59,279 nt of DNA. It comes from Desulfovibrio sp. (GTDB lineage Bacteria; Desulfobacterota; Desulfovibrionia; Desulfovibrionales; Desulfovibrionaceae). The DNA is taken from contig JAFQED010000060.1 in assembly GCA_017415765.1 (NCBI GenBank), positions 1 to 59,279 on the forward strand. Reading direction: 5' to 3'. The notes under the pieces are model-generated. The model worked only from the letters and a program-made list of their open reading frames with translations, was not told where the DNA came from and ran no database searches. Below are positions 1 through 59,279 of this stretch, one piece after another (the first letter of the stretch is position 1; every line of letters begins with the position of its first letter). The position numbers and the translations under genes are program-made.

Positions 1-367
1 AGGCCGCCTTTTGTACGTCCGATACATCGGGAAAGGCCCCTTTTTTCAGCAGACTTGCTGCTGTCCTGTGGGCCTTGAGATGAGTTGAGTCAATCATCAA
101 TCGTGTTGTGGAGCCATTTTGCTCAACAAGCTCAGCAAAAATCCTGTTGAAGACACCCATTCGGCTCCAGCGGATGAAGCGATTATAGAGAGTTTTGTAT
201 GGCCCATACTCACGAGGGGCATCCTTCCATTGCAGACCCTGCTTGATAACATAAATAATTCCGCTGACGATACGTCTGTCATCGACTCTTGGAACCCCAT
301 GAGAACGGGGAAAATAGCACTTGATCCGGTCAATCTGCTCTTGGGAAAGATAAAAAAGTTCTTTCAT
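1..367 (-). CDS. IS5-family transposase, N-terminal part (cut by window edge)
   Basis: Reading the minus strand from an ATG at 367 gives an uninterrupted frame to base 1: MKELFYLSQEQIDRIKCYFP at the N-terminus, then W-K-D-A-P-R-E-Y-G-P-Y-K-T-L-Y-N-R and I-D-S-T-H-L-K-A-H-R-T. This is the typical start of an IS5/IS427-group transposase. The Asp of IDSTHLKAH is where the first catalytic Asp of the DDE site lies in this family. The ATG has a good ribosome site (GGAGGGTACA). About 122 codons are visible and the rest lies outside the window, so whether the element is intact or uses a frameshift, as some IS427 members do, cannot be told. Confidence 0.85.
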   Translation of the reverse strand, partial: MKELFYLSQEQIDRIKCYFPRSHGVPRVDDRRIVSGIIYVIKQGLQWKDAPREYGPYKTLYNRFIRWSRMGVFNRIFAELVEQNGSTTRLMIDSTHLKAHRTAASLLKKGAFPDVSDVQKAA

Positions 368-432
368 TGTACCCTCCTTGGCTCACGATAAGAACTTTTT
401 TCCTTTTTGACAATTAACGAGTCCTGACCCTA
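1..432 (-). mobile_element. IS5-type insertion sequence, transposase-start end only
   Basis: The transposase reading frame and about 60 bp of upstream sequence are present. The boundary is probably near 420-436, at a GAGTCCTGACCCTAAAC stretch, because IS427-group elements tend to end in such sequences and to target CTAA-like sites. The other inverted repeat is outside the window, so the exact end is not proven. It is the only recognisable insertion sequence here. Confidence 0.55.
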
Positions 433-436
433 AACT
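407..436 (+). promoter_or_regulatory. possible outward promoter at the IS edge, pointing to carD
   Basis: A consensus -35 box TTGACA (407-412) lies inside the IS end. It is followed, 18 bp on, by TAAACT (431-436), a 4 of 6 match to the -10 box at the probable junction. It points towards carD, whose start is about 175 bp downstream. Function is inferred. Confidence 0.35.
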
Positions 437-613
437 TTTAATGCCTCCTCCTTCATGCGATTGCCTTGATTGCCCTGGCTCCCATACTGGACAGATTTGC
501 CAAAACAGTATAGCATACTAAAAGAGTGGAAAATTTTTGCGCCACTGGCATTAGCTGTCCGCACAGGGGCAGCAGCGCAGTGCAGCACCTGAGCGGCAGC
601 AGACGGTGAAAAC

Positions 614-1120
614 ATGTTCACAACAGATGAGCTTGTTGTATATCCAGCCCAGGGCGTGGGCAAGATAGAGGGTATAGACTGCAAAGATATAGGCGGTGTT
701 GCCTGTGAATTTTATGTTGTACGCATCCGGGGCAACAACATCACACTGATGGTACCTGTAAGTAATGCCGCGCATGTGGGCTTGCGGCATCTTGTCACGG
801 CAGAAAAAGCCCAGGCCATCCTCGACAGTCTGCGAGCTGGTACGCAAAAAACGGTTCATCCCGGGCAAAACTGGAATCGCCGCTTTCGGGAGTATTCTGA
901 ACGGCTCAAAAGCCCTGACCTTGCCGAGGTCATGGAAGTCCTGCGCGAACTGCTGATCGTCGGGCGCGCCAAGGAACTCTCCTTTGGTGAACGCCGCTTG
1001 CAAGAGCAGGCCATGAACCTTGTCAGTGGGGAGCTGGCCGAAGTTCTCAACCTGTCTGAAGCTGACCTGCGTAACGAATTGCATGAGATATATGCGCCAT
1101 CCCCCTCTGTTACAACGTAA
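614..1120 (+). CDS. carD: CarD family transcriptional regulator
   Basis: 168-aa protein, the usual CarD/CdnL length. The N-terminal RNA-polymerase-interacting domain starts at residue 7 with [15 protein letters not shown], the same fold as the RID of Mfd. The C-terminal half is helical ([20 protein letters not shown] and [20 protein letters not shown]), as expected for the DNA-minor-groove-binding part. CarD proteins bind the RNAP beta subunit and stabilise open promoter complexes. rho follows 149 bp downstream on the same strand, so two general transcription factors lie together. Upstream is the IS element, which may have changed its promoter. The ribosome site is weak (GACGGTGAAAAC). Confidence 0.9.
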
Positions 1121-1269
1121 GGCCGCAAAACAACACTAAAATTTTTTCTTGCCACAGCACACAAGATGCGCTAAAGGCATGGGGACATTTCTTTTTGTCT
1201 CTCCATGCTTCCTGTCGTGTACGGCATTGTAACCGTGTCGTAAATGCCCACCAACAACATTGGATTATT

Positions 1270-2565
1270 ATGCGTAAGAAGAAAGTGACGCCAGCCCTGT
1301 CGAATGACAGTGCCATGAGCCTTACAGACCTGAAAACCCGCAGTATGCAAGAGCTGATGGAGCTTGCGGAACAATACGAAATTGAAAACGCCAGCTCCAT
1401 GCGCAAGCAGGAACTCATCTTTGCCCTGCTTTCGACCTGCGCCTCACAAAACGGCGTCATCTACGGGGATGGCGTGCTGGAAATCCTGCCCGATGGCTTT
1501 GGTTTTTTGCGCTCCCCCCTGTGCAGCTATATGCCCGGCCCGGACGACATCTATGTTTCTCCATCGCAGATCCGGCGTTTTTCGCTGCGAAAAGGGGATA
1601 TCGTTTCTGGGCAGATCCGCCCCCCCAAAGAAGGGGAACGCTATTTTGCCTTGCTCAAGGTAACAGAAATAGGCTTTGAACCCCCAGAAAACGCCAAGAA
1701 TCTCGTCCTCTTCGACAACCTCACCCCCATCTATCCCGACCAGCAACTGGTTATGGAGAACGGCGACAAAAATCTTTCCAACCGGGTGATCGACCTGATG
1801 GCCCCCATCGGCTGTGGCCAGCGCGGCACTATTGTGGCCCCGCCCCGCACCGGCAAGACCATCCTGCTGCAATCCCTGGCCAATGCCATCAACGCCAACA
1901 ATCCCGATGTCTATCTCATCGTCCTGCTGATTGACGAGCGGCCGGAAGAAGTGACAGACATGGAGCGCACTGTCAAAAAGGCAGAAGTCATCAGCTCCAC
2001 CTTTGACGAACCGCCACAACGCCATGTGCAGGTTTGTGAAATGGTGCTGGAGAAAGCCAAACGACTGGTGGAACGCAAACGAGACGTGGTCATTCTGCTG
2101 GATTCCATCACCCGCCTGGGTCGGGCTTACAATGCCGTGACGCCCTCCTCTGGCCGTGTGCTTACCGGCGGGCTGGATGCCAATGCCCTGCAACGCCCCA
2201 AACGCTTTTTTGGTGCTGCCCGCAATATAGAAGAAGGTGGCAGCCTGACCATAATTGCCACGGCACTTATTGACACTGGTTCCCGCATGGACGAAGTTAT
2301 TTTTGAAGAGTTCAAGGGAACCGGCAATATGGAAATCTATCTGGATCGCCATCTTTCCGAAAAGCGTGTCTTCCCGGCCATTGACATCAACCGCACAGGC
2401 ACCCGCAAGGAAGACCTGCTCCTGCCCGATGAGGTACTCAACCGGGTCTGGATACTCCGTAAAATTCTGGCCCCCATGTCGCCGCTGGACAGCATGGAAT
2501 TTTTGCTGGACAAGATGCGCGGAACAAAATCCAACAAGGATTTTCTCAACGCCATGGGCAAATAA
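1270..2565 (+). CDS. rho: transcription termination factor Rho
   Basis: 431 aa from the ATG at 1270. In-frame alternatives are a TTG at 1195 and an ATG at 1315, and none has a strong ribosome site. The Rho N domain ([20 protein letters not shown]) comes first. Next is the cold-shock-like RNA-binding domain ([16 protein letters not shown], then [16 protein letters not shown]). The hexameric RecA-type ATPase has Walker A APPRTGKT near residue 190 and Walker [17 protein letters not shown] near 273. It terminates transcription of untranslated RNA using ATP. The 149-bp leader after carD could carry autoregulation, a known property of rho genes, but no element is identifiable. Confidence 0.96.
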
Positions 2566-2597
2566 GTCACTTCAGGCAGGATGCAAGGGTGAAAATA

Positions 2598-2630
2598 GCA
2601 AGGGCCTCCGACAATGTCGGAGGCCCTTGC
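2598..2630. terminator. long hairpin between rho and tpx
   Basis: GCAAGGGCCTCCGACA pairs perfectly with the sequence that follows almost directly, giving a very stable stem. It sits between the convergent rho and tpx genes. A short U-rich run (TATTTTC) follows on the minus strand and none on the plus strand, so it best fits tpx but may serve both. Confidence 0.8.
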
Positions 2631-2655
2631 AGTATCTGGACAAATATCTGCGGTG

Positions 2656-3159
2656 CTAGACCAGAGCCTTCACTGCGGCAAGGGCGGCATCATAGTCAGG
2701 TTCGCTGCTCACTTCAGGCACGATCTGGCTGTAGGCCACATTACCATCCGCGTCCAGCACAAAGATGGCACGAGTCAGCAGACGCAGCTCCTGGATGAGC
2801 ACGCCGTAGTCCTTACCAAACTGGGCTTCCTTATAGTCGGACAGGCTCTGCACGGCAGCCACACCAGCAGCACCGCACCAGCGGGCCTGGGCAAAGGGCA
2901 GGTCACAACTGACAGCCAGGATCTGCACCTTGTCGGAAAGCTGCGCGGCTTCGCTGTTGAAGCGGCGCACTTCCATGTCGCAAACCGGCGTATCCAGCGA
3001 GGGCACGCAGAGCAGCACCAGCACCTTGCCCGCATAGTCCTTGAGGCTGCGAGGGCTGAGGTCATTGGCCACAAGGGCAAAATCGGGGGCCTTCTGGCCC
3101 ACGGCAGGCACCTGACCTACGAGATGGAGGGGAGCACCCTTGAATGTAACAGTATTCAT
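2656..3159 (-). CDS. tpx: thiol peroxidase (Tpx, 2-Cys peroxiredoxin)
   Basis: 167 aa, full family length. The peroxidatic motif VPSLDTPVCD puts the peroxidatic Cys at residue 60. DLPFAQARWCGAAGV puts the resolving Cys at 95, the Tpx spacing. Two further Cys (51 and 85) lie nearby. Tpx reduces hydroperoxides with thioredoxin as donor in the cytoplasm, a useful activity in an oxygen-sensitive sulfate reducer. The ATG follows AAGGAGTTGTT, an excellent ribosome site, and a promoter candidate lies directly upstream. Confidence 0.95.
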   Translation of the reverse strand: MNTVTFKGAPLHLVGQVPAVGQKAPDFALVANDLSPRSLKDYAGKVLVLLCVPSLDTPVCDMEVRRFNSEAAQLSDKVQILAVSCDLPFAQARWCGAAGVAAVQSLSDYKEAQFGKDYGVLIQELRLLTRAIFVLDADGNVAYSQIVPEVSSEPDYDAALAAVKALV

Positions 3160-3176
3160 AACAACTCCTTGTGAGT

Positions 3177-3205
3177 ATCATATTGAGGAGCTAGAGATTG
3201 GACAA
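3177..3205 (-). promoter_or_regulatory. probable sigma-70 promoter of tpx
   Basis: On the minus strand TTGTCC (3200-3205, 4 of 6) is followed 17 bp later by TATGAT (3177-3182, 5 of 6), about 20 bp before the ATG. The spacing is ideal. An A/T hairpin-like stretch just upstream may end prmA transcription. Confidence 0.45.
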
Positions 3206-3262
3206 AAAAGTCCTTCTTGTCAAGAATGATTTTTATCAGCAGAGGTAAGCGCGTGAAGCAGC

Positions 3263-4111
3263 TTACTCCCAGACAAGGGCGCACCACTCGCCTTGCAGTA
3301 CGGAACGCGGTTCGGGCAGTCCCTCTGTCCTGTAGGCGGCAATAACGCCTGCGGCCTGAATTTCCAGCAGGCCAGACAACACAAGACATCCCTCCTCTGC
3401 CACTGCGGCCCGTATTTGCGGGGCCATCTCAGTCAGCGGTCGGGCCAGAATGTTGGCAAGCACCAGGTCAAAACAACGCCCTGCAGCCCCATCCACACTG
3501 CCTGTGGCCAGCTCAAAGCCCTCCACCTTGTTGAGAGCGCGGTTCTCCACAGCATTGCCCACTGCCAAGGGGTCAATATCCAGTCCAAGGCCGTGCAGGC
3601 CGCTCTTGCAGCAGCCGATACCCAGCACACCGGAACCTGTGCCCAAATCCAGAAAACTCTGTCCGGCCCTGATACGACCACTATCCAGAAGCTCACTGAC
3701 TACCGAAAGGCACAAGGCTGTCGTGGCATGATGCCCCGTGCCAAAGGCACTCTTGGGTTCGATCAGGATGGGAGTGCGGCCGGGAAAATCCTTTGTATCC
3801 GCCAACCACGGTGGCAGGACAACAAAACGGCTGCCGCAGGGCACTGGCGTAAAAAACTGCCGCCACGCTGCAAGCCAATCCTGCGCCTCTACCCTTTCCA
3901 ACACATAGCGCGCAGCGGGGGCAACTGCCCATAAGGTATTTTGGAGCTGCACGAGCCAGTCTTCCTGCTCGCAATGCAGACGAAAGAGCATCTGGCCCGT
4001 GGGGAGGCTCTCCTCTTCCCAGCCATACACGGCATGCAGGGCCAGATGCCCGGCAAGCAAGTCAAAATCTGCTTCTTCAGCCAAAATATCCAGACGGAAC
4101 AATGTATCCAT
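3263..4111 (-). CDS. prmA: ribosomal protein L11 methyltransferase
   Basis: 282 aa. The substrate-recognition half carries a W-x-x-x-W pattern (QDWLAAWRQFFTPV). The hallmark IEPKSAFGTGHHATT follows at about 118-131, then the SAM-binding loop D155-L-G-T-G-S-G and LANILARPL, which matches the catalytic N-x-x motif of PrmA. The enzyme trimethylates L11 with S-adenosylmethionine. It ends about 100 bp before tpx on the same strand. Upstream lie about 95 bp without a gene and then the 139-bp repeat. Confidence 0.93.
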   Translation of the reverse strand: MDTLFRLDILAEEADFDLLAGHLALHAVYGWEEESLPTGQMLFRLHCEQEDWLVQLQNTLWAVAPAARYVLERVEAQDWLAAWRQFFTPVPCGSRFVVLPPWLADTKDFPGRTPILIEPKSAFGTGHHATTALCLSVVSELLDSGRIRAGQSFLDLGTGSGVLGIGCCKSGLHGLGLDIDPLAVGNAVENRALNKVEGFELATGSVDGAAGRCFDLVLANILARPLTEMAPQIRAAVAEEGCLVLSGLLEIQAAGVIAAYRTEGLPEPRSVLQGEWCALVWE

Positions 4112-4206
4112 ACCCTATCCTGCCAGCCTGTAACTGGCCCTGTTTGCCAGAATATTATTTTGATTATAGATGACTGTTGCCAAGACAATGTTCCTAGTGC
4201 ATTTTT

Positions 4207-4345
4207 TGATTGAAACACTCTGCGTTTCAATCGTCACGCTGCCTACGCTTCGCGGGAAAAGCGCGGTTTTCCCGCTTGCTTACGGCGCGGGCGTCCGCTC
4301 TCGCGTCCGCCAGAGCGACTGCCATTTTCAATGGCATTTCGCTCT
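4207..4345 (-). repeat. 139-bp multi-hairpin dispersed element, copy A
   Basis: This is the reverse complement of 59141-59279 with one difference in 139 positions. Read on the minus strand it begins AGAGCGA at 4345, directly at the stop codon of the upstream membrane-protein gene: the TAG uses the first two bases of the element. It contains a nested hairpin (AGAGCGA/TCGCTCT enclosing GCCATT/AATGGC), a GC-rich middle part, a 9-bp stem GCGGGAAAA/TTTTCCCGC and a terminal stem GATTGAAAC/GTTTCAATC. The single difference turns a pair in the terminal stem into G-U in the minus-strand RNA. No reading frame is evident. Confidence 0.9.
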
Positions 4346-4841
4346 AAAAAAGCTGTCCCTTAGCCAGCCGGTGCAAAAGCAACAGCACATCCTGACCCAG
4401 AAAGAGCCAGAGAGCCGCCAGCAGCAGTGCCAGAAAACAATACTCCCCCAGGCTGCCTGTGCTGCACAGTTTGAAGGAAAACCGCCCCTTGCGGGAAAAG
4501 GGATGCCACGGCACACCCTGCGGCGTCAGCATATCCAGCAGGACATGGCTTGCCGCCCCAAAGGCCAAGCCGCTGAGTGCCGCCTTGATCGGAGGGGACA
4601 CAGGCAGGGCCAGGACAGCCAGAAATATGACCAGCCACCAACCCAGCCAATGACTTGTCCCACGGTGGATACGGTTGAAGACCCGTTGCCGCCCACGGGC
4701 CGTAGGGGCAAGGCCCGCCACACGCTGATCCAGAACGTCCGGTAGAATAGCCCCGAAACAGGCCGCAGCTATCCCTGCCGGTGGCAAATGCAGGGCCAGT
4801 CCCAGCCCCACGGCTGCCGCCTGATGGGTCATCCACTTCAT
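4344..4841 (-). CDS. YdjM/DUF457-type membrane protein (putative metal-dependent hydrolase)
   Basis: 165 aa with about four hydrophobic segments. Conserved points of the family are visible: MTHQAAAVG at the start, GAILPDVLDQR, then R-I-H-R-G-T-S-H-W, and AASHVLLDMLTPQGVPWHPF. The His and Asp residues are the presumed metal ligands. Family members are inner-membrane proteins of unclear function (E. coli YdjM is SOS-induced). The start lies 3 bp after the livF stop, so it is probably the last gene of the liv operon. Its stop codon overlaps the first bases of repeat copy A. Confidence 0.75.
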   Translation of the reverse strand: MKWMTHQAAAVGLGLALHLPPAGIAAACFGAILPDVLDQRVAGLAPTARGRQRVFNRIHRGTSHWLGWWLVIFLAVLALPVSPPIKAALSGLAFGAASHVLLDMLTPQGVPWHPFSRKGRFSFKLCSTGSLGEYCFLALLLAALWLFLGQDVLLLLHRLAKGQLF

Positions 4842-4844
4842 GGG

Positions 4845-5567
4845 CTAGCCGCCGAGATAGGCTTCCTTGACCCTGGGGTTTTCCAGCAGTTCGCGCCCCG
4901 GCCCTTCCAGTACCACCCTGCCCACTTCAAGGATATAGGCATAGTGCGCTACAGACAGGGCGGCAAAGGCGTTTTGCTCTACCAGCAGTACGGTTTTGCC
5001 CTCGGCATTGATGCGCTTGATGATGGAGAAAATCTCCTGCACCAGCAGGGGCGCGAGGCCAAGGGAAGGCTCATCCAGCATCAGCAGGTCGGGCCGGCTC
5101 ATCAGGGCACGCCCCACGGCCAGCATTTGCTGTTCCCCGCCCGAAAGGGTGCCACCCTTCTGCCAATACCGCTCCTGCAAACGCGGAAAGAGCGAATAGA
5201 CCCACTCCAGGTCAGCTGCAATACCATCCCTGTCAGTGCGGGAATACGCCCCAAGCCGGAGGTTCTCCTCCACGGTCAGATGCGGCAGGATACGACGCCC
5301 CTCAGGCGAAAGAGCAATACCCCGGCGCACCATGTCCTCCGGCTTCAGGCCCATAAGTGAAACAGGGCTGTCCCCCTCATGCCGGGTCAGCAAAATATCG
5401 CCAGTCACACTTTTGTTCAGACCGGCGATGGAGCGGATAATACTGCTTTTGCCCGCGCCATTGGCCCCGATCAGGGTCACAATACTGCCCCGCCTGATGT
5501 GCAGGCTTGCGCCCTGCACGGCCTGGATGCCGCCATAGCGCACATGCAGGTCACGAATCTCAAGCAT
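4845..5567 (-). CDS. livF: branched-chain amino acid ABC transporter ATP-binding protein LivF
   Basis: 240 aa from the ATG at 5567, chosen because MLEIRDLHVRYGG is the standard LivF start; the frame is open further upstream. Walker A GANGAGKS lies at 34-41. The signature is LSGGEQQMLAVGRAL, Walker B is LLMLDEPSLGLAP, and the H-loop region includes LLVEQNA. LivF is one of the two cytoplasmic ATPases of the HAAT-family importer. The start overlaps the livG stop by 8 bp, implying translational coupling. Confidence 0.93.
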   Translation of the reverse strand: MLEIRDLHVRYGGIQAVQGASLHIRRGSIVTLIGANGAGKSSIIRSIAGLNKSVTGDILLTRHEGDSPVSLMGLKPEDMVRRGIALSPEGRRILPHLTVEENLRLGAYSRTDRDGIAADLEWVYSLFPRLQERYWQKGGTLSGGEQQMLAVGRALMSRPDLLMLDEPSLGLAPLLVQEIFSIIKRINAEGKTVLLVEQNAFAALSVAHYAYILEVGRVVLEGPGRELLENPRVKEAYLGG

Positions 5568-6378
5568 CTTGCACCGCCATGTCTTCTCCCAGATAGGCAC
5601 GGATAACCACCGGATTGGCACGGATGGCATCAGGCCCGCCCTCTGCTATCAACGCGCCGTATTCCATGACCCAGATATACTGGCAAACGCCCATGACTAC
5701 CTTCATGTCATGCTCTATGAGCAGGATCGTCAGGTCAAACTCATCGCGGATATGCCCGATGAAGTGCATCAGCTCAAGGCTTTCCTGCGGGTTCATGCCA
5801 GCGGCAGGTTCATCCAGCAGCAGCAGGCGCGGCTCTGTAGCCAGAGCCCGCGCGATTTCAAGGCGGCGTTGCGCCCCGTAGGGCAAACTGCCGGCCTTTT
5901 CGTCCAGATGTGCCCCAAGGCCCACGCGCTCGGCCAGCCGTCGGCTTTTTTCCACAATGGCGTCTTCCTCGCGCCAATAGGCGGGCAGTCCCAGCGGGGC
6001 CATCCACCACGGGCAATGACGGCGCACATGGCAGCCCACCATGATGTTTTCCTGCACGGTCATGGCCTGGGAAAGCCGAATGTTCTGAAAAGTGCGGGCC
6101 ATACCCAGACGGCAAATTTCACTGGGCTTGCGCCCCTTGATACTTTGACCGTCAAAAGTAACATCCCCTTCCTGTGGCGTATAAAAGCCGCTCAAGACGT
6201 TGAAGGCCGTAGTTTTGCCCGCGCCGTTAGGGCCGATGATACCCGCAATGGCCCCCCTGGGCACGGCAAGGCTCAGTTCGCTCACAGCAGTAACACCGCC
6301 AAAGCGCATGGTAACGTCACGGGCAAGCAAGAGAGCTTGCGACGGGTCAGGCTGTGTGGGCAAAGGAATCTTACTCAT
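5560..6378 (-). CDS. livG: branched-chain amino acid ABC transporter ATP-binding protein LivG
   Basis: 272 aa. Walker A GPNGAGKTT lies at 49-57. The LivG-type signature is LPYGAQRRLEIARAL, with the usual Y-G-x-Q variant, and Walker B is LLLLDEPAAGMNPQE. The characteristic LivG C-terminus follows (LLIEHDMKVVMGVCQYIWVMEYGALIAEG). It pairs with LivF to power the importer. The ATG overlaps the livM stop in an ATGA arrangement. Confidence 0.94.
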   Translation of the reverse strand: MSKIPLPTQPDPSQALLLARDVTMRFGGVTAVSELSLAVPRGAIAGIIGPNGAGKTTAFNVLSGFYTPQEGDVTFDGQSIKGRKPSEICRLGMARTFQNIRLSQAMTVQENIMVGCHVRRHCPWWMAPLGLPAYWREEDAIVEKSRRLAERVGLGAHLDEKAGSLPYGAQRRLEIARALATEPRLLLLDEPAAGMNPQESLELMHFIGHIRDEFDLTILLIEHDMKVVMGVCQYIWVMEYGALIAEGGPDAIRANPVVIRAYLGEDMAVQDA

Positions 6379-7412
6379 GCCTTACCCCTCCCCAGCCATG
6401 CGGCCATGCTCTTCCATGTCAGCTCACGTGTGCCCATGATGCCTTCACGCCGATACAGGATGATGGCCAGCAATACCAGCGAAAAGACCACCATCCGCAT
6501 CCCCGGAATCCCCGGCAGCTCAAAAAGCCCAAAATCCATCGGCTCTTCAATGGCGCGCAGCCATTCCAGCAAAATGGTGATGACCGTTGCGCCCAGCACG
6601 CTGCCCGTCAGGGAGCCAAGCCCCCCAGCCACCACAAACATCAGTACGTTGAAGGTCAACAAGAAGTTGAACATCTTGGGGTCAATGGTGGACAGGTGGC
6701 TGCCCAGCAAGGCCCCACCCACCCCGGCAAAAAAAGCCCCCACACAAAACGAAAGCACCTTGTAGCCAAAGACATTGATGCCCATGACATTGGCCGCGAT
6801 TTCATTGTCGCGGATGCAGCGCAGCACATTGCCAAAGTTGCCATAGACCAGCCGGGCCAGCACGATCAGGGTAAAAAGCGTCCAGCCGTAGCAGGAAAGC
6901 AGACTGGCATGTTCCGGTATGCCCTTGATGCCCAGTGAACCGTTGGTGATGGCCGTAGCGTTGACGATGAGCACCCGGATTATCTCTGCAAAGCCCAGGG
7001 TCGCGATGCCAAGATAGTCATCGCCCAAGCGCAGCACAGGCACGGCAATGATCACCGCAAAGATGGTTGCTACAAAACCGCCGGCCAGCACCGATACCCA
7101 GAAGGGTGTGAACAGTTCCGAAAATGGCCAGATGATGGGTTCCAGTATCCACATCATCTCCTTTTGCGCCGGGTCAAGGATGCACAGGGCCGAAACATAG
7201 GCCCCAATGGCAATGAAACCGGCATGGCCCAGGGAAAAAAGCCCGGTGAAACCGTAAATCAGGTTCAGCGACAAGGCCAGGATGATGTTGATAAAGATGA
7301 GCCGGGCAATATAGAGCTGATAGTCACCCAGGAAGGATTCTGCCTGCCAGAGCAGCCCGCCAAAAAGCAGCATGACTGCAATGTTGAGGAGTGTCGTGCG
7401 GTCAGAGCGCAT
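6375..7412 (-). CDS. livM: branched-chain amino acid ABC transporter permease LivM
   Basis: 345 aa from the ATG at 7412. The frame is open upstream but overlaps livH, and MRSDRTTLLNIAVM is the natural start. It is a multi-pass inner-membrane protein with the LivM motif LSLNLIYGFTGLFSLGHAGFIAIGAY (about residues 35-60). The EAA-like loop region lies near GNFGNVLRCIRDNEIAANVMG, and VVAGGLGSLTGSVLGA follows later. It forms the channel together with LivH. The ATG shares one base with the livH TGA (TGATG). Confidence 0.94.
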   Translation of the reverse strand: MRSDRTTLLNIAVMLLFGGLLWQAESFLGDYQLYIARLIFINIILALSLNLIYGFTGLFSLGHAGFIAIGAYVSALCILDPAQKEMMWILEPIIWPFSELFTPFWVSVLAGGFVATIFAVIIAVPVLRLGDDYLGIATLGFAEIIRVLIVNATAITNGSLGIKGIPEHASLLSCYGWTLFTLIVLARLVYGNFGNVLRCIRDNEIAANVMGINVFGYKVLSFCVGAFFAGVGGALLGSHLSTIDPKMFNFLLTFNVLMFVVAGGLGSLTGSVLGATVITILLEWLRAIEEPMDFGLFELPGIPGMRMVVFSLVLLAIILYRREGIMGTRELTWKSMAAWLGRGKA

Positions 7413-8305
7413 CAGATCTTCTCCTCCATTTTTTCGCCCAGAAGGCCGGTTGGCTTGAAGAGCAGTACCAGCACCAGCAAGATGAAGGCAAAGGCATCGC
7501 GATAGCCGGAAAGCTCCGGCATAAAGGCCACGGTCATGATTTCCACAAAGCCAAGGGCCACACCGCCGATGACTGCCCCCTGGATGGAGCCGATACCACC
7601 AAAGACTGCCGCAATAAACGCCTTGAGTCCCGGCATGATGCCCATATACGGGTGTACCTGCGGATAGCGCAAAGCCCACATGATCCCCGATGCCGCAGCC
7701 AGTGCCGAACCAATGCAGAAGGTCAGGGCTATGATGTTGTCCACCTTGACGCCCAGCAGACGGGTCGTTTCAATGTCCTTGGAGATGGCACGCATGGCAA
7801 GGCCGGGCTTGGTCTTGTAGATAACCCAGAGCAAGATGCCCACCAGAATAATGGTCATGCCCGGCACAAAGGCTGTCAGCGGCAAGATCCGAAGGCCACC
7901 TATCTGCCATTCTGCCACCAGCCACTCCGGCTGAAGCACGGGGCGGGGCTGCCCGGTAAAGACCACCACAGCCAGACTTTCGATAAAAAATGAGACGGCA
8001 ATGGCACTGATAAGGGCAGAAATGCGCGGCGCATCCCGCAGGGGACGGTAGGCCACGCGCTCTATGACCACCCCCAGTACGCTGGAACCCACAATGGCCA
8101 TAACCGCAGCAATACCCCACGGCCAGCCAAAGGCAAAGGTGCCAAAAAAGACAAAATACGCGCCCACCATCAGGATGTCGCCGTGGGCAAAATTGATAAG
8201 GCGCAAAATGCCATAGACCATGGTGTAGCCTATGGCTATCAGCGCATAGAGCGACCCCAGGGTAAGGGCATTAAAAAAATGCTGCAAAAACATCTCAAGG
8301 CTCAT
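7412..8305 (-). CDS. livH: branched-chain amino acid ABC transporter permease LivH
   Basis: 297 aa from the ATG at 8305 (MSLEMFLQHFFNALTLGSLY), preceded by AGAGGTG. Typical LivH features are GSLYALIAIGYTMVYGILRL, INFAHGDILMVGAY, RAISKDIETTRLLGV (EAA-like loop) and AAVFGGIGSIQGAVIGG. It is an inner-membrane permease partner of LivM. About 100 bp separate it from livK, which is usual where the binding protein is made in excess. An upstream in-frame extension is unlikely to be translated. Confidence 0.94.
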   Translation of the reverse strand: MSLEMFLQHFFNALTLGSLYALIAIGYTMVYGILRLINFAHGDILMVGAYFVFFGTFAFGWPWGIAAVMAIVGSSVLGVVIERVAYRPLRDAPRISALISAIAVSFFIESLAVVVFTGQPRPVLQPEWLVAEWQIGGLRILPLTAFVPGMTIILVGILLWVIYKTKPGLAMRAISKDIETTRLLGVKVDNIIALTFCIGSALAAASGIMWALRYPQVHPYMGIMPGLKAFIAAVFGGIGSIQGAVIGGVALGFVEIMTVAFMPELSGYRDAFAFILLVLVLLFKPTGLLGEKMEEKI

Positions 8306-8402
8306 GGACACCTCTGAAGCAAGGCGGCCCGCATATGGGCCAGTAAGGCCGTGACCCCGCAGCGTACAGACGCCACGGGGCCACTTCAGCATGATAAGTT
8401 GT

Positions 8403-9551
8403 CTACTTGGGCGTCACTTCACCCACATAGACGCGCTTGCCGTCCTTGTACTCAATGATACCCACGGGCATTTCTGCATCGTGGGTAGCATTGATGGAGA
8501 GCTTGCCCAGGGCGGTGGGCAGACCCTTGGTTTCGGCCAGGGCCTTGGTGATGGCGGCCGGGTCAGCCGAATTGGCGCGCTTGATAGCGTCCACGATCAG
8601 GAAGTAGCTGTTGTAACCCAGGGCACCGTTGACGTTGGTTTCCTTGCCGGGATAGGCCTTCTGCCAGGCTGCGGTAAAACGCTTGGCTTCCTCGCTCATG
8701 TTGGCCATCTGCGGGTCATAGGGGAAGGTGGTGTGGAGGAAGCCTTCCACAGCCTTGCCACCGATCTTGACGGTGTCGGGATTGTCCATGGCATCCGCAC
8801 CCATCAGACGGAAGGTAGCACCCAGTTCACGGGCCTGCTTCATGATGATAGCACCTTCGGCAAAGTAGGCGGGCATAAAGACAATGTCGGGCTTTTTGGC
8901 GATCAGATCCGTCAACTGGGCCGTAAAGTCCTGGTCGCCGGAGCTGTACTTGAGGTTGGCCACCACTTCGCCACCCAGCTTCTTGAAGGAGCGGGCAAAG
9001 AAGGAGGAAAGGCCCACGGCATAGTCATTGGTCATGTCCATGAGGACAGCGGCCTTTTTCAGGCCAAGGTTCTCAAAGGCATAGGTAGCAGCGGCCGCGC
9101 CCTGATAGGGGTCAATGAAGCAGGCGCGGAAGTAATACTTTTTGCCCTGTGTCACCAGCGGATTGGTGCAGGAGGTCCCCACGCCGGGGACTTTGGCCTT
9201 TTCGGCCACTTCAGCACCGGCCATGGCCAGAGAAGAACCATACGTCCCAATGAGAGCCACGACCTTGTCGCGCTCTACCAGACGCTTTACGGCGTTGGCA
9301 GCTTCGACCTTGTCAGACTTGTTGTCCACCACCACGAGTTCCACGGGGCGATCGAGCACGGTAGGCATTTCCTTGTGGGCCAGTTGCACGCCTTCCAGTT
9401 CAAGCTGACCACCAAAGGCATTCTGTCCGGTAAGGGGCAGATAGATGCCAATCTTGATGGGGGTTTTGTCTGCCGCCAGCAAGGGCTGGGCCGCAAAACC
9501 CAGTGACAGGGAAAGGATGCCCGCAAGGGCAAGGAGCTTGCCGAATTTCAT
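8403..9551 (-). CDS. livK: branched-chain amino acid ABC transporter substrate-binding protein LivK
   Basis: 382 aa from the ATG at 9551, which follows GGAGGTCTTGGA. A Sec signal peptide (MKFGKLLALAGILSLSLGFA, cleavage probably near residue 28) precedes the periplasmic type I binding fold, which begins with PIKIGIYLPLTGQNAFGGQ. Typical LivJ/K features follow (VVDNKSDKVEAANAVKRLVE, ALIGTYGSSLAMAG). It captures leucine, isoleucine or valine, though other amino acids are possible in this family. It is first in the operon livK-H-M-G-F. Confidence 0.93.
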   Translation of the reverse strand: MKFGKLLALAGILSLSLGFAAQPLLAADKTPIKIGIYLPLTGQNAFGGQLELEGVQLAHKEMPTVLDRPVELVVVDNKSDKVEAANAVKRLVERDKVVALIGTYGSSLAMAGAEVAEKAKVPGVGTSCTNPLVTQGKKYYFRACFIDPYQGAAAATYAFENLGLKKAAVLMDMTNDYAVGLSSFFARSFKKLGGEVVANLKYSSGDQDFTAQLTDLIAKKPDIVFMPAYFAEGAIIMKQARELGATFRLMGADAMDNPDTVKIGGKAVEGFLHTTFPYDPQMANMSEEAKRFTAAWQKAYPGKETNVNGALGYNSYFLIVDAIKRANSADPAAITKALAETKGLPTALGKLSINATHDAEMPVGIIEYKDGKRVYVGEVTPK

Positions 9552-9674
9552 TCCAAGACCTCCAAAATTGCAGGTTGTTAAGGACAATACCTGAAAACAG
9601 GACGCGCAAATATAGCCCACTTGTGGCTTGAGCGCAATTCCTCGTATCGAAATATAGAACAGGCTTATGTATAT

Positions 9675-9703
9675 ATTATACTATAGGACATAAACTATAG
9701 TAT
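9675..9703 (-). promoter_or_regulatory. dyad operator over a possible livK -10 box
   Basis: ATACTATAG (9678-9686) and CTATAGTAT (9695-9703) form a perfect 9-bp inverted repeat with an 8-bp spacer. A consensus TATAAT (minus strand, 9675-9680) overlaps its edge, about 124 bp before livK. The -35 region is weak, which suits an activator- or repressor-controlled promoter. The regulator is unknown. Confidence 0.4.
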
Positions 9704-9732
9704 TGACATAGTTCTCTCAGGAGACATATGAT
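9703..9732 (+). promoter_or_regulatory. strong sigma-70-like promoter sequence pointing into the eamA 3' end
   Basis: TTGACA (9703-9708), an 18-bp spacer and TATGAT (9727-9732) match consensus in 11 of 12 positions. Nothing codes downstream on the plus strand, so if active it would give RNA antisense to eamA. The surroundings are very AT-rich, so chance occurrence is a real possibility. Confidence 0.3.
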
Positions 9733-9771
9733 ATTTCAAAAAAATAAGCTTTTTTATAGATCTAAATTCCA

Positions 9772-10671
9772 TTAAAAATTGAGTTTCATTCTAAGCAACA
9801 GCCTGTAAAAATGTTCTCCAAAATTAAAAATCACCATCCCGGAAATGATAATCCCTCCTCCAATAAGTGTAGCACTGTCTGGGATCTCACCGGCAAGTAC
9901 AAATCCAAAGATACTTGCCAAAAATGGCGTGAGAAACATATAATTACTGACCTGTGCAGTATGCCTTGCCTTTGAAAAGGCTTTTGCCCAGGCAAGATAT
10001 GCTATGGCACTGGAACCAATACCAAGCACAGCAATATAGACATATTGCACCATTGGCGCATGGGATATTTCACGCATTGCTGCAGGAGCAAAAACAGCAA
10101 GCAATATCGTCCCACTCAATATGCTGTAGGTGGTGGTTTCCAAGGCTGTATAGGTTTTTGTCAGTCTTCGTTGGAGGATATTATACAAACTCAAAGAAAC
10201 AGCAGCCAGCAAAAGCCAGACAACACCTGGGTTGAGCGAGAGTGCATTATCCATCAACGAAATTACAGCAACACCAATAAATTCAACAAAAATAGCAATC
10301 CACTGAAATAGCTTCAGTTTTTCATTATACATAAAACAGGCAAACAGTGCTGTGATAACTGGCACTGTAGAAATTATAACACTCCCTGTTGCAGAGGAAA
10401 CAACAGCCTGACCTGCATTAAAAACAATCATGTAAATAAAAAATCCAAAACATCCAGACAGTATAAATACTGGAATATCATTTTTAGAAGGTAATTTTAT
10501 TTTGATAAAATATGCAATTACCGCCAATATACAAACAGCTATCACATAGCGTATAAAACCCAGGGAGAATATGGAAAAATGCTGCAAGGCCAATCGCGTC
10601 AATACATAGGCAAGTGACCAGAAAACTATTGTTACAAGCGCGTAAGGATGAAAACTATTTCTGAAGCTCAT
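9772..10671 (-). CDS. EamA/DMT family transporter
   Basis: 299 aa from the ATG at 10671 (MSFRNSFHPYALVTIVFWSL). About ten hydrophobic helices form two EamA repeats, each ending in a conserved stretch (SATGSVIISTVPVITALFA in the first; IGSSAIAYLAWAKAFSKA and LTPFLASIFGFVLAGE in the second). Such proteins export metabolites or amino acids; the substrate cannot be read. Base composition is clearly richer in A and T than the neighbours, with many ATA, AAA and TTT codons, a sign of acquisition by transfer. Confidence 0.85.
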   Translation of the reverse strand: MSFRNSFHPYALVTIVFWSLAYVLTRLALQHFSIFSLGFIRYVIAVCILAVIAYFIKIKLPSKNDIPVFILSGCFGFFIYMIVFNAGQAVVSSATGSVIISTVPVITALFACFMYNEKLKLFQWIAIFVEFIGVAVISLMDNALSLNPGVVWLLLAAVSLSLYNILQRRLTKTYTALETTTYSILSGTILLAVFAPAAMREISHAPMVQYVYIAVLGIGSSAIAYLAWAKAFSKARHTAQVSNYMFLTPFLASIFGFVLAGEIPDSATLIGGGIIISGMVIFNFGEHFYRLLLRMKLNF

Positions 10672-10712
10672 GCCTGCATTCCATGCAATACCTTGATTGC
10701 CCAGGTGCAACA

Positions 10713-12458
10713 TCAGGACAGCATCAGCGCATAACGGCCAAACAGGCGGCGGCTTGGTCTGGAAAACCTGTCCCATTCTGCATTCAATTCCAGCCCGGGC
10801 ACAATGGCCCGCAGCACCGGCAGGTCAAGGTCGGCGCGGGTCAGCTCCACATAGAGCGGCTGTCGACCGTGGGCGGCCAAAAGCTGCTCCAGCAGGCGCA
10901 CATTAGCCGTAGCCGAACCAAGGTCATAGTCGGGCAAGTCCTCCAGATAGCGGATTGGCAGCCCGGCCAGCCCTGGGCCAGAAGCCTTGCCAAAGGGTGC
11001 GGGCTGCGCCCAGACATAAGGCCACGGCGTCTCGGTCAAGGCAGCAAGGGCTGCACGCGGGCCACTCACATTGGCCCCGGTGGCACGGGCAACCTTGCCA
11101 TCCTGCCCGGTGACAAAACATTGATACACCGGCAGACCAAACTCGGTGGTAATATCCTGGAATTGCACCCGGATGCCGCGGGCCGCGTAGTCATCCAACA
11201 AGGCCTGAACACGCGCATCACGACTGGCCAGTGTGAAGCAGCGTGTACGGCTGAAGGGGGTTGTACATTCGGCATCACGTTCAATAATTTCGGTCAGGGC
11301 GGCCTGTTTGGCCTCATCCAAGGTATTGCCTGAAGCAAGCCCGGTAGAACCGCCGGCCAAAAAGATACCCGGTTCATCCAGATTACAGAACAAAAAAACA
11401 GCCTGTGCCGGAACCAGCACAGAACGCCCGTCCGGTGCAAATGCCGTCAGCCAGTGCAGGGGAGCGTCCGGGCAGGAAGCTTCCACGGGCAGCAGGGCAG
11501 GGTCAAGGGCAGTGCGCCCTGTTGCCTCAAGTTCGGCATAGCGCGCCCGCAGCAACGGCAAGGGCATTTTGCGCTGGCATACCTCTTCGTCCGCAATGCT
11601 TACATAGGCACTGGCCCGCTCCACGATTTCCATGGCATAGGAGGCGCGGGCCTGCGCCAGTGACAGACCCCGGCCATAGGCTGTTGCCTGTCCGCGCAGA
11701 CTGTGGCTCAGGCCGCCATTCTGTACCGTCATATCTACCTGCCAGGCCCGCAGCAGAGCGATGGGCGAGAGGGACGCTTCATGCCGCATTTCCGGCCCGG
11801 CAATGATGCCATTTTCCATCAGGGCATCAAGGGCTCGCAAAAAGGTTTCCTGCGCCGGGCGACGTTCCTGTTCGGGGTGGCCTTCTGCCCTGACCTGGGC
11901 ATGAATTTCCGGCAGCAGGGAGGGGCCGGCCGCCAATTTTTCTCCTAAGGCCAGGCTCTCCTCAAAGGGGAAAAGCAGGGGGATCTCTGCTTCGTCCAAA
12001 CGCGGCAAAGGATGGTGGGCACAGATATTCTCAGCAAAAAGCGTGTTCCAGTCAGCGGCAGTCTGCCAGTCAGCCCGTTGGACAGCCCGCAGATGGATAG
12101 CCGGACTGCTCACTGCCAGCCGGGCAGCGGCATCTGCCGGAAAGGACGCACAGACCGAACCCAGTGACGGCAGCAAAAGACTGCATTCCAATAAAATACC
12201 AGCCAGGGCCGGGCGCAAGAAGCTGTCCTGCACGGGGTCATAGGCCTGTGCTGCCAAAGCTGCCAGCTCATCGGGCGTTTTTTTACTACACAGGCGCAGG
12301 AGATGCTGGTGCAAGAAGTCATCCAGAGGACTTTTTTCCAGCACGGCAAAGGCATCTTCTTCTGCAAGGCTGGCTGGCGGCTCACAGGAAAAATATCCCG
12401 TGGTAGCCTGGGTCTCGCTATGGGCGTAAGTGTAGTCAATATGCTGCGGCTCTGGCAT
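10713..12458 (-). CDS. YcaO-like family protein
   Basis: 581 aa from the ATG at 12458 (MPEPQHIDYTYAHSET), with GGAGT upstream. The N-terminal 200 residues are not recognisable. The C-terminal part carries the YcaO ATP-binding helices: ARASYAMEIVERASAY (an S-x-x-x-E-x-x-E pattern) and TLDEAKQAALTEIIERDAE. YcaO enzymes phosphorylate a peptide-backbone amide to make azolines, thioamides or amidines. The Pro-rich C-terminus typical of azoline-forming cyclodehydratases is absent (it ends ALMLS). There is no TfuA, precursor peptide or dehydrogenase nearby. It follows rpsI on the same strand, so a ribosomal-protein substrate is an attractive but unproven idea. Confidence 0.8.
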   Translation of the reverse strand: MPEPQHIDYTYAHSETQATTGYFSCEPPASLAEEDAFAVLEKSPLDDFLHQHLLRLCSKKTPDELAALAAQAYDPVQDSFLRPALAGILLECSLLLPSLGSVCASFPADAAARLAVSSPAIHLRAVQRADWQTAADWNTLFAENICAHHPLPRLDEAEIPLLFPFEESLALGEKLAAGPSLLPEIHAQVRAEGHPEQERRPAQETFLRALDALMENGIIAGPEMRHEASLSPIALLRAWQVDMTVQNGGLSHSLRGQATAYGRGLSLAQARASYAMEIVERASAYVSIADEEVCQRKMPLPLLRARYAELEATGRTALDPALLPVEASCPDAPLHWLTAFAPDGRSVLVPAQAVFLFCNLDEPGIFLAGGSTGLASGNTLDEAKQAALTEIIERDAECTTPFSRTRCFTLASRDARVQALLDDYAARGIRVQFQDITTEFGLPVYQCFVTGQDGKVARATGANVSGPRAALAALTETPWPYVWAQPAPFGKASGPGLAGLPIRYLEDLPDYDLGSATANVRLLEQLLAAHGRQPLYVELTRADLDLPVLRAIVPGLELNAEWDRFSRPSRRLFGRYALMLS

Positions 12459-12577
12459 GGTGACTCCAACAGCCGGTACAGAGTACAGGCCGAACAGGTA
12501 TGTAATAAAAAGGGGCAGGCCAAAGCCCACCCCTTGTGCAAACGGATACCGAAGGGCCAAGACCCCGACAGGCGGTA

Positions 12578-12970
12578 TTAACGCTTGGAATACTGGTACC
12601 GAGCGCGGGCAGCGCGCAGACCGTACTTTTTGCGTTCCTTCTTGCGGGCGTCACGGGTAAGGAAGCCTGCCTTCTTCAGGATGGGACGCAGGGCCGGATC
12701 CACCTGCAATAGAGCGCGGGAAATACCGTGGCGGACTGCTTCGGCCTGACCGGTTACACCACCACCGCACACATTGACGCGGACATCTAGCTTGTCAGCC
12801 AGCTTGGCAAGCACCAACGGCTGGCGGATGATCATCTGCAGGGTCTTGCGCGGAAAATAGTCTTCATAGCTGCGGCCATTGACCGTAATGCCGCCAGAGC
12901 CGGCATAAAGGCGTGTACGGGCCGTGGCGGTCTTGCGGCGACCGGTGCCGTAATCAAATTTCTCGCTCAT
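12578..12970 (-). CDS. rpsI: 30S ribosomal protein S9
   Basis: 130 aa, standard length. [15 protein letters not shown] opens the protein. A glycine-rich segment ([20 protein letters not shown]) and the invariant C-terminal tail ending YQYSKR, which reaches the P site of the ribosome, follow. It lies 12 bp after rplM in the classic rplM-rpsI pair. The orphan YcaO gene follows it. Confidence 0.98.
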
Positions 12971-12982
12971 GGCGTGTACTCC

Positions 12983-13417
12983 TTAGTAGGGCAGGTTCAG
13001 CGGCTGGGGATTCTGGGCAGTGTGCGGATGCTCCGGCCCGGCGTAGACCTTGAGCTTCTTGAGCATAGCACGGCCAAGACGGTTCTTGGGCAGCATACCG
13101 CGCACGGCTGCCATGAGTACGCGGGAAGGCTTGTCGGCCAGCATGTCACCCAGGCTGGTGGTCTTGAGACCGCCTACCCAGCCGGAGTGGCGATAATACT
13201 TTTTGTCGGCCATTTTCGCGCCGGTCACCTTGATCTTTTCACAGTTGACCACCACAATAAAATCCCCGTTATCCATGTGCGGGGCAAATTCGGGCTTGTG
13301 CTTGCCGCGCAGACGGTGGGCAATCTGGCTGGCCAGACGGCCCAGAATCTGATCCTGGGCGTCAACCACAAACCACTGGCGGTCGATGTCTTTGGGGGTG
13401 GGGCTGAACGTCTTCAT
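12983..13417 (-). CDS. rplM: 50S ribosomal protein L13
   Basis: 144 aa from the ATG at 13417 ([20 protein letters not shown]), preceded by GAGGAGTTC. Typical L13 blocks are [43 protein letters not shown] and [20 protein letters not shown]. It is the first gene of the rplM-rpsI unit, with its own promoter candidate and a leader of roughly 110 bp that could carry L13 autoregulation. Confidence 0.97.
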
Positions 13418-13536
13418 CAGAAAGAACTCCTCATGCTGCACGGGCAGCAAAAATATACAGCCTGTCAGGGCTGGGGAAACTCGTCCAGCGTCGCGCCGTC
13501 TAACGGGGTGGCGGCAGGAACACTGCAAAGGTGGTT

Positions 13537-13565
13537 TACATACTCCAAAGCTGTACGACTGTCAA
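13537..13565 (-). promoter_or_regulatory. probable promoter of rplM-rpsI
   Basis: On the minus strand a perfect TTGACA (13560-13565) is followed, 17 bp on, by TATGTA (13537-13542). It lies just beyond the ppsA terminator and about 120 bp before rplM. The -10 match is only moderate. Confidence 0.45.
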
Positions 13566-13586
13566 GCCAGCCGCAGCCAAAACAGA

Positions 13587-13613
13587 AAGGGGTCTGCCCT
13601 CGGCAGACCCCTT
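13587..13613 (-). terminator. Rho-independent terminator of ppsA
   Basis: A perfect 12-bp stem AAGGGGTCTGCC/GGCAGACCCCTT with a 3-nt loop is followed on the minus strand by TCTGTTTT. It starts about 24 bp after the ppsA stop. Confidence 0.9.
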
Positions 13614-13636
13614 CCATTACTTTTGCTCAAACTGTC

Positions 13637-16600
13637 CTAGGCATTGGCATTGCGGTAGGCCTCAAGGGCTGCCGCCTGTTCTTCAAAACTCTTGAAGCCA
13701 GCCTGATGCAGGGCATCTTCCACCGTGTCGTTCCAATTCCACGTTGCGTAGATAACGGGCTTATGGAAGGTGGAACGGAAGGTCTGGAGTTCTGTACGGT
13801 AAAAATCTTCCTTCGAGGTATCAAGATTTTCACGCAACTGCTCGTGATAGCGTTGCAGCTCACCCTCGTACCACTCCTGGATATCCTGCGGTTCCGTGTA
13901 CTTTTTGAGGATGTGCCCATAACCGGCCTTTTCCATCAGGTCGGCCAGGTGCTTGTGGTGTTGCTGACCAAGCCACTTGCCAAGCTGGGCAGTGGGGATG
14001 TTTTCCTGTTCCACTGCTGCGATGTCGAAAACCGTCTGATAGTAGGTATCCGGCACCACCGAGGCAGAGGTGATCCCCGCGATGGCAACCAGCCCGCGCA
14101 GGATAATACTGTTGGAGACACCCTGACCGCAGAAGCCGATCTTCTTGCCGAACTTTTGCCCGGTGAAGATAGTGACGAGGATGGCCCAAATGACGGCAGG
14201 GTCTTCCTCATCATAGATATGTCCAAGCCGGGCGTTGTCACGGTCGGTGGCAAGCACCATCTGGGTCATGTCGTTGGAGCCGATGGAGAAACCATCGAAT
14301 TCCGTGATAAACTGCTTGGCCAGAATGGCATTGGAGGGCAATTCGGACATCAGGATGATCTTGAGGCCGTCCTGGCCGCTCTTCAGCTTGTGTACCTGTT
14401 CAAGATAGGCACGCATGGAGCGGGCTTCCTCAAGGGTACGCACAAAGGGCAGCATCATGCAGAGGTTGCTGCCGCCGTACACACCACGCGCCAGCTTGAA
14501 GGCCTCGATTTCCCAGTCATGGATATTACGGGATACACCGCGATACCCCAGCATCGGGTTGGCTTCCGTATGTTCAAACAGACTACCGCCCAGCAGGTTG
14601 CAGTATTCGTTGCTCTTAAAGTCTGTTGTACGGTAGGTAATGGGCTTGCCGTAGAAAGCCATGGCAAAGAGAGCCAGGTTCTGGGCCAGGGTCTGGACAT
14701 AGTGTTCCTTACCGGTACGGAAGCCGCGCGACTTGATGATGGTGCGGATCTTTTCCGGCAGGGAGCGGACTTCATCCATTTCTTTTTTCAAACCGGTACG
14801 CAGACTGGTTTCTTCACGCAGGGCCTTGATGTTGTCCAGCAGTTTGACCACGCTGGGCAGCTCCTGCACCCGCTTGACATGGGCTTCAACGCTGGCTTCG
14901 ATTTCAGAAGCACGCTTGATCGACTCCTGATCCTGAGTGGAGAGCAGGGCCAGCTCATCATCGTAGCCCATGATGATGCGTACATGGTCAGCCAGATTGG
15001 GCGATGTTTTGAGCACTTCAAGGCGACGCGAAGCCAGTTCAAGATACTGGTCTATCTTGTGGTCAAGCTCACGCATCTTGCGATGCTGCAAGAGCACTTC
15101 TTCGGCACTGAGGCTCTTGTCCGACTCGGCCAGCGCGTTAAGCTCTGCCGAAAGCCCCGTGATCTCACCCACATATTCGCGCAGGTTGAAATTGAAGATG
15201 ATCAGGCCGGCAGCCATCTGCTCACGCAGGACCTTGGAAAGATTGTCTTCCAACTCCTTGAGCTTGGCCTGCACCACTCCGTCAAGTTCGCCATTGTCAA
15301 AGGCTTCCAAGGCTTGGGGATGCACACCGATGTTGCCCAGCATAAACTCGGCACGCAGCAGCCCCACCTCAAATTGCGGATGGTTACGCAGACGGGAAAG
15401 GAAGAGAGCCTGCCCCACGTCTGCCAGCACAAGGCCAACCTTGGTTTTGGTGGCGGGCATCCGGGAAAGATCCATCTCGCCGCCCACTTCATGCAGGGGC
15501 AGCAGTCCACGGTAAACACGACCGCGTGTGCCGTCCACGGTGACTTCCGCACCGTCAAGGGCGCGCAGCACATCCACCCGCTGGATACCAATGACAGCGG
15601 CAATGCCAAGCTCGCGCGAGGTGATGGCCGCATGGCTTGTGTCACCGCCTACGTCAGCCATAATGGCCGAGGCCACGCGCATACCCGGTACCATGTCAGG
15701 GTCGGTACGCTCGGCAGCCAGCACGTCCCCCTTGGAGACCTTGTTCAGCTCCAGGGCCGAGCGCAAAAAGCGCACAGTCCCCTGCCCTGCCCCACGGGAC
15801 GCCCCGTTGCCTTCAACCAGGATCTCTGCCGCAGCGGCAGCCTTGGGATCCACCTCGCGACGCCGCATGAAAATGGTGTGCGGGTGCAGCTCCAGTTCTT
15901 CATTCCAGCGGGTTTCCGGACGAGCCTGCACAAACCAGAGTTTGTCATTGGCGTCAAGGCAGAACTCGGTATCCATGATCATACCGCCGTAAGCCTTGCT
16001 CACCGCCCGCACGCCTCTGGCCACGCGTTCAGCCTGGCTGAGAGAAAGTGCCCAGCGCAGGGCTTCCAGCTCTGGTACTTCTACCTCACGGGTACCGCCC
16101 TTTTCGTCATAGACGATTTTCATGTCCTTGCAGCCCATCTGGCGGATGACCACTTCACTGCCATCGTCACGCTGGAAAACATAGAGTTTGTCCGGCGTCA
16201 CCTTGCCGCCCACCACGGCCTCACCCAGACCGTAGCTGGCATCGATGCTGACAAGATCCTTGCGGTCGGTACCACGGCAGCCGGTGGCAGTGTCAGCCGA
16301 GAAGGCCGTGCCCGAAATGACAGGGTTGATCATCTGCATCATGCAGACAGAAAGGGAGGTATTTTCAATAGCCCATTCTTTCTTGGCCTGTTCGGCAATG
16401 GAATCGTCCCCGGTTTCCTCGGCGCGGGCCAAGGCATCAAGGATGGCCTCGCGGCGGTAGGTCATGGAACGCAGATTGTAGGCCGAGGCACAGTCCCAAT
16501 GATAGGCTTCCACCACGCGGTCAGGGCCTACCATATTGAGATAGGTGTCCTGCAAACCAGCAAAAGCCTTCTTGCGGGAGTCTTCGCCCGCAGCGGAGGA

Positions 16601-17206
16601 ACGCACGGCCACGGGCACCATGTCGTCCGCATTCTCGTCACAGATGGCCTTGTAGGCATTGCGGACAGCCGCATCTACCTCGGCAGGCAGCTCCACCGAA
16701 AGGATGGCCGCCTGCACCATGACCGAACGCTTGCGAAGCTGGTCAATGCCTTCGGGCGAAGTGGCGAAACCGTCCACGATATTGTTGATAAAGGTACGCA
16801 GCTTGGTATGCGGCGGCTCAGACTCGGCCTTGGTGGCCTGATTGCTCTGCTTGCCCAGTAAACGCACGAATTTTTGCAAAAATTCGGGATCCTGGTTGAT
16901 TTCCGGGTCGTTCCAGTCGATACGCCCGTATTCCTTGTCAACAACGGCCCGAACCACACGCCCGTTGACCTTGGTTTCATCCAGCACACGGTGGAAGGCG
17001 ACAGAAGACACTGCCCGGAAGTGCGGGGCCTGGATGCCTTCGATCTGGCTGATCAGAGCGGTATTGTAGTTCTTGCCACCCACCAGCAGCTCAGCCTCGG
17101 CACCGAGTTGGACGATGTCAGCACCGGTGAGCACCAGCTGTTTCTGAATATCTTCGCTGGTGTTGGCCTTGGGCTGCGGATTTTTCACTGCGGGGCTTTT
17201 AGCCAT
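13637..17206 (-). CDS. ppsA: phosphoenolpyruvate synthase, long form
   Basis: 1189 aa, against about 790-800 for typical PEP synthases. The N-terminal ATP-binding half includes VPVAVRSSAAGEDSRKKAFAG and ISIDASYGLGEAVVGG-like segments. The swivelling phosphohistidine motif GGDTSHAAITSRELG places the catalytic His at 525. The PEP-binding C-terminal barrel has TDFKSNEYCNLLGG and GFCGQGVS with catalytic Cys 1026. About 170 extra residues, largely helical and charged, sit between GVHP (about 630) and DFKSNEY (about 862), and some 120 extra residues follow the Cys loop. It converts pyruvate and ATP to PEP, AMP and phosphate. It sits downstream of pyc, fitting gluconeogenesis from lactate or pyruvate. 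Confidence 0.88.
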   Translation of the reverse strand: MAKSPAVKNPQPKANTSEDIQKQLVLTGADIVQLGAEAELLVGGKNYNTALISQIEGIQAPHFRAVSSVAFHRVLDETKVNGRVVRAVVDKEYGRIDWNDPEINQDPEFLQKFVRLLGKQSNQATKAESEPPHTKLRTFINNIVDGFATSPEGIDQLRKRSVMVQAAILSVELPAEVDAAVRNAYKAICDENADDMVPVAVRSSAAGEDSRKKAFAGLQDTYLNMVGPDRVVEAYHWDCASAYNLRSMTYRREAILDALARAEETGDDSIAEQAKKEWAIENTSLSVCMMQMINPVISGTAFSADTATGCRGTDRKDLVSIDASYGLGEAVVGGKVTPDKLYVFQRDDGSEVVIRQMGCKDMKIVYDEKGGTREVEVPELEALRWALSLSQAERVARGVRAVSKAYGGMIMDTEFCLDANDKLWFVQARPETRWNEELELHPHTIFMRRREVDPKAAAAAEILVEGNGASRGAGQGTVRFLRSALELNKVSKGDVLAAERTDPDMVPGMRVASAIMADVGGDTSHAAITSRELGIAAVIGIQRVDVLRALDGAEVTVDGTRGRVYRGLLPLHEVGGEMDLSRMPATKTKVGLVLADVGQALFLSRLRNHPQFEVGLLRAEFMLGNIGVHPQALEAFDNGELDGVVQAKLKELEDNLSKVLREQMAAGLIIFNFNLREYVGEITGLSAELNALAESDKSLSAEEVLLQHRKMRELDHKIDQYLELASRRLEVLKTSPNLADHVRIIMGYDDELALLSTQDQESIKRASEIEASVEAHVKRVQELPSVVKLLDNIKALREETSLRTGLKKEMDEVRSLPEKIRTIIKSRGFRTGKEHYVQTLAQNLALFAMAFYGKPITYRTTDFKSNEYCNLLGGSLFEHTEANPMLGYRGVSRNIHDWEIEAFKLARGVYGGSNLCMMLPFVRTLEEARSMRAYLEQVHKLKSGQDGLKIILMSELPSNAILAKQFITEFDGFSIGSNDMTQMVLATDRDNARLGHIYDEEDPAVIWAILVTIFTGQKFGKKIGFCGQGVSNSIILRGLVAIAGITSASVVPDTYYQTVFDIAAVEQENIPTAQLGKWLGQQHHKHLADLMEKAGYGHILKKYTEPQDIQEWYEGELQRYHEQLRENLDTSKEDFYRTELQTFRSTFHKPVIYATWNWNDTVEDALHQAGFKSFEEQAAALEAYRNANA

Positions 17207-17250
17207 GACTTCCTCCGTTTGGCGGAAAAGAAATACATTAAGGTCAACAA

Positions 17251-17279
17251 ATAGTACCCTGCCTCGGCAAAGCTGTCCA
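17251..17279 (-). promoter_or_regulatory. probable sigma-70 promoter of ppsA
   Basis: TGGACA (17274-17279, 5 of 6), a 17-bp spacer and TACTAT (17251-17256, 4 of 6) lie in the 115-bp gap between pyc and ppsA, about 45 bp before the ppsA ATG. This lets ppsA be transcribed separately from pyc. Confidence 0.5.
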
Positions 17280-17321
17280 GAGTTTTGACATGGCAGCTTA
17301 CCGAGTCAGCCTGCAATCCGG

Positions 17322-20300
17322 CTAAACCCGATAACCGCAGTGCGGGCAGAAGGCCGTATCCTCCAGCAGGATGGGCTGGGCGCAGGCCTCGTTGCTGCAC
17401 AGACGCGGCACCGGCCCCATTTCAACGATCAGCTCACCTTCACGCACTGCCACCATCTGCTTGCTTTCACGGAAATCGGCTGTTTTCAGTACACGCTTGA
17501 CGATGCCGTCCATGGGGGCAAGAACAGCCTTTTCCTGCTTCATGATGGAAACATTGAACAATTCCTCACCGGCCTTCACCACTGAACCCGGATGCACATA
17601 CATGACCCAAAGGTCGCCATTACTGGGCGATGCCACATGGTAGGGGTTGGACGGGTCAGCCATAGGCACATCGGAGGCCTTCTGTCCCGTGGGCTTGGCC
17701 ACCTGCACTTCACAGCTCATGAATTCGGAATCCAGCACATAACGGCAGATGGAAACCCCGGCATCATTGGGACGTGAAATGCTGAGCAGACTCAAGTGGT
17801 GCGGCTTGCCGCTGGTATCGTTGAAATAGAGATCCTGTCCTACCTTCATGCCTTCAAACCAGACATGCAGTGGCAGATTGTTGGGATCGCCGTACTGGGC
17901 CTTGAGCTGGATAGTCTTGAGCGCGTCGGACGGATGATTGAGGTAAAGGACAAATTCCTCATCCGTGGGAGGACGGCGAATGTGATCCGCACAAGCCTTT
18001 TCCTCAGCGGGCAGGTTGACATCCACCAGCTTTTCGAGCGGAGAGTTTTCTGTGCGGCTGGCAATGGCGGTCTTCCAGTCAGCCCCGAAGGCACTTTCAT
18101 AGACCCAGTCTGCCGGGAAGCCCAGTGGCAGCTTGCCAAACTTGCCCAGCAAGAGGTTGCGGAAGGCATCATTGCAATCCTGATAGATGGCCAGTCGGGC
18201 GTGGCGCATCTCCGCGCTCAATTCATCTTCGGCCCGTCGGGTTACCTGCCCAAGCACCTCAAGCAGGTACATGACTTCTTCCTCACCGCCCCGCTTCCAC
18301 GCCCCGGTAACAGCCAGGAAGGCCGTATTCCAGGTGATTTGCGAGCCGGGCGTCACATCGTGGTAGCGCACGATCTGGCGGGTACCTTCCAGGAATTTGA
18401 GCATGTAGGGCAAAAGGTGGATATAGCCCTGCTTCATGGCCCCTTCCTGCGAGGAGGATGTGGCCCCACCAGGCATTCCGTGGCGGGTCACATCATAGTC
18501 GATACCCTGAAAATAGGGAGCACAGTAGCGGTCATAGTAGGGCATGATCTGCTTGCAGACAAAGTTGGCCGTACGGATGGCATCCTTGTCCAAATGGCAG
18601 GACAGGCCAAGCTCATCTTCCAGATACGCGGCCGTAGCCATGACATCCCCCTGCCCGTAAGAGCGCACGGCTGCCCCCAGCCCCGCATCAAGGATGTGCG
18701 CCCCGGCCTGTGCCGCCGCGCCGCAGGCCGGTACAAACAGGCCATCGGTATAGTGGCGGTGGTAGTGCAGCACAAGGTCGGGCCAGGCTTTGCGCAAGGC
18801 CTCCACCAGCTCTTTCATAAAGCGCGGCGGGCAGACGCCAGCCATATCCTTGAGCCCAAGGATCATGTGGCGAGAGGCCACCCTGGGATCCACGCCCATA
18901 ATGTCGCCAACCATCCGCACCATGGCTTCAGCCACGCCCAGATAGTGCGGCACATCAAAGCCCTTGGCCCACGACAGCGAGATGGCCGGCTGGAAAATGA
19001 CATCGCGCCTGTCCATAACCACTTCGGCTATGGGGCGCATATTTTCCACATGATTGAGGAAGTCGAAGCAGCGCACCACCTGATAGTGGTCACAAATCAT
19101 CTCGCCGGTCTTGCGCATAAGGTTGCGCGGCTGCGGCGTGTAGCCAAGCACATTGGTGGAGCGCACCAGGAGTTGCTTGAGCGTCTTGGGAGCAAACTTA
19201 TTCCACTCGGCAGCCTCGGTGAAGGGATATGTCATATTGGCCAGCATGGCCACATGGAAATGCGCCCCACCCCCGTTCTCGATGGAGAAGTAGCCAGCAT
19301 TGTCCAGATAGGGGCCAAGCAGCCTGTCCTCGGCCAGACGGAAACGATTGCCGGAGTTGGACTGGGTAAAGTCACGCGGGGTGGTGTCGGTAAAGTGTAT
19401 CTTGCCGGAATCACGGATGTAGTCCAGCGTTGCCAGCCTGTCCCCTTGTGGATAGTCTGAGGCCTTCTTTCTGTCCTTGCTGCTGATTTCCGGCAACACC
19501 GGCTCAAAGGGGCCAAGACAGGGCGTAGTGGTGGAACGGTACTCGCCTAGCTGTACATAGGGATTATAGCCCTTGGCCGAAATTTCGGCTACCAGCCGGG
19601 CCAATCGCTCACCTTCTGGCGCAAGATCCGTATAGACCATCAGTTCTGGATGATCATGGATAAAATTGGTATTGATGCTGCCCTTGCGGAACTGCGGATG
19701 CCTGATGACCCTGCGATAGAAGGGGATGGTCGTCTTGATGCCGCCCACCACATATTCACCGAGGGCGCGCTCCATGATACCCAGGGTCTTTTCCCAGTCA
19801 TGGGCGTAGGTGATAAGCAGGGAACCGGCCGAATCGTAGTTGGCGGGAAACTCGTAGCCCGCACTCAGGTTGGAGTCGAGCCGCACCCCAAGCCCGCCAG
19901 GCGAGACATAGCGGGAAATAAGGCCGGAATTGGGCGAAAAGTTGTCCTGCGGGTTCTCGCAATTGATGCGAACCTGCATGGCACAGTAGGAAGGTTGCAG
20001 ATCTCCCTCACGATAGCGCAGTTCGGCCCCGAAGGCCACGGCGATCTGTTCTTCCACAAGGTCAATGCCATAGCGACATTCGGTAATACCGTGCTCCACC
20101 TGCAAGCGGGTATTGATCTCTATGAGGTAGGGCTGCCCGTCTGGTGTGACCAGAAATTCCACCGTGGCCAGAGAATGGTAGCCCACAGCCTTGATCAGCC
20201 GCCGGGCATAGTCCTTGAGACGTTCACGCAATTCGGGTGTAACACCCTTCCACGGGGAAGGCGTGATCTCAATGAGTTTTTGGTGATTGCGCTGCACGGT

Positions 20301-21020
20301 GCAATCGCGTTCATCAAAGGCAAAGACGTTGCCGTACATGTCGGCAATGACCTGTATTTCAATATGGCGCACGTCTGCCAGAAATTTTTCTACAAAAAGG
20401 CGCGGATTACCAAAGGATGCCTGTGCCATGGAGGATGCCTTGAAAAAGGCATCTTCCAGCTCGGCCTCGTTATGCACGGCAAAAATGCCACGGCCACCAC
20501 CGCCCCCTTCGGCCTTGAGCATGATGGGCAGCCCGATCTCGCTGATAAGCTGGCGGGCCGTGGGGATGTCCACCGCACCGTCCGAACCGGGCACCACAGG
20601 AATATCGAGCTTGCGTGCCACATCGCGGGCCTGCACCTTGTTGCCCAAAAGATTCATGGCTTCGGCCGTGGCACCGATAAACGTAATACCGGCGTCCTTG
20701 CAACGCTGGGGGAAGCGCGTATCTTCTGAAGCAAAGCCCCAACCGGGGTGGATGCCTACCACGCCGCGCCGCTTGGCCTTTTCTATAATGGCGTCAATAT
20801 CCAGATACGCCCTGGCCTCGGAACCAAGCAGCAGCAGCTCCTGCGCTGTAGAGGCCGCAGGGGCTGTCTTGTCCACATCAGTAGCGGTCATGGCCGCCAC
20901 GGCATCAAACCGCTCGCGGATGGAGCGGCAAATACGCCGCGCCGGTATACCACGGTTGGCGACAAGGATGACCTTGCCCTTCAAAAAGTCCTGCACATCC
21001 GCAAAAGTCTTGTTTGCCAT
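17322..21020 (-). CDS. pyc: pyruvate carboxylase (single chain) with C-terminal zinc ribbon
   Basis: 1232 aa. The biotin carboxylase part has VILVANRGIPARRI, HPGWGFASEDTRFPQ, the Gly-rich loop EGGGGGRGIF and IEINTRLQVEHGITE. The carboxyltransferase barrel has TDTTPRDFTQSNSGNR, LGLKDMAGVCPPRF and HYHRHYTDG. The biotinyl domain has SIMKQEKAVLAPMDG, with the target lysine at 1161; the usual A-M-K-M is I-M-K-Q here. The last 27 residues hold C1208, C1213, C1225 and C1228 in a CPHCG-type zinc ribbon, not part of standard pyruvate carboxylases. It makes oxaloacetate from pyruvate, bicarbonate and ATP. birA lies directly upstream on the same strand. Confidence 0.93.
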   Translation of the reverse strand: MANKTFADVQDFLKGKVILVANRGIPARRICRSIRERFDAVAAMTATDVDKTAPAASTAQELLLLGSEARAYLDIDAIIEKAKRRGVVGIHPGWGFASEDTRFPQRCKDAGITFIGATAEAMNLLGNKVQARDVARKLDIPVVPGSDGAVDIPTARQLISEIGLPIMLKAEGGGGGRGIFAVHNEAELEDAFFKASSMAQASFGNPRLFVEKFLADVRHIEIQVIADMYGNVFAFDERDCTVQRNHQKLIEITPSPWKGVTPELRERLKDYARRLIKAVGYHSLATVEFLVTPDGQPYLIEINTRLQVEHGITECRYGIDLVEEQIAVAFGAELRYREGDLQPSYCAMQVRINCENPQDNFSPNSGLISRYVSPGGLGVRLDSNLSAGYEFPANYDSAGSLLITYAHDWEKTLGIMERALGEYVVGGIKTTIPFYRRVIRHPQFRKGSINTNFIHDHPELMVYTDLAPEGERLARLVAEISAKGYNPYVQLGEYRSTTTPCLGPFEPVLPEISSKDRKKASDYPQGDRLATLDYIRDSGKIHFTDTTPRDFTQSNSGNRFRLAEDRLLGPYLDNAGYFSIENGGGAHFHVAMLANMTYPFTEAAEWNKFAPKTLKQLLVRSTNVLGYTPQPRNLMRKTGEMICDHYQVVRCFDFLNHVENMRPIAEVVMDRRDVIFQPAISLSWAKGFDVPHYLGVAEAMVRMVGDIMGVDPRVASRHMILGLKDMAGVCPPRFMKELVEALRKAWPDLVLHYHRHYTDGLFVPACGAAAQAGAHILDAGLGAAVRSYGQGDVMATAAYLEDELGLSCHLDKDAIRTANFVCKQIMPYYDRYCAPYFQGIDYDVTRHGMPGGATSSSQEGAMKQGYIHLLPYMLKFLEGTRQIVRYHDVTPGSQITWNTAFLAVTGAWKRGGEEEVMYLLEVLGQVTRRAEDELSAEMRHARLAIYQDCNDAFRNLLLGKFGKLPLGFPADWVYESAFGADWKTAIASRTENSPLEKLVDVNLPAEEKACADHIRRPPTDEEFVLYLNHPSDALKTIQLKAQYGDPNNLPLHVWFEGMKVGQDLYFNDTSGKPHHLSLLSISRPNDAGVSICRYVLDSEFMSCEVQVAKPTGQKASDVPMADPSNPYHVASPSNGDLWVMYVHPGSVVKAGEELFNVSIMKQEKAVLAPMDGIVKRVLKTADFRESKQMVAVREGELIVEMGPVPRLCSNEACAQPILLEDTAFCPHCGYRV

Positions 21021-21080
21021 GCCGTATGCCTTTTTGCAATCTTTGCCCGCAACCGGGGCCAGCCCGGCCCGGAGGCCGTG

Positions 21081-21881
21081 TTACGATAAAGAACCAGAAA
21101 GATAAAGGCTGCCGTTCAGCCACTCCCGGCAGAGGCCATCCACCCGCAGACGTATGGCCCCGTCAGGGGCAAGCCCTTCCAGTCTGCCGCATACCTCATG
21201 TCCGGCATCCTTCAGGCGTACCTGACAACCACGCCAGAGCAACAGCCTTTCCTGCCATTGCCCAAAATCACAACAACCTTTTTTATACGCGGAAAATATC
21301 TGCATTACAAGCATCTGCCACAGTTCTTCTGGCAGAGGGGAGGGCGGCCCACCCTGCCCTGCTGCCAGCGCGGTGGCCGGCAGTGCTGCGCCCTCACGCA
21401 TCTGGCTGGCATCGGGCGCATGGTACAGATTGATGCCGATACCGGCTACCAGTGTCTTGCCGCGCTCTTCCAGCAGTATGCCCGCCACCTTGCGCGGCCC
21501 GGCAGTACTGGTCAGCACAAGATCATTGGGCCATTTCAGCAAGACCGGCCAGCCCAGTTCACACAGGGCATCGGCCAGCAAAAAGCCTATCCACGGGGCT
21601 GCCGCAGTACCCGCAAAAGGCCCTGACAGCGGCAGACGCAGGGCAGCATAGACATTACCGCGAGGTGAGTGCCAGTGACGACGCAACTGACCACGCCCAC
21701 AACTCTGGCTGCCTGTCTGCACACTGTCCCACTGTCGTAACAGGCCGTGTGAAGCCAGCCAGAAAGCCGTATCCAGACAACTGCCTGCCTCTTCCAACCG
21801 CCAGATGCGGGGGATAGACCAGGGGGGCGTGACAGGCTCCCCCTTTTCTGTAAGGCTGCCCTGTCCTATACTCTCCTGCAT
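21081..21881 (-). CDS. birA: biotin--protein ligase
   Basis: 266 aa, catalytic domain only, without the N-terminal DNA-binding region of E. coli BirA. Motifs: CGRGQLRRHWHSPRGNVY (biotinyl-adenylate loop), LLKWPNDLVL, RKVAGILLEE and LVAGIGINL. It attaches biotin to carrier lysines; the obvious client is pyc, 60 bp downstream. The only in-frame ATG (21881) overlaps the ATG of the divergent cca gene. The ribosome site for birA (GAGGTAGAG) lies inside cca, so the exact start is uncertain. Confidence 0.9.
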   Translation of the reverse strand: MQESIGQGSLTEKGEPVTPPWSIPRIWRLEEAGSCLDTAFWLASHGLLRQWDSVQTGSQSCGRGQLRRHWHSPRGNVYAALRLPLSGPFAGTAAAPWIGFLLADALCELGWPVLLKWPNDLVLTSTAGPRKVAGILLEERGKTLVAGIGINLYHAPDASQMREGAALPATALAAGQGGPPSPLPEELWQMLVMQIFSAYKKGCCDFGQWQERLLLWRGCQVRLKDAGHEVCGRLEGLAPDGAIRLRVDGLCREWLNGSLYLSGSLS

Positions 21882-23052
21882 GGAACTCTACCTCGTTGGC
21901 GGCGCACTGCGTGACCTCTTGTGCGGGCATCCCCCGCGTGAGCTTGATTTTGCCTTTTCCGGCAGTCAGGCGGATTTTCTGGCCGCCCATCCTGATGCCT
22001 GCGCCGTGGGAAAAAGTATTTCCGTCTGCCTTTGGCAGGGGCGCGAATGTATGCCCTTGCGCGGTGACAGCATCCAGGCGGATCTGGCCGCACGCGATTT
22101 GACTGTCAATGCCCTTGCGCTGGACAGTGCCGGGCGGCTGTACCTGCACCCCCAGGCACTGGGAGACCTTCAGGGCAAAATACTGCGTCCGGCATCGCCC
22201 GCAGCTTTTGCCAGTGATCCCTTGCGGATTTTCCGGCTGGCCCGCTTTGCCGCTTGTTGGCCCCACTGGGAGGTCAGTGCAGAAGCCATCCGGCAAATAC
22301 AGGCCACCAGCCCGGCAGCCCTGGCTGCCCTGCCCCCCGAGCGTGTCGGGCGGGAGCTGCTCAAGGCACTGGACAGCCCGCAACCTGGACGTTTTTTCAG
22401 GGTGCTGGCGCAGGGCAACGCGCTGACACCCTGGTTTCAGGAGCTTGTCACAGCCGATACCATCCCGGCCGGGCCAAGACCCTGGCATCAGAACAGCGTT
22501 CTGGGGCACAGCTTGCGCATCATGGACTGCGTGGCCGGTGACGGCATGGCCGTATGGATGGCCTTGTGCCATGATCTTGGCAAGATACTGACAGATCCGG
22601 CCATCCTACCCCATCACTATGGGCATGAACAGCGGGGCATCGCGGTGGCCACAGGCATGGCCCGCCGTCTGGGCCTCTCTGCCCGACACCGCAAGGCTGC
22701 CGTGCTGGCCTGTGCCGAACACATGAAGGCCGGTATGTATGCAAACCTGCGCCCCGGTACCAGACGCGACCTTCTCTGGCGCGTCCACCACAGCGGGCTT
22801 GGGCCTTCCTTCTGGCGTCTGGCTGACGCCGACAGCGGCAAACCCGTCAGCAAACTGGCCGCACGGGATCTGGCCGCCATCCTCCCTGTCCGCTTGCCGC
22901 AAGCCCTGTGCGGGCTGGGTAAAGCATCTGGCGAACACCTGCGTCAGCTGCACTGCCGCGCCCTGGCCGAGGCAGCCCAGACACGCAAGGCGGCAGCAGA
23001 GGAAGCTCAGTCCCCGAATGCGGCAGAAAGCCCGGCCTCGGCACCCTCCTGA
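21880..23052 (+). CDS. cca: CCA tRNA nucleotidyltransferase with HD domain
   Basis: 390 aa from the ATG at 21880, which gives the canonical start MELYLVGGALRDLL. The catalytic pair is E21-x-D23 (RELDF), where most members have D-x-D. The linker RDLTVNALAL and LRIFRLARFAA, typical of the head and neck, follow. A metal-dependent HD domain has its HD at about 230 (ALCHDLGK). It adds or repairs the tRNA 3' CCA end, and the HD part may give phosphatase or phosphodiesterase activity as in E. coli Cca. There is no good ribosome site. Its 3' end overlaps convergent ybeY by 46 bp. Confidence 0.88.
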   Translation: MELYLVGGALRDLLCGHPPRELDFAFSGSQADFLAAHPDACAVGKSISVCLWQGRECMPLRGDSIQADLAARDLTVNALALDSAGRLYLHPQALGDLQGKILRPASPAAFASDPLRIFRLARFAACWPHWEVSAEAIRQIQATSPAALAALPPERVGRELLKALDSPQPGRFFRVLAQGNALTPWFQELVTADTIPAGPRPWHQNSVLGHSLRIMDCVAGDGMAVWMALCHDLGKILTDPAILPHHYGHEQRGIAVATGMARRLGLSARHRKAAVLACAEHMKAGMYANLRPGTRRDLLWRVHHSGLGPSFWRLADADSGKPVSKLAARDLAAILPVRLPQALCGLGKASGEHLRQLHCRALAEAAQTRKAAAEEAQSPNAAESPASAPS

Positions 23053-23459
23053 CACAAGGCACAAAGCCTGTCCATCTCCGGGCCGTGATCTAGCCCGGCC
23101 AAATGGGCCATGCCGTGTGCCAGCAAACGCAGCAGATGTTCTGTCAAATCCTGCCCATAAAGCAGACATTCACGCCGCAATGTGTCCAGCGAAAGCAATA
23201 ATTCTCCCGGCAAACCGCCCTGCTGCGGGAAGGAGAGAACATTGGTCGGCCCCATGCAGCCCAGGTGCTGCCAGTTGGCTGCACTGATGCTGGCATCGTC
23301 CACAAGGTGGGCCTCCACCGGGCCGGGCAATGGACAGTCTGCCCAAGCCAGAGCAGCTGCCATGTCCTGCAGTGCGGCCCGGATTTGACGCCTGTCCAGC
23401 GGCAGCCAGGCAACGGCAGTACAGGAGGCAAAAAGACGTACCTGGGCTGGCTCAGGCAT
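23007..23459 (-). CDS. ybeY: endoribonuclease YbeY (rRNA maturation)
   Basis: 150 aa from the ATG at 23459 (MPEPAQVRLFAS), overlapping the end of the upstream HD-phosphodiesterase gene by 8 bp. The zinc-binding hallmark HGMAHLAGLDHG gives the three His ligands. GPTNVLSFPQ is the other conserved block. YbeY acts in 16S rRNA 3'-end maturation and ribosome quality control. The phoH-pgpH-ybeY order is widely conserved. The last 46 bp overlap the end of cca on the other strand. Confidence 0.92.
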   Translation of the reverse strand: MPEPAQVRLFASCTAVAWLPLDRRQIRAALQDMAAALAWADCPLPGPVEAHLVDDASISAANWQHLGCMGPTNVLSFPQQGGLPGELLLSLDTLRRECLLYGQDLTEHLLRLLAHGMAHLAGLDHGPEMDRLCALCQEGAEAGLSAAFGD

Positions 23460-25740
23460 GGGTTTTGCCCTTCTCGACATTCTCTTTTGCAGTATCCTTT
23501 CGGGCAGCAGCCCCGGCAGAGGCAGCCGAGATCTTGCTGTCAGGATAGGCAATACGCTGATGGAATATCCCGGTCAGGATGCGCTGAAAATTTTCGCTCA
23601 GATAATGCAAGTCCTTGAAGGTCAGTTCCGATTCGTCCAACTGCCCTTCAGCAAAGATGCCCTTGATGATCTTGTCGATATGGCTGCGGATGCGGGCAGG
23701 AGTAGGGTCGCTCAGGGTACGGCTGCTGGCCTCTACCGAGTCTGCCAGCATCAGGATAGCCGCCTCCTTGGTCTGTGGGCGCGGGCCGGGGTAGCTGTAA
23801 TCAGACTCGCGGGGTTTTTCGCCCATGCTCAGGGCCTTCTGGTAAAAATAGCCTATCAGCCGTGTACCATGATGCTGGCGGATGATGTCGGTAATATCCT
23901 GCCCCAGCTTGTAGCGTTCGGCCAGTTCTGTCCCTTTCTTGACGTGGGAGAGGATAACCAGCGCACTCATGGATGGGGCCAGCTTGTCATGCTTGTTGGG
24001 CCCGCCGAACTGATTTTCGATAAAATACTCTGGATAGCCCAGTTTGCCCACGTCATGGTAGAGAGCTGCCACCTTGCAGAGCAGACTGTTTGCCCCGATA
24101 GCCTTGGCTCCGGCCTCCACCATATTGGCCACCACCAGCGAATGGTGGTAGGTACCGGGGATGGTGACCATCAGCTCCTGCATCAGGGGCTGTTCAAGGC
24201 TCATCAGTTCCATCAGCCGGAAACGGGTGCTGTAGCTGAACGCCAGTTCCAGCACGGGGCTGACCGCAAAAAGCAAGACCAGCGAGAGCAGGCTGTTCAC
24301 CGCCACGGCCATGAGCATGATGGGCATATCGACGGGGGGCATTTTGGCAAGGAAGCTAAGCCCGAACCAGAGCAGACTTTGCCCTATGACCAGAGGCAAA
24401 AGGCTCCAAACCACGTCCTGCCGACTCTGGGCACTGGTCACAAGCCAGGTGGTCAGCATCCCCCCCAGAAAATAGTAGATAAAGAGCGGAAATTCGCCCT
24501 GAAACATCAACATGCTGAAAAAGGCCAGCAGCAGCCCCATAGTGCAATAGCGACGCGCCGCAAAGACCATGGCCACCAGCCCGACGCCACCGGCCGCCGG
24601 AAAGCCCACTGCCAGGGCATTGAGCAGGGAAATGCTGTCCATACGCAGACCAAGCAGCCAGACACTCTTGGCCCCCAGCCCGCAAACCAGCAGGACAACA
24701 GCAATAAGCACCATATCCTTTGTGTGCAGAGGGCTGCCGGGTCTGCCGCTGGGCGCGACAAAGAAGCCCAGGGCAAGCAAAAGCGACGTCAGGAACGCGC
24801 CCCCCACGGTATCCCAGCGTATGGGTGCGGCTGCCGACGTGTACAGGCTTTGCAACTTGATCTGCTGCTCACGGCTTACCCGCTCCCCCTTGCGTACGAC
24901 CAGTTCTCCCTTTTGCAGCTGGTAATACACCGGTTCCACCATTGCCGCCACGTCATTGCCCCGTTTTTGGGTGGCCTCGCGGTTGAGGGTAAGGGTGGTA
25001 GGCATGGTGGCAGAAAGCAGGATATTGATGGCGCGGCGGGCATGGGAGTCAAGCTCGGCTTCCTGCCGCGTCAGAGAGGAAATCTCGGCCAGAAAAGACG
25101 GCACATCGGGCAGGGCATTCAGGTCTGGCCGCAGCAGTTCTGTCTGTGTATCCAGGTTATGGATGATGACACCGGCCCTGCCCACACGGGCCGCACGCAC
25201 ATCACCCACAAGGCCATCGGCCATGCGGTCACGGATGAGCGGCAGCAGCGTTTTGAGCAGATAGGCCTGTACATGGCCACGGGCCAGTTCTGGCAGGATC
25301 TCGTCTGCAACCTGCGGGCCGAGTTCTTCTGACAGGCGACGCAACTGCGTGTCATCCCCGCCTGCGTCCGGCCCGTCAATGCCGTCCACATCGTTCAATG
25401 TACGCAGGATGTCCAGCAAGCGTGTCTGAAACTGGCTGAACGGCTCAAGGCTCAAGTCATAGACCGGGGGCTGCATGGCCAGTGCCTGCTTGCGCCGTGC
25501 CTTGGTGGCCTGTGTGTCCTCTACCAGAATATCACGGTCGGCAATGACATCATTTTCAGCCACCTGTCCGGCCACATATACCCGTTGCACAGGGTCGAAA
25601 TTGGCCCCCGCCAATAAGGACAGGGCCAGCAGGGCTGCAACGAGAACCCACAGCCCCCAGCCACACTGATGATGGGCCTTAAGTGTGCTGAACAGCGTGC
25701 GGACGCTAGACTGCCGCGCATTTTTTTTCGCAGAGATCAT
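23452..25740 (-). CDS. pgpH: PgpH-type 7TM-HD cyclic-di-AMP phosphodiesterase family protein
   Basis: 762 aa from the ATG at 25740. A TTG at 25752 with AGGAG close by would add four residues. One N-terminal membrane helix (WGLWVLVAALLALSLLAGA) precedes a large extracytoplasmic domain ending RKGERVSREQQIKLQSLY. About seven more membrane helices follow, then a cytoplasmic HD domain with HHSLVVANMVEAG, CKVAALYHDVGKLGYP and IIRQHHGTRLIGYFY. In Listeria the homologue hydrolyses c-di-AMP; whether this organism uses c-di-AMP is not shown here. It lies between phoH and ybeY, overlapping both. Confidence 0.88.
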   Translation of the reverse strand: MISAKKNARQSSVRTLFSTLKAHHQCGWGLWVLVAALLALSLLAGANFDPVQRVYVAGQVAENDVIADRDILVEDTQATKARRKQALAMQPPVYDLSLEPFSQFQTRLLDILRTLNDVDGIDGPDAGGDDTQLRRLSEELGPQVADEILPELARGHVQAYLLKTLLPLIRDRMADGLVGDVRAARVGRAGVIIHNLDTQTELLRPDLNALPDVPSFLAEISSLTRQEAELDSHARRAINILLSATMPTTLTLNREATQKRGNDVAAMVEPVYYQLQKGELVVRKGERVSREQQIKLQSLYTSAAAPIRWDTVGGAFLTSLLLALGFFVAPSGRPGSPLHTKDMVLIAVVLLVCGLGAKSVWLLGLRMDSISLLNALAVGFPAAGGVGLVAMVFAARRYCTMGLLLAFFSMLMFQGEFPLFIYYFLGGMLTTWLVTSAQSRQDVVWSLLPLVIGQSLLWFGLSFLAKMPPVDMPIMLMAVAVNSLLSLVLLFAVSPVLELAFSYSTRFRLMELMSLEQPLMQELMVTIPGTYHHSLVVANMVEAGAKAIGANSLLCKVAALYHDVGKLGYPEYFIENQFGGPNKHDKLAPSMSALVILSHVKKGTELAERYKLGQDITDIIRQHHGTRLIGYFYQKALSMGEKPRESDYSYPGPRPQTKEAAILMLADSVEASSRTLSDPTPARIRSHIDKIIKGIFAEGQLDESELTFKDLHYLSENFQRILTGIFHQRIAYPDSKISAASAGAAARKDTAKENVEKGKTHA

Positions 25741-26704
25741 AGGCGCAGACAATGGCTCCTACAAGAGGGTGACGAACAACATCGGCCTTGCTGAAACGGT
25801 GGAAGGCAATGCCCCTGACCGCGTGCAGGACATCCAGCGCATGGATAAGCCCTGAACGGGCGCGCCCTTCACCGGGCTGCGGGGGCAAATCTATCTGACT
25901 GGTATCGCCAGTCACCACCATGCGCGATCCAAAACCCATGCGGGTCAGAAACATTTTCATTTGTTCATGGGTGGTGTTCTGCGCTTCATCAAGGATGATA
26001 AAGGCATCATTGAGGGTGCGCCCGCGCATGAAGGCCAGTGGGGCGACCTCTATGGTGCCAGCCTCAAGCATGGCCGCCACCTTGGCTTGCGGCATCATGT
26101 CATGCAGGGCGTCGTACAGGGGACGCAGGTAAGGATTGACCTTCTCGGCCAGATCGCCGGGCAGAAAGCCCAGGCGTTCGCCCGCCTCCACGGCAGGACG
26201 GGTGAGGACAATACGCTTGACCCGGTGCTGCTGTAACATGGAAAGGGCCATGGCCACGGCCAGATACGTCTTGCCCGTGCCAGCCGGGCCAACGGCAAAG
26301 ACCAGCTCATGCCGACGCAAAAGCTCCAGATAGGCCTTTTGGGCCACGTTGCGGGCCGCCACATTCTTGCGTGGAGTGTTGACGAAAACCGCATCCCGAA
26401 AAACCTGCGCCAGTTGCAGACCGGGGTCGGCCCGGAGCATTTCATAGGCGCGGGCCATGTCCTGCTGGCTCAGGGCAACGCCGTCACGCAGCAAACCGTA
26501 GATTTGCACGAATACGGCACAGAGACTGCGGCGGATGTCCGCATGGGGGCTTTCAATAAAGATGCTGCTGCCCCGGCTCCCTATCCGCGCACCACTGGCT
26601 GCCGCCAAAAGCTCCAAATGGGCATTGTGCGGGCCAAAAAGCAGGTTGGCCACTGCCGGGTCATCGAACTCCACTGTTTCCAGCAAGGAGGAATTTTCTG
26701 CCAT
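25706..26704 (-). CDS. phoH: PhoH family ATPase
   Basis: 332 aa from the ATG at 26704 (MAENSSLLETVEF). Walker A is GPAGTGKTYLAVAMA. Next come LTRPAVEAGERLGFLPGDL and ALAFMRGRTLNDAF-like segments, and Walker B AFIILDEAQNTTHEQMKMFL. VVTGDTSQIDLP completes the PhoH set. PhoH proteins are RNA-related ATPases linked to YbeY by gene order. Its end overlaps pgpH. Confidence 0.93.
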   Translation of the reverse strand: MAENSSLLETVEFDDPAVANLLFGPHNAHLELLAAASGARIGSRGSSIFIESPHADIRRSLCAVFVQIYGLLRDGVALSQQDMARAYEMLRADPGLQLAQVFRDAVFVNTPRKNVAARNVAQKAYLELLRRHELVFAVGPAGTGKTYLAVAMALSMLQQHRVKRIVLTRPAVEAGERLGFLPGDLAEKVNPYLRPLYDALHDMMPQAKVAAMLEAGTIEVAPLAFMRGRTLNDAFIILDEAQNTTHEQMKMFLTRMGFGSRMVVTGDTSQIDLPPQPGEGRARSGLIHALDVLHAVRGIAFHRFSKADVVRHPLVGAIVCAYDLCEKKCAAV

Positions 26705-26765
26705 GTCCAGACCCCTAGCCCATTTCATCTGTGCTGTCCATCCCTATTACAAGAGCACTTCTGCA

Positions 26766-26781
26766 TGGCGCGTATTTTGCA
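26766..26781 (+). promoter_or_regulatory. sigma-54 (-24/-12) promoter
   Basis: TGGCGCGTATTTTGCA matches the consensus TGGCACG-N4-TTGCW with one mismatch and correct GG-to-GC spacing. It lies 81 bp before the gene at 26862. Downstream, CCTGCTG/CAGCAGG (26795-26820) could form a hairpin in the leader. A direct repeat AGAGCACTTCT occurs at 26752-26762 and 26825-26835. An enhancer-binding activator would be needed; none is encoded nearby. Confidence 0.55.
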
Positions 26782-26861
26782 AGAATTGTGTATCCCTGCT
26801 GTCAGAATTCTGTCAGCAGGGCGCAGAGCACTTCTACACGGAAAACATTGCCGAGGGCAGT

Positions 26862-27830
26862 ATGAGCGTTTCGGGCATCAGCACATATTCCAGTGCCATG
26901 TATCAGTGGCAGGGGCAGCAGTTAAAAAATAACGGCACAGCCAGCAGCAGCCAGTCTTCTGCCAGCAACAGCCTGAACGAACTTTTCGGCTCGTCCACCT
27001 CCCTGACCAGCCAGATTGCCAGCATGGTGGAGCTGACCAAATACGCCATGGATGCCATGGGCCTTGACAGTAACAGCCGTGTGACCTTCAGTCAGATCAG
27101 CAAATACCGCGAGCAGTTGGAAACAGAGTTCAACGCTGCCGTCAAGGATGGTCTGGCAGAGTACGGTGTTGCCGATGTCAGCAAACTTACCTTTGCGCTG
27201 GATGCCGATGGGGGTGTGCGGGTTGCGGGCACATCAGCCCTGGAACAGCAGGCCGCACAGGACTGGCTGAAGGCCAATCCCCAGTTGGGCACACAGTTGC
27301 GTGCAGCTCTTGACGATGCTGGGGCCGCCAGTGGAGAAACCGTCTATTTTTCCGTATCGGACAACGGAACGCTGACCGCCCTCACCCCCACAGACGCCAA
27401 TGGCGAAAGCTCTCTTGACGACACCGAACGTGCGGCAGTCCAGACAGTTTTCAACGCGCAGAACCTTATAGGGCCACAACTGGTGACTGGTCTGAAGAGC
27501 CTTGGCATCGACCCGGACATCAAGTTTGCCATTCAGGTCAATGCCGACGGCAGCGTGACGGTACAAAGCGACCATGCTGACCGCGCCAAGGTTCAGGCAT
27601 TTTTTGACGCCAACCCCGACCTGGTCAAGAAGTTCAGACAGATAGAGGCACTTTCCGGTATTGACGCTGCCCGCGAGGCCATGCAGCTTTCCCCCTCCAC
27701 CATCCGCAAGCGTCTGCAAATAGAATCACTGGCTGCGTGGTGGGCCGGTTCTGGCAACAATACATCCAGCTTTGGCAATTACGGTTCAGGCGGCCTTTCC
27801 ATGATGAGCGGGCTGAACCTGAGCGTATAG
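26862..27830 (+). CDS. hypothetical protein with internal duplication
   Basis: 322 aa from the ATG at 26862, with GAGGG upstream. I do not recognise a family. The first 45 residues are rich in Ser, Thr, Gln and Asn (MSVSGISTYSSAMYQWQGQQ), without a Sec signal. Two segments are alike: VSKLTFALDADGGVRVAG followed by WLKANPQLGTQLRAAL, and PDIKFAIQVNADGSVTVQSD followed by FFDANPDLVKKFRQIEAL. This suggests a duplicated domain of about 100 residues. The C-terminus is Gly/Ser-rich. The start resembles secreted or flagellar-type proteins that lack cleaved signals, which with a sigma-54-like promoter makes a surface or motility role possible but unproven. It is transcribed away from phoH. Confidence 0.75.
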   Translation: MSVSGISTYSSAMYQWQGQQLKNNGTASSSQSSASNSLNELFGSSTSLTSQIASMVELTKYAMDAMGLDSNSRVTFSQISKYREQLETEFNAAVKDGLAEYGVADVSKLTFALDADGGVRVAGTSALEQQAAQDWLKANPQLGTQLRAALDDAGAASGETVYFSVSDNGTLTALTPTDANGESSLDDTERAAVQTVFNAQNLIGPQLVTGLKSLGIDPDIKFAIQVNADGSVTVQSDHADRAKVQAFFDANPDLVKKFRQIEALSGIDAAREAMQLSPSTIRKRLQIESLAAWWAGSGNNTSSFGNYGSGGLSMMSGLNLSV

Positions 27831-27855
27831 TCTGCGGGTACAGGGTTGGGCCGCA

Positions 27856-28131
27856 TCATGGGATTTCAAGACATTCCTTCAGCGAGGATACCCCGCAGGA
27901 ATGTACCATATGGATGGGGATATTGCGCGACCGTGCGTGTTGCATGGCCTTGCGCTTTGCCTCGTGCGAGATTTTGTTGGTAAAGATGATCACCCTGTCA
28001 GGATTACCTATCCTGTCCACGAAATTCCTTTCATTGCGGCTGATACATTTGAGGGTATGCCCACCCTGGCGGGCAGCAGCGATGTAATCAGGCTTCAGCC
28101 GATCCATTCCTCCAATCAGGGTAACGCACAT
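27856..28131 (-). CDS. DUF2325 domain protein
   Basis: 91 aa from the ATG at 28131 (MCVTLIGGMDRLKPDYIAAA), with GAGGAGCAAGCC upstream. The whole protein is one DUF2325 domain: VTLIGGMDRL at the N-terminus, CISRNERNFVDRIGNPDRVIIFTN-type centre, and a C-terminal MVHSCGVSSLKECL with a conserved Cys. Its function is not established. It is convergent with the preceding orphan gene (25 bp apart), and its upstream region has a well-formed promoter with an operator-like dyad. Confidence 0.8.
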   Translation of the reverse strand: MCVTLIGGMDRLKPDYIAAARQGGHTLKCISRNERNFVDRIGNPDRVIIFTNKISHEAKRKAMQHARSRNIPIHMVHSCGVSSLKECLEIP

Positions 28132-28189
28132 GGCTTGCTCCTCTGGCCCTCCATCCCCCATACAGAAAGCCGTATGTGTTTTTTTTAGT

Positions 28190-28218
28190 CTTTTATTGAA
28201 AAAGAATTTCAAAGTCAA
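28190..28218 (-). promoter_or_regulatory. regulated promoter of the DUF2325 gene
   Basis: TTGACT (28213-28218) and TAAAAG (28190-28195) are spaced by exactly 17 bp. The spacer itself (28196-28212) is the dyad TTGAAA-N5-TTTCAA. An operator inside the spacer is typical of repressor or MerR-type control. The regulator is unknown. Confidence 0.45.
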
Positions 28219-28299
28219 TAGACTGAACTAAAAAACTCCGTAGCGCAAGCGTCTCGCCCCGCTGACAGCCAGTGCCGCAGAACAGGTATCTACTCCCCC

Positions 28300-28659
28300 T
28301 CAGTCCAGACTTATCTGCTCGCCTTCCTTGAGCTGTACACAAATCCGATTATAGCGTTCAATGGAAGGGCGCAGGTTGCGGCTCTTGATCTCATCTCGTG
28401 AAAGCACTGTAACGGTGGAAAAGAAGAATGTACGGAGGTAGGAAGTCCGCGCAAGACATTCCGGCAAGCGGGCATACAGCTCTGGCTGCTGTTGGATGGC
28501 AACACCTGAGATCATTTGCAGGTTATTGATGGCCAGAGACTCGGTAAGATCAAGCACGATTTCTTCCGGGGTCATCTCCAGCTCTTCCATATCAAAGAAA
28601 TTATACTTTATCTCAAGGGATACGGGCTGAGTGGCAAAGGGGGACATGACTCGCTGCAT
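28300..28659 (-). CDS. hypothetical protein
   Basis: 119 aa from the ATG at 28659, with GGAGTGTGT directly upstream. I recognise no family. It is soluble and mixed alpha/beta in appearance, with an acidic segment (FFDMEELEMTPEEIVLDLTE) and the later SRDEIKSRNLRPSIERYNR. No membrane segment, signal or Cys cluster is seen. It lies 104 bp after the GGDEF/TPR gene on the same strand and could be co-transcribed with it. Confidence 0.65.
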   Translation of the reverse strand: MQRVMSPFATQPVSLEIKYNFFDMEELEMTPEEIVLDLTESLAINNLQMISGVAIQQQPELYARLPECLARTSYLRTFFFSTVTVLSRDEIKSRNLRPSIERYNRICVQLKEGEQISLD

Positions 28660-28763
28660 ACACACTCCTTGCTGCTCCGCTACATACGCGGGGCTATTGC
28701 GGCTGCTGAGGCACTGTACTATGCCTGGCAGCAGCCTTGGTCAACTTTTCCTGTGCATCTGCT

Positions 28764-31181
28764 TCACCCCAGGATAGCCCTTGCCTCGGCCAGGCGGGCT
28801 TCCTCCTCCCGGCCAAGGTCGCGCAAGGCACGGGCCAGGGTTTGCCACGCCTCTGGCCTGTCGCACAGGTTGGCACTTTTGCGGGCCAAAAGTTCTGCCA
28901 CGCCGGGGTCTTCTCTACCGTCAAGGTAGAGTTTTGCCAGAAGCAACATGGCTGCGGCATCGCCCGGATTACGCGTCAGTGCATCGTGCAGCAGCTCCCG
29001 TGCTTCTGCCCCCCGCCGTTGCCGGGCAGCGATCCGCGCCAGATGACGCCGGGCCAGGCTGGAGCTGTCCCCCCTGCTGTCCTCTATGGCGGCAGCCCGT
29101 TCATAAAAGACACGGGCCTCATTACGGCGGCCCCGTTGTTCACAGAGCTGCCCAAGGCGAATATGGGCAAAGATATGATCCGGCACAAGGGCAGCACAGC
29201 GGCGGTAATACCTGGCAGCGGCCCGACGTTCATCAAGATGCTGGCACACCGTGCCCAGATTATAGCAGATTTGCGCTGTCATGGGCGGATCGGCTTTGCA
29301 CTTGAGGGCTTCAAGAAAATGTCGTCGGGCCTCATGCTGCCGCCCCAGTGCCGCCATGCAGACCCCTAGAGAATTCCGCGCCATAACATTGCCGTTGTCC
29401 GCAAGCAGGGCCTGCTTGTATTCCTCTATGGCACCAAAGACATCCCCAAGGCTGTAACGACGGTCAGCACTGATGTTCAGGGCCAGAGAGTTGCAAGTCC
29501 CCACCTGTGGCTGTGGCAGCAAAAGGGCATATTCCAGGGCTTTCAGGGCGCAATCCTGAATTTCTCCCTTGCGGTATTGCAAAAAGGGATAGGCCGCCAG
29601 CCCCACTGCCACATCCTGCCCCCTGCGCCGCGCAGCAAGCGCAAAGTCCTCGCAGACTGGCACAACAGACTCCAGACTTGCCCCGACGTAAAAAAACATC
29701 AGCCCGTTGCTGCCATAGTATCCGGAAAGGATAAGGCTTTCATGTTGCAACAGACGCTGCCCTTCAGCTTGCCAGAGCGTTGCCAGGCAGTCCCGTGAGC
29801 TGTCATCCGGGCTGGCAGCACTGCCGGTCAGTCGCAGGATCCCCAGCACAAAACGCGGGCACTGCTCACGCTCCCGTCCAAAGTGTGCCAAAAACTCCCC
29901 ATGGGCGCATAGCGTCCCTCGTGCCGGGCTGGCCCGGAGGGCAGATGCGGTATATCGTACCCGTTCCTGTGCCCCTGCCCGCAAGGCAATCCCGTCCAGT
30001 GCGGCGTCCTCATCCAGCGGATCGGGCACGGCAAGATTGTCCAGCAGGGCCAGCCTATCACCCACTTCCGGGGGGCTGGCCGCATCGTGCAGATGCAGCA
30101 GTTCTCCGATGGAATCGGACTCTCGCACATGCAGCAGGGCCAACTCGCCCCTGTAGCGCGCGTCCTTGCCGTCCGGGCCGCTCCAGACGGCAAAACGCAA
30201 ATTCTCCTGCGCCTTGCACTGCCTGCCCAGACTGACCCGCAGTCTGCCCAGGGGCAAAACCTCCAGTACAACACCGCCATCCTGCAGGATACGGGCAAAG
30301 GGCATGATACGGCTTTCGGGCACACGCTCCTGTCCAGCCATATCTGCTGCAAGCCTGGCCCGTGCCATCAGGCGGTGGGCCTGCTCAAACATGGGCAAGC
30401 CAAGCTCCCCCCCCTGCATATCCTGCGGATACACCGCATACCCGGCACAAAGCTGGGCCTGCACGGATTGCGAGGTCAGGGGAGCAGCCATGCGGACTTG
30501 CCGCATCCGCTCCAGTACGACCCCCGCCAGTTTGCGGCAGCGTCCCCTGCCGCTGATCGGGAGCAGGAGGGCCAGCTCATGCCGCCCCACTCTGGCAGCC
30601 AGCACATCCGTGGGCAGACTCTGCCCACAGGCGTCTGCCAGGCGACGCAACATATCCTCGGCAAAGGCATAACCGTACTCCTGCTCCATCTCTTCCATGT
30701 TTCGCAGGCGAAACAGCACAAGGCCCATGCAAAAGCGGTGCAACGGCACAGCCTGTTCATCGGGACGGGCAGGGTCATCAAGATGGGCGCGTACCCGTGC
30801 AGCAGCGTCCTCCATCTGTCTGTACAGCATTTCATCGGTGGCAAGGCCCGTCAACGTATCCAGTTCTGCGGCTCTGCGCCGGGTAAGGTTTTCCAGACAC
30901 AGCTTGAGGATGGCGGGCAGGGACGGCAAAAGTCGCCGCACCTCGCGCCCCCTGACCTCATGGAGCATGAGCATCCCCAGGGGGCTGCCCTGCCAGTCCA
31001 GCGGGAGCAGCAAACGCCGCTCAACCGACAGGAACTCCGGCTCCTGCGGTACACCACCGGTAGGGAAGTAAAGGGCATGTCCGCCAAAGGAAAGGAAGGC
31101 GGCCAGGTGTTCACAGAGCTGGGCCTCCATTTCCACCAAGTCGCCACGACGCAGGGGAGGAAGTTGATTTGCAGAGGTCAT
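28764..31181 (-). CDS. degenerate GGDEF domain protein with C-terminal TPR repeats
   Basis: 805 aa. Residues 1-100 look like a small sensor or GAF-like region (not certain). D108-T-L-T-G-L opens a GGDEF-type domain, but the active-site loop reads V-G-R-H-E (198-202), so diguanylate cyclase activity is unlikely. The middle (about 290-560) is unassigned. From about 575 to the end several tetratricopeptide units are visible (GDVFGAIEEYKQALLADNG, ARNSLGVCMAALGRQHEARR, RRAAARYYRRCAALVPD, RNEARVFYERAA). No signal or membrane segment is seen. It may be a c-di-GMP-blind or nucleotide-binding scaffold. Confidence 0.72.
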   Translation of the reverse strand: MTSANQLPPLRRGDLVEMEAQLCEHLAAFLSFGGHALYFPTGGVPQEPEFLSVERRLLLPLDWQGSPLGMLMLHEVRGREVRRLLPSLPAILKLCLENLTRRRAAELDTLTGLATDEMLYRQMEDAAARVRAHLDDPARPDEQAVPLHRFCMGLVLFRLRNMEEMEQEYGYAFAEDMLRRLADACGQSLPTDVLAARVGRHELALLLPISGRGRCRKLAGVVLERMRQVRMAAPLTSQSVQAQLCAGYAVYPQDMQGGELGLPMFEQAHRLMARARLAADMAGQERVPESRIMPFARILQDGGVVLEVLPLGRLRVSLGRQCKAQENLRFAVWSGPDGKDARYRGELALLHVRESDSIGELLHLHDAASPPEVGDRLALLDNLAVPDPLDEDAALDGIALRAGAQERVRYTASALRASPARGTLCAHGEFLAHFGREREQCPRFVLGILRLTGSAASPDDSSRDCLATLWQAEGQRLLQHESLILSGYYGSNGLMFFYVGASLESVVPVCEDFALAARRRGQDVAVGLAAYPFLQYRKGEIQDCALKALEYALLLPQPQVGTCNSLALNISADRRYSLGDVFGAIEEYKQALLADNGNVMARNSLGVCMAALGRQHEARRHFLEALKCKADPPMTAQICYNLGTVCQHLDERRAAARYYRRCAALVPDHIFAHIRLGQLCEQRGRRNEARVFYERAAAIEDSRGDSSSLARRHLARIAARQRRGAEARELLHDALTRNPGDAAAMLLLAKLYLDGREDPGVAELLARKSANLCDRPEAWQTLARALRDLGREEEARLAEARAILG

Positions 31182-31263
31182 GGAAGGAGTTTAGTAGGCC
31201 ACTGCCGGATTGTCCATACTCCGGTTGAGCAGTACCAGGGCAATACGGCCCTATAACATTTTT

Positions 31264-31300
31264 TGATTGAAACACTCCGTGTTCAATCAGAAGATGCTCT
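31264..31300 (-). repeat. internally deleted relative of the 139-bp element
   Basis: It begins TGATTGAAACACTC and, with the preceding CATTTTT, shares 21 bases in a row with copy A. It keeps the terminal hairpin (TTGAAACAC with an imperfect partner), then jumps to the GCTCT end of the element, lacking about 100 bp of the centre. It lies between the ZIP transporter and the GGDEF/TPR gene, in the same orientation relative to the upstream gene as the full copies. Confidence 0.65.
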
Positions 31301-31388
31301 AAGGAACGGCTCAATATCAAGGCTGCCGACGTGCATCAGCAGCCCTGAAAGATTGCCGTATTCAAAGGCTGTTCCCATACAGGCTGTG

Positions 31389-32198
31389 CTATTCCAGCAG
31401 GGAGGAAATGATCATCACCAGACATAGCCCTGCGATACAGGAAAGGGTTGCGGCATTGCCATTGCCAGAGGCATTGGCTTCCGGGATGACTTCCTCCACC
31501 ACCACATAAATCATGGCACCAGCGGCAAAGGCAAGTGCCACAGGTAAAAGGGCTGCCGTCATCTCGGCGGCCAGCGCACCGGGCAGGGCACCCAACGGTG
31601 CTGTCAGCCCGGACAGAGAGCCGAACAGAAAGGCATTGCGGGCTGTAACTCCCTCACCGCGCAGAGCCGTGGCCACCACCAGACCTTCGGGCACACCTTG
31701 CAGCATCAGGGAAAGGGTCAGTACCAGGGCTGCCCCCAGGCTGGCCACCCCCTGCTCTGCAAGGCCTTGTGCTGCTGCCGCGCCATAGCCCACCCCCATG
31801 GCCAAGCCTTCGGGGATATGGTGCAGGGCCATTGCCGTGACCAGCAAAATGCTGCGCCGCCAGCGGGTATTCAAGCCTTCCGGCTGATCCTGCATATTGT
31901 GGATATGCGGCATGATGCGGTCGAGGCCCAACAGAAACGCCGCCCCCAGCAAAAGGCCCACTGTCACCGGCACAAAGGCCCATGTTTCAAGGTGGGTGGT
32001 CAGCTCAAAGGCGGGTTGCAGCAGACCAAAAAAGGCTGCCGCCAGCATCATGCCGCCCGCCCCGCCCAAAAAACAATCCATAGCCTTGCGTGAAAATTGC
32101 TGGCGCGAAAAAATAAGGGCCGCGCCCACACTCACGGCAAACCAGGAACACAGCCCGGCAATCAGAGCCTGTATGGCAGGATGTGCGATAATTTCCAT
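31389..32198 (-). CDS. ZIP family metal transporter
   Basis: 269 aa with about eight membrane helices. The helix IV motif ALHHIPEGLAMGVG and helix V motif LQGVPEGLVVATAL supply the metal site, and the EEVIPEA motif follows. A short His-containing loop (MPHIHNMQDQPEG) separates helices III and IV. ZIP proteins import zinc, iron or related divalent metals, and the E. coli member of this group is ZupT. It is followed by the small repeat relic and preceded by recR on the same strand (12 bp), so it may be the tail of the dnaX operon. Confidence 0.88.
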   Translation of the reverse strand: MEIIAHPAIQALIAGLCSWFAVSVGAALIFSRQQFSRKAMDCFLGGAGGMMLAAAFFGLLQPAFELTTHLETWAFVPVTVGLLLGAAFLLGLDRIMPHIHNMQDQPEGLNTRWRRSILLVTAMALHHIPEGLAMGVGYGAAAAQGLAEQGVASLGAALVLTLSLMLQGVPEGLVVATALRGEGVTARNAFLFGSLSGLTAPLGALPGALAAEMTAALLPVALAFAAGAMIYVVVEEVIPEANASGNGNAATLSCIAGLCLVMIISSLLE

Positions 32199-32211
32199 AA
32201 CTGGTGGAGGA

Positions 32212-32823
32212 TCAGACCAGATTTTGTCGATATTGCAGGGATTGGCGTAAGGTTTCCTTGTCCATGTACTTTACTTCGGCTCCCAGCGGAATCCCCTGTG
32301 CCAGACGCGAAACCCGAATATGCGGGAAGCGTCCACGCACCATCTGATGGATGTAGGAGGCGGTATTTTCTGCTTCGATCGTGGCCCCAAGGGCAAGGAT
32401 AAGCTCCTGTATCTCGCCTTCGTCCAGTCTGCGGACAAGCCGGTCAAGGTCAAGACTGTCGGTGCCCATTTTTTCCAGCGGGGCCAGAAGCCCCCCCAGG
32501 ATCATATACTGCCCTCGGTAGAAGCCCCCCTCGTCCAGCGTCAGCATACTGTCCCATTCCGTAACAAGGCAGAGAGTATCACGCGTGCGGCTGTCATCGG
32601 CACAGACTGCGCACGGCTCCTGTGCGGACAATCCTCCACAGCGGGAACAGAGGTGGAGCTTGTCGCGCAGGTCATGGATACCACGACCCAGCCGACGGGT
32701 CTCGGCTTCAGGCCATTTCAGCAAGGTCATGGCAGCCCGCATGGCAGACTTGGGGCCAAGGCCGGGCAAACGCGCCAGTTGCTCCACCAGAGCCTTGAGC
32801 GGCTCAGGGATACGGCTGGACAT
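32212..32823 (-). CDS. recR: recombination protein RecR
   Basis: 203 aa from the ATG at 32823, two bases after the ybaB stop. It shows the helix-hairpin-helix part LARLPGLGPKSAMRAA, a C4 zinc finger (CSRCGGLSAQEPCAVC), and a Toprim domain (LCLVTEWDSMLTLDEGG, with LALGATIEAENTASYI). It works with RecO (encoded at 50204) and RecF to load RecA on gapped DNA. Confidence 0.95.
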   Translation of the reverse strand: MSSRIPEPLKALVEQLARLPGLGPKSAMRAAMTLLKWPEAETRRLGRGIHDLRDKLHLCSRCGGLSAQEPCAVCADDSRTRDTLCLVTEWDSMLTLDEGGFYRGQYMILGGLLAPLEKMGTDSLDLDRLVRRLDEGEIQELILALGATIEAENTASYIHQMVRGRFPHIRVSRLAQGIPLGAEVKYMDKETLRQSLQYRQNLV

Positions 32824-32825
32824 GA

Positions 32826-33137
32826 TCAAAACACGCCGGGCAAACGGATGCCGCCGGAAATGTTGCTCATTTCCCGTTCCATGGTTTCCCGCGCAATGCG
32901 TCCGGCTTCGTTGACGGCAGCCAGGATAAGGTCTTGCAGCATTTCAACATCGCCGCCTTCCAGTGCCTTGGGGTCGATAGTCAGCTTACGCAGTTCCTGC
33001 CTGCCGGAAACCTCGGCCTTGACCATACCGCCACCACTGGCGGCCTCGTAGGTGCGTTCGGCCATTTCCTGCTGGAGCTTTGCCAGTTTGCCCTGCATGA
33101 CCTGGGCCTGACGCAAGATGTCGTTCATATTACGCAT
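32826..33137 (-). CDS. ybaB: YbaB/EbfC family nucleoid-associated protein
   Basis: 103 aa from the ATG at 33137 (MRNMNDILRQAQVMQGKLAK), preceded by AGGAGAACATC. The hallmark helices and GGGMVKAEVSGRQELRKLTI are present, with LILAAVNEAGRIARETME later. It is a small dimeric DNA-binding protein, conserved between dnaX and recR as here. Confidence 0.94.
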   Translation of the reverse strand: MRNMNDILRQAQVMQGKLAKLQQEMAERTYEAASGGGMVKAEVSGRQELRKLTIDPKALEGGDVEMLQDLILAAVNEAGRIARETMEREMSNISGGIRLPGVF

Positions 33138-33162
33138 GATGTTCTCCTGTATACTGAAAGAT

Positions 33163-34950
33163 TCAGGGTATAGTACCACAATCAGTGACTTTGGCCTTGA
33201 GGATGTCAAGGCAGTCCTGCAAACGGGGGTCACGGGTAAATCCTTCCATCAGCTCTGCCTTGGTCTGGGTAGGAGATGGAGAGATAAGTTCCAGCCGGAC
33301 AGGCCCGGCCCCGTATGCTGTCAAGGCCGCTTCCAGTGCAGTGCGGCGTTTTTCCACCTGATGGAGCAGGGTTTCGGCACGGGGCGTCAAGCGCAGACGA
33401 TCTTCCTGCCAGTCTGCAGCAAGCCCCCGCAGCACATGCACTGGCAAGACGGGACGACCCGCAGCTTCCTCATCTGCACAGAAGGCGCAAAAGCTCTGCC
33501 AGTCACGCGAAGCCGATGCACGGGCTGGTGCTGCAAGTTGTGCGCTTTCTGGCTGCACAGCTGCTGGCGGGCTGGACGCGCCCTGCCCTGCTGCGGGGGA
33601 TTGCCGTGCATCCTGTACCGACTGCTCTGCCTTTTCCATCTGCCCGCTCCGACTTGGATCATCGAGCTTGGGCGGTATGGCGACCTCTGGCGCGTCTGCA
33701 CCTCCCACATCGACCGCTTTGCCCCGTTTCCTGGGAGGGGACGGTTGCGCTGCCCCCGCAACAGCCACAGGACGCGCCGGGGTGGACAGCCCCCTGTCGC
33801 CTGATCCTGTCCCGTCCACAGGAAAACCGTCCTGCGGTAGCTGTTCCAGCGGCAAGAGTTGCGGCAGCAGTGCAAGATTGAGCAAAAGCAGCTCCAGCGC
33901 GGCGGCAGGCTCTGGATTCTGGACAATACCCCGTTGGGCGTCCAACGTCAGTTGCCATGCGGCATGGAGATGCCCGGCACTGAAGCGTGCGGCTGCTGAC
34001 TGCAAAAAAGTGCTTTCGTCCTCCGGCAGACGGAGGCTGGACACGATGGCTGCCCCACCCTGTCGCAGCAGGAAAAGATTGCGCCAGGCTGCTGACAGCT
34101 CCCGCAGAAAGAAGCCGATGTCGATCCCCTCCGCCAATATCTGGCTGGAAAGCTCCACCACGGCAGCGCAGTCGCGCCTGTGCAGGGCCTCGAAAAGCCG
34201 TTCATATATTTCCTGCCCGGCCAGCCCAAAGGCCTGCCGAATCACCTCAGCCGTAAGCTGTTCCCCACCAAGGGCCAGGGCCTGGTCAAGCAGGGACATA
34301 CTGTCGCGCACGCTGCCAGCGGCACGGCGGGCCAACAGGCGTACCGCACTTTCCTCAAAGGTTACGCCCTCGCGTTGCAGCACACTGACAAGATGTGCGT
34401 TCAGGGCATCCTCTGCCAGATGTCGGAAGACAAAATGCTGGCAACGGCTGAGAATGGTGACGGGGAATTTGTGCGCCTCGGTGGAGGCAAGGATAAAGAC
34501 CACATTGCGGGGCGGTTCTTCCAGCGTCTTGAGCAGGGCATTGAAGGCACTGGTGGAAAGCATGTGGGCTTCATCAATGATAAAGACCTTGTAGCGGCCC
34601 TCCATTGGGGCATAGCCAATGGTCTCGCGCAGGGCGCGCACATCGTTTACACCATTGTTGGATGCACCGTCTATCTCGGCCACATCCACATGCAGGCCCT
34701 GCGTGATCTTGCGGCACTGCTCACATTCGTTACACGGCTCAGGCGCAGGTGCGTACTGGCAGTTGAGGGCCTTGGCAAAGATGCGGGCAATGGTCGTTTT
34801 GCCCACGCCACGGGTGCCGCTCAACAGATAGGCCGGGGCCGGACGATCCTCTGCCACGGCACGGGACAGGACGGCCTTGACCATATCCTGGCCGGTCACC
34901 TGGGCAAATGTCTGGGGGCGATAGCGCGCCGCAAGGGAAAGATGCTTCAT
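33163..34950 (-). CDS. dnaX: DNA polymerase III subunits gamma and tau
   Basis: 595 aa. Walker A is GTRGVGKT (45-52). The zinc module is C64, C73, C76 and C79, and Walker B is VFIIDEAHML. The sensor region LASTEAHKFPVTILSRCQHF is conserved. After about residue 370 a Pro/Ala-rich linker leads to a tau-type C-terminal domain. It is the clamp-loader ATPase. I see no obvious slippery A-run for a gamma frameshift. It heads dnaX-ybaB-recR. Confidence 0.95.
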   Translation of the reverse strand: MKHLSLAARYRPQTFAQVTGQDMVKAVLSRAVAEDRPAPAYLLSGTRGVGKTTIARIFAKALNCQYAPAPEPCNECEQCRKITQGLHVDVAEIDGASNNGVNDVRALRETIGYAPMEGRYKVFIIDEAHMLSTSAFNALLKTLEEPPRNVVFILASTEAHKFPVTILSRCQHFVFRHLAEDALNAHLVSVLQREGVTFEESAVRLLARRAAGSVRDSMSLLDQALALGGEQLTAEVIRQAFGLAGQEIYERLFEALHRRDCAAVVELSSQILAEGIDIGFFLRELSAAWRNLFLLRQGGAAIVSSLRLPEDESTFLQSAAARFSAGHLHAAWQLTLDAQRGIVQNPEPAAALELLLLNLALLPQLLPLEQLPQDGFPVDGTGSGDRGLSTPARPVAVAGAAQPSPPRKRGKAVDVGGADAPEVAIPPKLDDPSRSGQMEKAEQSVQDARQSPAAGQGASSPPAAVQPESAQLAAPARASASRDWQSFCAFCADEEAAGRPVLPVHVLRGLAADWQEDRLRLTPRAETLLHQVEKRRTALEAALTAYGAGPVRLELISPSPTQTKAELMEGFTRDPRLQDCLDILKAKVTDCGTIP

Positions 34951-34996
34951 GGCCGATGGTATGCCGCGCCGGGTTGCCCCGGCGCGGCCACAGAAC

Positions 34997-35917
34997 CTAG
35001 ACGGTATAGCGGTGCAACCAGCTTTCGTATTTGGGGTGTTCGCCCTTGACCAGCTTGAAGAACTCCTGCTGCAAGTGCTTGGTCACCGGGCCAGCCTTGC
35101 CTTCGCCAATAACGCGGTTATCCAGCTCGCGAATGGGCGTCAGTTCGGCAGCAGTACCCGTAAAGAAGGCTTCATCAGCAATATAGAACTCATCACGGGT
35201 GAACTGCTGTTCCAGCACCGTATAACCCAAGTCCTCTGCGAGGGTCATGATGGACTGGCGGGTGATGCCGCCCAGGATGGACGTCCACGGCGTCGTTTTG
35301 ATGACACCATCGCGCACGATGAAAATGTTTTCTCCCGTGGCTTCAGAAACATAACCGTTGGTGTCCAGCATCACAGCTTCATCGTAGCCGTCTTCCTTGG
35401 CTTCAACCTTGGCAAGGATGGAGTTGACATAGTTACCAGCGGCCTTGGCCTTGGACATGCTGGTGTTGACATGCGCGCGGGCAAAGGAGCTGGTTTTGAC
35501 GCGGATACCCTTTTCCAGTGCTTCGGCACCCAGATACGCCCCCCACGGCCAGACGGCAATAATGGTCTGTACGGGATTGTTGCCGGGGTAAACCCCCATT
35601 TCGCCATAGCCCACAAAGGAGAGCGGACGGATGTAGCCAGCTTCCAGCTTGTTGGCGGCCAGGGTTTCAAGGCAGGCTTCTGCCAGTTGGGCCGCGCTAT
35701 AGGGCAACTCCATACGGAGGATCTTGGCCGAATTGCAAAGCCGCTTGCAGTGGTCTTCCAGCCGGAACACAGCCGAACCACCACCAGTGCAGGCATAGGA
35801 GCGGATACCTTCAAAAACGCCACTGCCGTAATGCAGGGCGTGGGTGAGAACATGCACTTTGGCGTCATCCCAGGGCAACATTTTCCCGTCGAACCAGATG
35901 TACTTCATGGTCTGCAT
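34997..35917 (-). CDS. ilvE: branched-chain amino acid aminotransferase
   Basis: 306 aa from the ATG at 35917 (MQTMKYIWFDGKMLPWDDAK), with GAGGTTCGCC upstream. Fold type IV PLP enzyme: HALHYGSGVFEGIRSY, a lysine-bearing SMSKAKAAGNYVNSILAKVEA, the conserved EATGENIFIVRDG, and GITRQSIMTLAEDLG. It transfers the amino group between glutamate and Leu, Ile or Val keto acids. The liv importer at 4845-9551 handles the same amino acids but is not linked. Confidence 0.95.
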   Translation of the reverse strand: MQTMKYIWFDGKMLPWDDAKVHVLTHALHYGSGVFEGIRSYACTGGGSAVFRLEDHCKRLCNSAKILRMELPYSAAQLAEACLETLAANKLEAGYIRPLSFVGYGEMGVYPGNNPVQTIIAVWPWGAYLGAEALEKGIRVKTSSFARAHVNTSMSKAKAAGNYVNSILAKVEAKEDGYDEAVMLDTNGYVSEATGENIFIVRDGVIKTTPWTSILGGITRQSIMTLAEDLGYTVLEQQFTRDEFYIADEAFFTGTAAELTPIRELDNRVIGEGKAGPVTKHLQQEFFKLVKGEHPKYESWLHRYTV

Positions 35918-36104
35918 GGCGAACCTCAGCAAGGACGATTTGATAAAATGGCTGCGAGGGCCACGCCCGCGCAAGGCAAAAATTTTACTGAAAAGCGTCC
36001 CGCAAGGCAAGAACATCCTCAAGCCGAGACAGGGCAGCACTGTCTGCAAATTTTGCTGGTAATTCTGCGCGAGATTTACTAGGTAAGGATGCAGAGGAAG
36101 AATA

Positions 36105-36638
36105 ATGGAAACACACGCCACTACCATTCTCGTGGTCAGAAAGGACGGACACGTTGCCATGGCCGGTGACGGTCAGGTAACACTGGGACAGACCACCATC
36201 ATGAAGCATACGGCCCAAAAGGTTCGCCGCCTCCACGAAGGGCGCATCCTTGCCGGTTTTGCCGGTGCCACGGCTGATGCCTTTACCCTGTTTGAACTCT
36301 TTGAGGCCAAGCTCAAGGAAAATCGCGGTAACCTCCTGCGTGCAGCCGTAGAAATGACCAAGGACTGGCGTAAGGACAAATATCTGCGCAAGCTCGAAGC
36401 CATGCTTCTGCTGGCAGACAACGAACACCTTTTGCTGCTTTCCGGCAACGGGGATGTTATCGAGCCGGACGGCGATGCCGCAGCCATTGGCAGCGGCGGC
36501 AGCTATGCCCTGTCCGCTGCCCGCGCCCTGCTGGCCCACAGCCAGCTGGGGGCCGAGGAAATTGCGCGGGCGGCCATGCAGATCGCAGCCGATATTTGCG
36601 TTTATACCAACGACAGGCTGACAGTAGAATGTCTGTAG
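36105..36638 (+). CDS. hslV: ATP-dependent protease subunit HslV
   Basis: 177 aa. [20 protein letters not shown] is the HslV start; the catalytic threonine aligns with T6, so a five-residue leader (METHA) must be removed. [32 protein letters not shown] is conserved throughout. It is the proteolytic ring of the HslUV complex. hslU is not next to it in this window. The ribosome site is AGGAAGAATA. The end overlaps ispE by 10 bp. Confidence 0.95.
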
Positions 36639-37531
36639 TCAGGCTGGTGGCCGGCTGCAAGGTCAATCTGGGGCTGTGTGTCACAGGCAGACGGCCCGAT
36701 GGCTATCATGAGCTGGATTCGCTTTTCTGGCCACTGCCCGAACCGTGCGACATCCTTGAGCTGCACCCCAGACAGCAGGGGGGGCTGAAAGTTGTTTGCC
36801 CCACCGAAGGCATAGACCCGACGCACAACACCCTGACTAGAACCTGGACAGCATTTGCGGAAGCTACCGGCCAGGTCTCCAGCCAGCCCCCCGGCCTTGT
36901 GGTGCATCTGCTCAAGGGTATTCCCCACGGGGCTGGCCTTGGCGGTGGCAGCAGCGATGCCGCTGCATTGCTGCGCTGGCTCAATGCCCAACTCCCCAAT
37001 CCGCTGCCGGGGGAGGATCTGGCCCGTCTGGCTGTACGCATTGGGGCAGATACGCCCTTCTTTTTACAGGACAGTCCCTGCATCGTGCAGGGTATTGGCG
37101 AAGTGCTGACACCGGTTTCGCCCCAGTTTTCCGACCTCTGGCTGACCCTGGTCTGCCCTGACATCCATATAAGTACACCGTGGGCCTTTCAGGAGCTGGA
37201 CAGGCTGGCCCCACACGCTGCACTGCCCCCCCCGGAAAACAGCTTGACAAAGCCGGCCTCTGGGGCTAATGGAAACTCTCTCTCCGGGGCAGGGGTCGTG
37301 GAAGGTATGCACAACGACCTGGAAGAGGCGGTTTTTCCCCGCTATCCCCGGTTGGCTGAAATCAAAGGTCAACTGCTGCACCACGGGGCCATTGCCGCTG
37401 TCATGAGCGGCAGCGGTTCCAGCATGTTGGGGCTGTTCTCCAATGCAGCCGCAGCTGGAGAGGCATGCAGCACACTGGGTAAGGCTCATGGCCGGGCCTG
37501 GTGTCTGCCTTTGGCCTGTACTGGGATGTAG
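36629..37531 (+). CDS. ispE: 4-diphosphocytidyl-2-C-methyl-D-erythritol kinase
   Basis: 300 aa from the ATG at 36629, inside the end of hslV (10-bp overlap). GHMP kinase features: [20 protein letters not shown] at the N-terminus, the ATP loop [19 protein letters not shown], and [12 protein letters not shown] near the C-terminus. It is the kinase step of the MEP isoprenoid pathway. Its last four codons, stop included, run into the start of tRNA-Gln. Confidence 0.92.
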
Positions 37532-37596
37532 CCAAGTGGTAAGGCAACGGGTTTTGGCTCCGTCATCCGAAGGTTCGATCCCTTCCATCCCAGCCA
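37522..37596 (+). tRNA. tRNA-Gln(TTG)
   Basis: The acceptor stem TGGGATG/CATCCCA is perfect. The anticodon loop TTTTGGC sits in an ACGGG/TCCGT stem with anticodon TTG. The T arm contains GGTTCGATCC, and discriminator G and CCA are encoded. The first 10 bases overlap the end of ispE, whose TAG stop is part of the tRNA, so the tRNA must be cut out of the ispE message. Confidence 0.95.
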
Positions 37597-37624
37597 TTTT
37601 CCAAACACAAGGGCAAGGCACCGC

Positions 37625-38575
37625 ATGATGTTCAGCGACATGAAAATCGTTACCGGCTCTTCCAATCCGGAACTGGCCAAGGCCATTTGTGACCATCTTG
37701 GTTGTCAGTTGACCCCCACCATGGCCACGACTTTCAGTGACGGGGAACTGCGCATCGAGATTGGTGATAATGTGCGCGGTGACGATGTGTTTGTGGTGCA
37801 GCCCACCTGTCCTCCTGCGGTCAACAGCAGTCTCGTTCAGCTCTGCCTGATGATGGATGCCCTCAAGCGGGCCAGTGCCGGGCGCATCACAGCGGTGATA
37901 CCCTATTACGGCTATGCCCGGCAGGATCGCAAGGTCAGCCCCCGTGCGCCCATCAGTGCCAAGATGGTGGCTGACTTCATCAGTGTGGCAGGCGCAGACC
38001 GCGTGGTCACCATTGACCTCCATGCCGGTCAGATACAGGGCTACTTTGACTGCCCGGTGGATAATCTTTTTGCTGTGCCTGTCATGCTTGATCGTCTGCG
38101 TGAACTGCAGAAAGACGACATCGTCATTGTTTCGCCCGATGCAGGCGGCGTGGAGCGCGCCCGGGCCTATGCCAAGCGGCTCAGCGCACCACTGGCCATT
38201 GTTGACAAACGCCGCGACAAGCCCAATCAGGCACAGGCCATGCACGTTATTGGTGATGTCAAGGATCGTGTTGCCATCATGGTGGACGACATGATCGATA
38301 CCGCCGGTACACTGTGTGCCGGTGCCGAGGTGCTGCTGAGCTGTGGTGCAAAAAAAATCGTGGCCTGTGCCACCCATCCGGTGCTTTCCGGCCCGGCCAT
38401 CGACCGTATCAACAGTGCCGATGCCCTGTCCGAAGTCATCGTGACAGATACCATCCCGCTGGGCGACAAGCTGGAACGCTGCCCCAAGCTGAAGGTTGTC
38501 ACCGTGGCGGGCCTTCTGGGTAAGACCATTCACAACATCCACACCGGCTCCTCGGTGAGTGTGTTGTTTGTGTAG
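37625..38575 (+). CDS. prs: ribose-phosphate pyrophosphokinase
   Basis: 316 aa. MKIVTGSSNPELAKAICDHL follows five extra residues; the start at 37640 is an alternative. Class I PRPP synthase blocks: SDGELRIEIGDNVRGDDVFV, YYGYARQDRKVSPRAPISA, the divalent cation/PRPP motif VVTIDLHAGQIQGYF, and IMVDDMIDTAGTL (PRPP loop). It makes PRPP from ribose 5-phosphate and ATP; pyrR at 58606 also depends on PRPP. It lies 28 bp after tRNA-Gln. Confidence 0.96.
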   Translation: MMFSDMKIVTGSSNPELAKAICDHLGCQLTPTMATTFSDGELRIEIGDNVRGDDVFVVQPTCPPAVNSSLVQLCLMMDALKRASAGRITAVIPYYGYARQDRKVSPRAPISAKMVADFISVAGADRVVTIDLHAGQIQGYFDCPVDNLFAVPVMLDRLRELQKDDIVIVSPDAGGVERARAYAKRLSAPLAIVDKRRDKPNQAQAMHVIGDVKDRVAIMVDDMIDTAGTLCAGAEVLLSCGAKKIVACATHPVLSGPAIDRINSADALSEVIVTDTIPLGDKLERCPKLKVVTVAGLLGKTIHNIHTGSSVSVLFV

Positions 38576-38644
38576 CCAGCCTTTCGGGTTTGGCGACTGT
38601 ACTACATTTTCCGCACGTTTAGGCGGCGGTCAAAGGAGTGGAAC

Positions 38645-39244
38645 ATGAATATCGATAAAACCTTGAGCGTGCTGAAGCGTGAAGGCTGCGGCAAGGGGGC
38701 CAGCGGCCGTCTGCGTTCGCAGGATATGATTCCCGGCGTTTTCTACACTGCCGAAGGCAAGAACATCACCGTGCAGTCCCCGGCCCTGCCGCTGGAAAAG
38801 ATGTACGCTGATGTGGGGCATACCACCGTCTTCAACCTCGAAATCGAAGAAGAAGGCGCAAAGACCGTCTATCCCGTGCTTATCTGGCAGGTGCAGCGTC
38901 ACCCCTACAAGAAGAGCTTTACCCACATCGACTTTTACGGTGTGAACCTTGAAAAGCCCGTCAAAGTGGATGTGCCGCTGGAATTTACCGGTGTCTCGCG
39001 CGGCGTGAAGCTGGGCGGTCGTCTTGAGACCTACCGTGAAAGCGTGCGCCTGAGTAGCAAGCCTCTGGATATGCCCCAAAAGGTTGTGGTGGACGTGACT
39101 GATATGGGCATCAACGACACCATCAGCGTGGCCGACCTCAAGCTGCCTGAAAATGTCTCCGCCGTGTACGATCAGAACTACGCTATTGTCAGCGTCATAT
39201 CCAAGAACAAGGATGACGCCGGGGCCGAAGACGCCGCAGAATAG
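38645..39244 (+). CDS. rplY: 50S ribosomal protein L25/general stress protein Ctc
   Basis: 199 aa with an excellent ribosome site (AAGGAGTGGAAC). The N-terminal L25 domain binds 5S rRNA (REGCGKGASGRLRSQDMIPG, HPYKKSFTHIDFYGV). A C-terminal Ctc-type domain follows (VDVPLEFTGVSRGVKLGGRL, LPENVSAVYD), and the tail is acidic (DDAGAEDAAE). The prs-rplY-pth order is common. Confidence 0.94.
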   Translation: MNIDKTLSVLKREGCGKGASGRLRSQDMIPGVFYTAEGKNITVQSPALPLEKMYADVGHTTVFNLEIEEEGAKTVYPVLIWQVQRHPYKKSFTHIDFYGVNLEKPVKVDVPLEFTGVSRGVKLGGRLETYRESVRLSSKPLDMPQKVVVDVTDMGINDTISVADLKLPENVSAVYDQNYAIVSVISKNKDDAGAEDAAE

Positions 39245-39287
39245 CCCTGACCCATGCCCAGATACCGGGAAATTTGCCCGGCTTGTT

Positions 39288-39316
39288 CCACAAACCCCGC
39301 TTCGGCGGGGTTTGTG
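39288..39316 (+). terminator. hairpin after rplY
   Basis: CCACAAACCCCGC and its exact complement form a 13-bp stem with a TTCG tetraloop, 44 bp after the rplY stop. No U-run follows, so it may be a stability hairpin or an imperfect terminator. Confidence 0.7.
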
Positions 39317-39383
39317 GTAACTGATCGACAGAAAGGGTGCCATCTGTGTTGTAGAGCGAAAGCAACACAATCCCAAGCAGCTA

Positions 39384-40247
39384 ATGTACATGCGCTATCC
39401 TGTGGAATACCATCGGCTGCGCCACGGTCGCCGCGCCCTTACACTGGAATTGTGGCCAAACCACAAGGCCGGGACAGTCCTTTTTTATCCCGGCACCATG
39501 TTCTCTCCCATCCAGTATCGTCTGCTTCTGTCCGCCCTGCGCCAAAATGGGCTTGCCGTGGCAGCCCTGCACCTGACAGGGCATGGCTGCAATCCCCACC
39601 GGGCCAGCTTTTGTTTTGCCGACCTGCTGGCAGACGGTCTTGAGGCCGAAGAGTGGTTGTGGCAACACGGACACAAGGAGCTTGCTGTCTGCGGCCACAG
39701 TCAGGGGGGCATCCTGACGCTGGCTCATGCAGGGGCGTCCTCCCGGCTGCGGGCGGCCTTTGCCTTTACGGGCATCCTGCCCCAACAGGTCGAGGCCATA
39801 CAGCTTACAAGGTTCAAAAACTTCCGGGACAGGGCAAGTCTGCAAGGCTATCTGGATAGGCTTGCCCACGTTTTTCCACATTTCCCCGTACCTGCGCCCG
39901 CCTACCTTTCTGTACGGCGGATCTGCCAAAATGCCCGGCAGCTGTGCTGCAACAGGCGCAAGGGGCGCGTTTTTTATCCCCTGTCCTTTCTTGCCAGCCT
40001 TTTCAGCGCGCAGGTTTCGCCCTTGCTGCGCTGCCCTCTGTATCTGTTCAACGCGGTGGATGACGCCCTGTTCACCCCGGCCCTGGCCCGTACAACCTTT
40101 AGCCTCTTGCAAGCTCCAGCCAAACGCCTGATCTGGTTACCCGGCGGCGGTCATCTGGCTGTATTCGATCCGCATCTTTCCCTTTTGGCAGCCAGCCATG
40201 TTGCGGTAGCCTGTGCAGGGCTGGGCATTCCCTTGCAAATACGGTAG
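39384..40247 (+). CDS. alpha/beta hydrolase
   Basis: 287 aa. The nucleophile elbow is G-H-S-Q-G (LAVCGHSQGGILTLAH) after an oxyanion-type segment VLFYPGTMFSP. A late Asp (YLFNAVDDALF) and His (GGGHLAVFDP) complete a plausible Ser-Asp-His triad. LHLTGHGCNPH resembles the lid entry of lysophospholipase-like enzymes. The substrate is unknown. It has no signal peptide. pth follows 9 bp downstream, so the two are probably co-transcribed. The ATG lacks a strong ribosome site. Confidence 0.75.
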   Translation: MYMRYPVEYHRLRHGRRALTLELWPNHKAGTVLFYPGTMFSPIQYRLLLSALRQNGLAVAALHLTGHGCNPHRASFCFADLLADGLEAEEWLWQHGHKELAVCGHSQGGILTLAHAGASSRLRAAFAFTGILPQQVEAIQLTRFKNFRDRASLQGYLDRLAHVFPHFPVPAPAYLSVRRICQNARQLCCNRRKGRVFYPLSFLASLFSAQVSPLLRCPLYLFNAVDDALFTPALARTTFSLLQAPAKRLIWLPGGGHLAVFDPHLSLLAASHVAVACAGLGIPLQIR

Positions 40248-40256
40248 GACAAACAT

Positions 40257-40937
40257 ATGGAATACTCCGGTCTTTTGACGGGTCTCGGCAATCCCGGCCC
40301 GCGCTATGCACAGACACGCCACAACTGCGGCTTTGCCCTTGTGGATGCCCTGCTGGAACACGCCAGCCGACATGGCCGCGTGGACGAGATGAACGGCAGC
40401 AAGTTCAACTGTGAACTGTGGCGCGTACACCTGCCGGTACTCCCCGGTGTCTGGCTTGCTGCCAAGCCCACGACCTTTATGAACCTGAGTGGGCAATGCG
40501 TTCAGCCCCTGCTGGCCTGGCACAAGATGGAAGCAACCCGCCTGCTGGTGGCCCATGACGAGCTGGACATCCCTCCGGGAGAACTGCGCTTCAAGTTTGG
40601 TGGCGGTAATGCCGGTCACAATGGTTTGAAATCCATCACCCAAATGCTAGGCAGCCCGGATTTTTACCGATTGCGCATAGGCATTGGCCGACCGCCCCAC
40701 AGGGGAGACGTTACCAACTGGGTATTGGGACGGCCGGACACGGAATCTGCCCCCCTGCTGGATGCAGCCCTGCCCAAAGCTCTGGAGATTTTTTTTGCCT
40801 TTGCCACCAGGGGGCAGGAAGCCGCCATCCGTGCAGCACGAAAGACAGCTGCGCCCAAAAGGCAGGTCAAGGCTGAATCCAGCAAAAAGCAGGAGGAGTC
40901 TGATCCCTCAGGAATACAGCAGACGCCCAACCGTTGA
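40257..40937 (+). CDS. pth: peptidyl-tRNA hydrolase
   Basis: 226 aa. LTGLGNPGPRYAQTRHNCGFALVD contains the catalytic His. FMNLSGQCVQPL and AHDELDIPPGELRFKFGGG with the catalytic Asp follow, then NAGHNGLKSI. It recycles peptidyl-tRNA. The last 35 or so residues are a charged tail (KRQVKAESSKKQEESDP) beyond the usual length of about 190. It is the last core gene before the island. Confidence 0.94.
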   Translation: MEYSGLLTGLGNPGPRYAQTRHNCGFALVDALLEHASRHGRVDEMNGSKFNCELWRVHLPVLPGVWLAAKPTTFMNLSGQCVQPLLAWHKMEATRLLVAHDELDIPPGELRFKFGGGNAGHNGLKSITQMLGSPDFYRLRIGIGRPPHRGDVTNWVLGRPDTESAPLLDAALPKALEIFFAFATRGQEAAIRAARKTAAPKRQVKAESSKKQEESDPSGIQQTPNR

Positions 40938-41042
40938 AATGGACAAAGCATCGACCAAGGGCAAAAAGACAGCACAGATACCTCCGGCAGTAGCCCATGC
41001 CTCCCCTGGTCTCAACCTGATGTTCAGGGCATGTATATCCGT

Positions 41043-41100
41043 GCCTTGATTTCATTGGCGCGCTCGAAGAGATTCGAACTCCTGACCTACAGGTTCGTAG
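41043..41100. repeat. attachment-site repeat (tRNA-Arg 3' fragment), left end of island
   Basis: 58 bp identical to 46661-46718. Bases 41056-41100 are, on the minus strand, the anticodon loop to CCA end of tRNA-Arg(ACG) and the rest is its downstream flank. Beyond the anticodon loop the sequence diverges (GGGCAATAATC). This is what integration at a tRNA gene leaves. The gap 40938-41262 holds this site and otherwise no convincing gene; a 36-codon frame from 40940 is not supported. Confidence 0.9.
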
Positions 41101-41262
41101 GGCAATAATCTATTCATAACATATTGAATTTACATGATAATTTTTTCAAAAGGCACACAAAAATATGCCAAATTCCCCCTTTTCATGTGCCAAGCCATGT
41201 GCCAAGCTACGGCAGCTTGCTGCAAAATCCATTTCTTGACGATAAGGAAGAGGTCAGCGACT

Positions 41263-41430
41263 ATGAACAACAATGACATTGCCCTTATGGAAAAAATGAT
41301 GCAGCAAGCGGTCTCCGCACCCTCTGTGACCGCAGAGGAATTTGAGACATTGTTTGATAGTGGGGAAAGCGTCGCTGCACACATTGATAAGACCTCGGCA
41401 GAATATCCTGTCAGGGTTTGCCTTAAATAA
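41263..41430 (+). CDS. small CopG-antitoxin-like protein, probably truncated
   Basis: 55 aa from the ATG at 41263, with GAGG upstream. SVTAEEFETLFDSGESVAAHID resembles the N-terminal linker found before the ribbon-helix-helix DNA-binding part of CopG-type antitoxins. The frame stops at PVRVCLK, about where that domain should begin. No toxin gene is adjacent. Possible remnant; the assignment rests on pattern memory only. Confidence 0.45.
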   Translation: MNNNDIALMEKMMQQAVSAPSVTAEEFETLFDSGESVAAHIDKTSAEYPVRVCLK

Positions 41431-41478
41431 AGTGCCCTTCAGCAGATAGTTTTCTGCACGCTTATCAAGAGACTTCTA

Positions 41479-41507
41479 AAAGAGGCAGCCACTAAAGCTG
41501 CCTCTTT
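41479..41507. terminator. bidirectional terminator between the antitoxin-like gene and manB
   Basis: AAAGAGGCAGC pairs with GCTGCCTCTTT across a 7-nt loop (11-bp stem). U-rich sequence follows on both strands. It sits between convergent genes. Confidence 0.8.
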
Positions 41508-41520
41508 CTCTCTGCATTTT

Positions 41521-41536
41521 TTGCAATCGATTGCAA
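41521..41536. promoter_or_regulatory. 16-bp palindrome, site 1
   Basis: TTGCAATCGATTGCAA, a perfect palindrome, 15 bp beyond the manB stop. The same 16-mer occurs at two more intergenic places in the island. LacI/PurR-family operators have this look; a recombination site is the alternative. Confidence 0.6.
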
Positions 41537-41551
41537 AGTCTGTCATGCCAA

Positions 41552-42946
41552 TTACGCCTGTTCGGCTCCATCGGCATCCAGCAGGGCCAGTAATTCTGCC
41601 GTTTTGTCTTCCAGCAGTGCGCGGTCGCCCCGGCTTTCCACATTGAGACGTAGCAGGGGTTCAGTATTGGACATCCGCAGGTTGAAACGCCAGTTGGCAA
41701 ACTCCAGATTGATGCCGTCTATCCTGTCTTCGTGCAGGGCGTCTGGCGCATAGCGGTCACGTATCTTCTGCATCAGGGTCGGAGCATCCGCCACCCGACG
41801 GTTCAGCTCCCCGCTGCACGGCCACGCCGCCATCCGGTCATGCACAAGCTCTGCCAGCGTGGCTTCGTTACGGGCAAGACAGGCAAGCATCAGCAGCCAC
41901 GGCAACATACCGGAATCGCAATAGGCAAAGTCCCGGAAATAGTGGTGGGCACTCATCTCACCACCATAGACAGCATTCTCGGCGCGCATACGCTCCTTCA
42001 TAAAGGCATGACCGGTCTTGCCCATGACCGCAACGCCTCCGGCCTCGGCCACCATCTGGCGCGTGTTCCAGTACACGCGAGTGTCATGCACTACCCTACC
42101 CCCCGGACAGGCGCGTAAAATCTCGCTGGCCAGCAGTCCCACCAGATAATATCCCTCGATGAAGTTCCCCTCGTGGTCATAGAAGAAACAGCGGTCAAAG
42201 TCACCATCCCAAGCCAGCCCCAAATCTGCCTTGTGCTCACGCACAGCCCGTGCCGTGGCCTCACGCCGCTCCGGCAGGAGGGGATTGGGTACGCCCAGCG
42301 GGAAGTGCCCGTCAGGCTCCATGTTCAAACAAATCACCTCGCATGGAAGGTGCGGCAGCAGCTCCCGCAAGACCAGCCCAGCACAGCCATTGCCCGCATC
42401 GGCCACGATCCTGAAGGGCTGCCCCTTGCCTGACAGATTGCGGATACCACTGTAATCCAGCAGCCAGCGGGTATATTCCTGCCGGAAGCTGACCTGCTCC
42501 ACGGCCCGCCCGGATGGCGCAGCTACGGGCATTTCGCCAGCAAGCAGCATGCCCACGCGCTGTCGGAGTTCCCGCAGGCCGGAGTCTCCGCTGATGGGGA
42601 TAGCCCCGCCCCGTACCAGCTTGAAGCCGTTTTCATCTGCCGGATTATGGCTGCCCGTTATCATAATGCCCGCGTCAAAACCATGCTGGGCGGCGGCATG
42701 GTAAATTTCCTCCGTGCCGCAGACGCCGAGGGAGCTGACCGTAGCCCCGGCCTCCAGCAGTCCTTGCGCCAGCGCATCATGCAGTTCCGGGCCAGAGAGG
42801 CGGGCATCGCGCCCCAGCACCACAGAGCTGGCTGGCAGGAGTTCTACCACAGCCCGGCCAAGGGCACAGGCAAGGTCGGTATCAATATCACGAGGCACTT
42901 GCCCACGGATGTCATACGCCTTGAAGCAAGAAAGGTCGCGAGTCAT
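41552..42946 (-). CDS. manB: phosphomannomutase/phosphoglucomutase
   Basis: 464 aa, preceded by GAGGAGGATTAC. Alpha-D-phosphohexomutase domains in order: FKAYDIRGQVP, the phosphoserine loop MITGSHNPADENGFKL (Ser 99), the metal loop LAWDGDFDRCFFYD, the sugar-binding GGEMSAHHYFRDF, and the phosphate-contact NLRMSNTEPLLRLNVE. It interconverts mannose or glucose 6- and 1-phosphates for surface polysaccharides. Its presence inside the tRNA island, flanked by two copies of the palindrome, is unusual for a core-type gene. Confidence 0.92.
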   Translation of the reverse strand: MTRDLSCFKAYDIRGQVPRDIDTDLACALGRAVVELLPASSVVLGRDARLSGPELHDALAQGLLEAGATVSSLGVCGTEEIYHAAAQHGFDAGIMITGSHNPADENGFKLVRGGAIPISGDSGLRELRQRVGMLLAGEMPVAAPSGRAVEQVSFRQEYTRWLLDYSGIRNLSGKGQPFRIVADAGNGCAGLVLRELLPHLPCEVICLNMEPDGHFPLGVPNPLLPERREATARAVREHKADLGLAWDGDFDRCFFYDHEGNFIEGYYLVGLLASEILRACPGGRVVHDTRVYWNTRQMVAEAGGVAVMGKTGHAFMKERMRAENAVYGGEMSAHHYFRDFAYCDSGMLPWLLMLACLARNEATLAELVHDRMAAWPCSGELNRRVADAPTLMQKIRDRYAPDALHEDRIDGINLEFANWRFNLRMSNTEPLLRLNVESRGDRALLEDKTAELLALLDADGAEQA

Positions 42947-43007
42947 GTAATCCTCCTCTGCTCAGGATGCCAGTCCTTGCCGTTGGCTTCAAGTATCTTC
43001 CAACTCC

Positions 43008-43023
43008 TTGCAATCGATTGCAA
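43008..43023. promoter_or_regulatory. 16-bp palindrome, site 2
   Basis: TTGCAATCGATTGCAA between the divergent manB and ADP-ribosylglycohydrolase genes, about 62 bp before the manB start and 94 bp before the other. This is the position expected for an operator controlling both. Confidence 0.65.
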
Positions 43024-43116
43024 ATCAGCTCTCTGTGTCTGACGTTTACCCCCTTCCACAGATTATCCTGACGACTACGGGCAATAACAGCCACGTGTAA
43101 AATAAGGAGATTCTGT

Positions 43117-43964
43117 ATGTCCTATAATTTTTCCATACGCGCATACAGCCTTCCCCTACCGCATCGGTGGCATCGGTGCTATCATCGGTGATATTGTTGG
43201 CAGCCCGTATGAGTTCGACCACAACAATATCAAGACCGAGGACTTCCCGCTATTTTCAGCCCGGTCGTACTTTACCGATGACACCGTGCTGACGCTGGCA
43301 GTCGCAGAGGGCTTGCTGCAATCACGCGGCCAAGAGCTGGAAACAGTGCGGCAAGGCGTGATTGATTCCATGCAGGAGTGGTGTCTGCGTTATCCTGATG
43401 CTGGGTATGGGACACGTTTTTTGCGCTGGATGGACGACCCGCAACCCTATGGCAGCTTCGGCAACGGTTCGGCCATGCGCGTTTCTGCTGTCGGCTGGCT
43501 GTTTGATTCCATTGACAACGTGCTGAAGTATGCGGAGCTGACTTCCGCTGTCTCCCACGACCATCCAGAGGGTATCAAGGGCGCACAGGCCATCGCGTCT
43601 GCCATCTTCCTCACCCGTGGCGGCATGAGCAAGGAGCAGCTCAAAAAATTCATCACCAAGCACTTTGGCTACGATTTGAGCCGCACCTTGGCGGACATCC
43701 GGCCCAACTACCGCCATGTGGAATCGTGCCGGAGGCCATCACGGCCTATCTGGAAGGCGAGTGTTTTGAGGATGTGCTCCGCAAGGCTGTTTCACTCGAC
43801 GGGGACTCCGACACCCTCACAGCTATCGCTGCCAGCATTTTGCGGAAGCCCGCTACCCCGTGCCTGCGTGGATTCGAGAGGAGGCTGTGAAACGGCTGGA
43901 CGCCCGTACCAAAGCCTCCCTCGCTGCCTATGAGCGTATCCTCGCGAGTAAGCGAGGCGCATAA
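43117..43964 (+). pseudogene. ADP-ribosylglycohydrolase family gene, frameshifted
   Basis: The ATG at 43117 has an ideal ribosome site (AAGGAG, 6 bp away). Conserved pieces lie in different frames: GAIIGDIVGSPYEFDHNNIK and YFTDDTVLTLAVAEGLLQ (from about 43170), AVSHDHPEGIKGAQA in the same frame, then VPEAITAYLEGECFEDVL and SLDGDSDTLTAIAA one frame over from about 43730, and AEARYPVPAWIREEAVKRLD in a third frame. At least three frame changes are needed, the first probably in the T5 run near 43130. The metal-binding T-D-D and D-G-D-S-D-T motifs survive. The gene once encoded an ADP-ribose-removing hydrolase and appears inactive. Confidence 0.75.
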
Positions 43965-43982
43965 CGCTGCATCCAACAGCGT

Positions 43983-43998
43983 TTGCAATCGATTGCAA
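43983..43998. promoter_or_regulatory. 16-bp palindrome, site 3
   Basis: A third exact copy of TTGCAATCGATTGCAA, 18 bp after the ADP-ribosylglycohydrolase relic, between it and the convergent small gene at 44056. Confidence 0.6.
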
Positions 43999-44055
43999 AA
44001 ATGGGCTTGGTAACATGCTGAAAATTCAGCGCATTTGACACGCTCGTTCTATAGT

Positions 44056-44283
44056 CTATTCGCTGTCCGCGAATTTTTCCGGTTCCTGATTCCTGGATAA
44101 CAGGTCGTACATCCGGCCAAAGACCATGTACGTTCTGTCCGCAACATTCTGGGTGAGCTTCTGCCTGGAAATGTGCCCTTCCACCTCATACTCCATTGCA
44201 GACATGGTGGCTGCTGTCAGCTTGACCGCAAGGTCAATCCGTTCGGTTTCGGATAGGCTGGAAATAGCGTCTTTGAAGGTCAT
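44056..44283 (-). CDS. hypothetical small protein
   Basis: 75 aa with GGAGCACACT before the ATG. I recognise no family. It is predicted mostly helical (MTFKDAISSLSETERIDLAV, then MSAMEYEVEGHISRQKLT). It follows the coiled-coil membrane gene by about 20 bp on the same strand and may act with it. Confidence 0.6.
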   Translation of the reverse strand: MTFKDAISSLSETERIDLAVKLTAATMSAMEYEVEGHISRQKLTQNVADRTYMVFGRMYDLLSRNQEPEKFADSE

Positions 44284-44303
44284 AGTGTGCTCCGTGATTT
44301 ATA

Positions 44304-44588
44304 TTATTTGATGAGTGCCACTACTGCCGCGAGCACTGCTGTCTGAGCTAAAATTAGCCCCATCATCCACTTAAGGATTTCGTGCTTGCTGTTCTCCATT
44401 TTTTCAGTGAGGCGCATTTCTGTCTGTATAACGTCCATTTTGGTGGAAAGCTCCTTGCGAGCATTTTCCTCATAGAGTGCAGTGAACTCCCGAAAGGCAG
44501 CGGCCTGCGTTTCTGCCTGCTGACGAGTAAAGCCCGCTTCCTCCAGCTTTTTGGCGTAGCCCAGCGTGTCAAACGGCATGGTAGTCAT
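44304..44588 (-). CDS. small coiled-coil protein with C-terminal membrane helix (DUF1640-like)
   Basis: 94 aa from the ATG at 44588 (MTTMPFDTLGYAKKLEEAGF), with CAGGAGTCCATC upstream. FDTLGYAKKLEEAGFTRQQAE matches the start of bacterial CCDC90/DUF1640-type proteins. A helical coiled coil (LSTKMDVIQTEMRLTEKMEN) leads to a single membrane helix (GLILAQTAVLAAVVALIK) at the very end. Function is unknown; such small genes are common on mobile islands. Confidence 0.65.
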   Translation of the reverse strand: MTTMPFDTLGYAKKLEEAGFTRQQAETQAAAFREFTALYEENARKELSTKMDVIQTEMRLTEKMENSKHEILKWMMGLILAQTAVLAAVVALIK

Positions 44589-44667
44589 GATGGACTCCTG
44601 TGCCTTGAGAATAACCACTTTCTCCAGTCTTGTCGAATTTTCGCAAAACTGCCCTTACCATGCCTTA

Positions 44668-46443
44668 TCAAATCTTTACGCCTTGGTTCAGCAAATCGAA
44701 GCCTTCTTTAATTATCTTTGCCATCATCCCCCTGCGCTTCTGTAAAAACTCATCATATTCCATCTGCTCCCAGCCCTTGGGCAGTGCATGCTGCCGAAGG
44801 TGTTCTTCCAACTTATCCTGCTGTGGAAAGGCTTTTACCAGTAGCGGAAAATACATTGATGGGGGTTTACTCGATATTTTGAGGTTCTTTGCCCAAGGTA
44901 TCATGGCAAGGTTTGCAAGCTGGTTGGTCTTTCTGACGCCAGTAATCCCCAGTTTCTGCAAATAGGCTTTGGGAAAGAGATGGTGCTTTTCCAGCGCATT
45001 GTGCTTGCCATTCATTACAGCATCGAACTGTTCCCCCAGCTTATTGGTGGAGAACAGTGCCCATGCGTCCAGCAGAACCAAAGCTGCCCAATAGGCAAAC
45101 TGCGCCGGGCTGCTGGCTGTAGATGAGGCCAGGTTGTTGATGAGCGTGATATCCCAAAAGTCGTCAGTGAGGGTATCCCGAATGGCCTTGTCCATATAGG
45201 ACAAAAAATCCTTGCCTGTCTTTAACTCTTCCAAATCTGCCATATCTGCTTCTATCTGGCCTTCGGCATTGGATGTATATCGCCCCGACAGGGATACCAT
45301 AAAAAACCATCGAGCCATGTGCGCCTGCAAATCATCATGTGACAGCCCATAATCCTGTCTGCCGATGAGATAAAAAACATAGGTGTATATGAGAGATGCC
45401 TTGGAAGAAATCATATCTCGGCTGCGGAAGCCTGCTGCGTGGACACACGCAAGAAAATTTTTCCAGTGGTGCAGATCTAGCACCACTGCCTGTGCACGCT
45501 CCAACTTTGCAAACTGTTCATCCTTCATTTCTGGGGAAACTTTCTTTGTCTTCAAATCTTTGCCTGTCAAAATCTGGTAGGCATACTTTAGTCGTCCTCT
45601 ACGGAAAGCCAGACAAATTGACACCCGCAACAAATCATCTGGTTCAGGGGATATAAAATAGTTATATGGCGAGTTTCCGTGTTTGGATGGTGTTCTTGCA
45701 TCTTCGCAGAATTTTTCGATGGCTTCTCTGCCTTCATTCCAATAGACGGACATCAGTGTAAATATGAAGTCAGACTGCTTGAGCTTTTGTCCTTGACTAT
45801 TCACACGCACGAAAATTTTTGCGACCACTTCTTCGTCTGTGGCCGAGTTTATTTCAAGCACAGAAAAGTCATAGTGTAGGAGATGCAGCAGCCTCATCAT
45901 ATTATTTGATATGGAGCCTATTTTTTCTTCATCCAGTTTTCCTTGAACCTCACGCTGTGTATTGAGGAAGCCCTCTATAAGAAGCCAGCTATTTGCCTGT
46001 TTTTTGAAAATTTGTGAGATGCTTGGAATCCAAGTTGGATCGCGGTCTTGGATAGCTCCGCGCACCTCAAACTTTCCCGTGTGCGGCTGAAAAGCTATTT
46101 CAATACTACGCGGCCGCTTATTTTTATCCAGTACCTGCTCCCCAGTGATGACGGCATACAGTGATGTCAGACGCTGTTGTCCATCTATAATCAGGTGCGC
46201 CGGAGACATTTGCTTTTGTGTTGTACCTATTACCTTTGCCGCTGTTGATGCCTCCCAGAACAACAACATACCAACCGGATAGCCCTGAAACATCGAATCA
46301 AACAAATCCCGAACCTGTGCATCCGTCCAGACAAACGGACGCTGAATATCCGGCAGACCTATTTGTCCCTGTTTGATGTCAGCAATAAGCCCAGAAACAT
46401 CCCAAGAGAATTTTTTGAAAATACACGCAGTGCTGTCGTCCAT
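44668..46443 (-). CDS. DUF262 and HNH domain protein, probable phage-defence nuclease
   Basis: 591 aa from the ATG at 46443, with AGAGGTTGCT upstream. The DUF262 (ParB/Srx-like) domain opens with LPDIQRPFVWTDAQVRDLFD and holds the D87-G-Q-Q-R-L-T motif. A long helical middle follows. Near the end LEKHHLFPKAYLQ (His 487-488) with NQLANLAMIPWAKN is an HNH-type nuclease motif. DUF262 plus HNH is the architecture of GmrSD-type modification-dependent restriction and of related phage-defence proteins, where DUF262 binds nucleotide or modified DNA. GC is lower than in the core genes. It lies next to the tRNA end of the island. Confidence 0.82.
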   Translation of the reverse strand: MDDSTACIFKKFSWDVSGLIADIKQGQIGLPDIQRPFVWTDAQVRDLFDSMFQGYPVGMLLFWEASTAAKVIGTTQKQMSPAHLIIDGQQRLTSLYAVITGEQVLDKNKRPRSIEIAFQPHTGKFEVRGAIQDRDPTWIPSISQIFKKQANSWLLIEGFLNTQREVQGKLDEEKIGSISNNMMRLLHLLHYDFSVLEINSATDEEVVAKIFVRVNSQGQKLKQSDFIFTLMSVYWNEGREAIEKFCEDARTPSKHGNSPYNYFISPEPDDLLRVSICLAFRRGRLKYAYQILTGKDLKTKKVSPEMKDEQFAKLERAQAVVLDLHHWKNFLACVHAAGFRSRDMISSKASLIYTYVFYLIGRQDYGLSHDDLQAHMARWFFMVSLSGRYTSNAEGQIEADMADLEELKTGKDFLSYMDKAIRDTLTDDFWDITLINNLASSTASSPAQFAYWAALVLLDAWALFSTNKLGEQFDAVMNGKHNALEKHHLFPKAYLQKLGITGVRKTNQLANLAMIPWAKNLKISSKPPSMYFPLLVKAFPQQDKLEEHLRQHALPKGWEQMEYDEFLQKRRGMMAKIIKEGFDLLNQGVKI

Positions 46444-46633
46444 AGCAACCTCTGATATTTTATGGCATAGACTACAAAACAGGTTGATAAAGCGCAATAG
46501 CGACCGAACTTTTTGCACTCCTCCTACCCACCCATACGGGCATAAATTTTCGCAGCACAAATCGAGGGGAAGTACAGTCTTTGAGCTGGGGTTCAAGGAT
46601 AACAGTCGTATCTATAGGGTAGCAACACAGGAA

Positions 46634-46665
46634 AAGGCGTTACCCCAGAATTGAGGTAACGCCTT
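46634..46665 (-). terminator. terminator downstream of tRNA-Arg
   Basis: AAGGCGTTACC and its complement GGTAACGCCTT enclose a 10-nt loop and are followed on the minus strand by TTCC. The right attachment repeat begins inside this hairpin (46661), so its far half belongs to the island. Confidence 0.7.
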
Positions 46666-46718
46666 GATTTCATTGGCGCGCTCGAAGAGATTCGAACTCC
46701 TGACCTACAGGTTCGTAG
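46661..46718. repeat. attachment-site repeat, right end of island (within tRNA-Arg)
   Basis: Identical over 58 bp to 41043-41100. It spans from the anticodon loop of the intact tRNA-Arg to 13 bp beyond its CCA end. Confidence 0.9.
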
Positions 46719-46750
46719 CCTGTTGCTCTATCCAGCTGAGCTACGAGCGC
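46674..46750 (-). tRNA. tRNA-Arg(ACG)
   Basis: 77 nt with encoded CCA. The acceptor GCGCTCG/CGAGCGC is perfect. The anticodon stem ACAGG/CCTGT carries loop CTACGAA with anticodon ACG, and the T loop is GTTCGAATC. It is the integration site of the island, whose insertion kept the tRNA intact. Confidence 0.97.
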
Positions 46751-46770
46751 GTGAGAGGTATATGTATGTT

Positions 46771-46799
46771 AAAGTGCCTTTTTTGTCAATACTTTTTCC
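46771..46799 (-). promoter_or_regulatory. promoter of tRNA-Arg
   Basis: A perfect TTGACA (46794-46799), a 17-bp spacer and TACATA (46771-46776) end about 20 bp before the mature tRNA 5' end. An 8-bp inverted repeat TTGTCAAT/ATTGACAA overlaps the -35 box and probably ends rpsT transcription. Confidence 0.6.
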
Positions 46800-46822
46800 A
46801 AGATTGACAAATTTATATTAGC

Positions 46823-47092
46823 CTAGGCTGCTTCGATACCGTTCACAGCCTTGGCCAGGCGCGAAACCTTGCGGGCAGCCTTCTTCCAGTGCAATGCACC
46901 CTTGCCGGCGGCCTTGGCAAGCACGGAGGCAGCGACCTGCAGAGCACTGTCAGCCTGCCCCTTATCATTGTTCTGGATGGCAGCACGGACAGCCTTGATG
47001 GCAGTCTTGACGCGGGTACGGGCAGCACGGTTGCGGGTAGCACGCTGCAGGCTCTGCTTGTGACGCTTGATGGCAGATTTGTGGTTCGCCAC
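46823..47092 (-). CDS. rpsT: 30S ribosomal protein S20
   Basis: 89 aa, Lys/Arg- and Ala-rich: [20 protein letters not shown] at the start and [18 protein letters not shown] near the end, the invariant S20 pattern. It binds 16S rRNA. It is monocistronic in appearance, 113 bp downstream of glyS. Confidence 0.97.
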
Positions 47093-47205
47093 GATAATCC
47101 TCCGATACTATGTTTGGCTGGCGTAAAAACGCCCTTCACATAATCCCATGAAAGTGAACCGACAGCTTTTAGCACCGTGCCAACACGCTGTCAAGCCTCA
47201 TTCTG

Positions 47206-49299
47206 TCATATCTGCAATGCCGCAAAATCCGCAAGGCGGGCAAAGCGACTACCCAGGGCTTTGAGCATGGTCAAACGGTTATGGCGCAAGGCACTGTCCT
47301 CGCACATGACCATTGTGCCATCAAAGAAGGCATCCACCACAGGGCGGACTTCCTTCAACGATTCCAGGACAAGGCTGTACTGCCCTTCTCTACACAGGCT
47401 GTCCAGCCGGGGCAAAAGATCGGCCAGTGTCCGGGCCAGGGCCTTTTCTGCCTCTTCCTGCAAGAGGGCGGCATCCCATGTTTCTGGCAGGTCTTCTGCT
47501 GCGGCCTGTTTGCGTACGATATTGGCCACACGCTTGAAGGTCTGGACAGCTTCGGCATAGCCTGGGGCCTGGCTGAAAGACGTCAGGGCAGCAAGGCGGG
47601 CCAGGGTATCCGGCAGGTCTGCGGCACTGGCATTGAGTACGGCATCCACCAAGAGTGTGTCCTGTCCTTGCGTCAGATAATAGTTACGCAAACGTGCGAC
47701 AAAAAATTCCTGCAATTTTTCCTGGGCCTGTTCTGGCGGTAGCTTCCATTCCTGCGTGCCATAGAGCTGCCGGGCCTTGTCAAAGATGGCGGACACATCC
47801 AGCCTGAGGCCAAATTCCAGTAAGATCCTGATGATGCCCAGTGCGCACCGCCGCAGACCGTTGGGGTCGGCTGCCCCAGTAGGGATCATCCCCAGACCGA
47901 AGCAGCCCACGAGCGTATCGGCCTTGTCCGCCAGGGACAGCAAAGCCCCCAGTAAACTGGTAGGAACAGGAGAATCCGGCCCGGCGGGCAGATATTGCTC
48001 TTTCAGGGCCTGTGCCACTGCCGGGCTTTCGCCACGCCGTGCGGCATAAATACCTCCCATGATACCTTGCAGGGTATCAAACTCCCCAACCATACCGCTG
48101 ACCAGATCTGCCTTGGACAAGCGTCCGGCCCGCTCTGCCGCTTCTGCAAGGCTGGGATCATCAACCTTGCAACACTCTGCAAGCCAGCGACACAGTGCTG
48201 CCAGCCGCCGAGTTTTGTCACCAACGCTGCCAAGACTGCCGATAAAAATGATAGAATCCAGCCGGGTCAGCCAGTCCTCAACGTTATCCTTGAGGTCGGT
48301 ATTCCAGAAAAAACGGGCGTCTTCCAGACGCGCCCGCAACACGCGCTCCCAGCCGTGCCGCACTACTTCCACATCCTGAGAGTCCACGTTGGCCACTGTG
48401 AGGAAGTTGGGCAGGAGCTGGCCCTGGGCGTCTTCCACCCCAAAGCTCTTCTGATGGCTTTCCATACTGGTCAGCAGGACTTCTCGCGGTACTTCAAGAT
48501 AGATGGCATCAAAGCTGCCCAAAAGCGGTACCGGGTGTTCTGCCAGCCCCTGGACTTCATCCAACAGAGGCTCCTGCCAGAGTACACGCCCACCCACGGC
48601 AGCGGCGGCCTCATCCCCACCCTGACGGATGTGCTGGCGACGCTCCGCCGGGTCAAGCATGACACCACATGACCCGGCAAGCACTTTCAGATAGCTTTCT
48701 GCGCTGTCCACAACAAACGGCCCCGGCCCGTGAACCCGATGCCCCCGCGTTTCACGCCCGGCCTGCAAATGCCCCAGGTCAAAGCACACCACGTTCTCAT
48801 CCAGAAGCGCGAGGATCCATTGCAGGGGACGGGCATAGGCCAGCTTGTGGCTTCCCCAGCGCATCCGCTTGGCAAAGGGTATTGCCGTGATGACAGCCGG
48901 ACAAATATCCGCCAGCAGCTCTGCAGCTGGTGTACCGCCGGTCTGCTTGCGCACCGCCACATATTCGCCCTTCTCTGTCTGAAGACGGAAAACCTCGTCA
49001 ATGCTGACACCATGCGTACGGGCGAAACCTTCCAGGGCCTTGCCAGGCTTGCCATCCGGGCCATAGGCGGCGCGCACGGGTGGGCCGGAGATGACCTCTT
49101 CCCGCTGCCGCTGGACAGGATCAAGCCCTTCCAACATAAGTACAGCCCTGCGTGGCGTGCTCATGACGCGCATACTGCCATATTCAAGCCCGGCCTCAGC
49201 CAAAGCGGTTTCAAAACGGCTGCGGAGTTCCGCCTCCTGTATGGGAAGGAAACGGGAAGGCAGCTCTTCGCTACCGATCTCAAGCACAAAGGTCGCCAT
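47206..49299 (-). CDS. glyS: glycyl-tRNA synthetase beta subunit
   Basis: 697 aa. It starts MATFVLEIGSEELPSRFLPI, the hallmark GlyS start, with TPRRAVLMLEGLDP, AIPFAKRMRWGSHKLAYARP, GHRVHGPGPF and DKADTLVGCFGLGMIPTGAADPNGLRR following, and a C-terminal anticodon-binding-like helical part. The alpha2beta2 type of enzyme charges tRNA-Gly. It begins 2 bp after glyQ. Confidence 0.97.
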   Translation of the reverse strand: MATFVLEIGSEELPSRFLPIQEAELRSRFETALAEAGLEYGSMRVMSTPRRAVLMLEGLDPVQRQREEVISGPPVRAAYGPDGKPGKALEGFARTHGVSIDEVFRLQTEKGEYVAVRKQTGGTPAAELLADICPAVITAIPFAKRMRWGSHKLAYARPLQWILALLDENVVCFDLGHLQAGRETRGHRVHGPGPFVVDSAESYLKVLAGSCGVMLDPAERRQHIRQGGDEAAAAVGGRVLWQEPLLDEVQGLAEHPVPLLGSFDAIYLEVPREVLLTSMESHQKSFGVEDAQGQLLPNFLTVANVDSQDVEVVRHGWERVLRARLEDARFFWNTDLKDNVEDWLTRLDSIIFIGSLGSVGDKTRRLAALCRWLAECCKVDDPSLAEAAERAGRLSKADLVSGMVGEFDTLQGIMGGIYAARRGESPAVAQALKEQYLPAGPDSPVPTSLLGALLSLADKADTLVGCFGLGMIPTGAADPNGLRRCALGIIRILLEFGLRLDVSAIFDKARQLYGTQEWKLPPEQAQEKLQEFFVARLRNYYLTQGQDTLLVDAVLNASAADLPDTLARLAALTSFSQAPGYAEAVQTFKRVANIVRKQAAAEDLPETWDAALLQEEAEKALARTLADLLPRLDSLCREGQYSLVLESLKEVRPVVDAFFDGTMVMCEDSALRHNRLTMLKALGSRFARLADFAALQI

Positions 49300-49301
49300 G
49301 A

Positions 49302-50177
49302 CTAGTCCTTTTTTTGCAGCATGGGATAGCCCAAAGACTCACGCTGGGCGGCATACTGCCGCGCCACGCCCGAAGCCAGGGCACGAACACGGCCAATATA
49401 CCCGTTACGTTCGGTAATGGAGATGGCTCCACGCGCATCGAGCAAATTGAAGGTGTGCGAACATTTCAGGCAATAATCATAGGCGGGCCAGGGCAGATCC
49501 TGCGCAAGCATGGCCTTGCACTCCTGCTCATAATCGCTGAACTGCCGCAGGAGCATTTCGGCATTACTGGCCTCAAAATTGTGGCGGGACTGCTCTACCT
49601 CATTCTGGTGATAGATATGCCCGTAGGTGACATGCTCATTCCAGCGCAGGTCATACACAGATTCAACGCCCTGCAGATACATGGCAAGGCGTTCCAGCCC
49701 GTAGGTCAGCTCCACGCTGACAGGGGAAAGATCAATGCCCCCTACCTGCTGAAAGTAGGTAAACTGGCTCACTTCCATCCCATTGAGCCAGACTTCCCAG
49801 CCCAGCCCCCACGCGCCAAGCGTAGGAGATTCCCAGTCATCTTCCACAAAACGGATGTCATGCAACGCAGGATCCAGCCCAAGGGCCTGAAGACTCTGGA
49901 GATACAGCTCCTGCGAATTTTCCGGTGAAGGCTTGAGGATGACCTGAAACTGAAAGTACCGCTGGAGACGGTTGGGATTTTCACCATAACGCCCGTCAGT
50001 AGGCCGACGCGAAGGCTCCACATAGGCTACACGCCACGGCTCTGGCCCAATAACGCGTAAAAAGGTGCTGGGATTGAAGGTACCCGCTCCACATTCCACG
50101 CCTGAAGGTTGCTCGATGACACACCCCTGGCTGGCCCAAAACTTTTGCAGGGTAAGGATGACATCCTGAAAATACAT
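49302..50177 (-). CDS. glyQ: glycyl-tRNA synthetase alpha subunit
   Basis: 291 aa. It starts [20 protein letters not shown]. Class II catalytic segments are [19 protein letters not shown] and [20 protein letters not shown], with [12 protein letters not shown] and [19 protein letters not shown] later. It is the catalytic subunit partner of GlyS. It lies 26 bp after recO on the same strand. Confidence 0.97.
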
Positions 50178-50203
50178 GTGACTTCCCTTCTTCTGCTACA
50201 ATG

Positions 50204-50959
50204 TCAAACCCGACGGAAAAAGCCGTTTTCCCAGCTCAGGCCCAAGTGATACTGCACAAAGCCGTCAATCAGGCGTGCACAGGCGCGACGGTCAGCCGGT
50301 TCAGGCTCTGTGCCAGGCCAGCCGCTGGGGGATTCTTGCTGCACATGCCGTAAAAGGTCAAGGGCGGCAGGTGAAATTTCTATACCGTAACGGCCACTCT
50401 GCACTGGTTGGGCCGCACGGCAGGTGGCACAGCGCATCTGACCTTCGTCCACAACAAACAGTGCCCGGCTGCCCAGGCTGCCCCCGCACAAGCCGCATTG
50501 CCCCAGCAGGGGGGCAAAACCCTGAGAACCGGCAAGGCGTAAACGAAAGAACAGCGGAAGCAGGGCTGGCAGCTGCCCGGCATTCTCCAGCACTGTGCGC
50601 AGATTCTCTGTCAGCGCAAAAGCCTCTGCCGCGCCGTCCTCACTGATGCCAAGGGCCTCAATAAAACGCAGACAGTTGGCAGCCACGCCCATACGTCCCC
50701 ACTGCTGCCGCAAGCCTTGCGGCCCGGCAAGCAGCACAGCCTCCTCAAGATTGAGAAAGCCTCCCCTGCCCGATACCCGAACCCTGCACTGCAAGGTGTT
50801 GAACACGTCCAGGCAGCCACAAAAACGCCGACGACTACGGCTGCCACCAAAGGCAAAAAGCGTCAGCAGGCCGTGCTTGCGGCACAACAGCCGAAGCCAC
50901 AAATCGGACTCTCTGAAATGCCCGACACGCAGCACGATGGCCTGATCGGCCCATTCCAT
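50204..50959 (-). CDS. recO: DNA repair protein RecO
   Basis: 251 aa. An N-terminal OB fold (ADQAIVLRVGHFRESDLWLR, GLLTLFAFGGSRSRRRF) is followed by a helical part. A zinc finger is formed by CGLCGGSL and MRCATCRAA. It works with RecR (32212) in RecA loading on gapped DNA. It is separated from the rodZ-like gene by one base. Confidence 0.9.
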   Translation of the reverse strand: MEWADQAIVLRVGHFRESDLWLRLLCRKHGLLTLFAFGGSRSRRRFCGCLDVFNTLQCRVRVSGRGGFLNLEEAVLLAGPQGLRQQWGRMGVAANCLRFIEALGISEDGAAEAFALTENLRTVLENAGQLPALLPLFFRLRLAGSQGFAPLLGQCGLCGGSLGSRALFVVDEGQMRCATCRAAQPVQSGRYGIEISPAALDLLRHVQQESPSGWPGTEPEPADRRACARLIDGFVQYHLGLSWENGFFRRV

Positions 50960-50960
50960 C

Positions 50961-52001
50961 CTAACGGGCCACAGGCGGGAAGGTCAGTGTGCGAACCTGC
51001 CCGGTGCTTCCCGGCGCAGGCATCTCCTGCCCGTTGTAGCGGATACGCACTCCCCCGGCATTGCCCAGTTTGATCCGCAAATTGTTGGTAAAGGTCAGGG
51101 CGAAGGTATCCCCCTTTTTCAAAGAAAACTGACGAGTATCGGTATTATCGGCATTGGAGTGTATCCAGCATTCCTCCACGGCTGTGATGACAACCCGGTG
51201 CTGACTGGCGGGCACTGTGCCATCAGCCGGAGCTTGCGGGACGGTCTGGCCCGGTACGACCTGCCCCGCTGCTCCAAGGGGCTGGCTTGCTGCCACATCA
51301 GTGTGTGCGGCCTCGCCTGTACCACCTGCGGGGGGCATGCCCGTCTGGATGGTGGAAGACTGCACGGCTGCCCGCGAAGGCACAGTATCCCCCTGTGCAG
51401 GGGCAACATCACGCGCAGACTTTTGCTCCGCCTTGCGGGCCTGGGTTTGTGGCTGTTCTCCGGCAGCCGCGTCCGTACCAACCCCGGCGGGCACTCCCCT
51501 CTCTCCTCTGTCCGGTACAGATGGGGGCGCAGCGCGTTCCCCTGCCTGTGTTTGGGCAGCCTCTTCCGCACCTGGCAAGGGGGGAGCCGGCTGAGCAAGA
51601 CGTGGCAAACGGGGCAGGATCCTGTCAAGCCATCCCTGGGTCTGTGCAGCATAGCCAAGCCCGGCAAGCCCAATCAACAGCAGAAGGACAAAAAGCCATT
51701 TACCGCTACTGCCCTTCTGGCGACGCGGCCTGACGTACATAGGTGCGGCTTCATCCTCCCGCTCTTCGCTCATGGCAAGCAGGGCAGAACTCACTTCATC
51801 AGCTGCCATACCAAGGTAGACGGCATAGGAGCGTACAAAGCCCCTGGTGTAGGCCAGATGCGGCAGAGAAGACCTGTCCCCTTCCTCCAGCGCACGCACA
51901 AGACGTGTGCTGATCTTGAGATGATCGGCCACATCGTCAACGAGCAAGCCGCGCTTTTCACGCTCCTGACGCAAGGCTGCGCCGAGTTCCTCCAGAGTCA
52001 T
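50961..52001 (-). CDS. rodZ: RodZ-like protein (helix-turn-helix, membrane helix, DUF4115)
   Basis: 346 aa. The N-terminal HTH is LGAALRQEREKRGLLVDDVA with KISTRLVRALEEGD. One membrane helix (WLFVLLLLIGLAGLGYAA) lies near residue 110, followed by a long Pro/Ala/Gln-rich periplasmic linker. A C-terminal DUF4115 domain contains AVEECWIHSNAD, FSLKKGDTFALTF and IKLGNAGGVRIRYNGQ. RodZ links MreB to the cell-shape machinery in the inner membrane. It sits between surA and recO, a frequent arrangement in this group. Confidence 0.83.
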   Translation of the reverse strand: MTLEELGAALRQEREKRGLLVDDVADHLKISTRLVRALEEGDRSSLPHLAYTRGFVRSYAVYLGMAADEVSSALLAMSEEREDEAAPMYVRPRRQKGSSGKWLFVLLLLIGLAGLGYAAQTQGWLDRILPRLPRLAQPAPPLPGAEEAAQTQAGERAAPPSVPDRGERGVPAGVGTDAAAGEQPQTQARKAEQKSARDVAPAQGDTVPSRAAVQSSTIQTGMPPAGGTGEAAHTDVAASQPLGAAGQVVPGQTVPQAPADGTVPASQHRVVITAVEECWIHSNADNTDTRQFSLKKGDTFALTFTNNLRIKLGNAGGVRIRYNGQEMPAPGSTGQVRTLTFPPVAR

Positions 52002-52027
52002 GCCATGCCTCTCTGCCGTGGTGACAT

Positions 52028-52963
52028 CTACAGGCGAATATCAATAACGGCCTTTTTGCGAAGCTGGCCGGTATAGTCTTCAAAGCGTTCCCTGGCCTTG
52101 GGCTGGCGCAGGATACCATCGATGACAGGCGTGGCCTCTTCAAGGGTCAGCAGCCTGTTCTCCCCGCCGCCGGGCCGGAAAAGATGCACCTGAGCCTTGC
52201 GCCCCTGTATTTCAAAAATCTCTGTCACATCGCCGGGCTTCATGGTGTTGAGCCGCTCGCTCCATTCAGGGTTAAGCCGATCCCACTCCACAGGCCCCAT
52301 GTCACCCCCCTTGTCCTTGTTGGGGGCAATGGAATACTTAGCAGTGGCTTCTGCAAAGCTCAACTTGCCAGAACGTATCTGGGCAGCCAGGGCCTTGGCG
52401 TTGACATTGGGCCGATAGACCAGCAAGCCCATGTGCAGCCCGCGGCGGTCTATCATACTCTCACGATGCGTGTTGTAATACTCTTCTATTTCTGAGGCAG
52501 TCACCACCACCTTGCGCGCTACCTCCATGCCCATAATTTTCTGACGCAGAAGGTTACGCTCAATATTGGCCCGCAGCTCGGCAAGGGACAGCTTTTGCTG
52601 TTTGAGCTGGGCCTCAAACTGCTGTTTGGTCAGGTTGCCAGCTTTCATCATCATGGACAGCTCATTATCGATTTCGGCCGGGCTGACACTGACTTTGAGC
52701 CGTTTGGCCTCCTGTGCGATCAGGATGTCCATGATCATCATGTCCAGCACAGAACGGAAGATGGCGTCCTGCTGTTTGGACGTGGCTTTATTGTCCGGTC
52801 TGATACCGGCGCGCGCCATTTCGGGCAGGGCCATTTTTTGCAGGTCAAACATGGTGATGACCTGCCCGTTGACCACGGCCGCAACTTTATTGAGCTGTGC
52901 TGCCCAGGACGCCAGAGGGGTGCACAGCCAAAGGGCAAGCACCATGACAAGTATTTTTTTCAC
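52028..52963 (-). CDS. surA: SurA-type periplasmic chaperone / peptidyl-prolyl isomerase
   Basis: 311 aa from a GTG at 52963, chosen because AAGGAG lies 7 bp before it and a clean signal peptide begins there (VKKILVMVLALWLCTPLASW). The SurA N domain (VVNGQVITMFDLQKMALPEM) is followed by a single parvulin-like domain (IAPNKDKGGDMGPVEWDRLN, MKPGDVTEIFEIQGRKAQVH), while E. coli SurA has two. It helps fold outer-membrane proteins. It lies 87 bp after the lipoprotein gene. Confidence 0.85.
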   Translation of the reverse strand: MKKILVMVLALWLCTPLASWAAQLNKVAAVVNGQVITMFDLQKMALPEMARAGIRPDNKATSKQQDAIFRSVLDMMIMDILIAQEAKRLKVSVSPAEIDNELSMMMKAGNLTKQQFEAQLKQQKLSLAELRANIERNLLRQKIMGMEVARKVVVTASEIEEYYNTHRESMIDRRGLHMGLLVYRPNVNAKALAAQIRSGKLSFAEATAKYSIAPNKDKGGDMGPVEWDRLNPEWSERLNTMKPGDVTEIFEIQGRKAQVHLFRPGGGENRLLTLEEATPVIDGILRQPKARERFEDYTGQLRKKAVIDIRL

Positions 52964-53050
52964 AGGGGTTCTCCTTGGCGGACAATGCCCGCCATGCCGC
53001 ACTTTGCCTATCGTAAAACAGCTTCAAATGCAATGCCGCACGGTTCGCGC

Positions 53051-54106
53051 CTATTTCACACTTTCGATCCCTGAATGGGGCATGCCAGATGACGAAGCGG
53101 GGACACTCCCCTTTGGGGCATTGCTTGCAGACTGCCCGTCACTCGCGTCCCCGGTCAACATGCTTTCCATAAGTTGTGGGGATACCTTGATCTCGGCAGA
53201 GGCCAAGGCCTGCTCCAACCAGTCGCCAAAGGCTCCGGCCATTTTCTCTTCCCGCAGATTGCGCTCGATAAGCGAGAAAGCATCCACCAGCAGTAAAACA
53301 TGTTCAGCCTGTCGCCCTTTCAGACAGGCGTTCTGCCACTTCTCCCTATCCCTGCGACTGCGCCCGCACTGAAACGGCTTGAGGCGGGCAAGCTCCTTCT
53401 CCCATGCCGAAGGGATTTCTCCACGTGTGATTTTGCTGCACTGCACATCTACGCCGGGAAACTGCCCGGCAGCCCCTTGGGCAAAGGCTTCGGTATAGGC
53501 AGTAAGGCTCTCCGCTGTGTCAGCAGTGACAAAGCAGACATGACTGCTTGCCGGGACAAGAAAATCCTTCTGTCGCTCAAGATAGAATGTCCGTATCTCT
53601 TCCAGACTGACATCGACACGGGGGGCAAGCAGATCGCGCTCAAATTTTTGCACGGCCAGCAAATCACGCATCAGTTGCCGCCACAATCCCTCATCCAGCG
53701 AAAGCTCGGTAAGGTGGGCCGAAAACTCCTCCTGCCCGTATTCCGCACGGATGGTATCAACTGCGGTCTCCAGCTCCGCATCGGTGACGCCTAGTTCTCG
53801 CCTCGCCAATTCCTGTCGGATCAGGGCCTGCACCACCAGCGTTCCCAACCCCTCGCCGTACAGGTTCTTGAGGTTGGCAAGGGTTGGTCTGCGCTGCATG
53901 CCCAACGCGCCGGAACGACTGTCCAGCAAGGCCTGCACGGTACGCAGATGGATGGGCTCACCATTGACCGTGGCAATGACACCTTCTGGCAGGCGAACCG
54001 AAAAACAGGCGGATAACAGGAAGCAGCAGACAAGCCCCAGCAGAAGTCCGGGCATGGAGCTGCGGACAGGCACGCAGACGGGCAAACGGTAAGGGACTGT
54101 GCGCAT
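53051..54106 (-). CDS. SurA_N-domain lipoprotein (PpiC/PrsA-like)
   Basis: 351 aa from the ATG at 54106, which shares one base with the mfd stop (TGATG). A hydrophobic stretch ends in the lipobox LLSAC, so it is probably an outer- or inner-membrane lipoprotein facing the periplasm. VIATVNGEPIHLRTVQALLD is a SurA_N-like start, followed by helical chaperone sequence. A recognisable complete parvulin active site is not seen, so isomerase activity is doubtful. The C-terminus is low-complexity. Together with surA it forms a chaperone pair. Confidence 0.75.
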   Translation of the reverse strand: MRTVPYRLPVCVPVRSSMPGLLLGLVCCFLLSACFSVRLPEGVIATVNGEPIHLRTVQALLDSRSGALGMQRRPTLANLKNLYGEGLGTLVVQALIRQELARRELGVTDAELETAVDTIRAEYGQEEFSAHLTELSLDEGLWRQLMRDLLAVQKFERDLLAPRVDVSLEEIRTFYLERQKDFLVPASSHVCFVTADTAESLTAYTEAFAQGAAGQFPGVDVQCSKITRGEIPSAWEKELARLKPFQCGRSRRDREKWQNACLKGRQAEHVLLLVDAFSLIERNLREEKMAGAFGDWLEQALASAEIKVSPQLMESMLTGDASDGQSASNAPKGSVPASSSGMPHSGIESVK

Positions 54107-57100
54107 CACGACAGATTGCCTGTACCCGATGTTGCAGACAGCCCTTGCAGGGGAGTAGCCACAGAAGGCTGACAAATGGAGGCTAGCATATTTCTGACGG
54201 TCTCCAGCCCTTCACTGAATGTTTTGTCTCCCGGCAAGGGCAGACTCAAGCCAGCGGGCGGATGCAGACGCGCACCCTGCGTGGCACTGACCAAGGCCAC
54301 TAGCCGTTCGGGCTGCACCACATCCTGTCCCTCAGCCCAAAACAGCCTGACGCTGTCAGGGTGCAGGTCTGCCCGCTGTACCTGCAAGCCGGTCAGAAAC
54401 TGCTTGAGATCCAAAACAGCCAGAAAGTTGTGCAACTCTGCCGGGAAAGGGCCAAACCTGTCGCGCATGGAAAGAGCCACCTCCTCACGCGCCGCCCCAT
54501 TGGTTGCTGCGCTCAGGGCCTTGTAGCAGCGCAGACGTTCCCGACCGTCATCAATGTACGATGCCGGGATATGGGCAGGCAAGCCCAAAGTCAGTTCTGT
54601 CTCGCTCACCAGGGCCGAGGGCATCCCCTTCAGGCGGGCTACGGCTTCTTCCAGCATTTCCAGATAGAGATCCAGCCCCACCCTGCCCATATGACCGGAC
54701 TGCACTTCGCCCAAGATGTTGCCCGCGCCGCGCAGACGCAGATCCTCCATGGCTACCTGAAAGCCCGCGCCCAGATAGTCCATGTCCAGAATGATCCGCA
54801 AGCGTTCTTCAGCTACCGGGGTCAGGCGTTCGGCATCCGGCACCACAAAAAAGGCATAGGCCTGCCGGTCGCTGCGCCCCACACGCCCACGCAACTGGTA
54901 CAGCTGCCCCAGGCCGAACATCTGGGCCTGATCCACCACAAGGGTATTGGCACGGGGGAAATCCAGCCCGGATTCGACAATGGACGTACACACAAGGACA
55001 TCCAGCTCCCCATGCCAAAACTGGTGCATGGTAGTTTCAAGGACTGTCTCGGTCATCTGCCCATGCGCCATTCCCACCCGCGCCTCAGGAACCAGTTTAC
55101 GGACATATTCGGCCACTCGTTCCAGCCCCTGCACACGATTATACACCCAGAAAACCTGTCCCTCGCGTTCCAACTCACGCAACAGGACTTTCCTCAGGGT
55201 TTCCTCCTTGCGCTGCACAACGGCAGTGGCAACAGGTTTGCGCTCCAGCGGTGCTGTTTCAATGATGGAAAGCTCCCTGATGCCGGACATGGAAAGTTGC
55301 AGGGTACGCGGGATCGGTGTGGCCGTCAGGGTCAGCACATCCACATTCTTTTTGAGAGCCTTGAGTTTTTCCTTGTGACGGACGCCAAAACGCTGTTCTT
55401 CATCAAGCACGAGCAGGGCCAGATTGGGCAATTTGACATCATTGGAAAGCAGACGATGCGTGCCAATGAGGATATCTACCTGCCCTGCCTCTGCCGCCTT
55501 GAGGACTTCCTTTTGCCGGGCACGGGGCACAAAGCGGCTCAACAGTCCTACATTGACAGGGAAGCCAGCCAGACGACTCCTGAAGGTCTGGTAGTGCTGC
55601 TCTGCCAGCACGGTGGTTGGACAGAGCAAGGCGGCCTGACGTCCCTCACTCACGGCGCGGAATGCGGCACGCAGGGCCACTTCTGTCTTGCCAAAGCCCA
55701 CATCACCACAGACAAGGCGATCCATAGGCTCGTCCTTTTCCATATCGGCAAGGACTTCCTGAATGGCCCTGGCCTGATCCGGCGTTTCCTCAAAGCCGAA
55801 GGTTGCCTCAAATTCGTGGTACAGCTCCCCTGCCGGGGCATAACGGAAACCCTTGGCAACCTTGCGCCAGGCGTACATCTCCACAAGGTCTGCGGCGATT
55901 TTTTCAATGGCCTTACGGGCTTTTTCCTTACCACTGGCCCAGGAGGTACTGCCCAGCCTGTCCAAAGCAGGCTCTACCCCCTCACCGCCCTTGAAACGTT
56001 GGATAAGACCTATCCTGTCGGCTGGCACATAGAGCTTGTCGCGGCCGGAATACTCTATCAGCAAAAAGTCATTGGCGGCCTGATTGAGGTCAAGGTGATG
56101 CAGACCGGCAAAACGGCCGATGCCATAGTCCCGGTGTACGAGCAGATCACCGTTTTTGAGGTCGTCAAAACTGTCCAGTCCCTTGAAAGCACGGGAAGGA
56201 CTTTGCACCCGCTTTTCTGCACGGGGATAGAGGATATCCTCCCCAAGCACAAGGCTGTCATCCCAGACCAGATCCGCCCCGGATCGAAAGGGGGCAACCA
56301 GCGCAAACAGGCCCCGCCCCTCAGGGGCATAGCGCAGAGCTGGGCATATGCCGTCCTGCTCTGCCAGCTTGAGAAATTTTTTGCGACCGCGCTCGGAAGC
56401 AAAACTCAGCAATACCTGTCGGCGACTGCCCTGCCAATCCTTGAGGGCGGCAGACAAGTGCTGCCAAGGGCGATCCTGCGCTCCCGGCATGGGGAACAGG
56501 CTGGCAAAATCGTGTAATGGGCTTTCTTGCAGACAGGCACCACGCTCCTCCACCCCCATGAGCAGCGGTTCTGCAAAGACTGTCTGAAAGCCGTTCCACG
56601 GTGCCGGCTGCGAATGTTTGCGCAATGCAAGGGCTGCTGGCTGCTGCAAGGGAGCGTCATCAGCCTCCAGCTTTTCTTTCAGGGCCAGTCGGGCATCGCG
56701 CAGGGCCTCTGCGCTGTCAGCTTCGCCGGGCAGAAGCCACAGCGCATTGGAGGGCAGCCAGTCTTCCAGCAGACTGGCACTGTCCCAGAACAGGCCGGGC
56801 AACAGGCCCTCGCCACCGCTTTCCAGGGATTTCCTGAAGCTGTAGGCCTCATTTTCGCCAAGCCGTCCCTCTGCTTCCAGCCGCTCACTGCGGGCGCGTC
56901 CTGCGGCAATCCCCTGTCTGTCAAGGGCAAGAGGGCTGACAGGCAACAGGGTCAATTCATCAAGACTTTGCAGGGAACGCTGGCTGTCCGCATCAAAGAT
57001 ACGCATTTCCTCGATCGTATCGCCAAAAAATTCCATGCGCACAGGTTTTGCGTACCCCGGTGGGAAAATATCCAGAATATCGCCACGCCGGGCCAGATGC

Positions 57101-57600
57101 CCGGGACGAGCCACCATGGAAACGCGCTCGTATCCCCACTCCACAGCCTGTTCAAGCACAAGCTCCGGTGAAAAGTCGCTGCCACGGGCACAAACAAGGC
57201 TGCGATGCTCAAAGAAATCCAACGGCATATACCGTAGCAGAAGGCTTTGCAGACTGACCACAAGACAACGAGCCTGCCTGTGTGCCAGACTGTACAGGGC
57301 AGCCATGCGAGAGGCCCAGAAGGCACGGTCATTCCACTGCAGGGCAGGAGGCAGGCTCAGGCAGGGAGCCTGCCAGACTGGACGGGCCAGGGGCCATTCC
57401 CCCACAGACATTTCCGGCAGGTGGAGTTGCAACAGGCCGGTGGCCGCCTGAAGCTCTTCACGGTCGCGCACCAGCAGAACGGCAGTACGCCCCTGCTCCC
57501 ATGCCGATGCCGCAAGGCGGCAACGTGTGGCCATGCCACTGCGCCGAAGATACAAAGGCCCTTCGCCGGCCTTCAGTTTTGCAAAAAATTCCTGCATCAA
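54106..57600 (-). CDS. mfd: transcription-repair coupling factor Mfd
   Basis: 1164 aa. The order is a UvrB-like N-terminal part, an RNAP-interacting domain (LKNGDLLVHRDYGIGRFAGL), and a RecG-like translocase with Walker A GDVGFGKTEVALRAAF and LLVLDEEQRFGVRHKEKLK. TATPIPRTLQLSMSGIREL and the TRG-type region QLYQLRGRVGRSDRQAYAFF follow, and a C-terminal TRCF domain ends it. It removes RNAP stalled at lesions and recruits UvrA. The start could also be the next codon, also ATG. It is followed by the chaperone genes with overlap. Confidence 0.96.
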   Translation of the reverse strand: MMQEFFAKLKAGEGPLYLRRSGMATRCRLAASAWEQGRTAVLLVRDREELQAATGLLQLHLPEMSVGEWPLARPVWQAPCLSLPPALQWNDRAFWASRMAALYSLAHRQARCLVVSLQSLLLRYMPLDFFEHRSLVCARGSDFSPELVLEQAVEWGYERVSMVARPGHLARRGDILDIFPPGYAKPVRMEFFGDTIEEMRIFDADSQRSLQSLDELTLLPVSPLALDRQGIAAGRARSERLEAEGRLGENEAYSFRKSLESGGEGLLPGLFWDSASLLEDWLPSNALWLLPGEADSAEALRDARLALKEKLEADDAPLQQPAALALRKHSQPAPWNGFQTVFAEPLLMGVEERGACLQESPLHDFASLFPMPGAQDRPWQHLSAALKDWQGSRRQVLLSFASERGRKKFLKLAEQDGICPALRYAPEGRGLFALVAPFRSGADLVWDDSLVLGEDILYPRAEKRVQSPSRAFKGLDSFDDLKNGDLLVHRDYGIGRFAGLHHLDLNQAANDFLLIEYSGRDKLYVPADRIGLIQRFKGGEGVEPALDRLGSTSWASGKEKARKAIEKIAADLVEMYAWRKVAKGFRYAPAGELYHEFEATFGFEETPDQARAIQEVLADMEKDEPMDRLVCGDVGFGKTEVALRAAFRAVSEGRQAALLCPTTVLAEQHYQTFRSRLAGFPVNVGLLSRFVPRARQKEVLKAAEAGQVDILIGTHRLLSNDVKLPNLALLVLDEEQRFGVRHKEKLKALKKNVDVLTLTATPIPRTLQLSMSGIRELSIIETAPLERKPVATAVVQRKEETLRKVLLRELEREGQVFWVYNRVQGLERVAEYVRKLVPEARVGMAHGQMTETVLETTMHQFWHGELDVLVCTSIVESGLDFPRANTLVVDQAQMFGLGQLYQLRGRVGRSDRQAYAFFVVPDAERLTPVAEERLRIILDMDYLGAGFQVAMEDLRLRGAGNILGEVQSGHMGRVGLDLYLEMLEEAVARLKGMPSALVSETELTLGLPAHIPASYIDDGRERLRCYKALSAATNGAAREEVALSMRDRFGPFPAELHNFLAVLDLKQFLTGLQVQRADLHPDSVRLFWAEGQDVVQPERLVALVSATQGARLHPPAGLSLPLPGDKTFSEGLETVRNMLASICQPSVATPLQGLSATSGTGNLS

Positions 57601-57611
57601 CCAACCAGAAA

Positions 57612-57638
57612 ATGGGGCGGCCTTCCAGCCGCCCCCAT
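57612..57638. terminator. terminator between the IscA-like genes and mfd
   Basis: GGGGCGGC pairs with GCCGCCCC over a 6-nt loop. ATTTTC follows on the minus strand and ATATTTTT on the plus strand. It lies about 75 bp after the IscA-like stop. Confidence 0.8.
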
Positions 57639-57713
57639 ATTTTTGTCGTGATGTTTTGCCCCAATCCGGCTCAGACTGTTCAGCCCAAGCCTACTTTGCC
57701 TTTTAACAAGCTG

Positions 57714-58034
57714 TCAGCTCTGGCAGGAGCTGCATCCCCCGCCGCAGGAGCTGCATCCGCCCCCACCGGATAAGGGCTTCTCCGGCGTGACGACAAAACC
57801 CATATAGCTCAGATCTATGGAGATACTCCCGGCCTCAGCCTGAAGTTCTTTATCCATGCAAAAGCTGAAGCCGTCTGCCTCTCCCGTCACATCCTGGTCA
57901 TTCGGCTCATCCAGAGCCAAAGCCAAGCGCGGCCCGGCGCAGCTGCTGACCGCATGAACGCGGATGGTCTGCTTTTCCTTGCCCGTAAAGAAGGCTTCAA
58001 GCTCCTTGCGCGCATCCTCTGTCAATGCAAACAT
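57714..58034 (-). CDS. IscA/HesB-like protein with Cys-rich tail, copy 1
   Basis: 106 aa from the second of two adjacent ATGs (58037 is the other; GGAGGA lies directly before). MFALTEDARKELEAFFTGKE and SSCAGPRLALALDEPNDQD match the IscA fold. The C-terminus GGGGCSSCGGGCSSCQS places several Cys in C-x-x-C pairs, unlike the C-x-C end of true IscA. The family is annotated as IscA/HesB-like in sulfate reducers. It could bind Fe-S or other metal; this is inferred. It is a tandem paralogue of the next gene. Confidence 0.8.
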   Translation of the reverse strand: MFALTEDARKELEAFFTGKEKQTIRVHAVSSCAGPRLALALDEPNDQDVTGEADGFSFCMDKELQAEAGSISIDLSYMGFVVTPEKPLSGGGGCSSCGGGCSSCQS

Positions 58035-58147
58035 CATTCCTCCAGAACGCTGACCCGGCCTGAATCTAAATGCCCGCTCTCAGCTTGTCAATTCCGCACA
58101 GCTAAGGGCACAGAGGGCGCGGAGGGAACAGCCTTTGTCAAAGCACG

Positions 58148-58468
58148 TTAATGCGAGCCGCAACCGCCGCAGCAGGAACCGCAGGCACTGCCACCATTGT
58201 CGGGCAGGGGAACACCGGGTTCCAGCACAAAGCCCATATAGCTCAGGTCAATTTTGACACTCTTGACCTGATCCAACAGTTCATTGCTGATGCAGAAGGA
58301 AAAACCGTTCACATCAAGGGATTGGTCGTCCGCACCGGGCTTATCCAGAGCAAGGGCCAGGCGGGGGCCACCGCAGCCGTTGGCGGCATAAATGCGGATG
58401 GGTTCCTTTTGCTTGTCGCTGAAAAAGTTTTCCAGTTCCTTTTGGGCGTCAGCAGAGAGTTCAATCAT
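58148..58468 (-). CDS. IscA/HesB-like protein with Cys-rich tail, copy 2
   Basis: 106 aa, with GGAGGATCACC before the ATG. It is clearly homologous to copy 1 along the whole length: AANGCGGPRLALALDKPGAD and KSVKIDLSYMGFVLEPGVPL match SSCAGPRLALALDEPNDQD and SISIDLSYMGFVVTPEKPL. The tail is GSACGSCCGGCGSH. It lies 113 bp upstream of copy 1 on the same strand. No cysteine desulfurase or scaffold gene is nearby. Confidence 0.8.
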   Translation of the reverse strand: MIELSADAQKELENFFSDKQKEPIRIYAANGCGGPRLALALDKPGADDQSLDVNGFSFCISNELLDQVKSVKIDLSYMGFVLEPGVPLPDNGGSACGSCCGGCGSH

Positions 58469-58605
58469 GGTGATCCTCCATTATGTTTACGCCTTGGATA
58501 AGACGCTCTGTGGGCTTGTCAAGGCTGCCCATACCACAAGGCTTTCCATGCGGGCCATTCCCATGTATAAAAAACAAAGCGCAAGATACGCACAGGAGGC
58601 TTCCC

Positions 58606-59142
58606 ATGATTCTGCTTGAAAAAGATGAAATAGCCCGCATCCTTGAGCGTCTTGCCTCACAGGTTGTGGAGCGTTATGGCCTGTGCGGCAATCTGGTTCT
58701 CGTGGGCATCCAGCGGCGTGGTGCATACCTTGCCCAGAGGCTCGCCGCACAGCTCAAGGAACGCTGCGGCAAACAAATAGCCCTGGGCACGCTGGACATC
58801 AATCTGTACCGTGATGACTGGACGAGCCTTGCGGGAAAACCGCATATCGGCCAGTCCTCTATCCCTTGCGCTGTGGACAAGCGTGTGGTCATCCTTATAG
58901 ACGATGTGCTTTTCAGCGGTCGGACTGTACGCGCCGCCCTGGAAGCCCTGCTGGACTATGGCCGTCCCAGTGCAGTTGAACTGATGGTGCTTATTGACCG
59001 CGGGCATCGGGAACTGCCTATCCAGCCTGACTATGTGGGCCGCACGATCCAGACCCGGCATCATGAACATATAGATGTGCTGTTAGAGGAGCTGGACGGT
59101 ATGGACGCTGTCAGACTGGACAGCAATACCGAAACATCCTAG
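58606..59142 (+). CDS. pyrR: bifunctional PyrR: pyrimidine operon regulator / uracil phosphoribosyltransferase
   Basis: 178 aa from the ATG at 58606, with CACAGGAGG upstream. The PRPP loop is VILIDDVLFSGRTVRAALEA. VLVGIQRRGAYLAQRL, GTLDINLYRDDW and VLIDRGHRELPIQPDYVGR complete the PyrR pattern. In Gram-positives it binds UMP and pyr mRNA to promote attenuation; in this lineage an RNA target is not shown. No pyr genes are adjacent. Its TAG stop uses the first two bases of repeat copy B. Confidence 0.92.
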   Translation: MILLEKDEIARILERLASQVVERYGLCGNLVLVGIQRRGAYLAQRLAAQLKERCGKQIALGTLDINLYRDDWTSLAGKPHIGQSSIPCAVDKRVVILIDDVLFSGRTVRAALEALLDYGRPSAVELMVLIDRGHRELPIQPDYVGRTIQTRHHEHIDVLLEELDGMDAVRLDSNTETS

Positions 59143-59279
59143 AGCGAAATGCCATTGAAAATGGCAGTCGCTCTGGCGGACGCGAGAGCGGACGCCCGCG
59201 CCGTAAGCAAGCGGGAAAACCGCGCTTTTCCCGCGAAGCGTAGGCAGCGTGACGATTGAAACACAGAGTGTTTCAATCA
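59141..59279 (+). repeat. 139-bp multi-hairpin dispersed element, copy B
   Basis: Inverted copy of 4207-4345 with one difference. Hairpins: AGAGCGA/TCGCTCT enclosing GCCATT/AATGGC (59141-59174), GCGGGAAAA/TTTTCCCGC (59211-59234), and GATTGAAACAC/GTGTTTCAATC, a perfect 11-bp stem (59254-59278). It starts at the pyrR stop codon. The window ends at the last base, so it may extend further: copy A and the relic share CATTTTT beyond this edge. Confidence 0.9.

Follow-up and report, generated by a model that had tools for sequence, protein, structure and literature searches.

A fold-conserved repeat of gut Desulfovibrionaceae with the features of a non-autonomous, MITE-like mobile element of the TA class

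We describe a short, hairpin-rich repeat of a Desulfovibrio genome that we interpret, with a probability of roughly 85%, as a non-autonomous, MITE-like mobile element of the TA class. It came to attention as an inverted pair in the window, the whole stretch of 59,279 nucleotides analysed here, which is one entire contig (C57:1-59279) of a draft genome of 2.10 Mb in 74 contigs. Comparison of the window with itself, together with reading of the sequence, confirmed the preliminary description of two near-identical inverted copies with one mismatch: 139 of 140 bases are identical between 4207-4346 and 59140-59279. The sole difference lies in the terminal hairpin H3, where copy A has G-U and copy B has A-U, so that pairing is kept, as had been claimed. 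The limits first given for copy A (4207..4345) proved too short, because copy B, which had set the left limit, is cut by the contig end; the full unit of copy A spans 4195-4346. The features of the window that concern the repeat are the following.

4195..4346, minus strand: copy A, complete with the TA at either end, 152 bp (sequence reading)
4344..4346, minus strand: 5' TA plus G, the stop codon of a YdjM-like gene (4841..4344)
4312..4345, minus strand: H1, 5' terminal hairpin (AGAGCGA..TCGCTCT), from the fold and from solo units
4290..4311, minus strand: H2 hairpin; other copies hold an optional 19-nt hairpin in its loop (site 1)
4237..4289, minus strand: P3/P4, a closing helix with a bulged A, internal loops, a 2-bp helix and a long hairpin
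4252-4275, minus strand: P4, the long hairpin, with a CCGCGC loop
4208..4232, minus strand: H3, 3' terminal hairpin, carrying the only difference between A and B
4195..4196, minus strand: 3' TA, the duplicated target's second copy; the next base on this strand is G, giving TAG
59140..59279, plus strand: copy B, truncated where the contig stops, about 12 bp short of its 3' TA
59140-59142, plus strand: TAG of copy B, the stop codon of a pyrR-like gene
31252..31301, no strand assigned: degenerate solo H3-type palindrome, a related unit without the core

Read on its minus strand, copy A consists of TA-GAGC, H1, H2, P3/P4, H3, an A-rich stretch and GCACTA, the last of which is GCTCTA in many other copies. 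Each copy had been said to contain several hairpins, and the predicted folds agree, lying far below those of dinucleotide shuffles on both strands: -73.0 kcal/mol for the minus strand of copy A (z -7.7), -64.8 kcal/mol for its plus strand (z -6.3) and -73.4 kcal/mol for copy B (z -8.1), with none of 200 shuffles as stable in any of the three cases. A 36-codon ORF begins in H1 of copy B, which is free of the modules described below. We take it as spurious and discard a coding element, since the ORF has no Pfam match and its frame is shifted by the 19-nt modules.

As in MITEs, the repeat is short, non-coding and dispersed in many copies. A DNA search of the source genome, with the best 40 of 118 candidates scored, returned at least 44 matches; the core GCGTAGGCAGCG occurs there exactly 56 times, and three further sites with one mismatch that bear an element end bring the list to 59 copies. 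A simple duplication of two copies, the case that the preliminary description had named as its refutation, is thereby ruled out. The copies have terminal inverted repeats (TAGAGC..GC(T/A/C)(C/A/T)TA), both TA ends being present in 44 of the 59, while an end is missing in 10 and the ends are altered in 5. Ends also occur apart from the core, at 93 H1-like and 65 H3-like sites with up to three mismatches (none for the reversed patterns), and many of the 40 such places inspected are solo palindromes with TAGAGC ends. Eight contigs (C10, C41, C42, C50, C52, C57, C61 and C71) start or stop inside the repeat, which therefore breaks the assembly. The longest version, of about 375 nt at C29:1528-1905 (L184), has extra modules on the H1 side, one of them resembling the H1-loop module of copies from another genome, G017 (L040, L048).

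Mobility is indicated by two insertions whose empty counterparts could be read. At C9:45484-45666 (L066), an element is nested inside a sister element of which L070 is the uninserted form; by reading, the empty CGGC-TA-AAGC has become CGGC-TA-GAGC...GCCT-TA-AAGC, one TA thus giving two. The other case is a locus of G022 (L050) and its counterpart in an uncultured Desulfovibrio MAG (L366), with flanks 95.2% and 93.8% identical. Here the filled site reads CC-AT-GAGC..GCTC-AT-GTGG and the empty one CC-AC-GTGG, so that the duplicated pair is AT, provided that one substitution (AT/AC) occurred in the empty allele. Target site duplication of the TA type, as expected of a MITE, was thus found in two cases only, TA in the nested insertion and AT in the filled/empty pair. 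The latter comes from a screen of the fetched loci with 85 candidate gaps, of which 59 were listed; nine comparisons were inspected, one being this element. Apart from L264 and L257, the other inspected insertions were not recognisable as this element. These two (L264 889-1045 in G017; L257 1313-1459 in G002) have a similar hairpin layout in other letters, and their orthologous sites are empty; they are possibly sister families. Many copies, inverted ends, a 2-bp duplication, a filled/empty pair and a nested insertion all speak for the recently spread non-autonomous element that the preliminary description had proposed.

We hypothesize that a TA-type transposase, possibly IS630/Tc1-like, would act in trans on the element ends. 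A PF13358 (DDE_3) search of the source genome for an autonomous partner gave three fragments only, two above the family cut-off and one below it, none of them with TAGAGC..GCTCTA-type ends by eye. Of 22 end-bounded ORF segments of the fetched loci, 10 were compared with Pfam, and none of these 10 gave a transposase. Ends shared with an autonomous IS are known for only some MITE families. At C32:10401-10775 (L219) an element copy directly adjoins a sequence that resembles an IS630-type transposase domain weakly, with a score under the cut-off.

The element shows a marked target preference. A purine follows the 3' TA in all 44 usable copies of the 59 in the source genome; among relatives, where 40 of 80 cores have a recognisable 3' TA, 34 likewise have A or G there and the other 6 have T. 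After intergenic TA in the window, a purine stands in 38.7% (212/548). Read in the direction of the element, most targets are therefore TAA or TAG, two of the three stop codons. As the element has G directly after its TA, insertion at either of them would restore TAG, and such insertions at gene ends would do little harm and persist. A neighbouring ORF (at least 80 codons, called mechanically) ends in frame on the TAG of the element in 17 cases among the 59 copies, 12 at the 5' end and 5 at the 3' end. This proportion, 17/59, is high against the 9.3% expected for random intergenic TA; given the TAR rule (TA plus purine), the 12/59 co-directional cases are a slight excess over the expected 11.7% (p 0.04). 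The stop-codon habit thus stems mostly from target choice and survival. Copy A lies at the end of a YdjM-like gene (PF04307), and eight of 11 orthologs from relatives stop at the same residue, one of the remaining three being one residue longer and two differing. This element is absent from the approximately 117 nt behind the YdjM stop in all 11 relatives read. In G175 (L242), a short TAGGGC..GCTCTA palindrome sits at the same YdjM stop that carries copy A. This palindrome suggests independent insertions into one stop codon. The C-termini of pyrR vary by some residues, so that the case of copy B can only be called consistent with insertion into a stop codon.

Related cores in other species have very different letters and the same hairpin layout. 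In 10 real cores, aligned without a model, 92.1% of the cells pair. Both partners have changed in 27 cells, where shuffles give 9.8 (0 of 500), and such two-sided changes affect 11 of 24 pairs against 6.1 (1 of 500); further pair types show no excess (16 against 15.0). A preceding alignment of 11 rows, one of them a hybrid, agreed with this. The compensatory-change analysis with a covariance model, which had been suggested at the outset, found 17 of 24 pairs with two-sided changes in 80 cores hand-chosen from 72 loci of relatives. In this alignment, which was fitted to the model and leans towards structure, 88.7% of the cells pair and 221 show two-sided changes, compared with 77.5 for shuffles (0 of 500) and 10-21 for slid controls; the cells are not independent, because many rows stem from few genomes. 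At three of the pairs, 43-56% of the rows lack pairing, and G001, G017 and G207, with a differing P3/P4 layout, were left out of the set. The pairs of the P3 helix and of the isolated 2-bp helix have 36 and 35, and 25 and 10, two-sided cells. We propose that the interior fold would matter for propagation, as single-stranded DNA or as RNA.

How this fold is maintained admits other readings. Conversion through cruciforms or template switching would keep the arms of palindromes alike without selection, making the fold a by-product, which is compatible with mobility. H1, H3 and P4 are indeed near-perfect palindromes, the G-U bias described below is not consistent, and covariation in palindromic DNA could come partly from conversion between arms. 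We nevertheless consider this reading unlikely, though worth keeping in mind, because covariation extends to the isolated 2-bp helix and to the bulged P3 helix, whose arms lie about 40 nt from each other, and arm conversion explains this poorly. Clearly less probable to us is that the host selects the repeat as a regulatory RNA in 3' UTRs, where it would stabilise the mRNA, be a processing site or act as terminator, and that its multiplication is incidental; this corresponds to the selected 3'-UTR RNA structure of the preliminary description. Both window copies do lie directly behind genes and in the same direction, and the 12 co-directional stop codons fit such a role, but their excess is slight under the TAR rule. 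When selection acts on the RNA of one strand, G-U should outnumber A-C in stems. This holds in the source genome, with 25 to 8 among 46 aligned copies, about 43 of them distinct (p 0.005), or 17 to 7 when distinct events are counted by hand (p 0.06). In relatives, by contrast, the ratio is 29 to 54 (p 0.008 in the opposite direction; 21 pairs with less than 20% unpaired), or 13 to 13 in distinct types. The strand tests being contradictory, a general RNA role receives no support from them, and what stands of the RNA proposal is the strong covariation of paired positions. A patchy distribution among genomes also argues against it, as do the tracts after the 3' hairpin, A-rich instead of U-rich. 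The A-rich tract 3' of the terminal hairpin rules out, by eye, a Rho-independent terminator. Rfam reported two tRNAs only in the window, without a match to the repeat, and one sub-threshold match in 10 loci (MIR8008, with 30.2 bits where 66 are required).

Palindromes of the REP/REPIN kind, moved by a RAYT (Y1) transposase, would share with our repeat the palindromic units, the many copies and a GTAG inside GCGTAGGCAGCG. However, this GTAG has an internal position, relatives have GACG, GACA or GAAG in its place, and a 2-bp duplication with inverted ends, by which REPINs are not known to be marked, would be atypical; we therefore regard this origin as very improbable. AGAGC ends are known from the alphaproteobacterial palindromes RIME and Bru-RS, to which a link is conceivable.

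The non-autonomous mobile element preferred here has in addition a modular interior. In the source genome, hairpins of the form CTTGTCCNGC-loop-GCNGGG (18-19 nt) are exactly present or absent at three sites, the H2 loop (site 1), the 5' strand of P4 (site 2) and the position after P4 (site 3), and a fourth site in H3 has or lacks a 48-nt module. By fuzzy scoring, 26 of the 59 copies are module-free and sites 1-3 occur in all eight combinations, the C15 copy being scored without its visible site-1 hairpin and the C65 copy as module-free, yet cut by the contig end before the module sites. The 46 aligned copies include four pairs that share an identical backbone but differ in their modules, for instance none against all four. 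By reading, no microhomology is left when the module of site 2 is taken out. The exact 19-nt pattern, which misses the 18-nt form, has 55 matches in the source genome, every one within an element (50 in listed copies and 5 in relics or divergent versions); elsewhere in the genus, exact matches number 0-2 per genome, as many as for a reversed control, with G019, where one exact match lies inside an element, as an exception. It is tempting to propose that the 18-19-nt hairpins are themselves units that enter or leave the folded element with precision, a speculation to which we give low odds. If true, a mobile structured element would harbour a hitherto-unknown hairpin-directed process of insertion or excision, or the processing of an RNA intermediate, and identical backbones with no, two or all modules would be explained.

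The search of related Desulfovibrionaceae that had been called for found the repeat, with covariance model R1, in 25 of 199 genomes of the family and 9 of 44 genera; in 39 of 297 genomes from the order, a sample that includes the family itself, there were matches, all 39 being the source genome itself or of the same genus or family. DNA search matched 11 of 41 genomes, the source genome included, and none of 16 from other families. Counts per genome are lower bounds, with 16-24 candidates scored in each. The P4 pattern gave at least 117 stretches in named genomes, and the 80 listed are all Desulfovibrio, Mailhella or Desulfovibrionaceae by title. As far as sampled, the repeat family is confined to one bacterial family, Desulfovibrionaceae by the named matches, and its carriers are gut Desulfovibrionaceae. 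Copy A had no blastn match in phage and plasmid records. An IMG/VR contig with tape-measure and baseplate genes (L425) has two copies, at 1650-1680 and 6050-6080, the first of which, by reading, supplies the TAG of a short upstream ORF; this viral contig is a possible vehicle for the element.

The window contains another repeat, a perfect 58-bp direct one at 41043-41100 and 46661-46718, 5.6 kb apart, whose second copy overlaps a tRNA gene (46677-46750, minus strand). Between the two lie an ADP-ribosylglycohydrolase-like ORF and a 642-codon ORF (44668-46596) matching phage families of unknown function. The segment 41043-46718 may be a putative tRNA-targeted integrated element, in which no integrase was identified.

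A MITE-like sequence that turns over while its fold persists across genera offers natural data for asking what use an internal fold is to a non-autonomous element, and the module differences between otherwise identical copies make hairpin gain and loss directly testable. In practice, the repeat breaks the assemblies of carrier genomes and creates spurious ORFs.

Among the open-licence literature matches listed, there was no report of such a Desulfovibrio repeat, and the main text of PMC2267715 does not mention Desulfovibrio. Judged by published descriptions, several known families are comparable. ERIC/RU-1 of enterobacteria shares a length of about 100-200 bp, inverted ends, terminal TA, TA duplication and stable stem-loops (PMC2229807, PMC2759123), but is set apart by its host family, whereas our repeat has side-by-side hairpins that covary between genera and modules at fixed sites. 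Correia/NEMIS of Neisseria, as described in PMC2229807, likewise has terminal TA, inverted ends and short and long forms; there one internal 50-bp sequence makes the difference, whereas here several separate modules are optional, three of them of one motif and in all eight combinations. RUP of pneumococcus is a MITE-like element with a TA target, for which a mover from the IS630 family has been proposed (PMC2229807); by description, its ends match IS630-Spn1, while the PF13358 search of our source genome yielded no matching IS. BOX, also of pneumococcus, is likewise a composite repeat in which the set of internal modules varies (PMC3049150), but from its description BOX varies in the number of tandem boxB units, whereas the element described here varies by single hairpins at dispersed sites.
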